A stretch of 43,351 bases of DNA from positions 1 to 43,351 of IMG/VR virus record IMGVR_UViG_3300025732_000081; one strand, 5' to 3'. How positions within the stretch are numbered: position 1 is the stretch's first letter; every line of letters begins with the position of its first letter. Under the pieces are notes generated by a model. That model saw only the letters and a list, made by a program, of their open reading frames with translations, did no database searches and had not been told where the DNA came from. Positions 1-43,351 of this stretch are shown here, piece by piece. Both the position numbers and the translations under genes were made by a program. Origin of the DNA: a virus.

Positions 1-38
1 ATCGCGTATAATAAAATCCCGAAAATCGAAGTTTTGGA

Positions 39-470
39 ATGGGCAATAAAAACTCCGGTAGACAGCCTGGCGACGGTCCAGATCAGCGACGGCAAATGTC
101 TCTTGTGTGCGGTACTGGGGTGCCTACGAAGCCTCCTGGGTTGCCAAAAGACGTGTCCGACGCTTGGGACTGGATCGAGCGGATGGTTGCTGGGGTGGTG
201 TTTGAGCAGGATACGCTGACGATTCAGATGGCTGCTGAGTGTTGGGTTGACCACTGTGATTACGTCATCTTGAAACGCGACAACAAGCATGACTTGGAGG
301 AGTTCGATAGGCTGGTTCGTGCTCAACTGGCGATTGACCGGCAGCTTAATGCGTTGTTTGACCGACTCGGACTGAACCCGAAGGCGCGGCAAACGTTGCG
401 AGTTCCGCGTGAGACTGCTGGCGAAAAAGACGATCTGGAGCAACTGATGGCAGAACGGGAGGGTGGATGA
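39..470 (+). CDS. terS: Terminase small subunit, P27-like
   Basis: Predicted DNA-recognition subunit of the packaging motor, which brings the large terminase to phage DNA. The 143-residue length fits. The N-terminus MGNKNSGRQPG and the C-terminal LGLNPKARQTLRVP resemble the ends of P27-family small terminases; the middle is helical with many charged residues. The start at 39 is chosen for that N-terminal motif although there is no clear Shine-Dalgarno site. The stop region overlaps the next gene by 4 bases, and an HNH nuclease and the large terminase follow, the usual order in cos-type HK97-like phages. Family call is by motif and context. Confidence 0.8.
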   Translation: MGNKNSGRQPGDGPDQRRQMSLVCGTGVPTKPPGLPKDVSDAWDWIERMVAGVVFEQDTLTIQMAAECWVDHCDYVILKRDNKHDLEEFDRLVRAQLAIDRQLNALFDRLGLNPKARQTLRVPRETAGEKDDLEQLMAEREGG

Positions 471-802
471 TCTACGGTCTAGTCGACGGTGTTGCTGTTC
501 CGGTTGTCGATGTCAATGGTTCGGTGATCTCTCGGCAGGACCGGTCGATTCGCGATGTGATTCAAGAGCGAGATGCGGTCGGTGCCAGATTTTTGGAGCG
601 GATCAGAAATGTTCGCGACACGTTTCCGTTTCCAAGTGTTGATGGTTCTGTACCCGGCGACATTCGATTCATCAATGGCAGATGGGTGCTTACAACGTCT
701 GCTCCCAGCGCTAAGTTGACGGTGACGATGGAACTCATGAGAAAACCCGATAATGGCAATCGCCCCAAAACACCGCCAGTTGAAGCGAACGGTCGAGAGT
801 AG
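467..802 (+). CDS. Hypothetical protein in packaging module
   Basis: A 111-residue protein of unknown function. Its start overlaps the end of the small terminase gene in an ATGA arrangement and its last 50 bases overlap the HNH nuclease gene, so it is probably translated as part of the packaging operon. The N-terminal half is beta-rich (MIYGLVDGVAVPVVDVNG); the middle has a charged helical stretch (SIRDVIQERDAVGARFLERI). No signal peptide or membrane segment is seen. The C-terminal tail is polar and proline-containing and could be partly an overlap artefact. I do not recognise a family. Confidence 0.6.
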   Translation: MIYGLVDGVAVPVVDVNGSVISRQDRSIRDVIQERDAVGARFLERIRNVRDTFPFPSVDGSVPGDIRFINGRWVLTTSAPSAKLTVTMELMRKPDNGNRPKTPPVEANGRE

Positions 803-1184
803 TTCCGACACGCGGCGAATCTCGGCGTCGGAGGCTGGCTACGATCACTACTGGACTTCGGTTGTCGCCCCTGCGATTCGAGAACGCGATGGGTGGATGT
901 GTCAAGAATGTTTGCGTGAGGGCGGTCTTGCTCAGGCGACGGCGGAAATGTTGAGTCGGCCAATCGTGACGTGCCAAGAATGTCGCGGTCGAAAACGGAG
1001 TTGTGGACTGTGCAGCGGAACTGGAAAACATGCTCGACAACCGCCAGTCGATCACATCAAACCTGGTCATGTTTGCACGCCTGATGAGTTTTACGACCCA
1101 GCGAACCTCGAAGTGCTATGCGAGGCTCACAACCAGAAGAAACGGCACAAGGACGAACAGCGGTACGGGAGTGCAAAGCGATGA
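753..1184 (+). CDS. HNH endonuclease with extra zinc-knuckle insertion
   Basis: A 143-residue HNH nuclease, of the kind that acts with terminase in DNA packaging of cos-type phages. The HNH frame is visible as WMCQEC (Cys50, Cys53), VDHIKPG (Asp100-His101), DPANLEVLC (Asn118, Cys123) and HNQKK (His126). Between the two halves lies an added CxxCxG-x3-CxxCxGxG segment (Cys74, Cys77, Cys84, Cys87) like a DnaJ zinc finger repeat. Usual phage HNH proteins lack this, and the large terminase here carries a similar piece. It overlaps the genes on both sides; the ATGA at 1181 couples it to the next. Confidence 0.85.
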   Translation: MAIAPKHRQLKRTVESSSDTRRISASEAGYDHYWTSVVAPAIRERDGWMCQECLREGGLAQATAEMLSRPIVTCQECRGRKRSCGLCSGTGKHARQPPVDHIKPGHVCTPDEFYDPANLEVLCEAHNQKKRHKDEQRYGSAKR

Positions 1185-1459
1185 GAACTGTCGTAATGCC
1201 GCTCGCTGGAGATGCCGGAAAGTTTCCGCTGTTCAATCCGGCTGGAGATTTGCAACCGCAACGGCCTGTCATTGTCAAATGGTTACATGAGTGCATTGAG
1301 GGCGAATATGACGAGCAATGTTGTCGTGAATACATTCGGGCCGCGTTGGATCTTCAGTTTGTGCAAAGCGTTCATGCTGTGATCGAAAAGTTGCGATTCG
1401 CGACTTGGATACGACCAAAAACATCCCATGCGGGATGCCGGGACCATCTTGGCGAATAG
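1181..1459 (+). CDS. Hypothetical protein
   Basis: A 92-residue protein of unknown function. The start is set at 1181 because ATGA overlaps the HNH stop codon; longer upstream starts would be buried in that gene. It contains a predicted helix with paired cysteines (DEQCCREYIRAALDL) and a hydrophobic C-terminal half. The last 13 codons fall inside the structured RNA element at 1422-1500, so its 3' end has a double role or the coding end is not under strong protein selection. No family recognised. Confidence 0.5.
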   Translation: MRTVVMPLAGDAGKFPLFNPAGDLQPQRPVIVKWLHECIEGEYDEQCCREYIRAALDLQFVQSVHAVIEKLRFATWIRPKTSHAGCRDHLGE

Positions 1460-1500
1460 CTCTCGTCCAGAACCCCGGCAAGCCCGCGAGGAGGCATTGA
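1422..1500 (+). ncRNA. Structured RNA element, copy A
   Basis: Leader immediately before the gene at 1501. A hairpin CATCCC/GGGATG with loop ATGC spans 1422-1437. It is followed by a closing stem CCGGG (1438-1442) with CCCGG (1474-1478). Inside is a conserved stem TGGCGA (1450-1455) with TCG-T-CCA (1463-1469), which has a bulged T and a seven-base loop. The core strings ATCTTGGCGA and TCGTCCAGA, their seven-base spacing and the CCCGG flank recur at 3926-3956, while the loops differ. The 3' end holds a GAGGAG Shine-Dalgarno. The role is unknown; a cis-acting translation or packaging signal is possible. Confidence 0.5.
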
Positions 1501-1785
1501 ATGATTCGAGTAACAATTGAGATTGTTGACGAGGATGGTGGACGGTCTGTCTCCACTCAGGAGGAACCGGACTCAGAGTCGTCTGGCACGCTTGCCACGA
1601 TGCTTGCGTATGCAATCAACGGGATTCGCCAGCATTTGTGTGGTCGCGTTGAAGATGTTGTCGATATTCTTGACGCGATGATGTCACAGTTGGATCATGA
1701 GTATGAGCCAATCATAGATTCGACACGCACGGCCGATGAAGCCGCAGAACAGCAGGAACAGACCGACTCAACATCGCTGGAGTAG
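1501..1785 (+). CDS. Hypothetical acidic protein
   Basis: A 94-residue acidic protein preceded by a strong GAGGAG site 9 bases before the ATG, unusual for this genome. It starts with a beta strand (MIRVTIEIVDEDG), has a helical middle (LATMLAYAINGI and VEDVVDILDAMMSQLDHE), and ends in a low-complexity Asp/Glu/Gln/Thr tail. It lies between the HNH gene and the large terminase, so a packaging or head accessory role is possible but unproven. It directly follows RNA element copy A. Confidence 0.65.
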   Translation: MIRVTIEIVDEDGGRSVSTQEEPDSESSGTLATMLAYAINGIRQHLCGRVEDVVDILDAMMSQLDHEYEPIIDSTRTADEAAEQQEQTDSTSLE

Positions 1786-1818
1786 CTTCCCAGAGATTGA
1801 CAATCCGCAATCACCCGC

Positions 1819-3696
1819 ATGGGAGGCCAAGGACGCCTCCAGATCAGCAACGACCACGCTAAAGACGTTCAGGAATACATCGACGGCGTTCTCAACGGCT
1901 CCATTGTCACGGGCCGGTTAGAACGCCTTGCGGTGCATCGTCACGTCCGCGACTTGGAGTTGGCGGGTGAGCGTGGTTTCTATTTCGACGAGAAGAAAGC
2001 ACTGGCGGCAATCGAGTTCAGTCGGTGCTGTAATCTGTTCGAGGGTGAGTGGGCTGGTAAGGCGATTCCATTACGCGCCGAACAGAAATTTATCGTCTGG
2101 TGCATTATCGGTTGGCGGCAATCTGTCGATGGTCTACGGCGATTTCGACAGGCCCAGATTGAGGTTGCGCGAAAGTGGGGAAAAAGCCATTTTGCCGCGT
2201 ATCTCGCCTGCCTGTTCCTATTCTTCGACGATCCGATTGAGCACGGGGCTCAATTGTACGTCGCCGCAACCAAGCAGGATCAGGCCAAACTGGTTTGGAA
2301 CGCTGCCTACAAGATGATCGAGCAGTCTCCCGCATTGCGGAAGCTGGCGAAGATCACTCCGTCGCGATTGCTGATCGAGTTGCCGAAATATGATTCGACG
2401 TTTCGGCCAATCGCTTCCGACTCCAAGACTGTCGACGGATTTAACCCGCATGTCGTCATCAAGGATGAGGAGCACGCATGGCGGGAAATGCACCGTGGTC
2501 TAGCCGACACGCTGCAATCGGGTTTCGGTGCTCGTTCGCAACCGATCACGATCACGATCACGACATACGGGGATGATGATTCCCTGATCTGGATCGAAAA
2601 CCACGATTACGCGGTGGACTGCCTCGAATCGGTGATCGACGGCAACATCATCGACGATACGTGGTTCGCCTTCATTTGTGCGTTGGACTACCGCGACGAA
2701 GATTCCCAGCCTGTTGAGTGCTATGGATGCAAAGGCGAATCGTGCCCGTGGTGCGCTGGTTCTGGCGTTCTGCCGATTGACGATCCATACGACGAAAAAA
2801 CGTGGCGGAAAGCTAACCCTGGCATCGGTTCTGGCAAAGGGTTCACCCCGAAGATCGAGCGAATGCGGGAAGCGGCAAACGTCGCGCGGCAACGACCGGA
2901 CAAGCAATCTGAGTTCTTTCAGAAGAATCTGAACATCCGCGTCGCCGCAAAAGGAAAAGTAATCAGCCCGGAAGTATGGGCGAAGTCTGCGGGCGAACTC
3001 TCGGATCTGACTGGCGTCAAAGGGTACGGCGCAATCGACCTCGGGCGAGTCAACGACTTCGCAGCAACCGGAATGGTGTTTCCGTTCAGTGAGGTTGACG
3101 ACGATGGCAATGCGTTCGTCAGGTACGAGTGCATGACAAAAGTCTGGACCGTCGAAGATCGCACGCCGGAAATGAGCAAGCCGTTCATCGAACAATGGAT
3201 TCGTGACGGACACCTGATTGAGCATCGCGGAAATTCCGTCGATTTCATGCTGGTGGAAGAATCAATCCTCGAATGGCATCGCGACTACATTATCGGCGAC
3301 TGGGCGTATGACAAGACGTTTGCACACCAGTTGGCACAGCGGTTGACGGCTGAAGGTCTGGAAATGTTCGTCTTCGGCCAGTCCCACAAGTTCTACACGG
3401 AACCGATCACGGAACTGCTCAAGCTGCTCGGCCAATTCCGCAAGGTGAATGGCGTCGATGTGCCACTGTTCAAGCACAACGGCAATCCGTGCGTTGCGTG
3501 GCAGGCTGGAAATCTGATCGTCGACCGCAACAACCGTGGCGAGTCGATGCCGGACAAATCGAACGGCAACAACAAGATCGACGTGATGGTGGTGATCCTG
3601 ATGGCTCTCAGTGAGTGCTTGTATCACCAGGATGAAAATGTGGACGGTTACTACCTGCACAACAGTCTCGCCATCGGTGGCGGGCCGGCCACATAG
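1819..3696 (+). CDS. terL: Terminase large subunit, HK97-like
   Basis: ATPase and nuclease of the DNA packaging motor, 625 residues. A Walker A variant ARKWGKS is at 117-123, YVAATKQDQAKLVW near 147-160 and Walker B VVIKDEE at 212-218. The RNase H-like nuclease domain begins near GAIDLGRVNDF and continues through GDWAYDKT and the KIDVMVVILMAL segment near the C-terminus. A four-cysteine knuckle (Cys301, Cys304, Cys309, Cys312; CYGCKGESCPWCAGSG) is inserted after the ATPase core and resembles the one in the nearby HNH nuclease. The start at 1819 lacks a good Shine-Dalgarno site. Confidence 0.95.
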   Translation: MGGQGRLQISNDHAKDVQEYIDGVLNGSIVTGRLERLAVHRHVRDLELAGERGFYFDEKKALAAIEFSRCCNLFEGEWAGKAIPLRAEQKFIVWCIIGWRQSVDGLRRFRQAQIEVARKWGKSHFAAYLACLFLFFDDPIEHGAQLYVAATKQDQAKLVWNAAYKMIEQSPALRKLAKITPSRLLIELPKYDSTFRPIASDSKTVDGFNPHVVIKDEEHAWREMHRGLADTLQSGFGARSQPITITITTYGDDDSLIWIENHDYAVDCLESVIDGNIIDDTWFAFICALDYRDEDSQPVECYGCKGESCPWCAGSGVLPIDDPYDEKTWRKANPGIGSGKGFTPKIERMREAANVARQRPDKQSEFFQKNLNIRVAAKGKVISPEVWAKSAGELSDLTGVKGYGAIDLGRVNDFAATGMVFPFSEVDDDGNAFVRYECMTKVWTVEDRTPEMSKPFIEQWIRDGHLIEHRGNSVDFMLVEESILEWHRDYIIGDWAYDKTFAHQLAQRLTAEGLEMFVFGQSHKFYTEPITELLKLLGQFRKVNGVDVPLFKHNGNPCVAWQAGNLIVDRNNRGESMPDKSNGNNKIDVMVVILMALSECLYHQDENVDGYYLHNSLAIGGGPAT

Positions 3697-3711
3697 CCAC
3701 AAAAAGGACAA

Positions 3712-3888
3712 ATGTCAACAATGAAGGATGTAATTCACTTCGGGATTTTGCTATCATCCGTCGCCAGTATCGGTGTCGGGTTGTGGCTGATTTCTCCCGC
3801 TGCGATGTTCATTGGGATTGGTTCGATACTGCTGGTTGGTGTAATCGTCGCGCGGTGTGGGTGGATGTTTATTCGTCGCGTTGAATAA
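3712..3888 (+). CDS. Small two-helix membrane protein
   Basis: A 58-residue protein with start ATG at 3712, AGGA site 5 bases upstream and stop at 3886-3888. Two hydrophobic segments are seen, about residues 9-24 (FGILLSSVASIGVGLW) and 28-46 (AAMFIGIGSILLVGVIVA), followed by a basic tail FIRRVE. It sits between terL and the portal leader. A holin-like or envelope role is possible from the topology only; no family is recognised. Confidence 0.6.
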   Translation: MSTMKDVIHFGILLSSVASIGVGLWLISPAAMFIGIGSILLVGVIVARCGWMFIRRVE

Positions 3889-3903
3889 TGAAAACAAACT
3901 CGT

Positions 3904-4018
3904 TCCCGTCACTGGGGGCCGGAAAATCTTGGCGAGTCATGATCGTCCAGACCCGGCCATCCCAGCGACAGGATTGACAATAAACGACGGAACCAGTGAC
4001 GGGGCATAGGACGCCCCA
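3904..4018 (+). promoter_or_regulatory. Structured leader of the portal gene (RNA element copy B)
   Basis: No protein is encoded between 3889 and 4018. An 11-base inverted repeat CCCGTCACTGG (3905-3915) and CCAGTGACGGG (3993-4003) can close a large domain. Inside are the stem GGCCGG (3917-3922)/CCGGCC (3953-3958) and the motif shared with copy A, TGGCGA (3930-3935)/TCG-T-CCA (3943-3949), again with a bulged T and seven-base loop. The 3' arm of the outer helix (4001-4003) is also needed for the hairpin next to the portal start, so the two folds exclude each other. This is the layout of a translational switch; the function is inference. Confidence 0.55.
4001..4017 (+). promoter_or_regulatory. 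Hairpin presenting the portal Shine-Dalgarno, CsrA-site-like
   Basis: GGGGC (4001-4005) pairs with GCCCC (4013-4017), leaving the loop ATAGGAC, which holds the AGGA ribosome site of the portal ATG at 4019. GGA in a hairpin loop is the known binding mode of CsrA/RsmA proteins, and this phage encodes a CsrA homologue at 35621. CsrA control of the portal gene is inferred. Confidence 0.5.
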
Positions 4019-5734
4019 ATGCTTGCAAGACTCGCATCCAACTTCATGCAGTCGCTGATGCCGAGTGCTCCGAGCATGGCGGCATCTTCAGCGGCGTACC
4101 CATCCACCGCGCCGTGGGGTGACTACTGGTATCAAACGATGGGCCTGCCAAATGCGCAGGGTGTCGTAGGTGGCGACGAGGCATATGAGTACGTTTCCGC
4201 GTGTTTTGCCGCAACTCGATTCTTGTGCGGCATGGGTTCGACTATCAATCTGAATCTGACGCAAAAGGTTCGCAGTTCCAGCGGTGCCATCACGTCTCAG
4301 GTTCTGTTCGAAGATCCTCGGCAAAATCTCATCAACGGTGAAGCGAACCGCGAACAAACTGCGATGGCTGCTCGGTCGATGCTGGTCGCGTGGCAGGTCA
4401 ATCGCGGAACAGGCATGGCGGAAATCGAGCGTGACGCATTCACAAAAGAACCACTGGCGTATCATCCAATTTACCCGACACGATGCCGTCCTTTTTGTTC
4501 GCAGTCGGATGGTTCGTTGTGGTGGCATGTGCGAAACAACGACGGAACGGACAGCGATATTCCTGATATCAACATGCTTCGCGTTCCGTACACGATCCTG
4601 AGCCGGAACGGACTCACGGGCGTTGGCGTGGCTGATCGATTATTTCAGACTATCGCCCTCGGTCAGAACCTGGACCGCACGGAAAACGATGCGTCAATGT
4701 CTGGCGTGCCTCGAATCGTCGTGGAAGTCCCTCGCGTAATGAACATGACGGAACAGGATGCGTTTCGTCGTCAATGGCGAGAACTTTACACTCAGGGCGG
4801 CGAACAAGTCGCGATGCTCGTCGGTGGTGCAACAGCAAAACCGCTGTCATGGTCGGCAACCGCATCAGACTTCACGAACCGCAAGGATCGTCACAAGCAA
4901 GACTGCGCGATTGCCTACGATGTTCCGCCACTACTGCTGAATCTGATTCTCGACCCGCAAGCGGACCCTGCCAAGTTGCTGATGGCGTTCCAGAAAACAT
5001 CCCCGAAATGGTTGGTCATGTGGATTCAGGAACTCAATCGCAAATTGCTCACGAAAGAGGAGCGACTGAAGGGATACGAATGGAAAATCGACTTCGCGTC
5101 CCTGCTCGAAGCTGATCCTGTTGGGCGGTCGCAATACTACTCTGGACTGTTTCCGCTGGCAGCACTCAGCCCGAACGAAATTCGCGAAGCTGAAGGCAAA
5201 AATCCGTACCCAGAAGGCGATAAGCGATTCGTCCAAGGGGCAATGCGGCCAATTGAGGAGCCATACAACGCGAACTCGCCGCAAAACCCGAAAATGGACC
5301 CGAAACAGGGCAAAGCAGACCCGCTCAAGGGGCCGAAAAAGCAGATGCTAGCACAGCAGGCGGCGTTGAAAACCGGCGCACGGGCGATGATGGAAGATTG
5401 CATCCGTCGAGTCACGCACAAGGAATCAGTCGCCGCATGTCGGGCAGCACGGAAGCCGAAGGAATGGTTTACCTGGGTGGAATCGTTCTACTCGGAGCAT
5501 GAATCACTCGTTGCCACCGAATTGCGACTACCACTCACAACCTGCCAAGCATTCGGGCTGAAAACGAACCCTGAAACGATGGCAGCGGAGCACGTCAAAC
5601 AGTCAAAAGACGCTCTAATTGCTGTAGCAGATGGCGACCCGGATAAGTTCGCCGAGCGCGTTGAGTCATTAACGGCGGGCTGGGAACAAAATCGAGCGTC
5701 GTCAGTCGTCCAATCAATCGCAGAACTCCAGTAA
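4019..5734 (+). CDS. Portal protein, HK97-like
   Basis: Forms the dodecameric ring at the head vertex through which DNA enters and leaves. The 571-residue length is somewhat longer than most HK97 portals because of a polar C-terminal extension after about residue 410 (NPKMDPKQGKADPLKGPKKQ and a helical region). Recognisable portal features include AYEYVSACFAATRFLCGM, the DPRQNLINGEANREQTAMA region, the GNA-like GNGL loop RNGLTGVGVADR, and the late segment LFPLAALSPNEIREAEGKNP that is typical of phage portals. It follows the structured leader and precedes the protease with a 13-base gap. Confidence 0.9.
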   Translation: MLARLASNFMQSLMPSAPSMAASSAAYPSTAPWGDYWYQTMGLPNAQGVVGGDEAYEYVSACFAATRFLCGMGSTINLNLTQKVRSSSGAITSQVLFEDPRQNLINGEANREQTAMAARSMLVAWQVNRGTGMAEIERDAFTKEPLAYHPIYPTRCRPFCSQSDGSLWWHVRNNDGTDSDIPDINMLRVPYTILSRNGLTGVGVADRLFQTIALGQNLDRTENDASMSGVPRIVVEVPRVMNMTEQDAFRRQWRELYTQGGEQVAMLVGGATAKPLSWSATASDFTNRKDRHKQDCAIAYDVPPLLLNLILDPQADPAKLLMAFQKTSPKWLVMWIQELNRKLLTKEERLKGYEWKIDFASLLEADPVGRSQYYSGLFPLAALSPNEIREAEGKNPYPEGDKRFVQGAMRPIEEPYNANSPQNPKMDPKQGKADPLKGPKKQMLAQQAALKTGARAMMEDCIRRVTHKESVAACRAARKPKEWFTWVESFYSEHESLVATELRLPLTTCQAFGLKTNPETMAAEHVKQSKDALIAVADGDPDKFAERVESLTAGWEQNRASSVVQSIAELQ

Positions 5735-5747
5735 CGGAACAAATACC

Positions 5748-7124
5748 ATGCTCAGTCAACTCGCCGATTTTCTGTCTCAGCCAGTTCTGATGGATGACGG
5801 ATACGCCAACATGCTGGCACACATCCTCAAAACGGGGAAAATGCCGGTTAATTCCACGCCGATCAAGAATGATGTACGGATGGCAGCGGAAAAACAGGCG
5901 TCCGCTGGTCGGTCATCATCCAGCAAAATCACTGTCGTCCTGCCGATCTGCGGAATGATTGACGAGCGTGATTCGTGGATCATGGAATACATGGGGGGCA
6001 CATCCCTCGAATCAATCCGGGCAGCGCTGGACCTATGCGCCAACGAACCGCGAGTCAGCGGCGTCGTGTTCGACGTGTACTCTGGCGGCGGGTCGGCATA
6101 CGGCGTGAAAGAGGCTGCGGACTACATCTACTCGATGCGTTCCCGACTGAACATGGTCGCGGTCTCACACTCGGTCATGGCGTCGGCAGCGTACTATCTC
6201 GGTTCTGCGGCACATCGCATTTACGCGACTCCAACCAGCGTGACAGGATCAATCGGCGTGGCGTGGGTCCATTCCGACTATTCGCAGGCTGAAAAGGAAA
6301 TGGGGATCACAACGACGATCTTCCGAATCCCGGAAACGAAAATGGAAGGGCATCCCGCAGAACCACTCACTGATGCGGCGAAACAGGCGATGATGGCTCG
6401 CTGCGGTCAGCTTTACGATATGTTCACGGGAGACGTTGCCAAGTATCGCGGATGCAAACAGCAGGACGTGAAGGACGATTATGGCAATGGTCGTGTGTTG
6501 TCGGCTGATGACGCCCTCAAGTGTGGAATGATCGACAAAATCGCCACGTTTGAGGATGTGATTCAGCAGATGTCGTCCGGCACGATTGGGCGGTCGTTGG
6601 CTCAGTCGAATCGAATGGAAGGCTCGGTTGATACGACTGTCCTGCAAAACCGCATGGCGATGATGGGAATGTCTTCCACGCGATTGCTGGACGGACCCGG
6701 CGCGACGATGCCAATCAACATGAAGCAGCCTGCATGGATGGCGGATTCAGTTCCAGACGCCCCTGAAACGAATCCAGGCGGTCTATTCGCCGATCTTCTC
6801 CATGCTGCAACGGCGGCACACATGCTCCACCTGCAAACGCGATCCTTCTCGCAGCATATGGCACTCGGTAGCCTGTACGAAGCACTGCCAGGCGCTGTCG
6901 ATGAACTGATCGAGTCGTATCAGGGCAAGTACGGCGTCATCCGCAATTACCCGTCTGGATTCACGACTCCAACCGGAACCCCGTTGGCATTTGTGCAGGC
7001 ACAGATTGCGAATCTGAAGGCGAAACGTGCTCAGATTGGCGATGACACGGAGCTTCAGAATTTGGTGGATGAAATCGCGAGTCTGCTGGATGGGACGGAG
7101 TACAAGTTGCGGTTTCTGGATTAA
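5748..7124 (+). CDS. S49-type capsid maturation protease fused to a C-terminal helical domain
   Basis: Predicted to cleave head proteins during capsid maturation. The SppA/S49 fold is seen in residues 60-285, with the oxyanion strand VFDVYSGGGSAYG, nucleophile Ser146 in HSVMASAAYYLG and general-base Lys198 in PETKME. After a linker, residues about 340-455 form a separate helical domain (AAHMLHLQTRSFSQHMALG, ELIESYQGKYG, LVDEIASLLDGTEYKLR). That domain resembles the DUF5856/Dps-like ferritin-fold proteins of other phages, usually encoded separately. No separate scaffold gene is seen, so the C-terminal part could serve in assembly. The last 164 bases overlap a minus-strand gene. Confidence 0.85.
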   Translation: MLSQLADFLSQPVLMDDGYANMLAHILKTGKMPVNSTPIKNDVRMAAEKQASAGRSSSSKITVVLPICGMIDERDSWIMEYMGGTSLESIRAALDLCANEPRVSGVVFDVYSGGGSAYGVKEAADYIYSMRSRLNMVAVSHSVMASAAYYLGSAAHRIYATPTSVTGSIGVAWVHSDYSQAEKEMGITTTIFRIPETKMEGHPAEPLTDAAKQAMMARCGQLYDMFTGDVAKYRGCKQQDVKDDYGNGRVLSADDALKCGMIDKIATFEDVIQQMSSGTIGRSLAQSNRMEGSVDTTVLQNRMAMMGMSSTRLLDGPGATMPINMKQPAWMADSVPDAPETNPGGLFADLLHAATAAHMLHLQTRSFSQHMALGSLYEALPGAVDELIESYQGKYGVIRNYPSGFTTPTGTPLAFVQAQIANLKAKRAQIGDDTELQNLVDEIASLLDGTEYKLRFLD

Positions 7125-7395
7125 TCGGCGAATGTGCGTTCAGAAGCTTAATAAACGATTCGTCACACTGTGGCGACACAAGCCGATCCAGCATAGACCG
7201 CATCCACGAGACTTCAGCAGACCGCCGCTCGTTCTCAGCAATGAGTTGGCGGTTTTGTTCGCGAAGTTTGTCGAGTTGTGGGTTCTCGGAATGTGGTAAA
7301 ATCGCCGTGACACGACATAGAAACGGGTCGAACCACGGTGCTTTCACTGGCTTGACAGGGCGCACGAACCACGACCGAACCCACATCCACATCAC
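6961..7395 (-). CDS. Hypothetical protein antisense to the protease 3' end
   Basis: A 144-residue reading frame, third in a minus-strand trio. Its ATG overlaps the stop of the preceding gene in a TGATG arrangement, which supports translation. Residues 1-35 are Trp-rich and basic; residues about 40-70 form a charged helix (LDKLREQNRQLIAENERR) that may be a coiled coil. The part after about residue 90 lies antisense to the protease gene and looks low in complexity, so only the first part may be under selection. No family recognised. Confidence 0.45.
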   Translation of the reverse strand: MMWMWVRSWFVRPVKPVKAPWFDPFLCRVTAILPHSENPQLDKLREQNRQLIAENERRSAEVSWMRSMLDRLVSPQCDESFIKLLNAHSPINPETATCTPSHPADSRFHPPNSEAPCHRQSEHVSPSDSQSVPAQMPTGFRLES

Positions 7396-7796
7396 GCCAC
7401 CTCGTAATTTATTTGAACCCGATATCTGCCAGTCTCCACGAATTCCGCTTCGATGGAATGCACTGTTCCGATTCCGTCAAATGCACCATTGCGCGGAATT
7501 GACAACTCTTGAAGAGCCGCGTCGCGAGAGGTTGCATCCACCATCACGATGCGAGACGCAGTGTTTCGCGGGTAATACGCAGTCAATCCGGGGTGGTATT
7601 GTCGCGGTTCTGCGCCATCCAGCCAGACGCGAACTGCGCGCCCGAACACCTCGGTGTGCGAAACCGTCGTTCCGTCCGGTAGCGGGTCGCTCGTGCATTT
7701 AATCAGTACGCCGAGCGATGACGGCGATGCGACTTGGCAAATCTGCATCGCCAGTTCAGGAGAAATATCGAACCAGCCTTTTTTCGTCGATTCCAT
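7392..7796 (-). CDS. Hypothetical protein in minus-strand head-module cassette
   Basis: A 134-residue protein coupled to its neighbours: TAATG overlap with the HTH gene upstream and TGATG with the gene downstream. It is beta-rich with a predicted globular fold (SLGVLIKCTSDPLPDGTTV, RIVMVDATSRDAALQEL, HSIEAEFVETGRYRVQINYEV), without membrane segments or signal peptide. It is encoded against the direction of the head genes, which is typical of a moron expressed from its own promoter. Function not recognised. Confidence 0.6.
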   Translation of the reverse strand: MESTKKGWFDISPELAMQICQVASPSSLGVLIKCTSDPLPDGTTVSHTEVFGRAVRVWLDGAEPRQYHPGLTAYYPRNTASRIVMVDATSRDAALQELSIPRNGAFDGIGTVHSIEAEFVETGRYRVQINYEVA

Positions 7797-7990
7797 TATT
7801 GATCTCCCTTTAGCTTCCGCCGAAACTGCGCAACCTGCTCATCCGTAAACACCATACGCCCCCCCTCACGCTCGCACTCCAGCCGCACGCGAACGCCGTT
7901 GACAAGCAATCCCTTTTTCACCCAGCGGCGGATTGTTGCGGGGTGAGGCTGTCCAGAGAACTGTTGTCGCAGCTTTTTAACGGTAAGCAT
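7796..7990 (-). CDS. Small helix-turn-helix DNA-binding protein
   Basis: A 64-residue protein of the MerR/excisionase-like helix-turn-helix type: MLTVKKLRQQFSG, then PATIRRWVKKGLLVNG as the recognition part, a short wing with RLECEREGGRMVFTDEQV, and a basic C-terminal helix. It is the first gene of a three-gene minus-strand cassette and has a short inverted repeat just upstream (8006-8018), so it probably regulates itself and the cassette. A role as an excisionase is less likely because the integrase is over 20 kb away. Confidence 0.7.
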   Translation of the reverse strand: MLTVKKLRQQFSGQPHPATIRRWVKKGLLVNGVRVRLECEREGGRMVFTDEQVAQFRRKLKGDQ

Positions 7991-8005
7991 CCATAACCTC
8001 GCATG

Positions 8006-8018
8006 TACACCTTGTGTA
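8006..8018. promoter_or_regulatory. Inverted repeat, possible operator of the HTH cassette
   Basis: TACAC (8006-8010), spacer CTT, GTGTA (8014-8018), located 16 bases upstream of the minus-strand start at 7990. Its position in the leader of a small DNA-binding gene suggests autoregulation. The rest of the 7991-8323 stretch has no convincing protein gene; it must hold promoters for both the minus cassette and the capsid gene, but no clear -35/-10 pair was found. Confidence 0.4.
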
Positions 8019-8290
8019 ACAAAACGCGCACTTCAGTGATTTGCAGTCTATATCGCCTCGACTTTCCATCAATCCCGCGTCTAGACTGATCACCACAAAC
8101 CCGCGAAACATCCGCCATAGATATTTTGCGGGCGACAATTCAATTAAGCCGCGTGAGAACCTGACTGCTGTTGCTGTCGATCCATGCGGGCGAAACTCTC
8201 TCGGCTGCTGTTGCACCTGCGAAGTTTCCAACCGTCCAGACCTGTAAACGTGTCTGCGGTGGAAATCGCGTCACAGTGTGTCTGCCGAAC

Positions 8291-8318
8291 TCGGTTCCAT
8301 CGCTCAACAAGGAACCGA
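8291..8318 (+). promoter_or_regulatory. Hairpin masking the capsid-gene Shine-Dalgarno
   Basis: TCGGTTCC (8291-8298) and GGAACCGA (8311-8318) form a perfect eight-base stem around a 12-base loop. The 3' arm contains the AAGGA ribosome site (8309-8313) for the capsid ATG at 8324, so the hairpin would lower translation unless opened by a ribosome or another factor. Confidence 0.5.
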
Positions 8319-8323
8319 ATCCC

Positions 8324-9748
8324 ATGCGAACTCGCGAACAACTCGCGGCTCGGCTCAGTGAACTGCAAACCATTATGCAGGGCATTGTTGCCGCCAATCC
8401 CGTCACTGTGCCGAAAGAAGAACAGGACAAGTTTGACGCTGCTTTGGCTGAAGTTCAGTCGATCAAGACCGAAGAAGCCGAACTGGTCGAAGCCGAAAAG
8501 AAGGCTGCTGCAAACAAGGCTGCTCTGGCGGCAATTCAGCCGATCACCACTCGCACCACGCAAAGTCAAGCGGTGTTTGCTGGCTCACATGCGGACACCG
8601 CCAACGTGACAATCAAGTCCGAAGTAATGACCGCACAGGAAATCGTCACGCGATTTGCGAACTGCCCGGAACGCAAGCCGCTCGATCTGACCGCCAAAAA
8701 CGGCGGATTCCGAACTCTTGGCGAACAGCTTCAGGCAATTGCACAGGCCGGGATCACCAATGGTCGCGGGGAAGATCCTCGCTTGCACTGGGGAAATACG
8801 ACTCCGCAGATGGCCGTGTCCGGTTCTGGTGCCAGCGTCCCCAGCGATGGTGGATTCCTGATCCAACGTGACGTGGCGAACGACTTTACAAGCCGACTGG
8901 TGAGCGATGGGGAAGTGTTGTCGCGAGTCGACACTACGGATATCGGCGCAAACGCGGATCGCCTGACCGTGAATATGGTCGACGAGACCAGTCGCGTTAC
9001 CGGCAGTCGTTGGGGTGGTGTCCAGACCTACTGGGGTGCTGAAGCAGACGCCGCAACCGCGAAGAAGCCGAAGTTTCGCCAAATGGAATTGACGCTGAAG
9101 GACATCATCGGCCTGGCGTACGTGACCGATCGCCTGTTGATGGATGCAAATGCGTTGCAGTCGATTTACACGAAGGCGTTCTCTGAAGAATTCACGTTCG
9201 TCATGGAAGACGGCGTGTTCAACGGAACAGGTGCCGGGCAGATGCTGGGCATCCTAAATTCGAACGCAAAGGTGTCGGTGACTCGCACCACATCGAGCCA
9301 TATCAAATACGAAGATGTGGTCAATATGTGGTCGCGACTGTACGCTCGCAGCCGCAAGGACGCGGTGTGGTTCATTAACCAAGATATTGAGCCAGACCTG
9401 TATGCAATGTCTCTTACCATCGGGACGGCAGGTGTTCCGGTTTACATGCCAGCAGGCGGGTTGAGCGGAAACCAGTACGCAACACTGTACGGTCGCCCTG
9501 TCATCGCGACGGAATACAACGCCAGCCTGGGTACGGTCGGCGACATCGTTCTGGCAGACCTTGGACAGTACGCAATGATCCGCAAGGGTGGATTGCAGTC
9601 TGATTCAAGCATCCATGTGCGATTCATTTACAACGAGTCGACCTTCCGCTGGATCTACCGCACGGACGGACAGCCCAAGTGGACAACGCCTGTCACTCCA
9701 GCCAAGGGCAGCAATACCAAGTCGCCGTTTATCGTTCTTGCAACGTAA
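8324..9748 (+). CDS. Major capsid protein, HK97 fold
   Basis: Main shell subunit, 474 residues from the start at 8324. This start is preferred over an in-frame one at 8171 because it has an AAGGA site and begins with the usual charged helix MRTREQLAARLSELQTIMQG. Residues 1-110 form the coiled-coil delta domain that acts as internal scaffold and is normally removed by the protease. The mature part follows from SGSGASVPSDGGFLIQRDV, with typical segments TYWGAEADAATAKKPKFRQ, LKDIIGLAYVTDRLLMDA and VFNGTGAGQMLGILNS, and ends with RWIYRTDGQPKWTTPVTPAKG. Confidence 0.95.
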   Translation: MRTREQLAARLSELQTIMQGIVAANPVTVPKEEQDKFDAALAEVQSIKTEEAELVEAEKKAAANKAALAAIQPITTRTTQSQAVFAGSHADTANVTIKSEVMTAQEIVTRFANCPERKPLDLTAKNGGFRTLGEQLQAIAQAGITNGRGEDPRLHWGNTTPQMAVSGSGASVPSDGGFLIQRDVANDFTSRLVSDGEVLSRVDTTDIGANADRLTVNMVDETSRVTGSRWGGVQTYWGAEADAATAKKPKFRQMELTLKDIIGLAYVTDRLLMDANALQSIYTKAFSEEFTFVMEDGVFNGTGAGQMLGILNSNAKVSVTRTTSSHIKYEDVVNMWSRLYARSRKDAVWFINQDIEPDLYAMSLTIGTAGVPVYMPAGGLSGNQYATLYGRPVIATEYNASLGTVGDIVLADLGQYAMIRKGGLQSDSSIHVRFIYNESTFRWIYRTDGQPKWTTPVTPAKGSNTKSPFIVLAT

Positions 9749-9763
9749 TTCGGGACGTGAAAC

Positions 9764-9788
9764 AGGGGGCTGGATGTACCGGCCCCCT
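9764..9788 (+). terminator. Strong hairpin after the capsid gene
   Basis: AGGGGGCTGG (9764-9773) pairs with CCGGCCCCCT (9779-9788) across the loop ATGTA, with one G-T pair. It lies 16 bases after the capsid stop. No T-run follows, so it may act as an RNA 3'-end stabiliser or attenuator and not as a full intrinsic terminator. Confidence 0.55.
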
Positions 9789-9826
9789 CTGATTCAACAA
9801 CATTTCTCCCTGATGGAGTTTCGATT

Positions 9827-10303
9827 ATGTCCCTGATGCCTCTTAGTTCGGTCGGGATTTGGGAGATGGGGATTGCCCCTGTCGCCGATTTTGCGGACAC
9901 CACGCAATACACCGACATTTTCAATGCCACCAATTACAAGCAAACGACATTTCTGATCGTGAAGGGTGTTGGAACAACCGGAACCAGCACGATTACCGTG
10001 GAAGCGTGCGACGACACCAGCGGATCGAACGTATCCGCCGTGGCATTCCGATATCGCGCATGCACCACGCTCGATACATGGGGTGCATTGACTGATGCGA
10101 CCAGCAGTGGGTTCACAACCACTGCGGGCAGCAACCAGTTGTACGAAATCGTCGTTGATAACGATGTGCTTGGTGCCAGTGGATACAAGTATCTGCGACT
10201 CAAGATGGTCGAAGTCGTGAACAGCCCGGTTCTTGGTGGTGTACTCGTTCACCTTGGCCAACCACGATACCCACAAGCCACGCAACCCAGCGCGATTGTG
10301 TGA
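9827..10303 (+). CDS. Putative capsid-associated (decoration) protein
   Basis: A 158-residue protein, rich in Thr, Ser, Val and Gly, with an all-beta pattern and no signal peptide. GGAG lies 10 bases before the ATG. It follows the capsid gene between two hairpins, so it can be expressed at its own level. This position is typical for head decoration or head-fibre proteins; the C-terminal VHLGQPRYPQATQPSAIV has the look of small capsid proteins in other tailed phages. The function is by context only. Confidence 0.65.
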   Translation: MSLMPLSSVGIWEMGIAPVADFADTTQYTDIFNATNYKQTTFLIVKGVGTTGTSTITVEACDDTSGSNVSAVAFRYRACTTLDTWGALTDATSSGFTTTAGSNQLYEIVVDNDVLGASGYKYLRLKMVEVVNSPVLGGVLVHLGQPRYPQATQPSAIV

Positions 10304-10316
10304 TATCCAAACGACA

Positions 10317-10344
10317 GCAGGGTGGAATTCCCGCCCTGCTTTTT
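10317..10344 (+). terminator. Intrinsic terminator
   Basis: GCAGGGTGG (10317-10325) and CCGCCCTGC (10331-10339) form a nine-pair stem with one G-T pair and the loop AATTC, followed by five T. It should end many transcripts from the capsid genes before the connector genes. Confidence 0.85.
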
Positions 10345-10387
10345 CATATACGCGGAACCGCCGCGATAACCTTGAAAGGTACGGATC

Positions 10388-10807
10388 ATGCCAGCGACAA
10401 GCGTAAAATCGAAGTGGTCAAGCGGATCACTGGTATTCACGGACAACAGTGACAACTCAGTCCTGACTGTGGGGTCAACCGGGATCACCGCTCACCTCGG
10501 AATCACGACCACGAAGGGTACTGGAACCTGCTCCAGCGACGCCGTAACGATCAACACCACGTCGGGTGTGATTACCACGGAATCGAAGACTACGGCAGCG
10601 GGCGGGACATTCACGATCACTCTGACGAACAGCAAGATTGCTGCGACCAGCGTTGTTCTCGTGAATGCGAACGTTGTTGCCGGAAACGGAACTCCGGTCG
10701 TGGCGTCCATCGTTCCAGGTTCTGGCAGTGCAACAATTGTCGTGCAGAATGTTCACGCATCGGCGGCATTCAATGCGGCATTGAAGCTCATGTTTCTGGT
10801 TCTCTAA
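10388..10807 (+). CDS. Beta-rich virion protein
   Basis: A 139-residue protein made mostly of Thr, Ser, Val, Ala and Gly with a beta-sandwich-like pattern (SGVITTESKTTAAGGTFTIT, IAATSVVLVNANVVAG, GSATIVVQNVHASAAFN). Similar sequences occur in the head-gene clusters of environmental tailed phages. It follows the terminator at 10317-10344 and precedes the connector gene. A role as a capsid decoration or head-fibre protein is likely, but a specific one cannot be named. Confidence 0.6.
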   Translation: MPATSVKSKWSSGSLVFTDNSDNSVLTVGSTGITAHLGITTTKGTGTCSSDAVTINTTSGVITTESKTTAAGGTFTITLTNSKIAATSVVLVNANVVAGNGTPVVASIVPGSGSATIVVQNVHASAAFNAALKLMFLVL

Positions 10808-10822
10808 GAATGGGCGTGACCA

Positions 10823-11656
10823 ATGCTGACAATAAGTGGACGCAAGCCGTTCCGCATGTTGCAACCGGCATGGGAATGCCTCAATCCGCCATCGTCGGAA
10901 CCGATTTCAGTCGCGGAAGCAAAAAAGCATTCCCGCCGTGATGACGTTGACGAAGACGATGAGTGGGCAATTCTGATTAGTTCGGCACGCAATCAGGTTG
11001 AGACTGATGCTCGCCGGGCAATTTGCTGGCAACGATGGAAGCTCATTCTCGACGAATGGCCCGATGTGATCGAAGGATTCATGTGTCCTTTAATCTCGGT
11101 CGAGGCTGTCAAATACTACGATTTCACGACGCCGACAGCGGTTCTCACAACTGTCGACGCGACGACATATACCGTCAGTAAAACGGAACCGTGGCGAGTC
11201 AATCCAGCATTCACAAAATACTGGTTGCCGCCACGCCCACAGCATGGTGCCGTCGAGATCATATTCACGGCTGGCTACCTGGTTCCGTTCACTGCGGCTA
11301 CCAGCGGAACATTGACGTTCACAGACTATACACCAACCAACGGCGATGCATTTCGTCTTTCGAATAGCGGCGGCGAACTTCCGACAGGGCTGTCGAAAAA
11401 CACGACGTACTACGTCATCAACGCCAGTGGATCGACATGCAAACTGTCAACATCGGCTGGCGGTGCGGCGGTGACGATCTCGACAACCGGAGTGGGCCTG
11501 CACTTCCTTGGTGAACTACCAGGGGCGTTGCGGTTGGCGATGCTGAAACACATGGCAACCAACTTTGCTGATCGTGAAGGATCGTCGTCAGCGGCGGATT
11601 GCGAGCGGTCGTACATGCAGTCATTGCGCGCTGTCCAGTATTGGGGAGGCATCTAA
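10823..11656 (+). CDS. Head-tail connector, gp6-like, with inserted beta domain
   Basis: Forms the ring under the portal. Residues about 25-75 (PISVAEAKKHSRRDDVDEDD then WAILISSARNQVETDARRAI) match the HK97 gp6/phiE125 gp8 connector family. The C-terminal helices LPGALRLAMLKHMATNFADREG belong to the same fold. Between them, around residues 152-230, there is an extra beta module (TNGDAFRLSNSGGELPTGL, TTYYVINASGSTCKLSTSAG) of a type seen repeated in phage structural proteins. At 277 residues it is longer than usual gp6 proteins because of that insertion. The start at 10823 is not certain; 10856 is also possible. Confidence 0.8.
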   Translation: MLTISGRKPFRMLQPAWECLNPPSSEPISVAEAKKHSRRDDVDEDDEWAILISSARNQVETDARRAICWQRWKLILDEWPDVIEGFMCPLISVEAVKYYDFTTPTAVLTTVDATTYTVSKTEPWRVNPAFTKYWLPPRPQHGAVEIIFTAGYLVPFTAATSGTLTFTDYTPTNGDAFRLSNSGGELPTGLSKNTTYYVINASGSTCKLSTSAGGAAVTISTTGVGLHFLGELPGALRLAMLKHMATNFADREGSSSAADCERSYMQSLRAVQYWGGI

Positions 11657-12012
11657 TGCTGACTTCAAAACTGTACAACGCGGCGGGCAAGCGAAACAAC
11701 TACCTGACGATTGAACGAGCGACGGACGCGACGGCAAATTCGACGGGCGAAGTGCTGCCGGACTTCAGCGTGTTGTGCAAACGATTCGCATCGGTGAAGC
11801 CCACAAACGGGCGAGAGTTCACAGCAGCGATGACCGTACAGCCGATGTTGCATTCGATCTTGGAACTGCCCTACGACTCAACAACATCAACCATTACTCC
11901 ACGCGACAGGGTTGTGATGGGATCGCGCACGCTGAACATCGCGGCGGTTTTTAACGAGAACCAGAACAACGAAAAAATCATCCTCTGGATCATTGAACCA
12001 GTGGCGACATAA
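11656..12012 (+). CDS. Head closure / head-tail joining protein
   Basis: A 118-residue protein. The start at 11656 overlaps the connector stop (TAATG) and has GGGGAGG upstream. The sequence starts MLTSKLYNAAGKRNN, and the rest (DFSVLCKRFASVKPTNGREF, ITPRDRVVMGSRTLNIAAVF, then a final beta strand) fits the small beta-barrel head-tail joining proteins of SPP1 gp16/HK97 gp7 type. The position after a gp6-like connector and before a gp10-like protein agrees. It probably closes the channel under the connector ring. Confidence 0.75.
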   Translation: MLTSKLYNAAGKRNNYLTIERATDATANSTGEVLPDFSVLCKRFASVKPTNGREFTAAMTVQPMLHSILELPYDSTTSTITPRDRVVMGSRTLNIAAVFNENQNNEKIILWIIEPVAT

Positions 12013-12020
12013 GGTGGTGA

Positions 12021-12674
12021 ATGATGGCGGTATTTGACTCAACGGAAGATGTAGTCGTTCAGGGCCGGTTGATCCTGCGCGGAGCAGTCGGAACGCGGCT
12101 TGGCGGCGTCCTCATTGACCCGTCAGAGCAAGTCATCTCCACGAGCGTTGTTCATCCGATCAAATGGACGGACTGGCGCGAGAATGGAACTAGCACGGAA
12201 TACGCCACAAACCTACCAGGCGCGGGAACGTCGACACATCTCGGTCTGTATGGCGGAACTCACGGAACCAGTCAGCCGATTATCGCAACGGGCGACTTCA
12301 AGACAGCGACGATTAGCCGCAAAGCTCGGGCGATGGTTGTTCTACCGGATCGGTACGTCGCGGCAAGTGCTGTCACGCTGCGGTTTGGCGCGGGGATGCT
12401 GACAACTGTCGCGGATACGTCTTGCACGCTGACGGTCACGGCATATCGCATTGGCAAAGATTACACGATTGGTTCGCAGTTGGTGACGACAGGGGCCACG
12501 ACAATCAACTCGCTGACCGCATCGAATAAGTCGTACTCACTGACATCCACCACGCTGAATCCCGGCGATGTTCTCGACGTACTTATCACGATTGCAGGGG
12601 TCGATGCGGCAACAGGAACAGCGGTGAACGCGGCGATTTTCGGAGCGGATTTGCTGTGCAGTATCCAAGGCTAA
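12021..12674 (+). CDS. Beta-rich structural protein of unknown role
   Basis: A 217-residue protein with start MMAVFDSTEDVVVQGRLILRGA and a long run of beta strands rich in Thr and Ala, ending in FGADLLCSIQG. An AAGGTGG site precedes the start. It is placed inside the connector/neck gene set, between head closure and the gp10-like protein, where many phages have no gene, so it may be a neck-associated or virion surface protein. No family was recognised, and no signal peptide or membrane part is visible. Confidence 0.55.
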   Translation: MMAVFDSTEDVVVQGRLILRGAVGTRLGGVLIDPSEQVISTSVVHPIKWTDWRENGTSTEYATNLPGAGTSTHLGLYGGTHGTSQPIIATGDFKTATISRKARAMVVLPDRYVAASAVTLRFGAGMLTTVADTSCTLTVTAYRIGKDYTIGSQLVTTGATTINSLTASNKSYSLTSTTLNPGDVLDVLITIAGVDAATGTAVNAAIFGADLLCSIQG

Positions 12675-12680
12675 TTTGAC

Positions 12681-13340
12681 ATGAGCCTCAAATACCAGGC
12701 ACTGATGACCGGCGAGAAAGAACTACTGGCGTTGCTGGGGGAACTGCCCGAACGCGTCCAGAACAGAGTCTTTCGTTTCGCGGGTCGCAAGGCTGGTAAT
12801 GCAGTTGCCAAACGTGCGGGAGAATTGTCACCGCGACGAAGGACCAACGTACACGGACCACGAACACAACGACATCTGGCGGATTCGTTCATCAATAAGC
12901 AAAAGGTTTATCGGGCGTCGGAAACGACAGTGAATATCGTCGGTGGTCAGACCGGGGCGATGGGGCACAACAAGATCAATCATCTAGTCGAGTTTGGGAC
13001 TAACGACAGGTACACGGGACGCAGAACGGTGTACCGGAGAACGCCACCAGTCTGGATTACCAGAAATCGGAAAGTGAAAACCGCATCGGGAGGCGTCAGG
13101 ACTATTAAGGAGCGAGTGTTAAAGGGAGGAAAGAAGTCTCTCGAAAGCACACGCGCGGAATATATCCGGCAGAGAACTGCAAGAAAGCAAAGTATCGGGC
13201 GAGAGATGTTTCGCGGACGAATGCCAGCGTTCCATCAACTGGAACGTGCCGTGGCAGAGACAAACGTATCGCAGATTTTCGAGAACGAGATTCGAGCAGG
13301 TTTGCAGCGTATCGCAGACCGTGCAGCAAAAGCAGGTTGA
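12681..13340 (+). CDS. HK97 gp10-like neck/tail completion protein
   Basis: A 219-residue basic protein. The helical N-terminal half (LLALLGELPERVQNRVFRFA, then AVAKRAGELSPRRR), the HLVEFGT motif near residue 103, and the late RMPAFHQLERAV match the HK97-gp10 family, which helps join head and tail. A lysine/arginine-rich insertion (about residues 120-165) makes it longer than the usual 130-160 residues. It is followed by a 68-base gap and the tail terminator gene. Confidence 0.8.
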   Translation: MSLKYQALMTGEKELLALLGELPERVQNRVFRFAGRKAGNAVAKRAGELSPRRRTNVHGPRTQRHLADSFINKQKVYRASETTVNIVGGQTGAMGHNKINHLVEFGTNDRYTGRRTVYRRTPPVWITRNRKVKTASGGVRTIKERVLKGGKKSLESTRAEYIRQRTARKQSIGREMFRGRMPAFHQLERAVAETNVSQIFENEIRAGLQRIADRAAKAG

Positions 13341-13408
13341 TTCCATATCGAGCCAGTCGGGAAACCGCCGTGTTCGTATGACGAATCAGTATTGAGGATG
13401 TGTGGGAC

Positions 13409-13849
13409 ATGATCGCAGCCAGTGCCGTTGTCTGGAAGCTAAAGAGCGTATCCGCGATTAACTCGGTCGTGAGCACACGCATTTACCCAGGACGAGCACC
13501 ACAAGGCGCGACACTCCCGTACATCTGCGTGGATCGACCTCCCGGCCAAACACCATTGGCGAAGTTCTCCACAGGGACCGGAAGTCTCCGCAAAACTCCC
13601 GTCAGCGTGTTCTGTTTCGGCGATCAGACCACGGGCGGCATCAAACAGGCTGGCGAACTGGTTGAACTCGTTCGCGCCGCACTCTGCCCAACATCTGGCG
13701 TCACAGCATCGGTCCAGTGGAATGGAACGTGGATCGACCATTGCACGGACAACGGATCTTACGAGCACATCGAAAACCCACAGGACGGCGGCGAAGTCGG
13801 ATGGCGAGCAATGGCTATCGACATCGACGTATTCCACCTGAATTGCTGA
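13409..13849 (+). CDS. Tail terminator / tail completion protein, DUF3168-like
   Basis: Caps the tail tube at the head-proximal end. The 146-residue protein has RIYPGRAPQGATLPYICVDR near the N-terminus, the hallmark of DUF3168 tail completion proteins, then a beta strand VSVFCFGDQ, a helix (QAGELVELVRAALC) and a terminal strand. The ATG at 13409 is preferred because GAGGA lies 10 bases upstream; a GTG at 13400 is also in frame. Gene order (gp10-like, DUF3168, tail tube) supports the call. Confidence 0.8.
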   Translation: MIAASAVVWKLKSVSAINSVVSTRIYPGRAPQGATLPYICVDRPPGQTPLAKFSTGTGSLRKTPVSVFCFGDQTTGGIKQAGELVELVRAALCPTSGVTASVQWNGTWIDHCTDNGSYEHIENPQDGGEVGWRAMAIDIDVFHLNC

Positions 13850-13859
13850 AGGAATGATC

Positions 13860-14060
13860 ATGTTACTCGCACACGCAAAAGCATTGGCAGCGGCGGAAGT
13901 GATTCGCGACGGCGTGACTTTTCCGAAGAATGGACCGTTCACGGATGAGCAACTTGCCGCTGAAGATTGGGAGCCGGTTCGTGCGGAATTGGTGCCGCCA
14001 ACACCACCGGAAGATTGCGGGTGTGCTCCAGAACCGGCAGCACCACCGAAAAAGAAGTGA
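13860..14060 (+). CDS. Small hypothetical tail-module protein
   Basis: A 66-residue protein from ATG 13860, chosen because AAGGA precedes it at proper spacing; an ATG six bases earlier is too close to that site. The N-terminal half has RDGVTFPKNGPFTDEQLAAE, a pattern found in small Mu- and lambda-like tail-region proteins. The second half is rich in Pro with two cysteines (DCGCAPEP) and ends in KKK. It lies between the tail terminator and the tail tube genes. Function unknown. Confidence 0.55.
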   Translation: MLLAHAKALAAAEVIRDGVTFPKNGPFTDEQLAAEDWEPVRAELVPPTPPEDCGCAPEPAAPPKKK

Positions 14061-14072
14061 GATCAATTTCGT

Positions 14073-14128
14073 CTCCGTTGCGGAGGGTCGGGATCACGGT
14101 TCGCTACCGCCCGACTTCCGCAGTGGAG
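14073..14128 (+). promoter_or_regulatory. Long bulged hairpin before the tail tube gene
   Basis: Nearly continuous helix: CTCC (14073-14076)/GGAG (14125-14128), tandem G-T pairs, TGCGGA (14079-14084)/TCCGCA (14117-14122), GTCGGG (14087-14092)/CCCGAC (14110-14115) and CGGT (14097-14100)/ACCG (14106-14109), with loop TCGCT. No T-run follows, so it is probably an RNA-stability or processing element setting the level of the abundant tail tube message. Confidence 0.55.
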
Positions 14129-14175
14129 GTTTCAACAAGTCGATACCGCAACGGGGATCATGAAAGGGATTCCCA

Positions 14176-14628
14176 ATGACCGCTCAAGCATTCGCGCCGG
14201 GAACGATGTACGGCATCGCGGCGGCACTGACAACCAACTCGACGATGATCGGACCAATTGTCGGTATCGACACTCCACCGGAAATGAGCCGGGAAGCTAT
14301 CGATACCACGCATTCCGGTTCAACGAACGGCTGGATGACGTGCATTCCCGGCAACAAGATCAACCCTGGTGAAATCGCCATTACCTGTCAATTCAGTACG
14401 CAGTTGGACTATGCGTCACTGTTTCTGGCGGGATGCGACACGATCACGATCACGTTCCCGAAACGAGCGACAACATGCGGTGCTTCGTTACCAGGAACTG
14501 CGGCAACATGGTCGTCCGCGTGTGTGATGACCAAGGTGTCGCCGAAGTGGGAATTTGAAAACCTCGCGGTGGTCACGCTGACATTCAAATTGTCGGGCGC
14601 ACCGACATACGTTGCTGCTGCTGTCTGA
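14176..14628 (+). CDS. Major tail (tube) protein
   Basis: A 150-residue protein that should polymerise into the tail tube. It sits directly before the G/GT chaperones and has an AAAGGG site. The sequence pattern matches siphovirus tube proteins: a flexible N-terminus, PPEMSREAIDTTHSGSTNGW resembling the region with a conserved helix, and NPGEIAITCQFSTQLDYASL, then final strands (WEFENLAVVTLTFKLSGAP). The call rests on position and pattern together. Confidence 0.8.
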   Translation: MTAQAFAPGTMYGIAAALTTNSTMIGPIVGIDTPPEMSREAIDTTHSGSTNGWMTCIPGNKINPGEIAITCQFSTQLDYASLFLAGCDTITITFPKRATTCGASLPGTAATWSSACVMTKVSPKWEFENLAVVTLTFKLSGAPTYVAAAV

Positions 14629-14705
14629 TGTTATTGGCTGGTTGTGCGCGTCACGGATTTTCCCGCCGCGCACCGCTGGCAACTCTTATTGAAGGAACTT
14701 GCGGA

Positions 14706-15104
14706 ATGGCTCTCTTGACCAAGGAATTGATTGTTGCCACGAACGATGCCGTTGATGACATCGTATCGGTTCCAGAATGGGGCGGTGACGTTCGCGTAAG
14801 GTCGCTTTCTGGTGCCGAACGAACTGAACTGCGACTGAAAGGTGAAGTCGCTCCATCGTGGGACGCAATGGTGTGCGCTCTCGGCATCATTGATGAGAAG
14901 GGCGTAAACCTCTTTACCGTCACTGAAACAATCACTTTGGCTAAGAAGCATCCGCTGGTTCTCGAACGCATCGCGCAGCGCATCCTTGAACTGTCGACGT
15001 TGACAGCGGAGGCACGAGCAGAGGCGGCAAAAAAGCGAGCATCGACCCAGACTTCGGATGGTGGTTCTTCTTCGCTCGAACAATCAACACCGGGTACGGA
15101 ATGA
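14706..15104 (+). CDS. Tail assembly chaperone, G-like
   Basis: A 132-residue protein expected to bind the tape measure protein before tail tube polymerisation. The start at 14706 has GAAGGAA upstream; an in-frame start at 14628 gives an unlikely N-terminus. It begins MALLTKELIVATNDAVDDIV, has VRVRSLSGAERTELRLKG, and ends in a low-complexity tail after AEAAKKRAS. An A AAA AAG slippery site in the correct phase at 15029-15035 lets some ribosomes shift to the -1 frame and join this protein to the next reading frame, as in lambda G/GT. Confidence 0.8.
   Translation: MALLTKELIVATNDAVDDIVSVPEWGGDVRVRSLSGAERTELRLKGEVAPSWDAMVCALGIIDEKGVNLFTVTETITLAKKHPLVLERIAQRILELSTLTAEARAEAAKKRASTQTSDGGSSSLEQSTPGTE
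15029..15035 (+). promoter_or_regulatory. Programmed -1 ribosomal frameshift site
   Basis: A AAA AAG is read as GCA AAA AAG in the G frame, exactly the phase required for a -1 slip, and is the same heptamer as in E. coli dnaX. The -1 frame is open from here through 15352 (next residues ASIDPDFGWWFFFARTIN, then the T frame). The frameshift is inferred but the phase and open frame are seen directly. Confidence 0.8.
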
Positions 15105-15352
15105 GGGTCGATCTGCTCAAGGCAAACACGCCGTCATGGCTCTTTGAGCAGTGGAAGATTGCCTACGACCTTGAACCGTGGGGCGACGACTGGTTGCAGA
15201 CAGGCGTAATTGCCCATGCAGCGTGTCAGCCACACATCAAGAAACGAATGAATGTCGAGGACTTCATGCCGAACCACAAACGGAATGTCGGACTCACGGA
15301 CGCGGCACAGGTTGAACGACTTCTGGCGGGAATGTGCGGAGTGGCGGTATGA
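15101..15352 (+). CDS. T part of tail assembly chaperone GT
   Basis: Second chaperone frame. If it started independently it would use ATG 15101 (overlapping the G stop as ATGA) and make 83 residues. More likely it is made as a G-T fusion of about 215 residues through the frameshift at 15029-15035, since the frame is open upstream of 15101. The sequence SWLFEQWKIAYDLEPWGDDW is characteristic of the GpT-like domain of tail chaperones (DUF4035-like). Its last bases overlap the tape measure start in ATGA. Confidence 0.75.
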   Translation: MRVDLLKANTPSWLFEQWKIAYDLEPWGDDWLQTGVIAHAACQPHIKKRMNVEDFMPNHKRNVGLTDAAQVERLLAGMCGVAV

Positions 15353-16887
15353 GCAAGAATGTCGGCGATCTGGCGTTTAAACTGTCGGGACAATACGACG
15401 GCGCGGGTTTGAAGCTCGCGTTTTCGGATCTGTCGTCATTCCGCGACATGCTCAAGCAGATGCCCACTGAGCAAGCTGACTGGATGAAGAGTCTGGCCGA
15501 AAAGTCGCGCGACATGAATCGCAGCGTCGGAAAAACGGATATGTCCGATTTCCGTCGCTCATTCGTGGAGGAAGAAAATAATCGCCGCCTGATGATGGAT
15601 CGAGAGTATTGGGCTGCTCGCGGACGGATGCGTGATGCGGAAGTCGCGAAAGAAATCGCCTCGCACAAACGAGCAACGACCGAATACATCCTCGAAACTG
15701 TCCGTCGCCAGCAAGCCGACGCGTCCGCTCAACGCATGTTCATGTTCGACGCCAATCGCCCGCTGGTTATTCCAGATGGAACGCGAGGCAAGTTCGGCGG
15801 CGGGAATCTCGGCAGCACTCGGGCTGACAACAATATGAACAATCGCGGCTTCGTTGGCGCGATGATGATTCAACAGGCAGGTTTCGCGGTCCAAGATTTT
15901 TCCAGCCAGATGGCAAACGCAAAAACAACTGCGGACGGTCTCGGTCGCGGAATCATGGCAGTCTCGAACAACGTCCAGATGCTGGGTGCGGCGTTCGGTC
16001 CAACAGGGTTGGCATACACGGCAATCGGCGGCGCGCTCGCCGGAATAATCCTTCCGCAAATGGTGCGATGGGTATATCAAGCCGACATCCTCAAGGACAA
16101 GATGGCTGACGCAAAGGAAGAGGCCCGCGAATACGCCGAAGAACTACGACGCGCCAGCGAGCAGCAGGATCAGAAAACCGCCGCATTGCCGGGGATGACG
16201 ACGAAAGAGTTCGAGGCGATGCGAGCTGATCGCATGAAAGCCAGCAAGGCCGACATGCAACAGACCAAGGCGGATTTGGCGGCACAAACACAGATCATCG
16301 AACGCGAGCAGCGAAAGCGAGCAGAAGCACTTCGACGTTCAGCGTGGGGTTCAACCATTGCCGGACAATTCACAGGCCCAAGTGCGGCACAGAAGGAAGC
16401 CGAGGCGAAACGGGACGAACTCCGCGAACAACTGAAGGACCAACAAGACTACTTCACGCAATTGGAGCACGTCAGCGGAGAGACAACAAAAAAACTGGCT
16501 GAGAACGATTACGAACTGCAACGCAAGAAAAAGGAAGCGGAAACAAAGGCGGCGCAAGATCGGCTCGACCAGTACGACCGCGACATGCAGCACGAAAAGG
16601 AATTCAACGAATGGGTGATTAGCGAGAAACTCAAGGCTGAGAATGAGAAGCAGGCCGTCATCAGCGAAAACCTCGATGAAATGCGAAAACTCGACCAAAC
16701 GCCAAACGGTTCATCCGCCGCAAACATTCGAGGAACAGGTGCAGCAGTCTCGGCAATCAATCGCGCCATCGCAGGTACGAACTCCGAAGAATCCGACCGC
16801 AAGAAGCAAATCAAACTGCTGGAAGATCAGTTGAAGTCGTCGCAGAACATTGAACGGAAACTAAACCTGCAAAGGGCGGCACTGTAA
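15349..16887 (+). CDS. Tail tape measure protein
   Basis: Sets the tail length and is ejected with the DNA. The 512-residue protein follows the chaperones and is mostly helical: coiled-coil regions at about 20-130 and 240-450, and a hydrophobic segment near 195-245 (GAAFGPTGLAYTAIGGALAG then ILPQMVRWVY). This is short for a tape measure; by the known helical-rise scaling it would suggest a tail of roughly 75-80 nm. The start at 15349 is taken from the ATGA overlap with the T frame. No lysozyme or peptidase domain is visible. Confidence 0.85.
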   Translation: MSKNVGDLAFKLSGQYDGAGLKLAFSDLSSFRDMLKQMPTEQADWMKSLAEKSRDMNRSVGKTDMSDFRRSFVEEENNRRLMMDREYWAARGRMRDAEVAKEIASHKRATTEYILETVRRQQADASAQRMFMFDANRPLVIPDGTRGKFGGGNLGSTRADNNMNNRGFVGAMMIQQAGFAVQDFSSQMANAKTTADGLGRGIMAVSNNVQMLGAAFGPTGLAYTAIGGALAGIILPQMVRWVYQADILKDKMADAKEEAREYAEELRRASEQQDQKTAALPGMTTKEFEAMRADRMKASKADMQQTKADLAAQTQIIEREQRKRAEALRRSAWGSTIAGQFTGPSAAQKEAEAKRDELREQLKDQQDYFTQLEHVSGETTKKLAENDYELQRKKKEAETKAAQDRLDQYDRDMQHEKEFNEWVISEKLKAENEKQAVISENLDEMRKLDQTPNGSSAANIRGTGAAVSAINRAIAGTNSEESDRKKQIKLLEDQLKSSQNIERKLNLQRAAL

Positions 16888-17888
16888 TGGCGATCATCAC
16901 CGCACAAACCACAGAAGATCGACACGCTAGACGCGCGCAGGAGTCGTTGCAAGACGGCATTACCGGCACGCGAGTGTTCAACTTGTACTCGGATGCACGG
17001 AGCGAGGAAGAGGGCACCGTACTGTCTGCGTGTCCCGTTGCGCTGGGTGATGCGTTTCCCGGAACATTGACGTGCCGATGCGTATCGCGAACTCCAGAAC
17101 TGGCATCCAGCGACGACTTTTCGAAGTTCCGTGTCGTGTGTGAATACAAGTCCATCCTCAACCAGACCGAACAGGCGCGCGTCGATCAGCCGAACCCGCT
17201 TGATAGAACGGCAAAAGTTCAATGGAACAGCCGAACCGTCATGAAGGCCAAAAATCGTTTGCAATTGGCAAATGATGGCAGCGGGTTAGTGTTCGCGTAT
17301 AAAACATTCACATCAGATTGGGTATTCGACGGCAAGCCGTATTTGGCCGCCAACACCGCACGCGACCCGTTCGACCCGCCAATCGAGGTTCCGACAACCG
17401 AGTGGATTGCCACGATCACGAAGAATGTCACCGAACCTCCAGAATGGCTGGAAACATACGAAAACACTGTCAACGACGCGAACATCTACGTCGGTCGTCG
17501 CCTGGTGAAAAAAGGCTGCGGCAAAATGTGCGACCTGCGTATCGGCGAGAACATGCAGGAGAACGGCACGGTCTTTTGCCAAGTCCAATTCAGCATTGTG
17601 ACGGCAAAACCTCGACCGGCGCGAACCGGCGAAACAGTCGTTCCCGAACCGTGGGACATTGAAGTTCTCAATGAAGGGATGCGGACATTCGGCGCGACGA
17701 AATGGAAAAACATCGTCGACCAGAACGGTCAGGCGGTGTCAAAGCCAGTTCCGCTCGACGCGACAGGCGTTCCAATAGCTGCACCGGGCGCACCAATCGC
17801 CGAAGACGACTTGTACTGGATGCTGTTCCGTGACTGTGAACGCAAAAACTTCCTAACGCTGCCAGGCGTGTCAGCAACGAGGCCGTGA
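16887..17888 (+). CDS. Tail-tip region protein of unknown function
   Basis: A 333-residue protein that starts inside the stop of the tape measure gene (TAATG). It is soluble, beta-rich, and has features like WNSRTVMKAKNRLQLANDGS and PPIEVPTTEWIATITKNV, with a cysteine pair in KKGCGKMCDLR. The place directly after the tape measure gene is that of distal tail or minor tail proteins, so a part in the tail tip is likely. I do not recognise a named family; similar lengths and positions are common in environmental siphoviruses. Confidence 0.6.
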   Translation: MAIITAQTTEDRHARRAQESLQDGITGTRVFNLYSDARSEEEGTVLSACPVALGDAFPGTLTCRCVSRTPELASSDDFSKFRVVCEYKSILNQTEQARVDQPNPLDRTAKVQWNSRTVMKAKNRLQLANDGSGLVFAYKTFTSDWVFDGKPYLAANTARDPFDPPIEVPTTEWIATITKNVTEPPEWLETYENTVNDANIYVGRRLVKKGCGKMCDLRIGENMQENGTVFCQVQFSIVTAKPRPARTGETVVPEPWDIEVLNEGMRTFGATKWKNIVDQNGQAVSKPVPLDATGVPIAAPGAPIAEDDLYWMLFRDCERKNFLTLPGVSATRP

Positions 17889-17889
17889 C

Positions 17890-18882
17890 ATGGCAGATGA
17901 CGTTTTTGGATTTGTTGAAGACGATGTGGCTCGCATTCGCGATGTGGTGTCGTACGTCGAGAAGTCGCCGAGGTACGAACCGAAACAACGGCGATACGGT
18001 GGACCACCGCAAGTGCTGTGGGAGGTTTGCACCACAACTCCAATCACGGCAGCAACGAATGCGAAGACCGGCGCAACACTTTTTACATTCCATCAACTAA
18101 CTGATGATGGCACTGATTCGACGCCGAAAAACCTCATCGCAGACTGCACTACAGAATATCGAGGCGTCAATCGTCGTTCCGATCTGACGGCAAGTTCTGG
18201 CTCATACGTCGTTGTCACGCTCATCAATGGAGAATGGCGACCGATTAACGTGCTTGACATGGGCTGTGATTGCTCTTGCTCGTCGTCATCGAGTTCTCGC
18301 AGTTCGTCGAGCAGTTCGAGTTCGAGCCAATCGAGCAGCAGCCAATCCAGTGCGTCAAGTTCTCTGTCGGGTTCCAGCACATCTAGCGCGTCGTCCGTGT
18401 TGTCAAGCAGTGGCAGTAGCAGCGTAAGTTCGTCAGTGTCGAGCAGTTCTGCCAGTTCGGGATCTTCCAGCGTATCGAGTTCAGATTCGTCGCAAACTTC
18501 GTCAACGCAGTCGAGCGGTGTGTCTTCGAGTTCATCCACATCGTCGAGCGAATCTAGTTCATCAACATCGCCGAGTGATTCCAGCAGCATTTCATCAAGC
18601 CAGCAATCTTCGGGGCAATCGTCAACGCAGTCGTCTGGCGGTTCCGAAGGGTCGTCAGGAACATCATCTGACACCTCATCGGGAACGTCATCCACGGCAT
18701 CAAGCGGTTCAAGTCAAACGTCTTCTGGCACATCATCAGGTTCATCCGGTTCTGGAACGTCCAGCGGTTCCGGCTCTGGCTCGTCTGCATCATCCGGTTG
18801 CATCCAAGTCGTAACAGATGTGCAGTGTACTGGCGGCAACTTGGTCGTGACGAAAACCGGCATTCTGGCAACAACTTGCTGA
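17890..18882 (+). CDS. Tail-end protein with a 170-residue serine-rich region
   Basis: A 330-residue protein. Residues 1-130 are a normal globular part (VARIRDVVSYVEKSPRYEPK, then beta strands ending in INGEWRPINVLDMGC). A Cys cluster (CDCSCSSSSS) is followed by a low-complexity stretch of about 170 residues, mostly Ser with Gly, Thr, Gln and Ala. The C-terminal 30 residues are again structured (CIQVVTDVQCTGGNLVVTKT). Ser is encoded by mixed TCx and AGx codons, so the DNA itself is not a simple repeat and protein-level selection is likely. It may form a flexible stalk exposed on the tail. Function otherwise unknown. Confidence 0.7.
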   Translation: MADDVFGFVEDDVARIRDVVSYVEKSPRYEPKQRRYGGPPQVLWEVCTTTPITAATNAKTGATLFTFHQLTDDGTDSTPKNLIADCTTEYRGVNRRSDLTASSGSYVVVTLINGEWRPINVLDMGCDCSCSSSSSSRSSSSSSSSSQSSSSQSSASSSLSGSSTSSASSVLSSSGSSSVSSSVSSSSASSGSSSVSSSDSSQTSSTQSSGVSSSSSTSSSESSSSTSPSDSSSISSSQQSSGQSSTQSSGGSEGSSGTSSDTSSGTSSTASSGSSQTSSGTSSGSSGSGTSSGSGSGSSASSGCIQVVTDVQCTGGNLVVTKTGILATTC

Positions 18883-18901
18883 TCGACAGGGGTAATCGAA
18901 A

Positions 18902-19318
18902 ATGCCTGTGACCGTGACATCAATCAGCGGGTGTCCGTGCTGTTCGAGCAGTTCAAGCAGCTCACGGTCTCACACGTCCGCAACGACCTGCTGCACGATT
19001 CATGAAACAGATTTCTTTGCGACGTTTTCGTCGTCATCGTGTACGGCTATCAACGGTCTGGTTATTCATATGTCAGGGCCTGCCGGGGGACCATACTTCG
19101 GAAGTGATCCCGGCGGAGTTTTCGGGGTATTCACAATCAATTGCGACGCTGGTTTATGGACATTCGGGGGCGGGCCTCCAGGGTGTATCATTGCAGTTCA
19201 GTCATACGATGTCAGTTGCGACCCATTCATCAGCGGCGAATTTCTTAATGGCGTGTTTGCTGGATCGTGTCCGAGTTGCACGTCTGCCGATTCCTTTTCT
19301 GTGATACTTTCTCCATGA
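18902..19318 (+). CDS. Cys/Ser-rich tail-end protein
   Basis: A 138-residue protein with CPCCSSSSSSSRS near the N-terminus, followed by ATTCCTIHETDFFATFSSSS and beta strands with more cysteines. The Cys-then-poly-Ser motif is shared with the previous gene, so the two may interact or share descent. The position between tail and glycan genes and the Cys-rich beta pattern resemble small extracellular phage proteins from planctomycete-related viruses. No catalytic motif is seen. Its stop overlaps the next gene (ATGA). Confidence 0.6.
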   Translation: MPVTVTSISGCPCCSSSSSSSRSHTSATTCCTIHETDFFATFSSSSCTAINGLVIHMSGPAGGPYFGSDPGGVFGVFTINCDAGLWTFGGGPPGCIIAVQSYDVSCDPFISGEFLNGVFAGSCPSCTSADSFSVILSP

Positions 19319-19758
19319 CGCAATTGCCAGAATGCCAGCCATTTCCCGGTAGACTCAACGAAATCTGCAATGGGACGGCGATTGTGGACGGTCAACCGAT
19401 GAACCCAGAGCACGTCACGATTTGGCGTGCAAAATACGGACTGCCACCAATTGGAACTCCGGGCGCGGAGAAAGCAAAAGCACTCTGGCCACCCGGTACA
19501 AAACACGTCGAGAAAGAACTGCCATCACTCGTAATCCGTGGCTGGAACTTCGCAAACGCTCTCGCTCGCTGGGCTCTCGCAGGCATGCCAAGGCGTACTC
19601 AGGAACAAATTGACGAACGTCTTGCAATCTGCCAGGCGTGCCCGTTCCTGCAAAACGACCACTGCACGAAATGCGGATGTGCTTGCGTGGAATCGAATCG
19701 ACTCATCAACAAACTGTCGCTGTCAACAGAAAAATGCCCAGACGGGAAGTGGTCGTAA
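19315..19758 (+). CDS. Zinc-binding hypothetical protein
   Basis: A 147-residue protein; start at 19315 chosen because ATGA overlaps the preceding stop. The C-terminal third has a cysteine cluster (RLAICQACPFLQ, HCTKCGCACV, EKCPDGKW) with spacing like a zinc ribbon or ferredoxin-like knuckle. The N-terminal part contains VTIWRAKYGLPPIG. Such proteins occur at the border of tail and glycosyltransferase genes in related phages, but the function is unknown. Confidence 0.65.
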   Translation: MTQLPECQPFPGRLNEICNGTAIVDGQPMNPEHVTIWRAKYGLPPIGTPGAEKAKALWPPGTKHVEKELPSLVIRGWNFANALARWALAGMPRRTQEQIDERLAICQACPFLQNDHCTKCGCACVESNRLINKLSLSTEKCPDGKWS

Positions 19759-19880
19759 ACATCTATGCCTGATGTTTGCTGGCAATCATCAAAACGACAT
19801 TCTCGCGATATTGCCGAAAGATGATTAACCAATAAAGTGGCAGCACAAATAACCGCAGTGATGGGCGGAATCGTCGACAG

Positions 19881-19941
19881 TCCCGCAAGGGATTATCTAC
19901 CCCGGTGCCGTGGACCATCACCCGCTGCATTCGGGGTTTTC
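19881..19941 (+). promoter_or_regulatory. Structured leader, possibly with terminator
   Basis: TCCC-GCAA-GGGA (19881-19892) forms a stem capped by a GNRA tetraloop. ACCCCG (19899-19904) pairs with CGGGGT (19932-19937) around a smaller GTG/CAC hairpin, followed by TTTTC. Together they form a folded 5' region of the gene at 19955 or an intrinsic terminator between the tail and glycan modules. No gene was found in 19759-19954. Confidence 0.45.
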
Positions 19942-19954
19942 TATTGGAGTTGTG

Positions 19955-20197
19955 ATGAAAAAGAAAGCGGCTGTAAAAAAGAAAGTCGTGGCAAAAAAGC
20001 CTGATGTGGGGCTGATTCCAGCGGACCTGTTGGCGGCACTTATGGCGGCTGTAACTGGCGGGCACTATCTCTGTGCGGTCTGGTCTGTCGCTGACGAAAA
20101 AGTGAATCTGTTCCGTACTGCCGTCGCGTTTCCAAAGGCTGATCTCGACGCGGTGGTGGCATTGCTCCAGTCGCAAATTGAAGAATTGAAGCAATGA
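19955..20197 (+). CDS. Small lysine-rich protein
   Basis: An 80-residue protein; start at 19955 follows GGAG with good spacing. The first 17 residues are highly basic (MKKKAAVKKKVVAKK), then a compact region (IPADLLAALMAAVTGGHYLC, AFPKADLDAVVALLQSQIEE). The basic end may bind nucleic acid or a charged surface. It is translationally coupled to the GT9 gene (ATGA overlap at 20194) and so is the first gene of the glycan operon. Function unknown. Confidence 0.6.
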   Translation: MKKKAAVKKKVVAKKPDVGLIPADLLAALMAAVTGGHYLCAVWSVADEKVNLFRTAVAFPKADLDAVVALLQSQIEELKQ

Positions 20198-21132
20198 AGA
20201 AACTGATTCTGTCGTGCCCGCTATGCCCCGGCGACATCATGACGATGACGGTTGCAGTTCACTCGCTGCATGAAACGTATCCGGGAGAGTTCATGACGGA
20301 TGTTCGAACGCCGGTTTCTGACATTTGGCTGAACAATCCGCACATCACCACGATAAGCGACAAAGACCCGGAAGCACTGAAGATCGACATGCAGTATCCG
20401 CAGATTAACCGCTCGAATCAGACGCCGATCAACTTCGTGTCGTGCTATACGGAGTTCCTTGGCGAGAAGTTGGGCAGACCGCTCTATGCTCGCTCAAATC
20501 GTCCGCTTCTTTACCTGTCAGACGACGAGAAATCTTGGATGACGATGCTTCAGGAACATTTTACGAACGGTCGCAAAACCCGCTTTGGTGTGATCGTCGC
20601 GGGTACGAAATGCGATTACACGATTAAGCAATGGCCGGTTGAGTATTACCAGGAAGTCATCGACAGGACTCTCGGCGTTGTCCAGTGGGTTCAGATCGGC
20701 GAAGCGAACGAAAAGCACAATCACACGCGGCTTGAAAGGTGCATTTCCTTACTCGGGGAAACCACTCATCGAATGCTGCACAGGCTGGTCTATCACTCGT
20801 CAATCGGTATCGGGCCGGTGACGTACTTGATGCACCTTTGCGCGGCGTTTGAGAAGCCTTACGTTTACCTGGCTGGTGGTCGCGAGCCTGTGACGTTCAT
20901 TAACTATCCCAAGATGCACACGCTCCACACCATCGGGGCGTTGCCGTGCTGCCGAGACAATGCGTGCTGGAAGTCTCGGGTTGTGCCACTCGGTGATAAA
21001 GACCCGAAAAACGGATCGCTGTGTGAGCATCCGGTTCTAGGGTTGAAAACGCCAGTTGCAAAGTGCATGGCAATGATTGAACCTGGGGAAGTCGCGTCAA
21101 TCATCAAGCGAACATTGGGGGCTGCGGTATGA
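20194..21132 (+). CDS. Glycosyltransferase family 9 (heptosyltransferase-like)
   Basis: Predicted to transfer a heptose or similar sugar from an ADP-sugar to a surface or virion glycan. The 312-residue sequence has the GT9 layout: N-terminal Rossmann half beginning MKKLILSCPLCPGDIMTMTV, where GDIMTMT corresponds to the GDxxxxxP/T substrate loop. The C-terminal nucleotide-binding half has IGIGPVTYLMHLCAAFEKPY, matching the D/GxGxxHLAAA region of heptosyltransferases, although the usual His is changed to Tyr-Leu-Met-His order. It forms one operon with the nucleotidyltransferase and epimerase genes. Confidence 0.75.
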   Translation: MKKLILSCPLCPGDIMTMTVAVHSLHETYPGEFMTDVRTPVSDIWLNNPHITTISDKDPEALKIDMQYPQINRSNQTPINFVSCYTEFLGEKLGRPLYARSNRPLLYLSDDEKSWMTMLQEHFTNGRKTRFGVIVAGTKCDYTIKQWPVEYYQEVIDRTLGVVQWVQIGEANEKHNHTRLERCISLLGETTHRMLHRLVYHSSIGIGPVTYLMHLCAAFEKPYVYLAGGREPVTFINYPKMHTLHTIGALPCCRDNACWKSRVVPLGDKDPKNGSLCEHPVLGLKTPVAKCMAMIEPGEVASIIKRTLGAAV

Positions 21133-21533
21133 CTCTTGTGTTCACAAACGGGTGCTTTGACCTGCTGCACATGGCACACGTTCGTTTTTTGCGTCAGTGC
21201 CGACAACTCGGCGACCGTCTTATTGTCGGGATGAACTCGGACGAGTCCGTGCGCGGACTGAAGGGGCCATCTCGACCGATCTGCAATCAGGTTGAACGCT
21301 GGGCAGTTTTAGAAAGTATTCGATGGGTGGACGAGGTGTTTTTGTTCGACGAGCCAACCCCCTGCGAACTGATTCGACGCATCAGCCCAGACATCATTGT
21401 CAAAGGCCCGGGCTATTCACCTGAGAACATGCCAGAAGCCGCCATCGTCACGGCATACGGCGGCAAGGTCGTGATTCTCGATGGGCCAGACATCTCGACC
21501 ACGAAGATTATCGAGAGGATCAAAGGGCTATGA
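21129..21533 (+). CDS. Heptose-1-phosphate adenylyltransferase-like (HldE C-terminal type)
   Basis: A 134-residue cytidylyltransferase-fold enzyme, probably making an ADP-sugar from sugar-1-phosphate and ATP. TNGCFDLLHMAHVRFL carries the HxGH-like motif (here HMAH), followed by DRLIVGMNSDESVRGLKG and PSRPI, then the C-terminal DISTTKIIERI, matching the GxSTTxIIxRI of RfaE2/HldE. It pairs with the PfkB kinase at 26384: the two correspond to the two halves of HldE. It overlaps its neighbours by 4 bases on both sides. Confidence 0.88.
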   Translation: MTLVFTNGCFDLLHMAHVRFLRQCRQLGDRLIVGMNSDESVRGLKGPSRPICNQVERWAVLESIRWVDEVFLFDEPTPCELIRRISPDIIVKGPGYSPENMPEAAIVTAYGGKVVILDGPDISTTKIIERIKGL

Positions 21534-22429
21534 GAACTTTGGTAACTGGTGGTGCCGGATTCATCGGAAGCCATCTTGTCGACGCATTGAAAGCCGCTGG
21601 TCATGAAGTGGCCGTACTCGACATTGCGAACGGCGAGGATATTGGCGACTCTACAGTATTGAACGAGGCGTTTGACGCGGCGAGACCGATGGTCGTTTTT
21701 CATCAGGCGGCGCAGGCAAGCGTTACGAAATCGATTCGAATGCCATCGCACGACGCTATGGCGAATATCATCGGTACGATCAATGTGCTGGATGCCTGCC
21801 GGAACTACGGCGTGCGTAGAATCATTCACGCATCGTCAGGCGGGGTTCTGTATGGAAATGTAAATCACCCAGCCGTCGAGGCAGACGCACTTCGCCCGGA
21901 GTCGCCTTATGGAATCTCGAAACTCGCTGGCGAGCAATACGTCGAGTTCTACGCGCGAACGTATGGAATCAAGGCCATCACATTGAGGTATTCAAACGTC
22001 TACGGACCACGGCAGAATCCTCATGGAGAATGTGGAGTTGTAGCGACGTTTTGCCAACAGTTACTGGAAGGCAAGTCGCCAGAAATTCGCGGTGGTGGCA
22101 ACTCGCAGCGTGATTATGTTCACGTTGCCGATGTGGTCCGTGCGAACATGCTGGCGATGGCAGCGGATGTCTGGGGTGACTTCACAGCGGTCAATGTCGG
22201 AACCGGCATTGCTACGCGACTGCGGACACTCGCCAGCATGATCCACGAACTGTTGCCAGGATCGCCAGTGTTCTCCGTGGTGGATGATATGCCAGGAGAG
22301 TTGGCGTCGAGTTGCGTCAATCCGAGTCTGGCAAAAACGCTGCTCGGATGGGAACCGCAAATCGACCTGCGTAGCGGATTGGCGGCAACCGTGAAATGGT
22401 ACGCGGAACAGGGGGCGATGAGTGTCTGA
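21530..22429 (+). CDS. NAD-dependent sugar epimerase/dehydratase
   Basis: An extended short-chain dehydrogenase of 299 residues. TGGAGFIGSHL at the N-terminus is the NAD-binding GxxGxxG, SSGGVLYG holds the catalytic Ser region, and YGISK (about residue 131) is the catalytic Tyr-x3-Lys. The substrate-binding part RYSNVYGPRQNPHGECGVVA and QRDYVHVADVVRA are typical for UDP-sugar 4-epimerases (GalE-like). With the two HldE-like parts nearby it might act on a heptose nucleotide, but the sequence looks closer to GalE/WbpP types than to HldD. Confidence 0.85.
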   Translation: MRTLVTGGAGFIGSHLVDALKAAGHEVAVLDIANGEDIGDSTVLNEAFDAARPMVVFHQAAQASVTKSIRMPSHDAMANIIGTINVLDACRNYGVRRIIHASSGGVLYGNVNHPAVEADALRPESPYGISKLAGEQYVEFYARTYGIKAITLRYSNVYGPRQNPHGECGVVATFCQQLLEGKSPEIRGGGNSQRDYVHVADVVRANMLAMAADVWGDFTAVNVGTGIATRLRTLASMIHELLPGSPVFSVVDDMPGELASSCVNPSLAKTLLGWEPQIDLRSGLAATVKWYAEQGAMSV

Positions 22430-24242
22430 TAAAATCCTTAAGTTCAAGTTTGACAGGCACGGACTTGGCGACGTAGTTCACTTCGCGTATGCGGTCCAGT
22501 TGTATCGTTCTCGCGGGTACGATGTGACAGTCCAGGTTGAAGAGAACAAGAAATTCCTGTGGCAAGTGGCAGGGGTAAACATCGTGCAGGGTGGCGATCT
22601 GCCGGATCACGCGTACCACTACCCAGCCGGATTCGACGACCTGTCCCAGCCGGATTACGCAACCAACAAGGTAGCATTCGGGATACGCCATCAGGTTCTG
22701 CCGAAACTCGACGTGACAGAATCTCAAGCGTGGGACGAACTCTGTGCGGTGCGACTGTCCGCGCACGAGCACATTCCGCAAGAGGCCCACGATGAAGCAG
22801 AAAGGTTCTTGGAGGGGCTACCGCGACCGATTATCTGCCTGCATTCACGCGGCACGAACTGGCACGAGCGAAAATCGATTCCGACTGATGTGGCATTTGA
22901 CGTAATCCTGAAATTGCTGGATCAAACGACAGGTTCTGTGGTTGTGCTTGATTATGACAGACGCGCCCCAATGGTTGGCGATGCGCGATGCAAGGGGATT
23001 AAACCGAGTTGGGGACATATCCCAGTTGAGAGATTGTGTGCATTGCTGGAACGCACGGATTTACTGATCGGAATCGACAGCGGGCCTTTCCATGTGGCGG
23101 CAATGACGGGGACTAAATCGCTTGGTGTGTTTCGGTCGTTGCATCCAAATAGGGTTTGCTTACCAAATCCGAACGCTGTTTACCTCGTGAGTGACAGGCA
23201 TGCCGAACACTGGTCGTCGCGGCAAGACAGATGGAACCTTGCAATGTATGCGGGTGCGGAACCGACTGCGGACGACATTGTGTCAACGGCTATTCAGGTG
23301 CTGCAAGGAATGACAAAGCCAAAGGAATCACAAATGTTGTTGGAACAATTGGCGGGGTGGTACGACTACAACCGCGTCGGGCATGATCGCCGAAAGATTG
23401 AGTTGTTACCCAATGGAAAAATCGGGGCTGGTTCCGGTGACTGCGAATACCAGTGGTTCGCCAGAATGGAAAAAGGTGTTCCAGTCATTGCGATATCGGG
23501 CAAGGTAGGCGTGATCTGCGATTGCCAAAAAGGTACTGACGGAAAATTCCACGGTCGATGGACGCAGTTTGAGCGAATGCCAATTGAGTTAACAGCACTT
23601 GGAAACCCAGACGCCATAGATCCATCTCGAATCGTTCTCGCCATCAATTGGGACGATGGATACGAGAGCGTTGCGAGCGTCGTCATTGACAATCGTCGGC
23701 AGTACGCCGCGCGACATGGCTACAAGATGCACGAGAGCAGTTACCCCGGATCATGGGGGAAGCTAAATTGCATGCTCAACGCATGGAATGACGCTGATTG
23801 GATTTGGTGGCTGGATGCCGATGCGTGCGTAACAGATACTTCGCGGAATCTGCAATCAATCATATCTCCAAATTCTGAATACAGCATCATCGTGACCTGT
23901 GACAGAAACGGTATCAGTTGCGGCTCAATGCTGATTCGCACTACGGACGAAATCAAACGGCTATTCGAAGAGATCCTTAAACGCCGCGCTGAATTCGATT
24001 GGCCGAATGGTCTGTGGGAGCAAAACGCATTGATGTGGATGCTGTGGAAGATGAAAGATCGAGTTTGCATTCTGCCGCAAGAAACCATGAATTCTTACGC
24101 GGAGTTTGAATGTGTTGAAGGGTCACGCGCATGGCAACCAGGTGATTTTGTTTTGCACTGTGCTGGCCTGCGAAACGAAAAGCGGATTGAACTATTGACG
24201 GCAGCGGTTGGAAGCATCAACAACGAAAGGGTTGCACAGTGA
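22422..24242 (+). CDS. Bifunctional glycosyltransferase (GT9-like + GT34-like)
   Basis: A 606-residue fusion that begins at GTG 22422 and overlaps the epimerase gene. Residues 1-295 are GT9-like (FDRHGLGDVVHFAYAVQLY at the substrate loop; LLIGIDSGPFHVAAMTGTKS in the nucleotide half, with the usual DSGxxH motif). Residues about 300-390 form a small beta-rich module (LLPNGKIGAGSGDCEYQW, FHGRWTQFERMPIEL). The rest is like GT34 (GMA12/MNN10) transferases: RQYAARHGYKMHES, then WIWWLDADACVTD with the metal-binding DxD, and NGLWEQNALMWML. Two sugar transfers by one chain are likely. Confidence 0.8.
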   Translation: MSDKILKFKFDRHGLGDVVHFAYAVQLYRSRGYDVTVQVEENKKFLWQVAGVNIVQGGDLPDHAYHYPAGFDDLSQPDYATNKVAFGIRHQVLPKLDVTESQAWDELCAVRLSAHEHIPQEAHDEAERFLEGLPRPIICLHSRGTNWHERKSIPTDVAFDVILKLLDQTTGSVVVLDYDRRAPMVGDARCKGIKPSWGHIPVERLCALLERTDLLIGIDSGPFHVAAMTGTKSLGVFRSLHPNRVCLPNPNAVYLVSDRHAEHWSSRQDRWNLAMYAGAEPTADDIVSTAIQVLQGMTKPKESQMLLEQLAGWYDYNRVGHDRRKIELLPNGKIGAGSGDCEYQWFARMEKGVPVIAISGKVGVICDCQKGTDGKFHGRWTQFERMPIELTALGNPDAIDPSRIVLAINWDDGYESVASVVIDNRRQYAARHGYKMHESSYPGSWGKLNCMLNAWNDADWIWWLDADACVTDTSRNLQSIISPNSEYSIIVTCDRNGISCGSMLIRTTDEIKRLFEEILKRRAEFDWPNGLWEQNALMWMLWKMKDRVCILPQETMNSYAEFECVEGSRAWQPGDFVLHCAGLRNEKRIELLTAAVGSINNERVAQ

Positions 24243-24916
24243 GAATCGATCAAATTCGCCGGTTTCTCGAAGATGCGTCGCGAGGGTCTCCATCGCTTGA
24301 TCCGTGTTTTCGATTTGATAGGTATCATCGCGAGCGAGACGATTATGAGGTGGAGATGTTCGCCACGAATCCGCGATATATCGACACGCTGGCAAGGTGC
24401 TTTGCCAAGTTTCGCCCAACTACGATGCTAACGATTGGCGCGCTGTATGGAACAACCGAGAGCTATTTTCTTCAGTGCTGTGGAGGTCGTGAAACGCTTC
24501 GGGAGTTGACAATCGTTGACCTCGACATGGCAGACTACAATGCCGAACGCGACAACGGATCATTGATCTACCGAAACATCTGCGGAACTTCGCAAGGCGC
24601 AATGGACGGGACGTTCATCCATATTCGCGGTGATTCCGCGTGGGACGGAGTAAAGAAGAGGGTTCGCGCTGGTGCCACATACGATCTCATTTTCGTCGAT
24701 GGCGAGCACACAGAAAAGGCGCTGGTTTCAGACATGGATTTGGCGGCGGAAACCTTATCTCCGGGTGGCGTAATTTTCGCCCATGACACATCCCTGCATA
24801 GTTCTGGCGTTCCAGCGGGATGGCATCGCTGGTGTTCGTCGCATCCAGAGTTTTGGTGCGATGCTGTAAGCGGCGATGTCTTTCCGTTCGGCCTCGGTTT
24901 TGCAAAAAGGCACTGA
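24239..24916 (+). CDS. Class I SAM-dependent methyltransferase (sugar-type)
   Basis: A 225-residue Rossmann-fold methyltransferase from a GTG start overlapping the previous stop (GTGA). TMLTIGALYGTTESYFL is the SAM-binding strand-loop, TIVDLDMADYN the acidic residue after strand 2, and YDLIFVDGEHTEKALVSDMD with LSPGGVIFAHDT match the Methyltransf_24/cephalosporin-hydroxylase-like group common in sugar-modification clusters. It probably methylates the glycan or a sugar nucleotide made by its operon partners. Confidence 0.75.
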   Translation: MRIDQIRRFLEDASRGSPSLDPCFRFDRYHRERDDYEVEMFATNPRYIDTLARCFAKFRPTTMLTIGALYGTTESYFLQCCGGRETLRELTIVDLDMADYNAERDNGSLIYRNICGTSQGAMDGTFIHIRGDSAWDGVKKRVRAGATYDLIFVDGEHTEKALVSDMDLAAETLSPGGVIFAHDTSLHSSGVPAGWHRWCSSHPEFWCDAVSGDVFPFGLGFAKRH

Positions 24917-24919
24917 TTT

Positions 24920-25753
24920 ATGTTTTCAACATTCATGACGAGAGCGAAAGACTTTCACGCGGAATGGTTTGTCAAATGGCGAGCCAGGCTGAAACTTCCG
25001 AATGCTTACATTCGCAAGTCGTGGGAAATTGCCGTTGTCGCGGAGACATTGGAGTCGCACGGAGCACTGACGCCAAATAAACGTGGCGTCGGGTTCGGGG
25101 TCGGCAGCGAGGAACTGACCGGACAACTGGCGGAATTCGGACCAACGATCCTGGCTACGGATCTTTGCGATGCGTCATGGTCTCATATCAATGGCGGTTT
25201 TCACACGCTCGGACAAAATCAGCGAGTGCGTACCAGGGTGGTTGATATGAACTGGCTCGACGGAACATCCGGCAAAGGTGCTGTGGAAGCCGAAGAATAC
25301 GATTTTTCGTATTCAATTTGTTCAATGGACCATTGCGGCACGGCATGGTGGACAAAACGATTTCTCTTAAACCAGATGAACTGCCTACGTGTTGGCGGAA
25401 TATCAGTTCACACCGGGGAGTACACCATTTCTCTGGGACTGCCGCGTAGTGGAAGCACCATCTGGCTGGATTGGAAAGATGTTCTAGACATAACTGAACT
25501 ATTCGGAAAACTGGGCTACGAGGCCGCGCCAATTGATTGGAATCTCGGCGATTCTGTCGAGGATCATCAAGTAGATGCGCATCCGTGGAATGGTCCAGTG
25601 CATCTGAAGCCAGAAACGAATGGCGGTAGATGGGGAATGTGCATCGCATTTACGGCTCGTAAAACTCGGCCCGGTACGTTTTGGGTTCCTCTTGACGAAA
25701 CGGAAGCCAGAGCGTCAATCGATGAGTTTCATCTGTCCCATTCACAGACATAG
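24920..25753 (+). CDS. SAM-dependent methyltransferase-like protein
   Basis: A 277-residue protein starting 3 bases after the previous stop. KRGVGFGVGSEELTGQLAEF, then ILATDLCDASW, form a SAM-binding motif I and post-I acidic motif. YDFSYSICSMDHCGT stands at the motif IV place and LRVGGISVHTGEYT at motif V. Proteins with the GxGFGVGxExL motif are common next to glycosyltransferases. The last 25 bases overlap the convergent lectin gene. Substrate unknown; a glycan is likely by context. Confidence 0.75.
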   Translation: MFSTFMTRAKDFHAEWFVKWRARLKLPNAYIRKSWEIAVVAETLESHGALTPNKRGVGFGVGSEELTGQLAEFGPTILATDLCDASWSHINGGFHTLGQNQRVRTRVVDMNWLDGTSGKGAVEAEEYDFSYSICSMDHCGTAWWTKRFLLNQMNCLRVGGISVHTGEYTISLGLPRSGSTIWLDWKDVLDITELFGKLGYEAAPIDWNLGDSVEDHQVDAHPWNGPVHLKPETNGGRWGMCIAFTARKTRPGTFWVPLDETEARASIDEFHLSHSQT

Positions 25754-26346
25754 TGGTGACGATGCCCGGATGGTCCATCGTGCCATTCACCGTTGAACAG
25801 AGATAGGTAGTGTTCAAACGCTGAATCACTTAGGGCGATTTTCAAACGAACGGGAGAAGTGCCAACGCACCACTTCCATGCGCCTTCGGTTTCTTCGTCC
25901 GTTGCGCCTACCCACACGTTTGCTTGTCCGCATAACTGCTTAACAAATTGTTCTTCCGCTGGTGTCTCCATGCAAACTAGATGCCCGCCCATTTCCTCGC
26001 ACCGCTGTTTCGCAACGTGCCAAGTTACCGCATCCTTGACGAGAGCATAAGTATGCCCCTGAAACCTGACGACATCTTTCGGGCGTGGTCGCTTGAGCGG
26101 AGCAGCTTCTGGTTCCTGTTCAAGCTCTTCAATTCTCGCCTTGATCTGCATCGCCTTATCGAAGTCCCCGGCCTTCGTCGCTGCGGTCAGGGCTTCGCGG
26201 TAAGCCTTCAATCTCGTCTCAGCGGCGGCATGCTTGATCTTCGCAGACTCAGCGTCAGCTTTCGCGACTTCGGCGGCGAATTTCTCTTCGGCGGCGGGTA
26301 ACTGGCACAGCATCAACACGGAAACAGCAGCGGCTACGAGCGACAT
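25729..26346 (-). CDS. Secreted C-type-lectin-like protein
   Basis: A 205-residue protein with an N-terminal signal peptide (MSLVAAAVSVLMLCQLPAA), a helical coiled-coil region with Ala, Lys and Glu (about 21-78), a Pro-rich linker, and a C-type lectin-like fold from about residue 90. Markers are HTYALVKDAVTWHVAKQRC, EEMGGHLVCMETPAEEQF, VWVGATDEETEGAWKWC and HYVCEWDR at the end, with the usual disulfide cysteines. Such lectins are abundant in planctomycetes. The opposite orientation to all neighbours suggests a separately expressed moron that acts on the lysogen's surface. Confidence 0.8.
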   Translation of the reverse strand: MSLVAAAVSVLMLCQLPAAEEKFAAEVAKADAESAKIKHAAAETRLKAYREALTAATKAGDFDKAMQIKARIEELEQEPEAAPLKRPRPKDVVRFQGHTYALVKDAVTWHVAKQRCEEMGGHLVCMETPAEEQFVKQLCGQANVWVGATDEETEGAWKWCVGTSPVRLKIALSDSAFEHYLSLFNGEWHDGPSGHRHHYVCEWDR

Positions 26347-26383
26347 TTGTAAGCCCCATTCAGAAAGGAGTCATTCCATCACT

Positions 26384-27280
26384 ATGACTGACAACAGCGT
26401 ATCGGCGAAATCGGATCAAAATCAACCCAGGATTGCTGTTGTCGGCGACATCATGGTTGATGTGGACCTACATTGCACAGCCGAGCGGTTGTGTCAAGAG
26501 GGTCCGTGGCCAGTGCTGCGAGTCAAAAAGGAAACGCGGCGAATGGGCGGTGCTGGGAATGTTCTGGAGATGTTGTTCGCTCTCAACGCAAAAGCAATCT
26601 TGCTCGGAATTGTTGGACAGGACGATCACAAATCACTGCCAGCAAGCGGATCGATGACCGGGTGGAGCATATCGGCAGGACCGACAACCACGAAAACGCG
26701 ATGTTGGGTAAACGGTAATCTGACGGGGCCACGTTTGGATATCGACAATCGAACTGTCGCGACGCAGCAAATAGCGGACGCATGGGAGCGAGTCTTAAAA
26801 ACATGGCAACCGGATGCGGTGATTGTTGCTGACCACGGTAAAGGCGTTGTTTCGCGCGAAGTTATGCAGATGCTGATGGGGATTGGCATTCCTGTTTTCG
26901 TCGATCCAGTGCAGTCAACGCCATCACCAGGGGAATCGTATCCAGCGGCAATAATCGGCCACGATCACGAGATGCCAGCATGGAACTGGGCGCGGTGTGA
27001 ATGCGTGGTCACGAAACGCGGTGCCGATGGGTTGCAGTGGGTAAACAACCAGCAGGCAGGATCGATGCCGTCGCGTTGTCGGGCGTTGATAGATCCACTC
27101 GGCGCGGGAGACCAATTCATCGCGGCATTGGCATATCAGCGAGCACTCGGCCAGTCGTGGCAGCAGTCCATTGAGTGGGCAAATGTCGCGGCAGGAATGC
27201 AATGTGAGCGGTCCGAATGCGTTCCAGTAACCGCCGATGAGATAACGCAACGGACGTTTCAACCGCGCGGATCAAAATAA
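26384..27280 (+). CDS. PfkB-family heptose-7-phosphate kinase-like (HldE N-terminal type)
   Basis: A 298-residue ribokinase-fold enzyme. The start at 26384 is preferred (AAAGGAG upstream); a longer frame from 26234 would overlap the divergent lectin gene. VVGDIMVDVDLHCTAERLCQ, RVKKETRRMGGAGNV and VIVADHGKGVVSREV match RfaE1/HldE kinases, and IDPLGAGDQFIAALAY is the PfkB GAGD signature with the catalytic Asp. It complements the adenylyltransferase at 21129, while heptose isomerase and phosphatase genes are absent and must come from the host. Confidence 0.85.
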   Translation: MTDNSVSAKSDQNQPRIAVVGDIMVDVDLHCTAERLCQEGPWPVLRVKKETRRMGGAGNVLEMLFALNAKAILLGIVGQDDHKSLPASGSMTGWSISAGPTTTKTRCWVNGNLTGPRLDIDNRTVATQQIADAWERVLKTWQPDAVIVADHGKGVVSREVMQMLMGIGIPVFVDPVQSTPSPGESYPAAIIGHDHEMPAWNWARCECVVTKRGADGLQWVNNQQAGSMPSRCRALIDPLGAGDQFIAALAYQRALGQSWQQSIEWANVAAGMQCERSECVPVTADEITQRTFQPRGSK

Positions 27281-27308
27281 TGTGCGGCGGAGTGGTGAGC
27301 AAGAGGCG

Positions 27309-27338
27309 TTGACTTTTGCGGTGGAATGCCGATGATAT
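27309..27338 (+). promoter_or_regulatory. Putative promoter before the small repressor-like gene
   Basis: TTGACT (27309-27314) is followed after 18 bases by TGATAT (27333-27338), which lies within the operator palindrome at 27332-27342. A repressor on that palindrome would block RNA polymerase. The sigma-70-like reading is inference. Confidence 0.45.
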
Positions 27339-27359
27339 CATTGCGATGGTGATATCATT
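27332..27359. promoter_or_regulatory. Two operator palindromes upstream of 27377
   Basis: ATGATATCAT (27332-27341) and TGATATCA (27350-27357) have centres 17 bases apart. The same palindrome recurs twice after the gene at 27588-27599 and 27623-27634, and is not noticed elsewhere in the window. It probably binds the protein encoded between them. Confidence 0.7.
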
Positions 27360-27376
27360 CATTTCGAGGTAACCAC

Positions 27377-27592
27377 ATGGCGAAACGAGCATCAAAAAAA
27401 GCTGAACAACCCGGCAGCCCAGGATTCTTTCTACGGATTCCTCAACAAATTCTGGACGAACTTGAACCGCTCGTAAAAAAACCCGGCACGAAACAAACCG
27501 TGATTATTTCGATACTTGCGGCACATTTCGGCATCAACGACGAGCTACCAAAACGCGGCGGTCAAAAAAAGATTCGGAATTCTGCGGAATGA
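27377..27592 (+). CDS. Small basic protein, candidate repressor
   Basis: A 71-residue basic protein. The central part GFFLRIPQQILDELEPLVKK, PGTKQTVIISILAAHFGI has a strand-helix-helix order compatible with a ribbon-helix-helix DNA-binding fold; both ends are rich in Lys. The gene is bracketed by four copies of an ATGATATCAT palindrome, two of which overlap promoter-like sequences, so autoregulation and control of the next operon are likely. It is the best candidate for the lysogeny repressor or Cro-like switch in this window, but the family is not identified with certainty. Confidence 0.6.
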   Translation: MAKRASKKAEQPGSPGFFLRIPQQILDELEPLVKKPGTKQTVIISILAAHFGINDELPKRGGQKKIRNSAE

Positions 27593-27634
27593 TATCATTT
27601 TGCGGTTGACCTGTTGCCGATGAATGATATCATT
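27588..27634. promoter_or_regulatory. Two operator palindromes with promoter after the repressor-like gene
   Basis: AATGATATCATT occurs at 27588-27599 (overlapping the stop codon) and at 27623-27634, centres 35 bases apart. TTGACC (27606-27611) and TATCAT (27628-27633) with a 16-base spacer form a sigma-70-like promoter overlapping the second site. This would place the genes from 27678 on under the same repressor. Confidence 0.6.
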
Positions 27635-27677
27635 GACGACGTACCGCAAACGACACCGCCAAACAAAGGGCAAGCAA

Positions 27678-27833
27678 ATGACCAAGACACAAGTAATCAG
27701 CCTGCGAATCCTGACTCTGGTTGCCGAAGGAATGGACGTTCGCCAAGCACTTGATACGGTCTGCGGTGCAGGGACATCGGAAAAAATGATCAGCGACCTG
27801 TACGACAACCTGCGAGCCAAGGCTGGTAAGTAA
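27678..27833 (+). CDS. Small helical protein
   Basis: A 51-residue protein; start at 27678 follows AAAGGG. It is entirely helical by pattern (TQVISLRILTLVAEGMDVRQ, TSEKMISDLYDNLRAKAG) and might be a small DNA-binding or adaptor protein. It lies directly after the operator-promoter region at 27588-27634 and should be controlled by it. No family recognised. Confidence 0.5.
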   Translation: MTKTQVISLRILTLVAEGMDVRQALDTVCGAGTSEKMISDLYDNLRAKAGK

Positions 27834-27848
27834 TTCACGCAAACCAAC

Positions 27849-27871
27849 GCCAGCCGCTAACCACGGCTGGC
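27849..27871 (+). terminator. Hairpin between two small genes
   Basis: GCCAGCCG (27849-27856) pairs with CGGCTGGC (27864-27871) around the loop CTAACCA, 15 bases after the stop at 27833. Only a short T-rich stretch (CTTTC) follows, so it is a weak terminator or an RNA-stability hairpin. Confidence 0.5.
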
Positions 27872-27892
27872 AACTTTCAAGGGCATACGACG

Positions 27893-28060
27893 ATGGCTAT
27901 CGACACAACCGACGTAACAGGAACTCTGGCAACTCTGGTCAGCATCATTGACGATCCTGATTTCGACGCCAGCGACGAAGATTGCATTCGTGACCTCTTG
28001 CAGTATATCAACATTCACGTTCGCGCAGTTGCTCCTAAGGTTGAGCCATGCGAGTCCTGA
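27893..28060 (+). CDS. Small acidic protein
   Basis: A 55-residue acidic protein (MAIDTTDVTGTLATLVSI, then DDPDFDASDEDCIRDLLQ) with start at 27893 preceded by AAGGGC. Its 3' end overlaps the methyltransferase start by 13 bases, suggesting coupled translation. Small acidic phage proteins are often DNA mimics or inhibitors, but there is no direct evidence here. Confidence 0.5.
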   Translation: MAIDTTDVTGTLATLVSIIDDPDFDASDEDCIRDLLQYINIHVRAVAPKVEPCES

Positions 28061-28692
28061 TTGGCTGTGAGTTTTCTGGCGTGGTTCGTGATGCGTTTCT
28101 CGCTCGCGGGCATGATGCGTGGTCGTGCGATCTGCTGCCGACTACCGCGCCGGGACCACACATTCAGGGCGATATTCTCGACGTAATCGGCGATGGGTGG
28201 GACATCGGGATTTTTCACCCGCCCTGTACATATCTGTGCGTCAGCGGTCTGCACTGGAACTCACGGCGCGAAGGTCGACAGGAACAAACTGAGCAGGCGT
28301 TGCGATTCGTTAGAAAGTTGCTTGATGCACCGATTGACCGTATCGCACTGGAAAACCCTATCGGCTGCATTTCAACGCGAATCCGACAACCAACGCAGAT
28401 TGTGCAGCCATACGAATTCGGAGACGATGCCAGCAAGGCGACATGCCTGTGGCTGAAGAATCTGCCGAGACTAAAACCGACGCAACGATTCAATGGAAGA
28501 ATTGCGATTGACCCAGCAGGGCGAGCCGTCGAACGATGGAGCAACCAAACCGACAGTGGGCAGAACGCATTGCCGCCGTCAGACGACAGATGGGCCGAAC
28601 GGTCGGTCACTTATCATGGAATTGCGAACGCGATGGCCGATCAATGGTCTGTGCTGTCGCCGATAGTTGAGCAAATGGTATTGTTTGAATAA
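28048..28692 (+). CDS. DNA cytosine methyltransferase-like protein, paralogue 1
   Basis: A 214-residue phage protein with shortened C5-cytosine methyltransferase features: MRVLIGCEFSGVVRDAF in place of motif I, HPPCTYLCVSG as the Pro-Cys motif IV with the catalytic Cys, and ALENP as the ENV-type motif VI. It lacks the target-recognition and C-terminal motifs of typical 330-residue enzymes. The C-terminal ERSVTYHGIANAMADQW is shared with the paralogue at 35045. It could modify phage DNA to avoid restriction; activity is not certain. Confidence 0.75.
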   Translation: MRVLIGCEFSGVVRDAFLARGHDAWSCDLLPTTAPGPHIQGDILDVIGDGWDIGIFHPPCTYLCVSGLHWNSRREGRQEQTEQALRFVRKLLDAPIDRIALENPIGCISTRIRQPTQIVQPYEFGDDASKATCLWLKNLPRLKPTQRFNGRIAIDPAGRAVERWSNQTDSGQNALPPSDDRWAERSVTYHGIANAMADQWSVLSPIVEQMVLFE

Positions 28693-28960
28693 CCCGCGAA
28701 CTGCGATTCGGCAACGCTTCGCAGCCTCCAGTTGGTGAGAATGACCAGCCAGACCTCGGGAGTATGCTGTAAATCATTCCCAACGCGAAACCGGCTGCAA
28801 CAGGTTACGAGCACCCCGGCAAACGTCGGGGTGATTTCGTTTGTGGATCATCCCGAAATCGGCTTCGGGATCATGCGACCACAAAAACTTTTGTACTACC
28901 AGAAATCCGGTTGTCCAGAGACTGTTCGCCAATATTCAAAATTCGTTTCCTAAAAATAGA
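28693..28960 (+). other. Noncoding stretch with two tandem hairpins
   Basis: No convincing gene. Hairpin 1: CACCCCGGC (28812-28820)/GTCGGGGTG (28825-28833) with loop AAAC. Hairpin 2: ATCCCGAA (28850-28857)/TTCGGGAT (28864-28871). Neither has a clear T-run, although ATTTCGTTTG follows the first. They may end or stabilise the transcript from 28048. The last 40 bases are AT-rich and lead into the promoter at 28961. Confidence 0.5.
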
Positions 28961-29019
28961 TTGACAGCGGTCGATGCCAGTGGCAAAATCCCGCCATCAA
29001 ATCGCCGCAATGATTGCGG
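28961..29019 (+). promoter_or_regulatory. Promoter with adjacent palindrome, facing attP
   Basis: TTGACA (28961-28966), 17 bases, CAAAAT (28984-28989), preceded by an AT-rich stretch like an UP element. From +10 to +25 a perfect palindrome CCGCAAT-G-ATTGCGG (29005-29019) could be an operator. It directs transcription toward the small gene at 29098, attP and the antisense strand of the integrase gene. Confidence 0.5.
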
Positions 29020-29097
29020 GTTTCGACAGGTGGTTCGCCGGGGATGTTCTGAATCCGTCCCTGCCGCAGATCGGGCCGCTACGCGAAAGAGATCGCG

Positions 29098-29280
29098 ATG
29101 CTTCTACTGGTCATCGACAACGACCGAGTTATCTACCGACCGAAAACAGTCCGCGAAGGGAATGCGTATATTCTCGGGGCCGGTCGCGGGGTGTTGTGTA
29201 ATGTGTTGAGTGGATTCGCGCAAATCAGCGACTTATCCAGCGTCGAGAAGTCAAAAAACAAGCCTGTAACGCACGTTTGA
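29098..29280 (+). CDS. Possible small protein next to attP
   Basis: A 60-residue frame, MLLLVIDNDRVIYRPKTV, then ILGAGRGVLCNVLSGFAQ, with a regular strand-helix pattern but a poor ribosome site. It lies about 100 bases after a good promoter and ends 24 bases before the tRNA-derived core. It may be a real gene controlled by that promoter or chance; overlapping frames from 28974 are less protein-like in their second half. Confidence 0.35.
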   Translation: MLLLVIDNDRVIYRPKTVREGNAYILGAGRGVLCNVLSGFAQISDLSSVEKSKNKPVTHV

Positions 29281-29304
29281 GACTGTCACAACACACCGCG
29301 TTTA

Positions 29305-29345
29305 GCTTTACGAAAGCGTCGCTCTACCAACTGAGCTACGGCGGC
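29305..29345 (-). other. attP: Phage attachment site core (attP) with 5' half of tRNA-Thr(CGU)
   Basis: On the minus strand the 41 bases from 29345 to 29305 match the first 41 positions of a tRNA: acceptor 5' strand GCCGCCG, D-arm GCTC-AGTTGGTA-GAGC, anticodon stem ACGCT, loop TTCGTAA with anticodon CGT (Thr), then only AGC of the 3' stem. After that the tRNA match stops; no T-arm or 3' acceptor strand follows. It lies 13 bases after the integrase stop. This is the expected place of attP; most attP sites carry the 3' part of a tRNA, so the 5' half is unusual. Confidence 0.8.
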
Positions 29346-29358
29346 AATAGGGCTTTTT

Positions 29359-30528
29359 CTACTTTTCTGCGTCTGGTGTTGTCGGGAGTGTTGTGTCTTT
29401 GTCGCGATTCCACAATCGTTCGGCAAAACTCGTCGCTTCCACCAGTGCGTAGAATTTCATGGTTGTAGCGATGTCCTCGTGTCTCATCAACTGTTGAAGC
29501 TCGGCTGGCATCAATTTTTGCGACCAGCGAAGGCCAAATGTGCGGCGTAAATCGTGGGCGCTGCAGAATTTGCCGGTCGAATTGACTACAACGCCGGACG
29601 CTTCCCCTATTTGGCTGATCGTCTTGGAAACGTGATCGAGGCGAATCACGCCCTTGTGGCGGTGTTTGACCAAGGGGAATACCGGGCCGGTTCTCATGTG
29701 TTGTGGAGTCTTACACAACCATTTTCCAAAATCAGGAGTGAGTGGCAAAAGCCGATCTTGGCGACCCTTTTCGGACTCGGCAGCAATTCCCAGCAGCGGA
29801 TATTTCCCGGACAGGTCAATCCACAGATCCGCTTCGTGGGAGTCTTCAACTTTCCATGTGAGGTGCAGGGCTTCATCCAGTCGCAGGCCGGACAACCAAA
29901 GGCCGACCAACAGTCGACGCCATGATCTGGCGGCAACGCGACCAACGACTTGAGAAACAGCACGCAGCAGCGTCAGGAACTCCCTGTCGGTGATTGGGCG
30001 ACCTTTCGCCTTAGTTCCCTTCGACCGTGCGATCCTGGGCATCGCTGGAACTGTGGCAAGGTATCCACGTTCGACGCCCCATCTCAACGCCGTCGATAGT
30101 TTCGACAAATGCAGTTGAATCGTTGTTTCCGAGCGATTCCACGGATCTCCGCGCAAAGTTTGAGCGTATTTCGATAAAGCGGCGGTAGTGATGCTGGACA
30201 GGTGGTCTGGCGAAATGATTTTGGAAATCATCGAGAACGCGGAAAGGACGCGGCGTTGGCTCGACACGTCCAGGCTCAACAGATGTTCCTCGGTGTAGAC
30301 CGTGACAAAATCTTCCCATCTGATCGAACCGTCGCCAGTTGGTAGTTTTGCGTTCAGCCGATCCTCAAATGCTTTTGCAGACCGTTCAGCCTCCCGGCGA
30401 GTTTTGCACTTGGACGACTGCGTTTTTCGCTTGCCGGTCGTCGGATCGACCCATTGAAAATAGAGGAATCTACGAGGATTCGAAGCTGTCGAAAGGTCAA
30501 CAACGTACACGCTGATTCGCTCGCTCAT
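29359..30528 (-). CDS. int: Tyrosine recombinase (phage integrase)
   Basis: Catalyses integration and, with a directionality factor, excision. The 389-residue protein has an N-terminal arm-binding part (about 1-65), a SAM-like core-binding domain (about 65-165) and the catalytic domain. Active-site residues are visible: Arg216 in SGLRLDEAL, His325 and Arg328 in SAHDLRRTFG, His350 in MRHEDIATTMKFY and nucleophile Tyr360. The gene reads toward the tRNA-like core 13 bases after its stop. Its start overlaps the stop of the AT-hook gene (ATGA), so both are co-translated. Confidence 0.95.
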   Translation of the reverse strand: MSERISVYVVDLSTASNPRRFLYFQWVDPTTGKRKTQSSKCKTRREAERSAKAFEDRLNAKLPTGDGSIRWEDFVTVYTEEHLLSLDVSSQRRVLSAFSMISKIISPDHLSSITTAALSKYAQTLRGDPWNRSETTIQLHLSKLSTALRWGVERGYLATVPAMPRIARSKGTKAKGRPITDREFLTLLRAVSQVVGRVAARSWRRLLVGLWLSGLRLDEALHLTWKVEDSHEADLWIDLSGKYPLLGIAAESEKGRQDRLLPLTPDFGKWLCKTPQHMRTGPVFPLVKHRHKGVIRLDHVSKTISQIGEASGVVVNSTGKFCSAHDLRRTFGLRWSQKLMPAELQQLMRHEDIATTMKFYALVEATSFAERLWNRDKDTTLPTTPDAEK

Positions 30529-30881
30529 GCTGTACCTTTGCGGGGTCGACCACGAGGTTTTTTCACGGCAGGTTCGGTCAGTTTCGCGTTGCGGGCCGCG
30601 ACAATTCTTTTTGAACGAGCCTTGATTCGCTCGTATTCAGATGGCCTCCCCTGTCTGAACGCATTGACCTGCGATTGTATTTTCGTCTTGCATTCATCAC
30701 CAAGCGTGACAATCACATCTTGTGCCTGCCATTGACGTTCCGTCCATGGGAAATACGCTTCTCCCATGCCTGCGTCCTGCATTTTCCCCATCGCTTCTGA
30801 CATGCCTGCGATTGCACCAGTGAGAGCTTCTATTGTTTTCTCAATCTGGTCGACGGTGATTTTGTAAAAGATCTGCCCCAT
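30525..30881 (-). CDS. AT-hook protein coupled to the integrase
   Basis: A 118-residue protein from the start at 30881, chosen because GTGGA lies 9 bases upstream (30890 and 30914 are also in frame). Residues 1-35 form a helical part (VDQIEKTIEALTGAIAGM, SEAMGKMQ), followed by a charged helix (FRQGRPSEYERIKARSK) and a C-terminal AT-hook core PRGRPRKG. It overlaps the integrase gene in ATGA. AT-hook proteins bend or mark AT-rich DNA, so this may assist recombination at attP or regulate int. The role is inference. Confidence 0.7.
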   Translation of the reverse strand: MGQIFYKITVDQIEKTIEALTGAIAGMSEAMGKMQDAGMGEAYFPWTERQWQAQDVIVTLGDECKTKIQSQVNAFRQGRPSEYERIKARSKRIVAARNAKLTEPAVKKPRGRPRKGTA

Positions 30882-30892
30882 TTTGTGCATTC

Positions 30893-30932
30893 CACAGAAA
30901 AAACACGCACTCACAGAAAATTTCTGACAGAA
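30893..30932. promoter_or_regulatory. Cluster of CAGAA repeats and palindromes before the AT-hook gene
   Basis: CACAGAAAA occurs at 30893-30901 and 30912-30920. CAGAAA-A-TTTCTG (30914-30926) and TTCTG-A-CAGAA (30922-30932) are overlapping palindromes. They lie in the 204-base divergent region between the AT-hook/int operon and the HTH gene at 31086, so they may be operators or recombinase/accessory binding sites. No clear -35/-10 pair was recognised here. Confidence 0.5.
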
Positions 30933-31085
30933 CGTAAAGGTATCTCCGGCAACGTGTTTTGTCCGTTGCGTGTTCCGCTTCAGGAAAATTCTGTGCGAAA
31001 CTGTTATTTCAGTGCTTTACAGAATCCAACTCAGTCGATATTTTTCTCCACGCAACGCAAACGCCGCAAACGCGAGGAGTCAAAA

Positions 31086-31370
31086 ATGGCAACGGAAAAA
31101 CAAGAGCGAGCACGCCAAAAGGCGACCGCAACTCGGAGCAAACTTGGCAACCATCGAGCAAAGAACGCTATGGGCGTTGTACGTGCCGATGAGATTTTTT
31201 CAATCGAGGCTTTCGCTGAGAGAATTGGGACCACGCGACACGGCATTCTTGAAATGCGTCGTCGCGGATTGATCGCCCGTAAGTGCGGCGAAAATCGCGT
31301 GATGATCTTGGGGTCCGACTATCACGACTTCCTGAAAAGTTGCGTGCCAGCAGAACTGGCGGCGAAATAA
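31086..31370 (+). CDS. Helix-turn-helix DNA-binding protein
   Basis: A 94-residue protein; start at 31086 has GAGGAG upstream. After a basic N-terminus (MATEKQERARQKATATRSKL), the part EIFSIEAFAERIGTTRHGIL, EMRRRGLIARKCGENRVMI, with DYHDFLKS has the organisation of MerR-like/excisionase-like HTH proteins. It is transcribed away from the AT-hook/integrase operon across the CAGAA repeat cluster, the classic place for a Cro, Xis or other lysogeny-control gene. The exact role cannot be assigned. Confidence 0.7.
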   Translation: MATEKQERARQKATATRSKLGNHRAKNAMGVVRADEIFSIEAFAERIGTTRHGILEMRRRGLIARKCGENRVMILGSDYHDFLKSCVPAELAAK

Positions 31371-31426
31371 GTATCGCTCACGGATGAGGAAAGTCAAATC
31401 ACGCAACGCACAGCAAGGTGATATCT

Positions 31427-32179
31427 GTGGCAAAAATAATTGACATCGAACTAGACAAAATCCGCATTGACGGCGGAACGCAGCCACGAGCGAAGATCGA
31501 CATGGAAGTCGTCAACGACTATTCAACGTCGTTCGAACTTGGTGCGAACTTCCCGCCAATCGACGTGTTCTTCGACGGCAAGGAATACTGGCTCGCCGAT
31601 GGGTTTCACAGATATCACGCAGCACGCGATGCCCATGTTCCAGAACTCCCTGCAACGATCCATAACGGGACGGTGCGTGACGCAATCCTGTTCTCGCTCG
31701 GATGCAATGATCGTCACGGACTTCGCAGGACGAACGAGGATAAGCGTCATTCCGTGATGACGATGCTCAACGATCCTGAGTGGTCACAGTGGTCCGACAG
31801 GTCAATCGCCGAAAAGTGCGGAGTTGGAAATCAACTGGTTGGTCATGTCAGGCAAACTCTGTGTGATTCACACGGAGTTTCGGAACGTAAGTTCACGACA
31901 TCCACAGGCAAGACGGCAACTATCAAGGTTGATCCACCGAAGCCGAAGCTTAAGACGGATGCGGCAGTCGCCACGGAAACATCCAAGCCCACCAAGCATG
32001 AGCCAGAGCACGAACCAGAGCAAGAAGTCGAACAGACATCGCCACCAAAGACCTGGGAGGTGTTCGACGACATCACTCGGTTGCGTCAGTTGATCGCAAA
32101 ACTTCATGACAACTGGGTCACCGAATCGGATCGCAAAATTATTGCTCAATTCTTCCGTCAATGTGCAAACGAGGTTTGA
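31427..32179 (+). CDS. ParB-like protein
   Basis: A 250-residue protein. GTG at 31427 is chosen because AAGGTG lies 6 bases upstream; an in-frame GTG exists at 31418. Residues 1-75 form a ParB/Srx-like N-terminal domain (LDKIRIDGGTQPRAKIDM, VFFDGKEYWLADGFHRYHAA), followed by a conserved RHGLRRTNEDKRHSVMTML region and an HTH (WSDRSIAEKCGVGNQLVGHV). The C-terminal third has a charged Glu/Pro/Lys linker and a final helix. It precedes the GHKL ATPase gene with a 3-base gap, so the two probably work together. ParB-fold proteins can be CTPases, nucleases or transcription regulators. Confidence 0.75.
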   Translation: MAKIIDIELDKIRIDGGTQPRAKIDMEVVNDYSTSFELGANFPPIDVFFDGKEYWLADGFHRYHAARDAHVPELPATIHNGTVRDAILFSLGCNDRHGLRRTNEDKRHSVMTMLNDPEWSQWSDRSIAEKCGVGNQLVGHVRQTLCDSHGVSERKFTTSTGKTATIKVDPPKPKLKTDAAVATETSKPTKHEPEHEPEQEVEQTSPPKTWEVFDDITRLRQLIAKLHDNWVTESDRKIIAQFFRQCANEV

Positions 32180-32182
32180 ACG

Positions 32183-33640
32183 ATGGCAAACATTGCTCCC
32201 TGTCCACAGATGATTAACTCCGTCCGAAATCAAAACCTTTCATGGTCAACGATTCTCGGCGAGTTCATCGACAACGCTTTTGACGCATCAGCAACGCAGA
32301 TTCGAATCTCGTTCAACAAAAAGCGGCTGGAAATCATTGATGATGGCGACGGTTGTGCCGACGTGCTCGGAATGGTGACGCTCGGTGCAAGACAGGATCA
32401 CAGCGGCACCGAACTTGGTCAGTATGGTATCGGCGCGAAGGATGCAATGATCTCAGCGGCGGATGCGGTGATTGTTCGATCTGTCCACAAGGGAATGGCA
32501 AGCGTCATCGGATTGAATTGGATTCACCTCTCAAAACAGCAGGCATGGGACATTGACGACCCAACAACAGAGCCAACATCGGATCGCAACGGAACGCGAA
32601 TCATTCTCGACGGAACCAGGATGGAGCGAATTGGCGATCACGAAAAACTGATTCAGAAGTTGAGTGAAATTTACAGTCCGGCAATTCAATCTGGCAAGCA
32701 GATCGTCTTGCAGTTTGCAGCGAATAAACCGCCACGAACCGTTCCGCAGTTCGATATCCCGGCATTGGAGCATCGCGTCGATGCTGATCTCAATGTTGAC
32801 GGAAAGACGGCAAAAATCACGATGGGGTTGATACCATCCGGGCATCCAGTGCGACAGAGCGGAATCACGATCAGCTACGGATATCGAGTGATAGAAAGCG
32901 GTGCTCGTCTTGGTTTGGGCGATAAGCCAACGCCTCGGTTATGTGGATGGCTTTCACTTGGCAGGGAATGGTCGCTGACGAAGAACAAGACATCCCTGTC
33001 TTCCGACACAGCAAACCTTGAATCGGCTATTGCGAAGGCATGTTCAGCAACAATCGCCATAGCGGCGGAAGAAGGCCAGGACGTTTTGTTCGATGGAGTG
33101 GCGAATGCAATTAACTCTGCAATCAACGCCATTGCTGCGGACAACCCTGAAAAGGATGCAAAAGCGAAGCGAAAGCCTCGTTCGGTCGCCAATGATTCCG
33201 CGAAGCCAACTGGAAAAGGCGGCAAGCACAAGAGAGCAGAGGTCATCCAATCAGGCAAGACATTTTCGTCAATTGGAACAACACTGTCTAAGTTCCACAA
33301 AATCAAAATCGGGTGGCAAGAACAGGGACCAGATGGTCCAGCCTGTTCGTTCAATAATCCGGTTCTGTATTTGAATCGCGACATTCCCGAACTTGCTCGC
33401 AATATCAACAACCCTGCGGTCCTGACTGTTCATGCGGTTTATGCGGCGGCGACATGGTTTGCAACTGACGAGGGGCCGCAAAGAACCCTGTGGGATCTCA
33501 CGGACTGTAAAACGATCTTTGAGAGAATGGCAAAGATCGCAGGGATTCTTTTGACGCATCTGCAAACAGGCACTCAAGTCAATCCAGTGCTATCGAGCAA
33601 AGCATCACCAGCCAATCAAGACATGGTGATTGCAAACTGA
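32183..33640 (+). CDS. GHKL (Hsp90/MutL/MORC-like) ATPase
   Basis: A 485-residue ATPase. The Bergerat fold is clear: GEFIDNAFDAS (Glu27, Asp30, Asn31; box I), IIDDGDGC (Asp54, Gly55, Gly57; box II) and ELGQYGIGAKDA (Gly79 to Gly84; box III). Residues about 190-300 look like a transducer domain (SYGYRVIESGARLGLG, EWSLTKNKTSLS). A Lys-rich linker near 330-355 precedes a C-terminal domain. The organisation resembles MORC/MutL-like clamp ATPases more than kinases. It is the partner gene of the ParB-like protein. Confidence 0.8.
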   Translation: MANIAPCPQMINSVRNQNLSWSTILGEFIDNAFDASATQIRISFNKKRLEIIDDGDGCADVLGMVTLGARQDHSGTELGQYGIGAKDAMISAADAVIVRSVHKGMASVIGLNWIHLSKQQAWDIDDPTTEPTSDRNGTRIILDGTRMERIGDHEKLIQKLSEIYSPAIQSGKQIVLQFAANKPPRTVPQFDIPALEHRVDADLNVDGKTAKITMGLIPSGHPVRQSGITISYGYRVIESGARLGLGDKPTPRLCGWLSLGREWSLTKNKTSLSSDTANLESAIAKACSATIAIAAEEGQDVLFDGVANAINSAINAIAADNPEKDAKAKRKPRSVANDSAKPTGKGGKHKRAEVIQSGKTFSSIGTTLSKFHKIKIGWQEQGPDGPACSFNNPVLYLNRDIPELARNINNPAVLTVHAVYAAATWFATDEGPQRTLWDLTDCKTIFERMAKIAGILLTHLQTGTQVNPVLSSKASPANQDMVIAN

Positions 33641-33671
33641 ACCGGCACGGACTGCCAGCACGGATGCGACC

Positions 33672-33687
33672 GGGGCATTGACGCCCC
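33672..33687 (+). terminator. Hairpin after the GHKL gene
   Basis: GGGGC (33672-33676) pairs with GCCCC (33683-33687) over the loop ATTGAC, followed by ATTTTG. A short stem and short T-run make it a weak terminator. The stem is the same as in the portal hairpin at 4001-4017, but the loop lacks GGA. Confidence 0.4.
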
Positions 33688-33733
33688 ATTTTGAACAACC
33701 CAACAACCACCCTATAGCCGAAGGTCCGCCAAC

Positions 33734-34087
33734 ATGACTGTTCTTCTTAAATATTGTGACGGTGTTCACGCCTACGACGATCTTGCATCGGCACAGGCAA
33801 AACAGGCGGAAATCGGCGGCGAACTGTTTTTCCCTGCAAGTGCTCAAGGTGGACCCGCGTTTCCAACAGCAACGTATGAGTACGACGGTCAAGGAAATGT
33901 CCTGCCATATCAAGCTGGCGGTCTCTCGCTGCGTGACTACTTCGCGGCAAAGGCTCTCAACGGACTGCTGTCGTATTCGTACTGCAATCCGGCGACCGGA
34001 AACTACATCGAAAATTGTGGACCTGCTGGTGTTGCATCTGCCGCGTATGGCTACGCCGACGAAATGCTGAAAGCGAGGCAGCAGTGA
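33734..34087 (+). CDS. Conserved phage protein of unknown function
   Basis: A 117-residue protein. The C-terminal half contains GGLSLRDYFAAKALNGLLSY and a later AAYGYADEMLKARQQ; the LRDYFAAKAL motif is common in small proteins of many phages, with unknown function. The N-terminal half seems to be a separate beta-rich part. Its stop overlaps the next gene in GTGA, the first in a chain of small coupled genes to 34973. Confidence 0.65.
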   Translation: MTVLLKYCDGVHAYDDLASAQAKQAEIGGELFFPASAQGGPAFPTATYEYDGQGNVLPYQAGGLSLRDYFAAKALNGLLSYSYCNPATGNYIENCGPAGVASAAYGYADEMLKARQQ

Positions 34088-34206
34088 CAACAGAAGCACG
34101 AATGTTAATCGACTCAATCGCAGGCTGGCTGTTGTGGTCGGCTTACTTCGGTGGCATCGCTGGATGCTTGGCGTGGTTGGTAATCATCTGCCGAGAATCG
34201 CGATGA
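34084..34206 (+). CDS. Tiny membrane peptide
   Basis: A 40-residue frame from GTG 34084, overlapping the previous stop (GTGA). Residues 9-35 form one strongly hydrophobic helix (SIAGWLLWSAYFGGIAGC, then LAWLVII), with a basic tail CRESR, so the expected topology is one membrane pass. Alternative ATG at 34102. It could be a holin- or spanin-like lysis peptide, but this is speculation from size and hydrophobicity. Confidence 0.45.
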   Translation: MTTEARMLIDSIAGWLLWSAYFGGIAGCLAWLVIICRESR

Positions 34207-34274
34207 CGTATCTCTCAATCGTTGTCGCGTGCGGCATCGCAGCGTGGTGCTATTCAGAATGGTTCGAACAGTGA
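34203..34274 (+). CDS. Very small hydrophobic peptide
   Basis: A 23-residue frame MTYLSIVVACGIAAWCYSEW plus three residues. It starts inside the stop of the previous gene (ATGA) and ends inside the next GTGAAAGGA region, so the coupling supports translation in spite of its size. It consists of a single membrane-spanning stretch. Function unknown. Confidence 0.35.
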   Translation: MTYLSIVVACGIAAWCYSEWFEQ

Positions 34275-34285
34275 AAGGAATCGAC

Positions 34286-34507
34286 ATGCCAAAAAGTTAC
34301 GACCAACAGTGCGAAAAGTGCAATTGCGTCAACGACACGGACAAAGGCGTCGAATGGTTCTGGGTCAGCAATACTCGCTGCTCAGTCTGTTTCCCGCCAC
34401 GTCGAATCGTCGGACCTGGTCATTACTCACGCAAGGTCACGGATGACGATTGGCGTTCAGATCACCGAGTCGAGCCACACATCAGGCAAGTGCGGGTGAT
34501 GCGATGA
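34286..34507 (+). CDS. Small zinc-finger-like protein
   Basis: A 73-residue protein; ATG 34286 follows AAAGGA by 6 bases. Two cysteine pairs (QQCEKCNCVND and TRCSVCFPPR) form a likely zinc ribbon. The C-terminal part is basic with many His and Arg. Small zinc-binding proteins in early regions often bind nucleic acid or host proteins. Its stop overlaps the next ATG. Confidence 0.55.
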   Translation: MPKSYDQQCEKCNCVNDTDKGVEWFWVSNTRCSVCFPPRRIVGPGHYSRKVTDDDWRSDHRVEPHIRQVRVMR

Positions 34508-34695
34508 CAGATCGCGAACGAGCACTAATTACATGGCTGATTCGCGTCCTCGATCAAGCAGACGCTGAACTTGCCAAACACAAAACAATCGACGGCGAAC
34601 CATTCGCACACATTAGGCAGATAGCGTTCGAAGGACTCGACAGGCCAACGGACGCTCAACTGAAAGCATACCGAGAGGGGAGGTTTACCAGATGA
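34504..34695 (+). CDS. Small helical hypothetical protein
   Basis: A 63-residue protein coupled in ATGA to both neighbours. It is helical (RERALITWLIRVLDQADAEL, then DAQLKAYREGRF) with no membrane segment, and I recognise no family. It belongs to the run of short coupled genes between the GHKL ATPase and the second methyltransferase. Confidence 0.55.
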   Translation: MTDRERALITWLIRVLDQADAELAKHKTIDGEPFAHIRQIAFEGLDRPTDAQLKAYREGRFTR

Positions 34696-34973
34696 CACCG
34701 CAAGAAAACGTTGACCTGCTGACCAGCCTAATTATCAAAAGACTGCACGCAACAGGAGTGCCATTGCCAGAGATCGCATATCACTGCGAGATGTCGCCGA
34801 AGTCGCTGAAGACATTCTGTGAACGCATGCTGAAAACAGGCGGCTCAATCAACAACGTCGCGGCACTGGCAGACTACCTGGGCTACGAATTGCAACTCGT
34901 GAAAAAACCACCCAGCCCAGCCTCGCGCGGTGTGTCGCCATGCGAGAACGACAGCAACCACGTTTCAAATTAA
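34692..34973 (+). CDS. Small HTH-like protein
   Basis: A 93-residue protein. LLTSLIIKRLHATGVPLPEI, then AYHCEMSPKSLKTFCERML, then INNVAALADYLGYELQLV, resemble a lambda-repressor-like (XRE-type) helical DNA-binding fold with an HTH near residues 25-45. The C-terminal 25 residues are Pro/Ser-rich and unstructured. It starts in ATGA overlap with the previous gene. A regulatory role in the early region is likely but unproven. Confidence 0.6.
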   Translation: MTPQENVDLLTSLIIKRLHATGVPLPEIAYHCEMSPKSLKTFCERMLKTGGSINNVAALADYLGYELQLVKKPPSPASRGVSPCENDSNHVSN

Positions 34974-35044
34974 ATGGAACCAGCGTTGCCGATTTTCCAA
35001 GAATCCGTCGTTTGGGCTGAGTGGTTTTAACTAGGGGGTGAATT

Positions 35045-35602
35045 GTGAGAGTTCTGGTCGCCTGTGAATTCAGCGGAATTGTGCGGGATGCGTTTGTGGC
35101 TCTTGGGCATGACGCATGGTCGTGTGATATTCGTGAGACAGAACGGCCAGGCAATCACATGCGATGTGATGTGTTGTCGGTTTTCAATGACGGGTGGGAT
35201 CTGATGATCGCTCATCCTCCTTGTACGCATCTATCAGTCAGCGGTGCCAAACACTTCGCGGCGAAACGTGCCGACGGGCGACAACAGTCGGCAATCGAAT
35301 TCTTCATGCAGATGATAAATGCGAATGTGCCACGAATCGCAGTTGAAAACCCAGTGTGCATCATGTCTAGCAGGTATCGAAAGCCAGACCAGATTATTCA
35401 GCCGTGGCAGTTTGGTCACGGTGAAACGAAGGCAACATGCCTTTGGTTGAAGAATCTTCCGAAGCTGACCCCGACAAACATCGTCGAAGGTCGCGAGGCT
35501 CGCATTCACAAGATGCCGCCTGGACCAGAGAGAGAGAGAGAGAGAAGCCGAACGTATATCGGCGTGGCAGCGGCAATGGCGGAACAGTGGAATTTTAACT
35601 AA
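35045..35602 (+). CDS. DNA cytosine methyltransferase-like protein, paralogue 2
   Basis: A 185-residue paralogue of the protein at 28048, with a GTG start after AGGGGGTG. It shares MRVLVACEFSGIVRDAF, the catalytic-type HPPCTHLSVSG, VENP and the KATCLWLKNLPKL segment, and the C-terminal TYIGVAAAMAEQW. Before that C-terminal block the coding sequence has (AG)9 at 35527-35544, which gives the odd ERERERS. A change of one repeat unit would remove the conserved end. It again lacks a target-recognition domain. Confidence 0.75.
   Translation: MRVLVACEFSGIVRDAFVALGHDAWSCDIRETERPGNHMRCDVLSVFNDGWDLMIAHPPCTHLSVSGAKHFAAKRADGRQQSAIEFFMQMINANVPRIAVENPVCIMSSRYRKPDQIIQPWQFGHGETKATCLWLKNLPKLTPTNIVEGREARIHKMPPGPERERERSRTYIGVAAAMAEQWNFN
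35527..35545. repeat. Dinucleotide repeat (AG)9 in a methyltransferase gene
   Basis: Nine AG units plus one A, inside codons for alternating Arg and Glu. Gain or loss of one or two units shifts the frame 18 codons before the stop. Slipped-strand phase variation is known for methyltransferase genes; for this phage it is a hypothesis. Confidence 0.7.
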
Positions 35603-35603
35603 C

Positions 35604-35617
35604 TCGAAAGGACTCGA
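35604..35617 (+). promoter_or_regulatory. CsrA-site-like hairpin before the csrA gene
   Basis: TCGA (35604-35607) and TCGA (35614-35617) can pair around the loop AAGGAC, which contains the Shine-Dalgarno AAAGGA of the csrA gene (ATG 35621). GGA in a hexaloop is the known preference of CsrA, suggesting autoregulation. The stem is only four pairs. Confidence 0.4.
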
Positions 35618-35620
35618 AAA

Positions 35621-35917
35621 ATGCTCGTTTTGACCCGTCAACCAGGAATCGGCGATGAATCATCAATAACGCTGCCGGACCTCGGAATCGTTATTCGCGT
35701 TCTGGAGGTTCGCAGTTGCAACCAGGTGCGAATTGGCATCGAAGCGCCCGGCATCAGGATCGTGCGTACCGAATTGCTGGATCGGCCACAGATCGAACTC
35801 GGATACGACCGCACGCTGGATTGCGGCAGTCTCGGTCAGATCAACCCGAATCCGATTGCAACAGGATTGGCAACTGGGATCGACAGCAAACGGAAGAATC
35901 ACAGGTATGAGGATTGA
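35621..35917 (+). CDS. csrA: CsrA-like RNA-binding translational regulator
   Basis: A homologue of the carbon storage regulator. MLVLTRQPG, the strand segments IVIRVLEVRSCNQVRIGIEA and IRIVRTEL match the E. coli CsrA strands, including the LTR N-terminus (Arg6) and Arg49 at the place of RNA-binding Arg44. It has a short insertion around residues 10-20 and a C-terminal extension of about 40 residues, total 98 against the usual 60. CsrA dimers bind GGA loops near ribosome sites. Candidate targets here are its own leader and the portal leader; host messages could be targets too. Confidence 0.88.
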   Translation: MLVLTRQPGIGDESSITLPDLGIVIRVLEVRSCNQVRIGIEAPGIRIVRTELLDRPQIELGYDRTLDCGSLGQINPNPIATGLATGIDSKRKNHRYED

Positions 35918-35921
35918 ACGC

Positions 35922-36140
35922 ATGACGCAACTCAAACTGCGAGCGATGAGCCGTGATGAGCGTGAAAAGTGGATGCGCGCGAGTTGGCGAAAGATTGAGT
36001 CAATCGGCATGTCATTCATCAAGGTCGAAGGGCACATCGCAACGAGCCGGACTGAGGAAGATGACCAGTGTGCTATTGAGAGGTTTCATCGCTGGGTGGA
36101 TGGGCCGGACATTGAACCGATAACAGGGGGCATGGGATGA
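35922..36140 (+). CDS. Small hypothetical protein
   Basis: A 72-residue protein. The ATG at 35922 is preferred over 35907 because AGGA lies 8 bases before it. It is highly charged and helical (RAMSRDEREKWMRASWRKIE) followed by GHIATSRTEEDDQCAIERFH. The stop overlaps the next gene in ATGA. Function unknown; part of the early operon starting with csrA. Confidence 0.55.
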   Translation: MTQLKLRAMSRDEREKWMRASWRKIESIGMSFIKVEGHIATSRTEEDDQCAIERFHRWVDGPDIEPITGGMG

Positions 36141-36343
36141 ATCAGCGAGATATGGAAATCGTCGGCTACATGAAAGTCTACGGCGGATCGTTTTTGAAGG
36201 CGTTGGCGCATGCAATGTTGCTGGCTGACGAAGCTAATTTTGCCGTGCTCAAAGGTGCGTTTCCGGTGTACTGGAACCACTACGCAGCATTGAAAGCAGA
36301 GGGCCAGCAGCAGATCAACCAGGCATTTAGGAAACCGGAATAG
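36137..36343 (+). CDS. Small conserved early protein
   Basis: A 68-residue protein with VGYMKVYGGSFLKALAHAML, then ANFAVLKGAFPVYWNHYAAL. This pattern is common in small proteins of phage recombination modules (KVYGGSFVKAL...FPxYW); the function is not known. It overlaps the previous gene in ATGA and is followed by the Sak4-like ATPase gene after 9 bases. Confidence 0.65.
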   Translation: MNQRDMEIVGYMKVYGGSFLKALAHAMLLADEANFAVLKGAFPVYWNHYAALKAEGQQQINQAFRKPE

Positions 36344-36352
36344 GGGGAAATA

Positions 36353-37144
36353 ATGAAGATTACAACAGGCAAAAAAGCAAGACCGAGAAACGTACTGCTG
36401 TATGGCGAGCATGGATCTGGAAAAACGACGCTGGCAGCGACGTTCCCGAATCCTGTGATCATCGACGTTGAAGGCGGAAGCGACGATATCGACGTTGCCA
36501 GGACTGATCGCGTTCTGGATTACGCTTCCTATCAGGCTGCTCTTTCGTGGCTGGTGACAGCGGATCACGAGTTCAAAACAGCGATCACAGATTCAATCGA
36601 CTGGCTGGAGACTCTTGTCTGGCAGCACGTCGCACAGGCCAACGGCGAAAAGTCGATTGAAGGAATTGGATACGGCAAGGGATACAAGTTTGCTGCCGAG
36701 TGTTTTAACCATCTTGTCAGTGGTTATCGAGCACTCAACAAGCGAGGTATCGCCACGATCCTGATCTGTCACGCGAAGTCGGTGAAGCACTCTCCACCAG
36801 GCGGTGACAGCTACGACCGCATTGAGCCGGACCTGCACGAGCGAGTGCAATCCATGCTGCTCGAATTTTGCGATGAGGTTCTGTTCTTGAGTCGCAAGAC
36901 GTTCACACGGTCGGAAGACCTCGGATTCAACCGCGAACGAAAGATCGCGATTGCTGACGCAGAACGCATCCTGATCACATCGGACACGGCGGCAGTTGTC
37001 GCCAAAAACCGATTGCAGATGCCAACCGAGATTCCGGCGACATTCGCAGCATACAGCAGCTATATCGGCGAACGACCAAAGAACGACATCGACGGAATCG
37101 TTGTCAACGGGTCCAGTAAAAAATGGGAATCTGCATCAACGTGA
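36353..37144 (+). CDS. RecA-like ATPase, Sak4-type recombination protein
   Basis: A 263-residue ATPase involved in homologous recombination of phage DNA. Walker A GEHGSGKTT (from residue 18), PVIIDVEGGSDDIDV, Walker-B-like FKTAITDSIDWLETLV and IATILICHAKSVKHSPPGG match the Sak4/AAA_24 phage nucleotide-binding family. It is preceded by GGGGGAAATA and followed by an SSB-like DUF669 gene, its usual partner; Sak4 proteins anneal single strands with such a partner. Confidence 0.85.
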   Translation: MKITTGKKARPRNVLLYGEHGSGKTTLAATFPNPVIIDVEGGSDDIDVARTDRVLDYASYQAALSWLVTADHEFKTAITDSIDWLETLVWQHVAQANGEKSIEGIGYGKGYKFAAECFNHLVSGYRALNKRGIATILICHAKSVKHSPPGGDSYDRIEPDLHERVQSMLLEFCDEVLFLSRKTFTRSEDLGFNRERKIAIADAERILITSDTAAVVAKNRLQMPTEIPATFAAYSSYIGERPKNDIDGIVVNGSSKKWESAST

Positions 37145-37186
37145 TGCTTTTTCATATTCGGAACGCACGAACGAAGGAACTAGGAA

Positions 37187-37639
37187 ATGGCTGATTTGAA
37201 CGGGTTTGACGCTAATGCTGTTGAACCGAATGCAGGGTTTGGGCTGATGCCACGCGGAGAATATGACGCTGTGATCGTGAGCAGCGAACGCAAGGCAACG
37301 AAGGCTGGGGACGGACATTATCTGTCGTTTGAATTCCAGGTGTTGTCGGGTGAGTACCAGAACCGAAAGTTGTGGGCAAATCTCAACCTGTGGAACAAGA
37401 ACGATAAGGCTGTGCAGATCGCGAAAGGTGACCTGTCTGCGATCTGCCGCGCAATCGGTGTTCCGACACCAAAGGATTCCAGCGAGTTGCACAACAAGCC
37501 TTTGAAGCTGTCGGTTGCGATTAAAAAGAACAACCAGACGGACGAGGACGAGAATCGCATCGTTGGATACAAGTCTCGCAACGCGGGACCAGCGGTTGAG
37601 CAGTCTAAGCCACTGTCGGCTGTCGCCACTCCGTGGTGA
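37187..37639 (+). CDS. DUF669-like single-strand binding protein
   Basis: A 150-residue protein; RGEYDAVIVSSERKATKAGD, FEFQVLSGEYQNRKLWANLN and KDLSAICRAIGVP-like parts are typical of DUF669 proteins, which have an OB-like fold and act with Sak4-type annealing ATPases. The C-terminal tail is polar and ends in ATPW, reminiscent of the acidic/aromatic tails of single-strand binding proteins but not acidic. It is followed by a strong terminator. Confidence 0.82.
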   Translation: MADLNGFDANAVEPNAGFGLMPRGEYDAVIVSSERKATKAGDGHYLSFEFQVLSGEYQNRKLWANLNLWNKNDKAVQIAKGDLSAICRAIGVPTPKDSSELHNKPLKLSVAIKKNNQTDEDENRIVGYKSRNAGPAVEQSKPLSAVATPW

Positions 37640-37654
37640 TCTTTTTCTATCTGT

Positions 37655-37681
37655 CCCGGTGGAATCTCCCACCGGGTTTTT
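37655..37681 (+). terminator. Intrinsic terminator
   Basis: CCCGGTGG (37655-37662) and CCACCGGG (37669-37676) form a perfect eight-base stem with loop AATCTC, followed directly by five T. It separates the recombination pair from the Gp157/helicase/primase genes. Confidence 0.88.
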
Positions 37682-37694
37682 CGCGGGGGAAACA

Positions 37695-38192
37695 ATGCGA
37701 CTTTACGAACTGACCGAACGATACAACCAGATCGCTGATCTGGCATTCGAAGAATCAGACGATGGACAGATCGACCAGTCGTTTGCGGCAATGCTGAAAT
37801 CACTGGAAGGCGATATCGACTCGAAGCTGTCCGGCATCTGCCGAGTTATTCGCGAACTTGAAGCGGTCGAGCTTGCGGCCAAAGCAGAGGCCGACAGGAT
37901 CACAAAAAAGCGTCAAGCAGCCGAACGGCATATCGACAGGCTGAAAGCCTATGCCAAGTGGAATCTGGAAGAACTCGGCGAGACGAAACGCAAAGTTGAC
38001 GACCTGTTCACGGTGGCCATTCAGGCCAGCCCGCCAAGCGTTCGCGTCGTCAATCTGGACGCAGTACCGCACGACTTTGACAAGCCTGTCCAGCGGTCTG
38101 TTGATGTCGCAAGGATTCGAGAGATCCTGAAAAACGGTGACGATGTGCCTGGTTGTGAATTGGTTCGCGGAACACATTTAAGGATTCGATGA
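37695..38192 (+). CDS. Gp157-like protein
   Basis: A 165-residue protein with start at 37695 after GGGGGAAA. MRLYELTERYNQIADLAFEE, then a coiled coil (EADRITKKRQAAERHIDRLK, AYAKWNLEELG), then VRVVNLDAVPHDFDKPV and a C-terminal strand are the usual architecture of siphovirus Gp157 proteins (known from Streptococcus phages, linked with resistance or recombination functions). The function is not settled. It is located between the Sak4 group and the helicase. Confidence 0.82.
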   Translation: MRLYELTERYNQIADLAFEESDDGQIDQSFAAMLKSLEGDIDSKLSGICRVIRELEAVELAAKAEADRITKKRQAAERHIDRLKAYAKWNLEELGETKRKVDDLFTVAIQASPPSVRVVNLDAVPHDFDKPVQRSVDVARIREILKNGDDVPGCELVRGTHLRIR

Positions 38193-38483
38193 ATGAGCAC
38201 GATTTTGCAGGAAGCTGACCAGATTGCTGGAGAAAATAGGAGTCGTGACTACGGACATCCCTATACCAACCATACGCGGATCGCTGCGTTTTGGTCGATC
38301 CAGCTTGAGCAGATACTGAAGCGTCCAATTCTTCCAAGAGAAGTCGCGCTGATGATGATCGCACTGAAGCTGGCTCGCGAAATCGAGACACCCAAGGTTG
38401 ATAATTTAATTGACATTGCAGGCTACGTTAAGTGCGTTGCAATGATCGACGAACTGATTGCGAAGAAGAATAACGGACTATGA
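38193..38483 (+). CDS. DUF6378-like phage protein
   Basis: A 96-residue protein; SRDYGHPYTNHTRIAAFW, then LPREVALMMIALKLAREIET and VDNLIDIAGYVKCVAM match a conserved small protein family (DUF6378) found in early regions of many phages. Its helical His/Asp/Glu-containing pattern suggests a MazG-like nucleotide-related fold, although this is not proven. It starts directly after the previous stop and overlaps the next gene by 4 bases. Confidence 0.8.
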   Translation: MSTILQEADQIAGENRSRDYGHPYTNHTRIAAFWSIQLEQILKRPILPREVALMMIALKLAREIETPKVDNLIDIAGYVKCVAMIDELIAKKNNGL

Positions 38484-38758
38484 CGCAAAACCCGTTCGAC
38501 GATCCGCGAATTATCGAACTTGAGCGTGAATTGAAGCACTGGAAGGAACTGGCAGAGTCACAGATCGCTGTCATGTCTCCTGAAATTGTTCAGCCTAAGT
38601 ATCGTGTTTTTCTTGAAACGCCGCTGGCTTCGCTCATGAAGCAATCCGGGCTTAGCGATGTGGAGTATTTCACAAATGACTTAGACATGGCTTGTAAGTT
38701 ATTGAACATCAACGACGGAAGAGGGCAATTGTTTGAGGATGGAAACAAACGACTATGA
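38480..38758 (+). CDS. Hypothetical protein
   Basis: A 92-residue protein coupled in ATGA with both neighbours. The N-terminal region is a charged helix (IIELERELKHWKELAESQIA) and may be a coiled coil; the rest is a compact alpha/beta part (YRVFLETPLASLMKQSGLSD). It is sandwiched between the DUF6378 gene and the helicase gene, so a replication accessory role is possible. Not recognised. Confidence 0.6.
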   Translation: MTQNPFDDPRIIELERELKHWKELAESQIAVMSPEIVQPKYRVFLETPLASLMKQSGLSDVEYFTNDLDMACKLLNINDGRGQLFEDGNKRL

Positions 38759-40446
38759 ATCCTCGCTGGTATCAAACAGAAGCGGTCGATTCAGCCTGGG
38801 CGCATTTATGCTCTCAGTCTGGATCTCCTGTCATCGTACTGCCAACAGGTGCTGGTAAATCGCTCTGCATCGCCATGCTTTGCCGTGATGCTGTCGAACG
38901 GTTTAACGGTCGTGTGATTGTGCTGGCACATCGCAGAGAATTGCTGGAACAGAACGCCGAAAAGATTTTGGCGCTAATGCCTAAACTCGACATCGGAATC
39001 TATTCGGCTGGTCTTAATTCACGCGACACGGACCACGATGTCGTTTTGGGTGGCATCCAGTCTGTGTACAACAAAGCTCATGAATTCGGATCGCGACAAC
39101 TGGTTTTGATTGATGAGGTCCATCTTGTTCCGAGTGACGGCGAAGGAATGTATCAGACATTTCTGACAAAACTTCGAGAACTTAATCCACGGTGTCGTTT
39201 AGTTGGACTAACGGCAACACCATTCCGAACAGGTGACGGCAAGCTGTGCCGACCTGATGCACTGTTCCAGCGGATCTGCTATTCCGCACCAATCGGAAAA
39301 CTGATCGGAGAAGGATACCTTTGCAACCTGACCACAAGGGCGGCAGATGCCAGTGTTGATACAAGCGGCCTGCACATTCGGGCCGGTGAATTCGTCAGTG
39401 GCGAAATGGCAGCACTGTTCAGCGATGACGCTAAGATCCGCACTGCCTGTATCGAGGTCATCGCCAAGACGCTGGGCCGCAAGTCAACGCTGATATTCTG
39501 TGCCGGAGTTCAGCACGCTCAATCAGTCGCTGAAAAGATCGCAGAACTGACCGGCGAAGAATGCGGACTGGTCACAGGCGAAACCATACCTCTAGAACGT
39601 GCATCGTTATTGTCGCGGTTCAAATCTGGCGACCTGAAGCGGCTTTGCAACTGTGACGTACTTACGACTGGCTTCGATGCACCAAACATCGACGCAATTG
39701 CGGTTCTGCGTGCCACGGCATCGCCTGGACTATTTGCACAAATCTGTGGTCGAGGTCTTCGCACAAGTCCGAATAAAACTGACTGCCTGATTCTCGACTT
39801 TGGATCGAACGTCAAGCGGCATGGACCGATTGACGCACCAGATTACGGAAGCCAGTCAAAAGGAAAAGGCGGCAACGGTGACGCGCCAACCAAGACTTGC
39901 CCAAACTGCGAGGAACCATGTGCTCTATCGGCCAGAGAATGCAGTTGCGGTTTTGTGTTCCCTCCTCGCGAACTCGCACGGCACGAAGGGACAGCAGGCG
40001 AAGACGCGATTCTGGCAGCGGACATAAAGCCAACACGCTGGATCGTCGAGGAAGTCCGAATGTCTCGGCACAGGAAAAAAGGAGGCACGCCAGACGATCC
40101 AGATACGCTGCGCGTAGATTATGTCTGCCAGCCTGCTACGGAAGCGGCGGGGAACCTGACTGAGAAGCGAATCAGCGAATGGGTCTGCCTGGAGCATGAC
40201 GGATTCGCACGAACAAAGGCCCGCAAATGGTGGCAGGAACGCAGCAACGCAGAGATTGACGGTATCGACGATGCGATCAGTCTTTTCAATCGCGGTGCTG
40301 TCGCAACACCAACGTCGATCAGCACGAAGCCTGATGGCAAATTCCTGCGGATCGTTGAATACGAACTGGACGAGAAGCCAACAGAGTGGCGTGAAGCAGA
40401 TCCTGTGTCGGTGGGTGATTGGGATGATGTGGAGATTCCATTTTGA
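38755..40446 (+). CDS. DEAD/DEAH-type superfamily 2 helicase
   Basis: A 563-residue helicase for phage DNA metabolism. Motif I PTGAGKS (30-36), motif II DEVH (120-123), motif III TATPFRTGDG (153-162), motif V near LTTGFDAPNIDAI and motif VI QICGRGLRTS are all present. After the helicase core follow zinc-ribbon cysteines (TCPNCEEPCALSARECSCGF) and a C-terminal domain of about 150 residues (SEWVCLEHDGFARTKARKWW) found in related phage helicases. It is coupled to the primase gene via a TTGA overlap. Confidence 0.92.
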   Translation: MNPRWYQTEAVDSAWAHLCSQSGSPVIVLPTGAGKSLCIAMLCRDAVERFNGRVIVLAHRRELLEQNAEKILALMPKLDIGIYSAGLNSRDTDHDVVLGGIQSVYNKAHEFGSRQLVLIDEVHLVPSDGEGMYQTFLTKLRELNPRCRLVGLTATPFRTGDGKLCRPDALFQRICYSAPIGKLIGEGYLCNLTTRAADASVDTSGLHIRAGEFVSGEMAALFSDDAKIRTACIEVIAKTLGRKSTLIFCAGVQHAQSVAEKIAELTGEECGLVTGETIPLERASLLSRFKSGDLKRLCNCDVLTTGFDAPNIDAIAVLRATASPGLFAQICGRGLRTSPNKTDCLILDFGSNVKRHGPIDAPDYGSQSKGKGGNGDAPTKTCPNCEEPCALSARECSCGFVFPPRELARHEGTAGEDAILAADIKPTRWIVEEVRMSRHRKKGGTPDDPDTLRVDYVCQPATEAAGNLTEKRISEWVCLEHDGFARTKARKWWQERSNAEIDGIDDAISLFNRGAVATPTSISTKPDGKFLRIVEYELDEKPTEWREADPVSVGDWDDVEIPF

Positions 40447-42584
40447 GCATTCTAAGATCCGCCCGAAAATACATCGAACGCGGTTTCCCAGTCGTCCCCA
40501 TCCCGCCTCGCCAGAAAGGGCCGGTCTTGGACGGATGGCAAAAGCTGAAAATTGATTCGCCTGATGGATGGTTCCAAGAGAATTCAAACATTGGAATCAT
40601 TCTTGGAAACGGATTGATCTGCGTTGATCTCGACCATCCGGTTGCGGTGGAACTGGCTGCGGAATACCTGCCACAGACTGGACTGATCGCAGGGCGAGCC
40701 AATGGCGGAAAAACGCACTGGTTTTATCGCGTCCAAGGCACGTTCAGAAAAGTCGCGTTCACCAGCGAATGCAAGCAGAAGATGATTGAGATCCTCGGTG
40801 ACGGTCAGCAGGTCGTCGTTGGTCCGTCAATCCATCCGAGCGGCGATGTTTACGACAATCTGGAAGGCGAACCAGCGACGGTTGACGCAGCGGAAATCGT
40901 TGAGGCGTGCCGACTGCTGTCGATGCGATGTTTTTCAATGCTTGGACTGGAACCAAAAAAGCAGAAGCCACAGGCAAACGAGAAAAGCACATGGACATCA
41001 ACCGCTGTTACGGATCTTCGCCAAACTCTGAACGACCACGGTGCGGAGATCCTGGGCGACGGAGAAACCAAGGACGGTTGTTCTGGCTATTTTGTGCGGT
41101 GTCCAAGGGAATCGAGCCATACAAGCAAGAACGGTGAAAAGGACTGCATGGTCTGGACGGGTCCAAAAGGCGGCTGGCAGGCTCGCTGCCTGCACACGTC
41201 TTGCGGAATCGACTCGTGGGCAGAGTTCCGATCTGCACTTGATCCATTTTGGATTGATGCGGAACAGGTCGACGATGCGGCGATAGCGGGGATCATGGCA
41301 ATGGGAAGCAATGAACCAAAACCGCAAAAGCCAGAGCCAGTCAACCCTGATGCCATGACCGATATTTTCTATCAGATTCCTGGTCTGATTGGAGACATGA
41401 TTGCCTATCACCGCGAATACGCACCACGACCAAGACCGGAATTGTCGCTGGCTGCGAGCATTGCACTGATGGGAGCGGTGACAGGCCGAAAGATTCAAAC
41501 GAAGTCCGGGATGCGAACAAACGTCTATTGTGTCGGACTCGCACCGTCCGGCAGCGGAAAAGAGAAACCGCGAAACAATAACGTAATAGCAATCATGCAG
41601 GCTGGCATGATGAATTACCTCGGCAGCGAGAACCCTGCGAGTGATGCGGCACTGATCGAGGAACTAAGCGAGCATCCTGCCAAATTGATTCAGATTGATG
41701 AGGTCAGCCGGTACTTTTCGACGTTGAAGAATGCCGGGAATAACTCGACGCACTTAAAAAACATATTCACGCGGTTCCTGGAACTGACCGGACAGGCCGA
41801 GAACCCAGCATGGACACCGAAAGGATACGCTGACAAGCGTAAGTCCAAGACGATTTGCCATCCGCATCTGTGCATTTACGGGACTTCGACCAGCGACGGT
41901 TTTTGGGCTTCTGTGGCAGCGTCTGACGCTGTTGATGGGTTCCTTGCACGAATGATGGTCATTGAGGCCGACCGCAATTATCCGCGTCTGCGGGACGTTG
42001 AGACGAAGGAAACGCCTGGATCTGTAATCGACATTCTGAAGGACTGGAACAAGTTCGTTCCTCCATCCGGGAACCTCGGTGACCAATTCCCGCAAGCTGT
42101 GACCATCCACATGGACTCGGCGGCGACAGACAGGATCAAGTCTCACTCTGACGGAATCGAGGACAGATTGCAGGATGAGCCAGACGACCACAAGGCAATC
42201 TGGAGTCGTGCGTCCGCACTGGCAAAACGGTTGTCGCTGATATTTGCGGCCAGTCGGGGGCCATTTGGGATTGCGGTAACTCTCGAAGACGCAATCGCAG
42301 CCGTCAGGCTGGCCAACTGGTGTACCAGGCTATTGATTCGTCGAGTGTTTACGCACGTTGCCGCAAACGAATCGGACAGCGAAAAGAAACGTGTTCTGGA
42401 GATCATCAGGCGTTCCAAGCAGGTCACTTTGAATCAATTAACTCGCAAGACGCAATGGATACGAAACAGGAGATCGAGGGCAGAGATTTTGGATGAATTA
42501 CTGGAAGGCGGATACGTCGTGAAAGAAATTGTGCCAGCGTTGGAGACAGGCGGATCAGCCTTGACCGTGTTCCGCGTCAATTGA
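40443..42584 (+). CDS. Primase-polymerase/helicase replication protein
   Basis: A 713-residue replication initiator. Residues 1-165 resemble the prim-pol domain (ARKYIERGFPVVPIPPRQKG, LICVDLDHP with catalytic acids, GRANGGKTHWFYR). A cysteine/histidine region (about 215-260, CSGYFVRCPRESSH and CLHTSCGIDS) may bind zinc. The C-terminal part is an SF3-like/DUF3987 helicase with Walker A APSGSGKEK and LIQIDEVSRYF as Walker B. The start is TTG at 40443, overlapping the helicase stop, a rare start codon; no ATG occurs nearby. Confidence 0.88.
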   Translation: MSILRSARKYIERGFPVVPIPPRQKGPVLDGWQKLKIDSPDGWFQENSNIGIILGNGLICVDLDHPVAVELAAEYLPQTGLIAGRANGGKTHWFYRVQGTFRKVAFTSECKQKMIEILGDGQQVVVGPSIHPSGDVYDNLEGEPATVDAAEIVEACRLLSMRCFSMLGLEPKKQKPQANEKSTWTSTAVTDLRQTLNDHGAEILGDGETKDGCSGYFVRCPRESSHTSKNGEKDCMVWTGPKGGWQARCLHTSCGIDSWAEFRSALDPFWIDAEQVDDAAIAGIMAMGSNEPKPQKPEPVNPDAMTDIFYQIPGLIGDMIAYHREYAPRPRPELSLAASIALMGAVTGRKIQTKSGMRTNVYCVGLAPSGSGKEKPRNNNVIAIMQAGMMNYLGSENPASDAALIEELSEHPAKLIQIDEVSRYFSTLKNAGNNSTHLKNIFTRFLELTGQAENPAWTPKGYADKRKSKTICHPHLCIYGTSTSDGFWASVAASDAVDGFLARMMVIEADRNYPRLRDVETKETPGSVIDILKDWNKFVPPSGNLGDQFPQAVTIHMDSAATDRIKSHSDGIEDRLQDEPDDHKAIWSRASALAKRLSLIFAASRGPFGIAVTLEDAIAAVRLANWCTRLLIRRVFTHVAANESDSEKKRVLEIIRRSKQVTLNQLTRKTQWIRNRRSRAEILDELLEGGYVVKEIVPALETGGSALTVFRVN

Positions 42585-42623
42585 CGTTGTTTGATGCAGG
42601 CGATCCAACGTCAAATTGACGTT
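42575..42623. promoter_or_regulatory. Two related palindromes at the primase gene end
   Basis: CGTCAATTGACG (42575-42586) includes the primase stop codon; AACGTCAA-A-TTGACGTT (42607-42623) follows, centres about 34 bases apart. Both share CGTCAA/TTGACG half-sites, and an extra TTGACG is at 42622-42627. They may be operator sites for the next operon or part of an origin; TTGACG also resembles a -35 box but no good -10 was found. Confidence 0.55.
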
Positions 42624-42682
42624 GACGAAGGAAAAACGATGTTAAAGTCTTACAGTAAAAAGAGTTACTATACCATCATCAA

Positions 42683-42754
42683 TCTCTCTCTCTCTCTCTT
42701 TCACTCTCTTTTACACCCCTAAACCCCCCCTTTCTCTCTATAGGAGCATTTTTG
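42683..42754 (+). repeat. Pyrimidine-rich leader with (TC)8
   Basis: Eight TC units (42683-42698) are followed by further C/T-rich blocks, C7 at 42724-42730 and TTTCTCTCTATAGGAG, which contains the ribosome site for 42755. Repeat-length change could alter leader length. Together with 42624-42682 no gene is seen here. Confidence 0.55.
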
Positions 42755-43102
42755 ATGATGCGGGACATTTCGGATAAGCAGTCGCTTATGGAACTAATCG
42801 ACGAACTGCAAGACCTGGTTGACGACAAACGTGAGCGCGTGGCGAAATTGTTCGCTGACATTCGCGCGTCTGTGCCGAGGCCGATGACGCTGGTGTTTGC
42901 CAAAGGTGTTGACGACGTGATGTTCTGTGATGGGACTAATCTCCAGTATTGGAAATCGCGAATTTTTGCGGATACGTGGATCGGCTGCGAACGTGGCGTG
43001 GAGGTTTGCCGTGCTGCATCGGAAGCAGAAATCGTCGATCTTTTGCAATCCCGATTCAACGCGAAGTGGTCGGAAATGACTGCGAAAGGAGCGGCGACGT
43101 GA
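42755..43102 (+). CDS. Hypothetical early protein
   Basis: A 115-residue protein; ATG 42755 follows AGGAG by 8 bases (42758 is also possible). N-terminal acidic helices (KQSLMELIDELQDLVDDKRE) are followed by an alpha/beta part (MTLVFAKGVDDVMFCDGTNL) with three cysteines. It overlaps the RusA gene in GTGA, so it is a co-translated partner in the last operon. Unknown function. Confidence 0.6.
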   Translation: MMRDISDKQSLMELIDELQDLVDDKRERVAKLFADIRASVPRPMTLVFAKGVDDVMFCDGTNLQYWKSRIFADTWIGCERGVEVCRAASEAEIVDLLQSRFNAKWSEMTAKGAAT

Positions 43103-43351
43103 ACATCACAGTCTACGGAAAACCACTCGGTCAGCCGCGCCAACGTGTCGCAGTTCGTGGCGGTCACGGCGTTAATTACCTGCCGGGAGATCATCCAATC
43201 CACGGATTCAAAAACGACGTTAAGCGTGCGTGGACATCATCGGACTACGGCAGGCTTGACGGTCCAGTGAAATGCACGATCACGGCGATATTTCAACGGC
43301 CTGCCAGCAAGACACGAAAACGAGGAGACAATCCACGTCTGGCACACACGA
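43099..43351 (+). CDS. rusA: RusA-like Holliday junction resolvase (3' truncated by window end)
   Basis: The first 84 residues of a RusA-family resolvase, from GTG 43099 overlapping the previous stop. ITVYGKPLGQPRQR, then FKNDVKRAW and FQRPASKTRKRGDNPRLAHT correspond to the N-terminal half before the expected KPDxDN catalytic motif, which is beyond the window. It should resolve branched phage DNA before packaging. If base 1 followed base 43351 directly, the frame would stop after three codons, so the window is not a closed circle at this point. Confidence 0.85.
   Translation, partial: MNITVYGKPLGQPRQRVAVRGGHGVNYLPGDHPIHGFKNDVKRAWTSSDYGRLDGPVKCTITAIFQRPASKTRKRGDNPRLAHT

Follow-up and report, generated by a model that had tools for sequence, protein, structure and literature searches.

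Gene Context

The window is the whole stretch analysed here, that is, the 43,351 nt of the virus record IMGVR_UViG_3300025732_000081. Its gene order starts with TerS and leads to the portal protein gene, after which comes an S49 protease gene. The features of this region are as follows.

39-470: TerS, at the start of the gene order
467-802: ORF next to TerS
753-1184: HNH
1181-1459: possible ORF, its end overlapped by copy 1
1490..1494, plus strand: GGAGG, ribosome-binding site of the ORF 1501-1785, directly 3′ of helix P1 of copy 1
1501..1785, plus strand: 94-aa ORF of unknown function, 3′ of copy 1
1819..3696, plus strand: TerL gene, between both copies (phrog_9; Pfam TerL_ATPase and TerL_nuclease)
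3721-3888: small membrane-protein-like ORF, upstream of copy 2
4019..5734, plus strand: portal protein gene (Pfam Phage_portal, 4.9e-38; phrog_12)

An initial annotation had described two copies of a hairpin around the terminase genes. This is somewhat loose, as copy 1 lies between HNH and TerL, and copy 2 follows the membrane-protein-like ORF and precedes the portal gene. The same annotation took the motif to be non-coding. This holds for copy 2, which is fully intergenic and belongs to a leader with indels (see following), and only in part for copy 1, whose 5′ half overlaps the possible ORF 1181-1459 and encodes its final residues, the stop codon TAG being placed in the hairpin loop. On the 3′ side, copy 1 adjoins GGAGG and the start codon of the ORF 1501-1785. 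This GGAGG can partly pair with the UCC at 1424-1426, and its unpaired probabilities range from 0.17 to 0.8. There is no intrinsic terminator (GC-rich hairpin and T run) at either copy. Nor is there a sigma-70-like promoter near either of them, a search in which the sigma-70 consensus may not be that of the host.

Two Copies of a Single Irregular Hairpin

The core ATCTTGGCGA-N7-TCGTCCAGA (26 nt) has exactly two exact matches in the window, at 1446-1471 and 3926-3951 of the plus strand. This confirms the two copies with identical spacing reported initially. Allowing up to three mismatches, for which 0.01 matches are expected in shuffled sequences, reveals no third match in the window, and neither does a covariance-model search with filters off. 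When folded, each core becomes the tip of a single long irregular hairpin. The CCGG-type enclosing stems and the similar tails that had been noted are indeed present at both copies: the stems are GCCGGG/CCCGGC (copy 1) and GGCCGG/CCGGCC (copy 2), and GCGA..AGG..ATTGA follows each of them. The element exceeds this description, as it also includes the outer helices P1 and P0, and it spans 1424-1492 and 3904-3973. Its parts, all on the plus strand, are the following.

1424..1500: copy 1 hairpin and tail (pattern; folding z of −3.05; E of 2.7e-6 with a model not trained on copy 1)
1430..1434: copy 1 P1, 5′ strand GCGGG, partner CCCGC at 1483-1487 (folds)
1437..1442: copy 1 P2, 5′ strand GCCGGG, partner at 1474-1479 (folds)
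1446..1471: copy 1 apical core (pattern, fold)
1447-1449/1469-1471: copy 1 P3, UCU/AGA (fold)
1451-1455/1463-1467: copy 1 P4, GGCGA/UCGUC, with loop 1456-1462 (fold)
3904..3977: copy 2 hairpin (folds; consensus fold)
3904-3906/3971-3973 and 3908-3910/3967-3969: copy 2 P0 (fold)
3912-3916/3961-3965: copy 2 P1 (fold)
3917-3922/3953-3958: copy 2 P2 (fold)
3927-3929/3949-3951: copy 2 P3 (fold)
3931-3935/3943-3947: copy 2 P4, with loop 3936-3942 (fold)

The lower helix, made of P1 and P2, has 11 bp and is separated by an asymmetric internal loop from the upper helix, made of P3 and P4. In copy 2, P0 is UCC/GGA with GUC/GAC, P1 is CUGGG/CCCAG, and P2 is the enclosing stem GGCCGG/CCGGCC; above these come P3 (UCU/AGA), a U-C mismatch, and P4 (GGCGA/UCGUC), which closes a loop of 7 nt. 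Copy 1 is built alike, its P1 being GCGGG/CCCGC and its P2 GCCGGG/CCCGGC. The folding-energy z-scores are −3.05 for copy 1 and −3.30 for copy 2 (n = 200 shuffles each), with two of the 200 shuffles folding equally well for copy 1 and none for copy 2. The minus strand folds roughly as well as the plus strand. From the G-U pairs and the fixed relation to the downstream start codons, we infer that the sense (plus) strand is the one that matters.

Conservation in Related Phages

Copy 2 is found before the portal gene of two other phages. In L012 (IMGVR_UViG_3300007363_000185), whose TerL is 92% identical, it occupies the same place. The same leader precedes the portal gene of L205 (IMGVR_UViG_3300005664_001453), where an extra small ORF stands between the membrane-protein-like ORF and the leader, which is still at the portal AUG. 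The alignments show a sharply bounded conserved block, extending from CGTTCCCGTCACTGG through the portal AUG. The features of this leader, all on the plus strand, are as follows.

3901..4021: portal leader (~121 nt), comprising copy 2, tail, ribosome-binding-site hairpin, and start codon (L012 and L205 alignments)
3905..3915: CCCGTCACTGG, 5′ arm of the inverted repeat (11 nt) that flanks copy 2, kept in L012 and L205
3993..4003: 3′ arm CCAGTGACGGG, reverse complement of CCCGTCACTGG, overlapping the small hairpin by three G
4001..4017: small hairpin GGGGC-AUAGGAC-GCCCC, with the portal ribosome-binding site AGGA in the loop

When the window is compared with L012, identity over the whole leader is 88.6%, and it rises to 96.7% (89/92) if the apex is left out. 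The corresponding identities are 64% for third codon positions of TerL, 74% for the preceding ORF, 61% for the first 200 nt of the portal gene, and 54% for the 60 nt upstream of the leader. In the alignment of the window, L012, and L205, single-base indels affect the apex, the tail, and the stretch ahead of the start codon. Such indels argue against coding. Two candidate leader peptides were rejected: a TTG frame is interrupted in L012 by one inserted base, and a short frame beginning with AUA is open throughout but would need this implausible start codon.

All four copies fold as a stacked single hairpin P0-P4. The GGCGA/UCGUC of the window copies is replaced by GGUG/CACC in L012 and L205, and pairing is kept. 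In the consensus fold, this corresponds to a two-sided change from C-G to U-A and a one-sided change from G-U to G-C. In P1, copies 1 and 2 differ on both strands at two base pairs. Differences in P2 were not counted, since a one-base shift of GCCGG/CCGGC explains them. Covariation support thus seems good but thin, as it comes from four sequences, three of them orthologous, with few two-sided changes. These homologues, with pairing-preserving changes in the apical helix, support the structured RNA suggested by the initial annotation. The bulged T that had been thought conserved is not: L012 and L205 have UUGGUGA..ACCACCCUAGA, with an extra base on the 3′ side. For the window copies, the energy model favours UCU/AGA, a U-C mismatch, and GGCGA/UCGUC (with one G-U pair) over a bulged T. 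The loop GAATAGCT is common to copy 1 and L205, in which the surrounding helix differs. As for the apex shared by copies 1 and 2, it is equally expected from common descent.

The leader is missing in L326, a phage with the same gene order and a portal protein 44% identical, where no such element lies between the small ORF and the portal ORF and these two overlap. Its absence from this sister phage indicates a lineage-specific element, present in one small phage lineage. Copy 1 is absent from L012, and no counterpart of the ORF 1501-1785 was seen there between HNH and TerL. A covariance model made only from the three copy-2 orthologues recovers copy 1, a diverged paralogue, with E = 2.7e-6 and 31.4 bits, compared with 19.5 bits for a sequence-only model.

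One may ask whether such a narrowly distributed element has any function at all. The sequences are few and belong to one small phage group, and a chance or recently duplicated stretch, or a leader recently exchanged by recombination, could in principle account for them. However, a recent exchange would bring an identical apex, and here the apex differs, with stems 97% identical; the chance expectation for two cores is ~0.01. Lack of function is hence very improbable.

Searches for Further Homologues

The Rfam search proposed in the initial annotation yielded no family. At the gathering score, Rfam 15 has no match in the window, and a relaxed E-value gives only chance-level matches (e.g., radC, E = 4.2), in support of the earlier statement that no named class fits. 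The model search for homologues, also proposed there, was partly successful, with L012 and L205 keeping the pairing in P4 and no convincing homologue beyond this small group in the collections described next. Among ~80 distant TerL relatives (29-36%) and the distant portal relatives, matches did not exceed chance, and 14.7 kb of a relative contained no further copies.

Pattern searches gave similar results. The exact core occurs in eight stretches of viral contigs; six were rejected, most having a different spacer and none having flanks that adopt the structure, and one comes from a contig that shares 9.7 kb of identical sequence with the window. A looser CCGG-core pattern gave 111 stretches, of which only L140 (the L012 contig) and L205 are true according to the covariance model. 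Among the rejected candidates, L101 (23 bits) looks like coding sequence of the opposite strand, and L322 fits the stem pattern, is antisense to an open 180-aa ORF, and has no motif fold on its own. Other matches to the tail pattern CAGCGACAGGATTGAC keep just the bait tail. The exact core has 90 matches in 85,000 genomes, none scoring with the covariance model, and TerL searches in species genomes with close-relative patterns found no relative. Against 392 Planctomycetota genomes, the model gave four weak matches, about the number expected by chance, which either lack the apical core or have disrupted pairs. The ATTGA tail was also considered as CRISPR-repeat-like, an idea dropped for want of a repeat array or a supporting match.

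These distributions bear on whether the element acts as DNA, be it a packaging or recombination signal, an operator, or the remnant of a small mobile element whose terminal repeats would be the 11-nt inverted repeat. The patchy presence just described (a leader lacking in L326 between the same two genes, a copy 1 lacking in L012) would suit such an element, as would the bracketing of copy 2 by CCCGTCACTGG and CCAGTGACGGG and the good folding of the minus strand. Yet the inverted repeat is confined to copy 2 with its orthologues and is missing around copy 1, whereas a mobile element would have terminal repeats at every copy. No more copies exist in the window, in the 14.7 kb of the relative, or in the ~80 related loci. 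An operator would keep its sequence over its pairing, and the half-sites of the apex change. Packaging sites, such as the cos sites of phages of this kind, are expected near TerS and HNH and not before the portal gene; copy 2 is found past TerL, at a distance from TerS (39-470) and HNH (753-1184), both upstream, and stays at the portal start codon. The packaging signal that the initial annotation had offered as an alternative is therefore unsupported and, from its position, unlikely; a DNA element of any of these kinds is quite unlikely.

A Putative Leader Controlling Portal Expression

Downstream of the copy 2 hairpin, one finds a 15-nt A-rich stretch, the arm CCAGTGACGGG, and the small hairpin at 4001-4017, which is conserved and has predicted pairing of 0.86-0.99 in the three phages. 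Pairing of the arms CCCGTCACTGG and CCAGTGACGGG would exclude both P0/P1 and the small hairpin. Forcing it raises the energy by 1.5 kcal/mol for the window and by 4.7 for L012, and its share of the predicted ensemble is at most 10%. A switch based on the inverted repeat is thus possible, without support from the predicted energies, and the ensemble leaves the portal ribosome-binding site accessible from the outset.

The element is a real and strongly conserved RNA hairpin that precedes the portal gene in a small group of uncultured phages, and it is probably functional. The reading that fits best is a sense-strand, cis-acting structured element of the late mRNA that would control the expression of the portal gene and, for copy 1, of the small ORF; from the sequences compared, we give it a probability of about 0.5. 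It fits best because stems and tail are nearly frozen, with the apex changing as a pair-preserving unit, and because the 3′ limit is the start codon, the block being attached to the portal gene and not to the gene upstream. Conserved structure lies right next to the ribosome-binding site and the start of the gene that follows, as expected of a translational leader. Against this reading, L326 does without the leader despite having the same gene order. We infer that the plus strand is transcribed, that control is translational, and that a binding partner exists.

Under the leader reading, copy 2 would be the 5′ leader of the portal gene, with the long irregular hairpin P0-P4 followed by the small hairpin displaying the ribosome-binding site, and would adjust the amount of portal protein made from the late transcript. 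Copy 1 would be placed likewise relative to the ribosome-binding site of the ORF 1501-1785. The apex, UCUUGGCGA..UCGUCCAGA in both window copies, would be the most likely contact point of an RNA-binding partner common to both. The apex of L012 and L205 has a different sequence and is still paired. An apex common to the window copies and different in relatives hints, as a hypothesis drawn by analogy, at a phage-specific partner; no partner protein was identified. One could go further and propose a regulon, in which one phage-encoded RNA-binding protein reads the apex of the two paralogous hairpins and sets the dosage of the portal and copy-1 genes, the apex having co-evolved in the relatives. 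This extension is fairly unlikely; if true, it would reveal a new RNA family in phages, with two paralogous hairpins per genome.

Few copies of the portal protein are needed per particle, and its synthesis has to be kept low and at a fixed ratio to that of the capsid protein. To our knowledge, little is understood of the way in which tailed phages achieve this when the late genes share one long transcript. With a conserved leader right before the portal gene, whose hairpin lends itself to disruption and repair by mutation, the control of portal dosage would become testable, and the catalogue would gain an RNA family from uncultured phages.

Comparison with Known Systems

The proposed leader resembles in kind the translational operators of phage and ribosomal-protein mRNAs, in which a structured leader also adjoins the ribosome-binding site and the product is required in limited amount. 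It differs from them in that no regulator is known here and no Rfam family matches.

T7 RNase III sites are irregular ~60-nt hairpins with an internal loop, several per phage, located before genes. The R1.1 RNA of T7, for example, is a hairpin that RNase III cuts once, giving 47- and 13-nt pieces (PMC4858673). Both copies fold as irregular internal-loop hairpins upstream of a gene, and this shared outline, with an asymmetric internal loop and more than one copy, each right before a gene, suggests by analogy a processing site for RNase III (or another endonuclease) in the polycistronic late mRNA, which would give separate half-lives to the upstream and downstream parts. However, the conserved tail, inverted-repeat arms, ribosome-binding-site hairpin, and apical sequence shared between copies go beyond what such processing needs and set the element apart from the T7 hairpins; the likeness is structural, and no sequence relation is claimed. 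We regard a processing site as unlikely; it and antitermination are the serious rivals of the leader reading.

A further analogy is with processive antitermination in the late operon, by an RNA acting on RNA polymerase as put does, or recruiting a phage factor as nut does. The boxB of nut sites is a small hairpin with a 5-nt loop, and lambdoid boxB elements share their apex inside one phage and differ in it between related phages. Here too, two hairpins per phage share an apex that differs in relatives, with the differences that no N-like protein was identified and that the position is before late structural genes. Phage HK022 has two ~70-nt put RNAs of similar sequence that act in cis, each made of two stem-loops and located downstream of early promoters (PMC9378689). 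The window likewise holds two ~70-nt structured RNAs of related sequence, but each of the four copies known is one stacked hairpin, with the small hairpin of the portal leader separate from it, and not two stem-loops within ~70 nt. In addition, the copies would be separated by 2.5 kb within a single operon, neither has a sigma-70-like promoter nearby, and conservation stops at the portal start codon, a limit that antitermination would not need. An antiterminator is hence unlikely. In contrast to put, the element as found is one stacked hairpin before late genes that ends at a start codon. In conclusion, it is new as a sequence family and ordinary in kind, being a phage mRNA leader or hairpin of narrow distribution.

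Similarity Limit within the Portal Gene

Between the window and L012 (the related phage contig IMGVR_UViG_3300007363_000185), nucleotide similarity stops about 230 nt inside the portal gene, at window ~4245, and beyond this point identity of the portal proteins falls to about 42%. Hence, a recombination breakpoint likely lies near ~4245, just 3′ of the portal leader. L012, an 82%-identical relative, comes from the same metagenome as IMGVR_UViG_3300007363_000186 (handles L011 and L009), which matches window positions 1-9693 with 100% identity across 9.7 kb; thus, one sample holds two variants of the window phage.

Features of the Portal Leader and Its Surroundings

The second copy of the conserved RNA hairpin is flanked in the leader by a perfect inverted repeat:

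window 3905-3915 and 3993-4003, 11 nt, arms CCCGTCACTGG/CCAGTGACGGG

The repeat is also found in L012 and in L205 (the related contig IMGVR_UViG_3300005664_001453), with a single C to T change that results in a G-U pair. A nine-codon frame at window 3982-4008 (ATA AAC GAC GGA ACC AGT GAC GGG GCA TAG) is open in these two contigs too, although there is a 1-nt indel upstream; because AUA would be its start, the frame is probably without meaning.

Upstream of the leader, L205 has an extra ORF:

L205 7281-7592 (-), small ORF containing GVAFPIVDVDGATISRRD

This string is similar to the start of window ORF 467-802 (GVAVPVVDVNGSVISRQD), and from such sequence resemblance a small gene of this type appears to have two late-region locations among related phages.

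Other Genes of the Window

The same phage encodes an integrase and a ParB-like protein:

window 29359-30528, tyrosine integrase
window 31418-32179, ParB-like protein

At a threshold of E 1e-5, nothing in the phage collection matched the integrase. The product of window 5748-7124 is an S49-family head maturation protease, the C-terminus of which is apparently fused to a DUF5856/phrog_858 domain, annotated as a starvation-inducible regulator.
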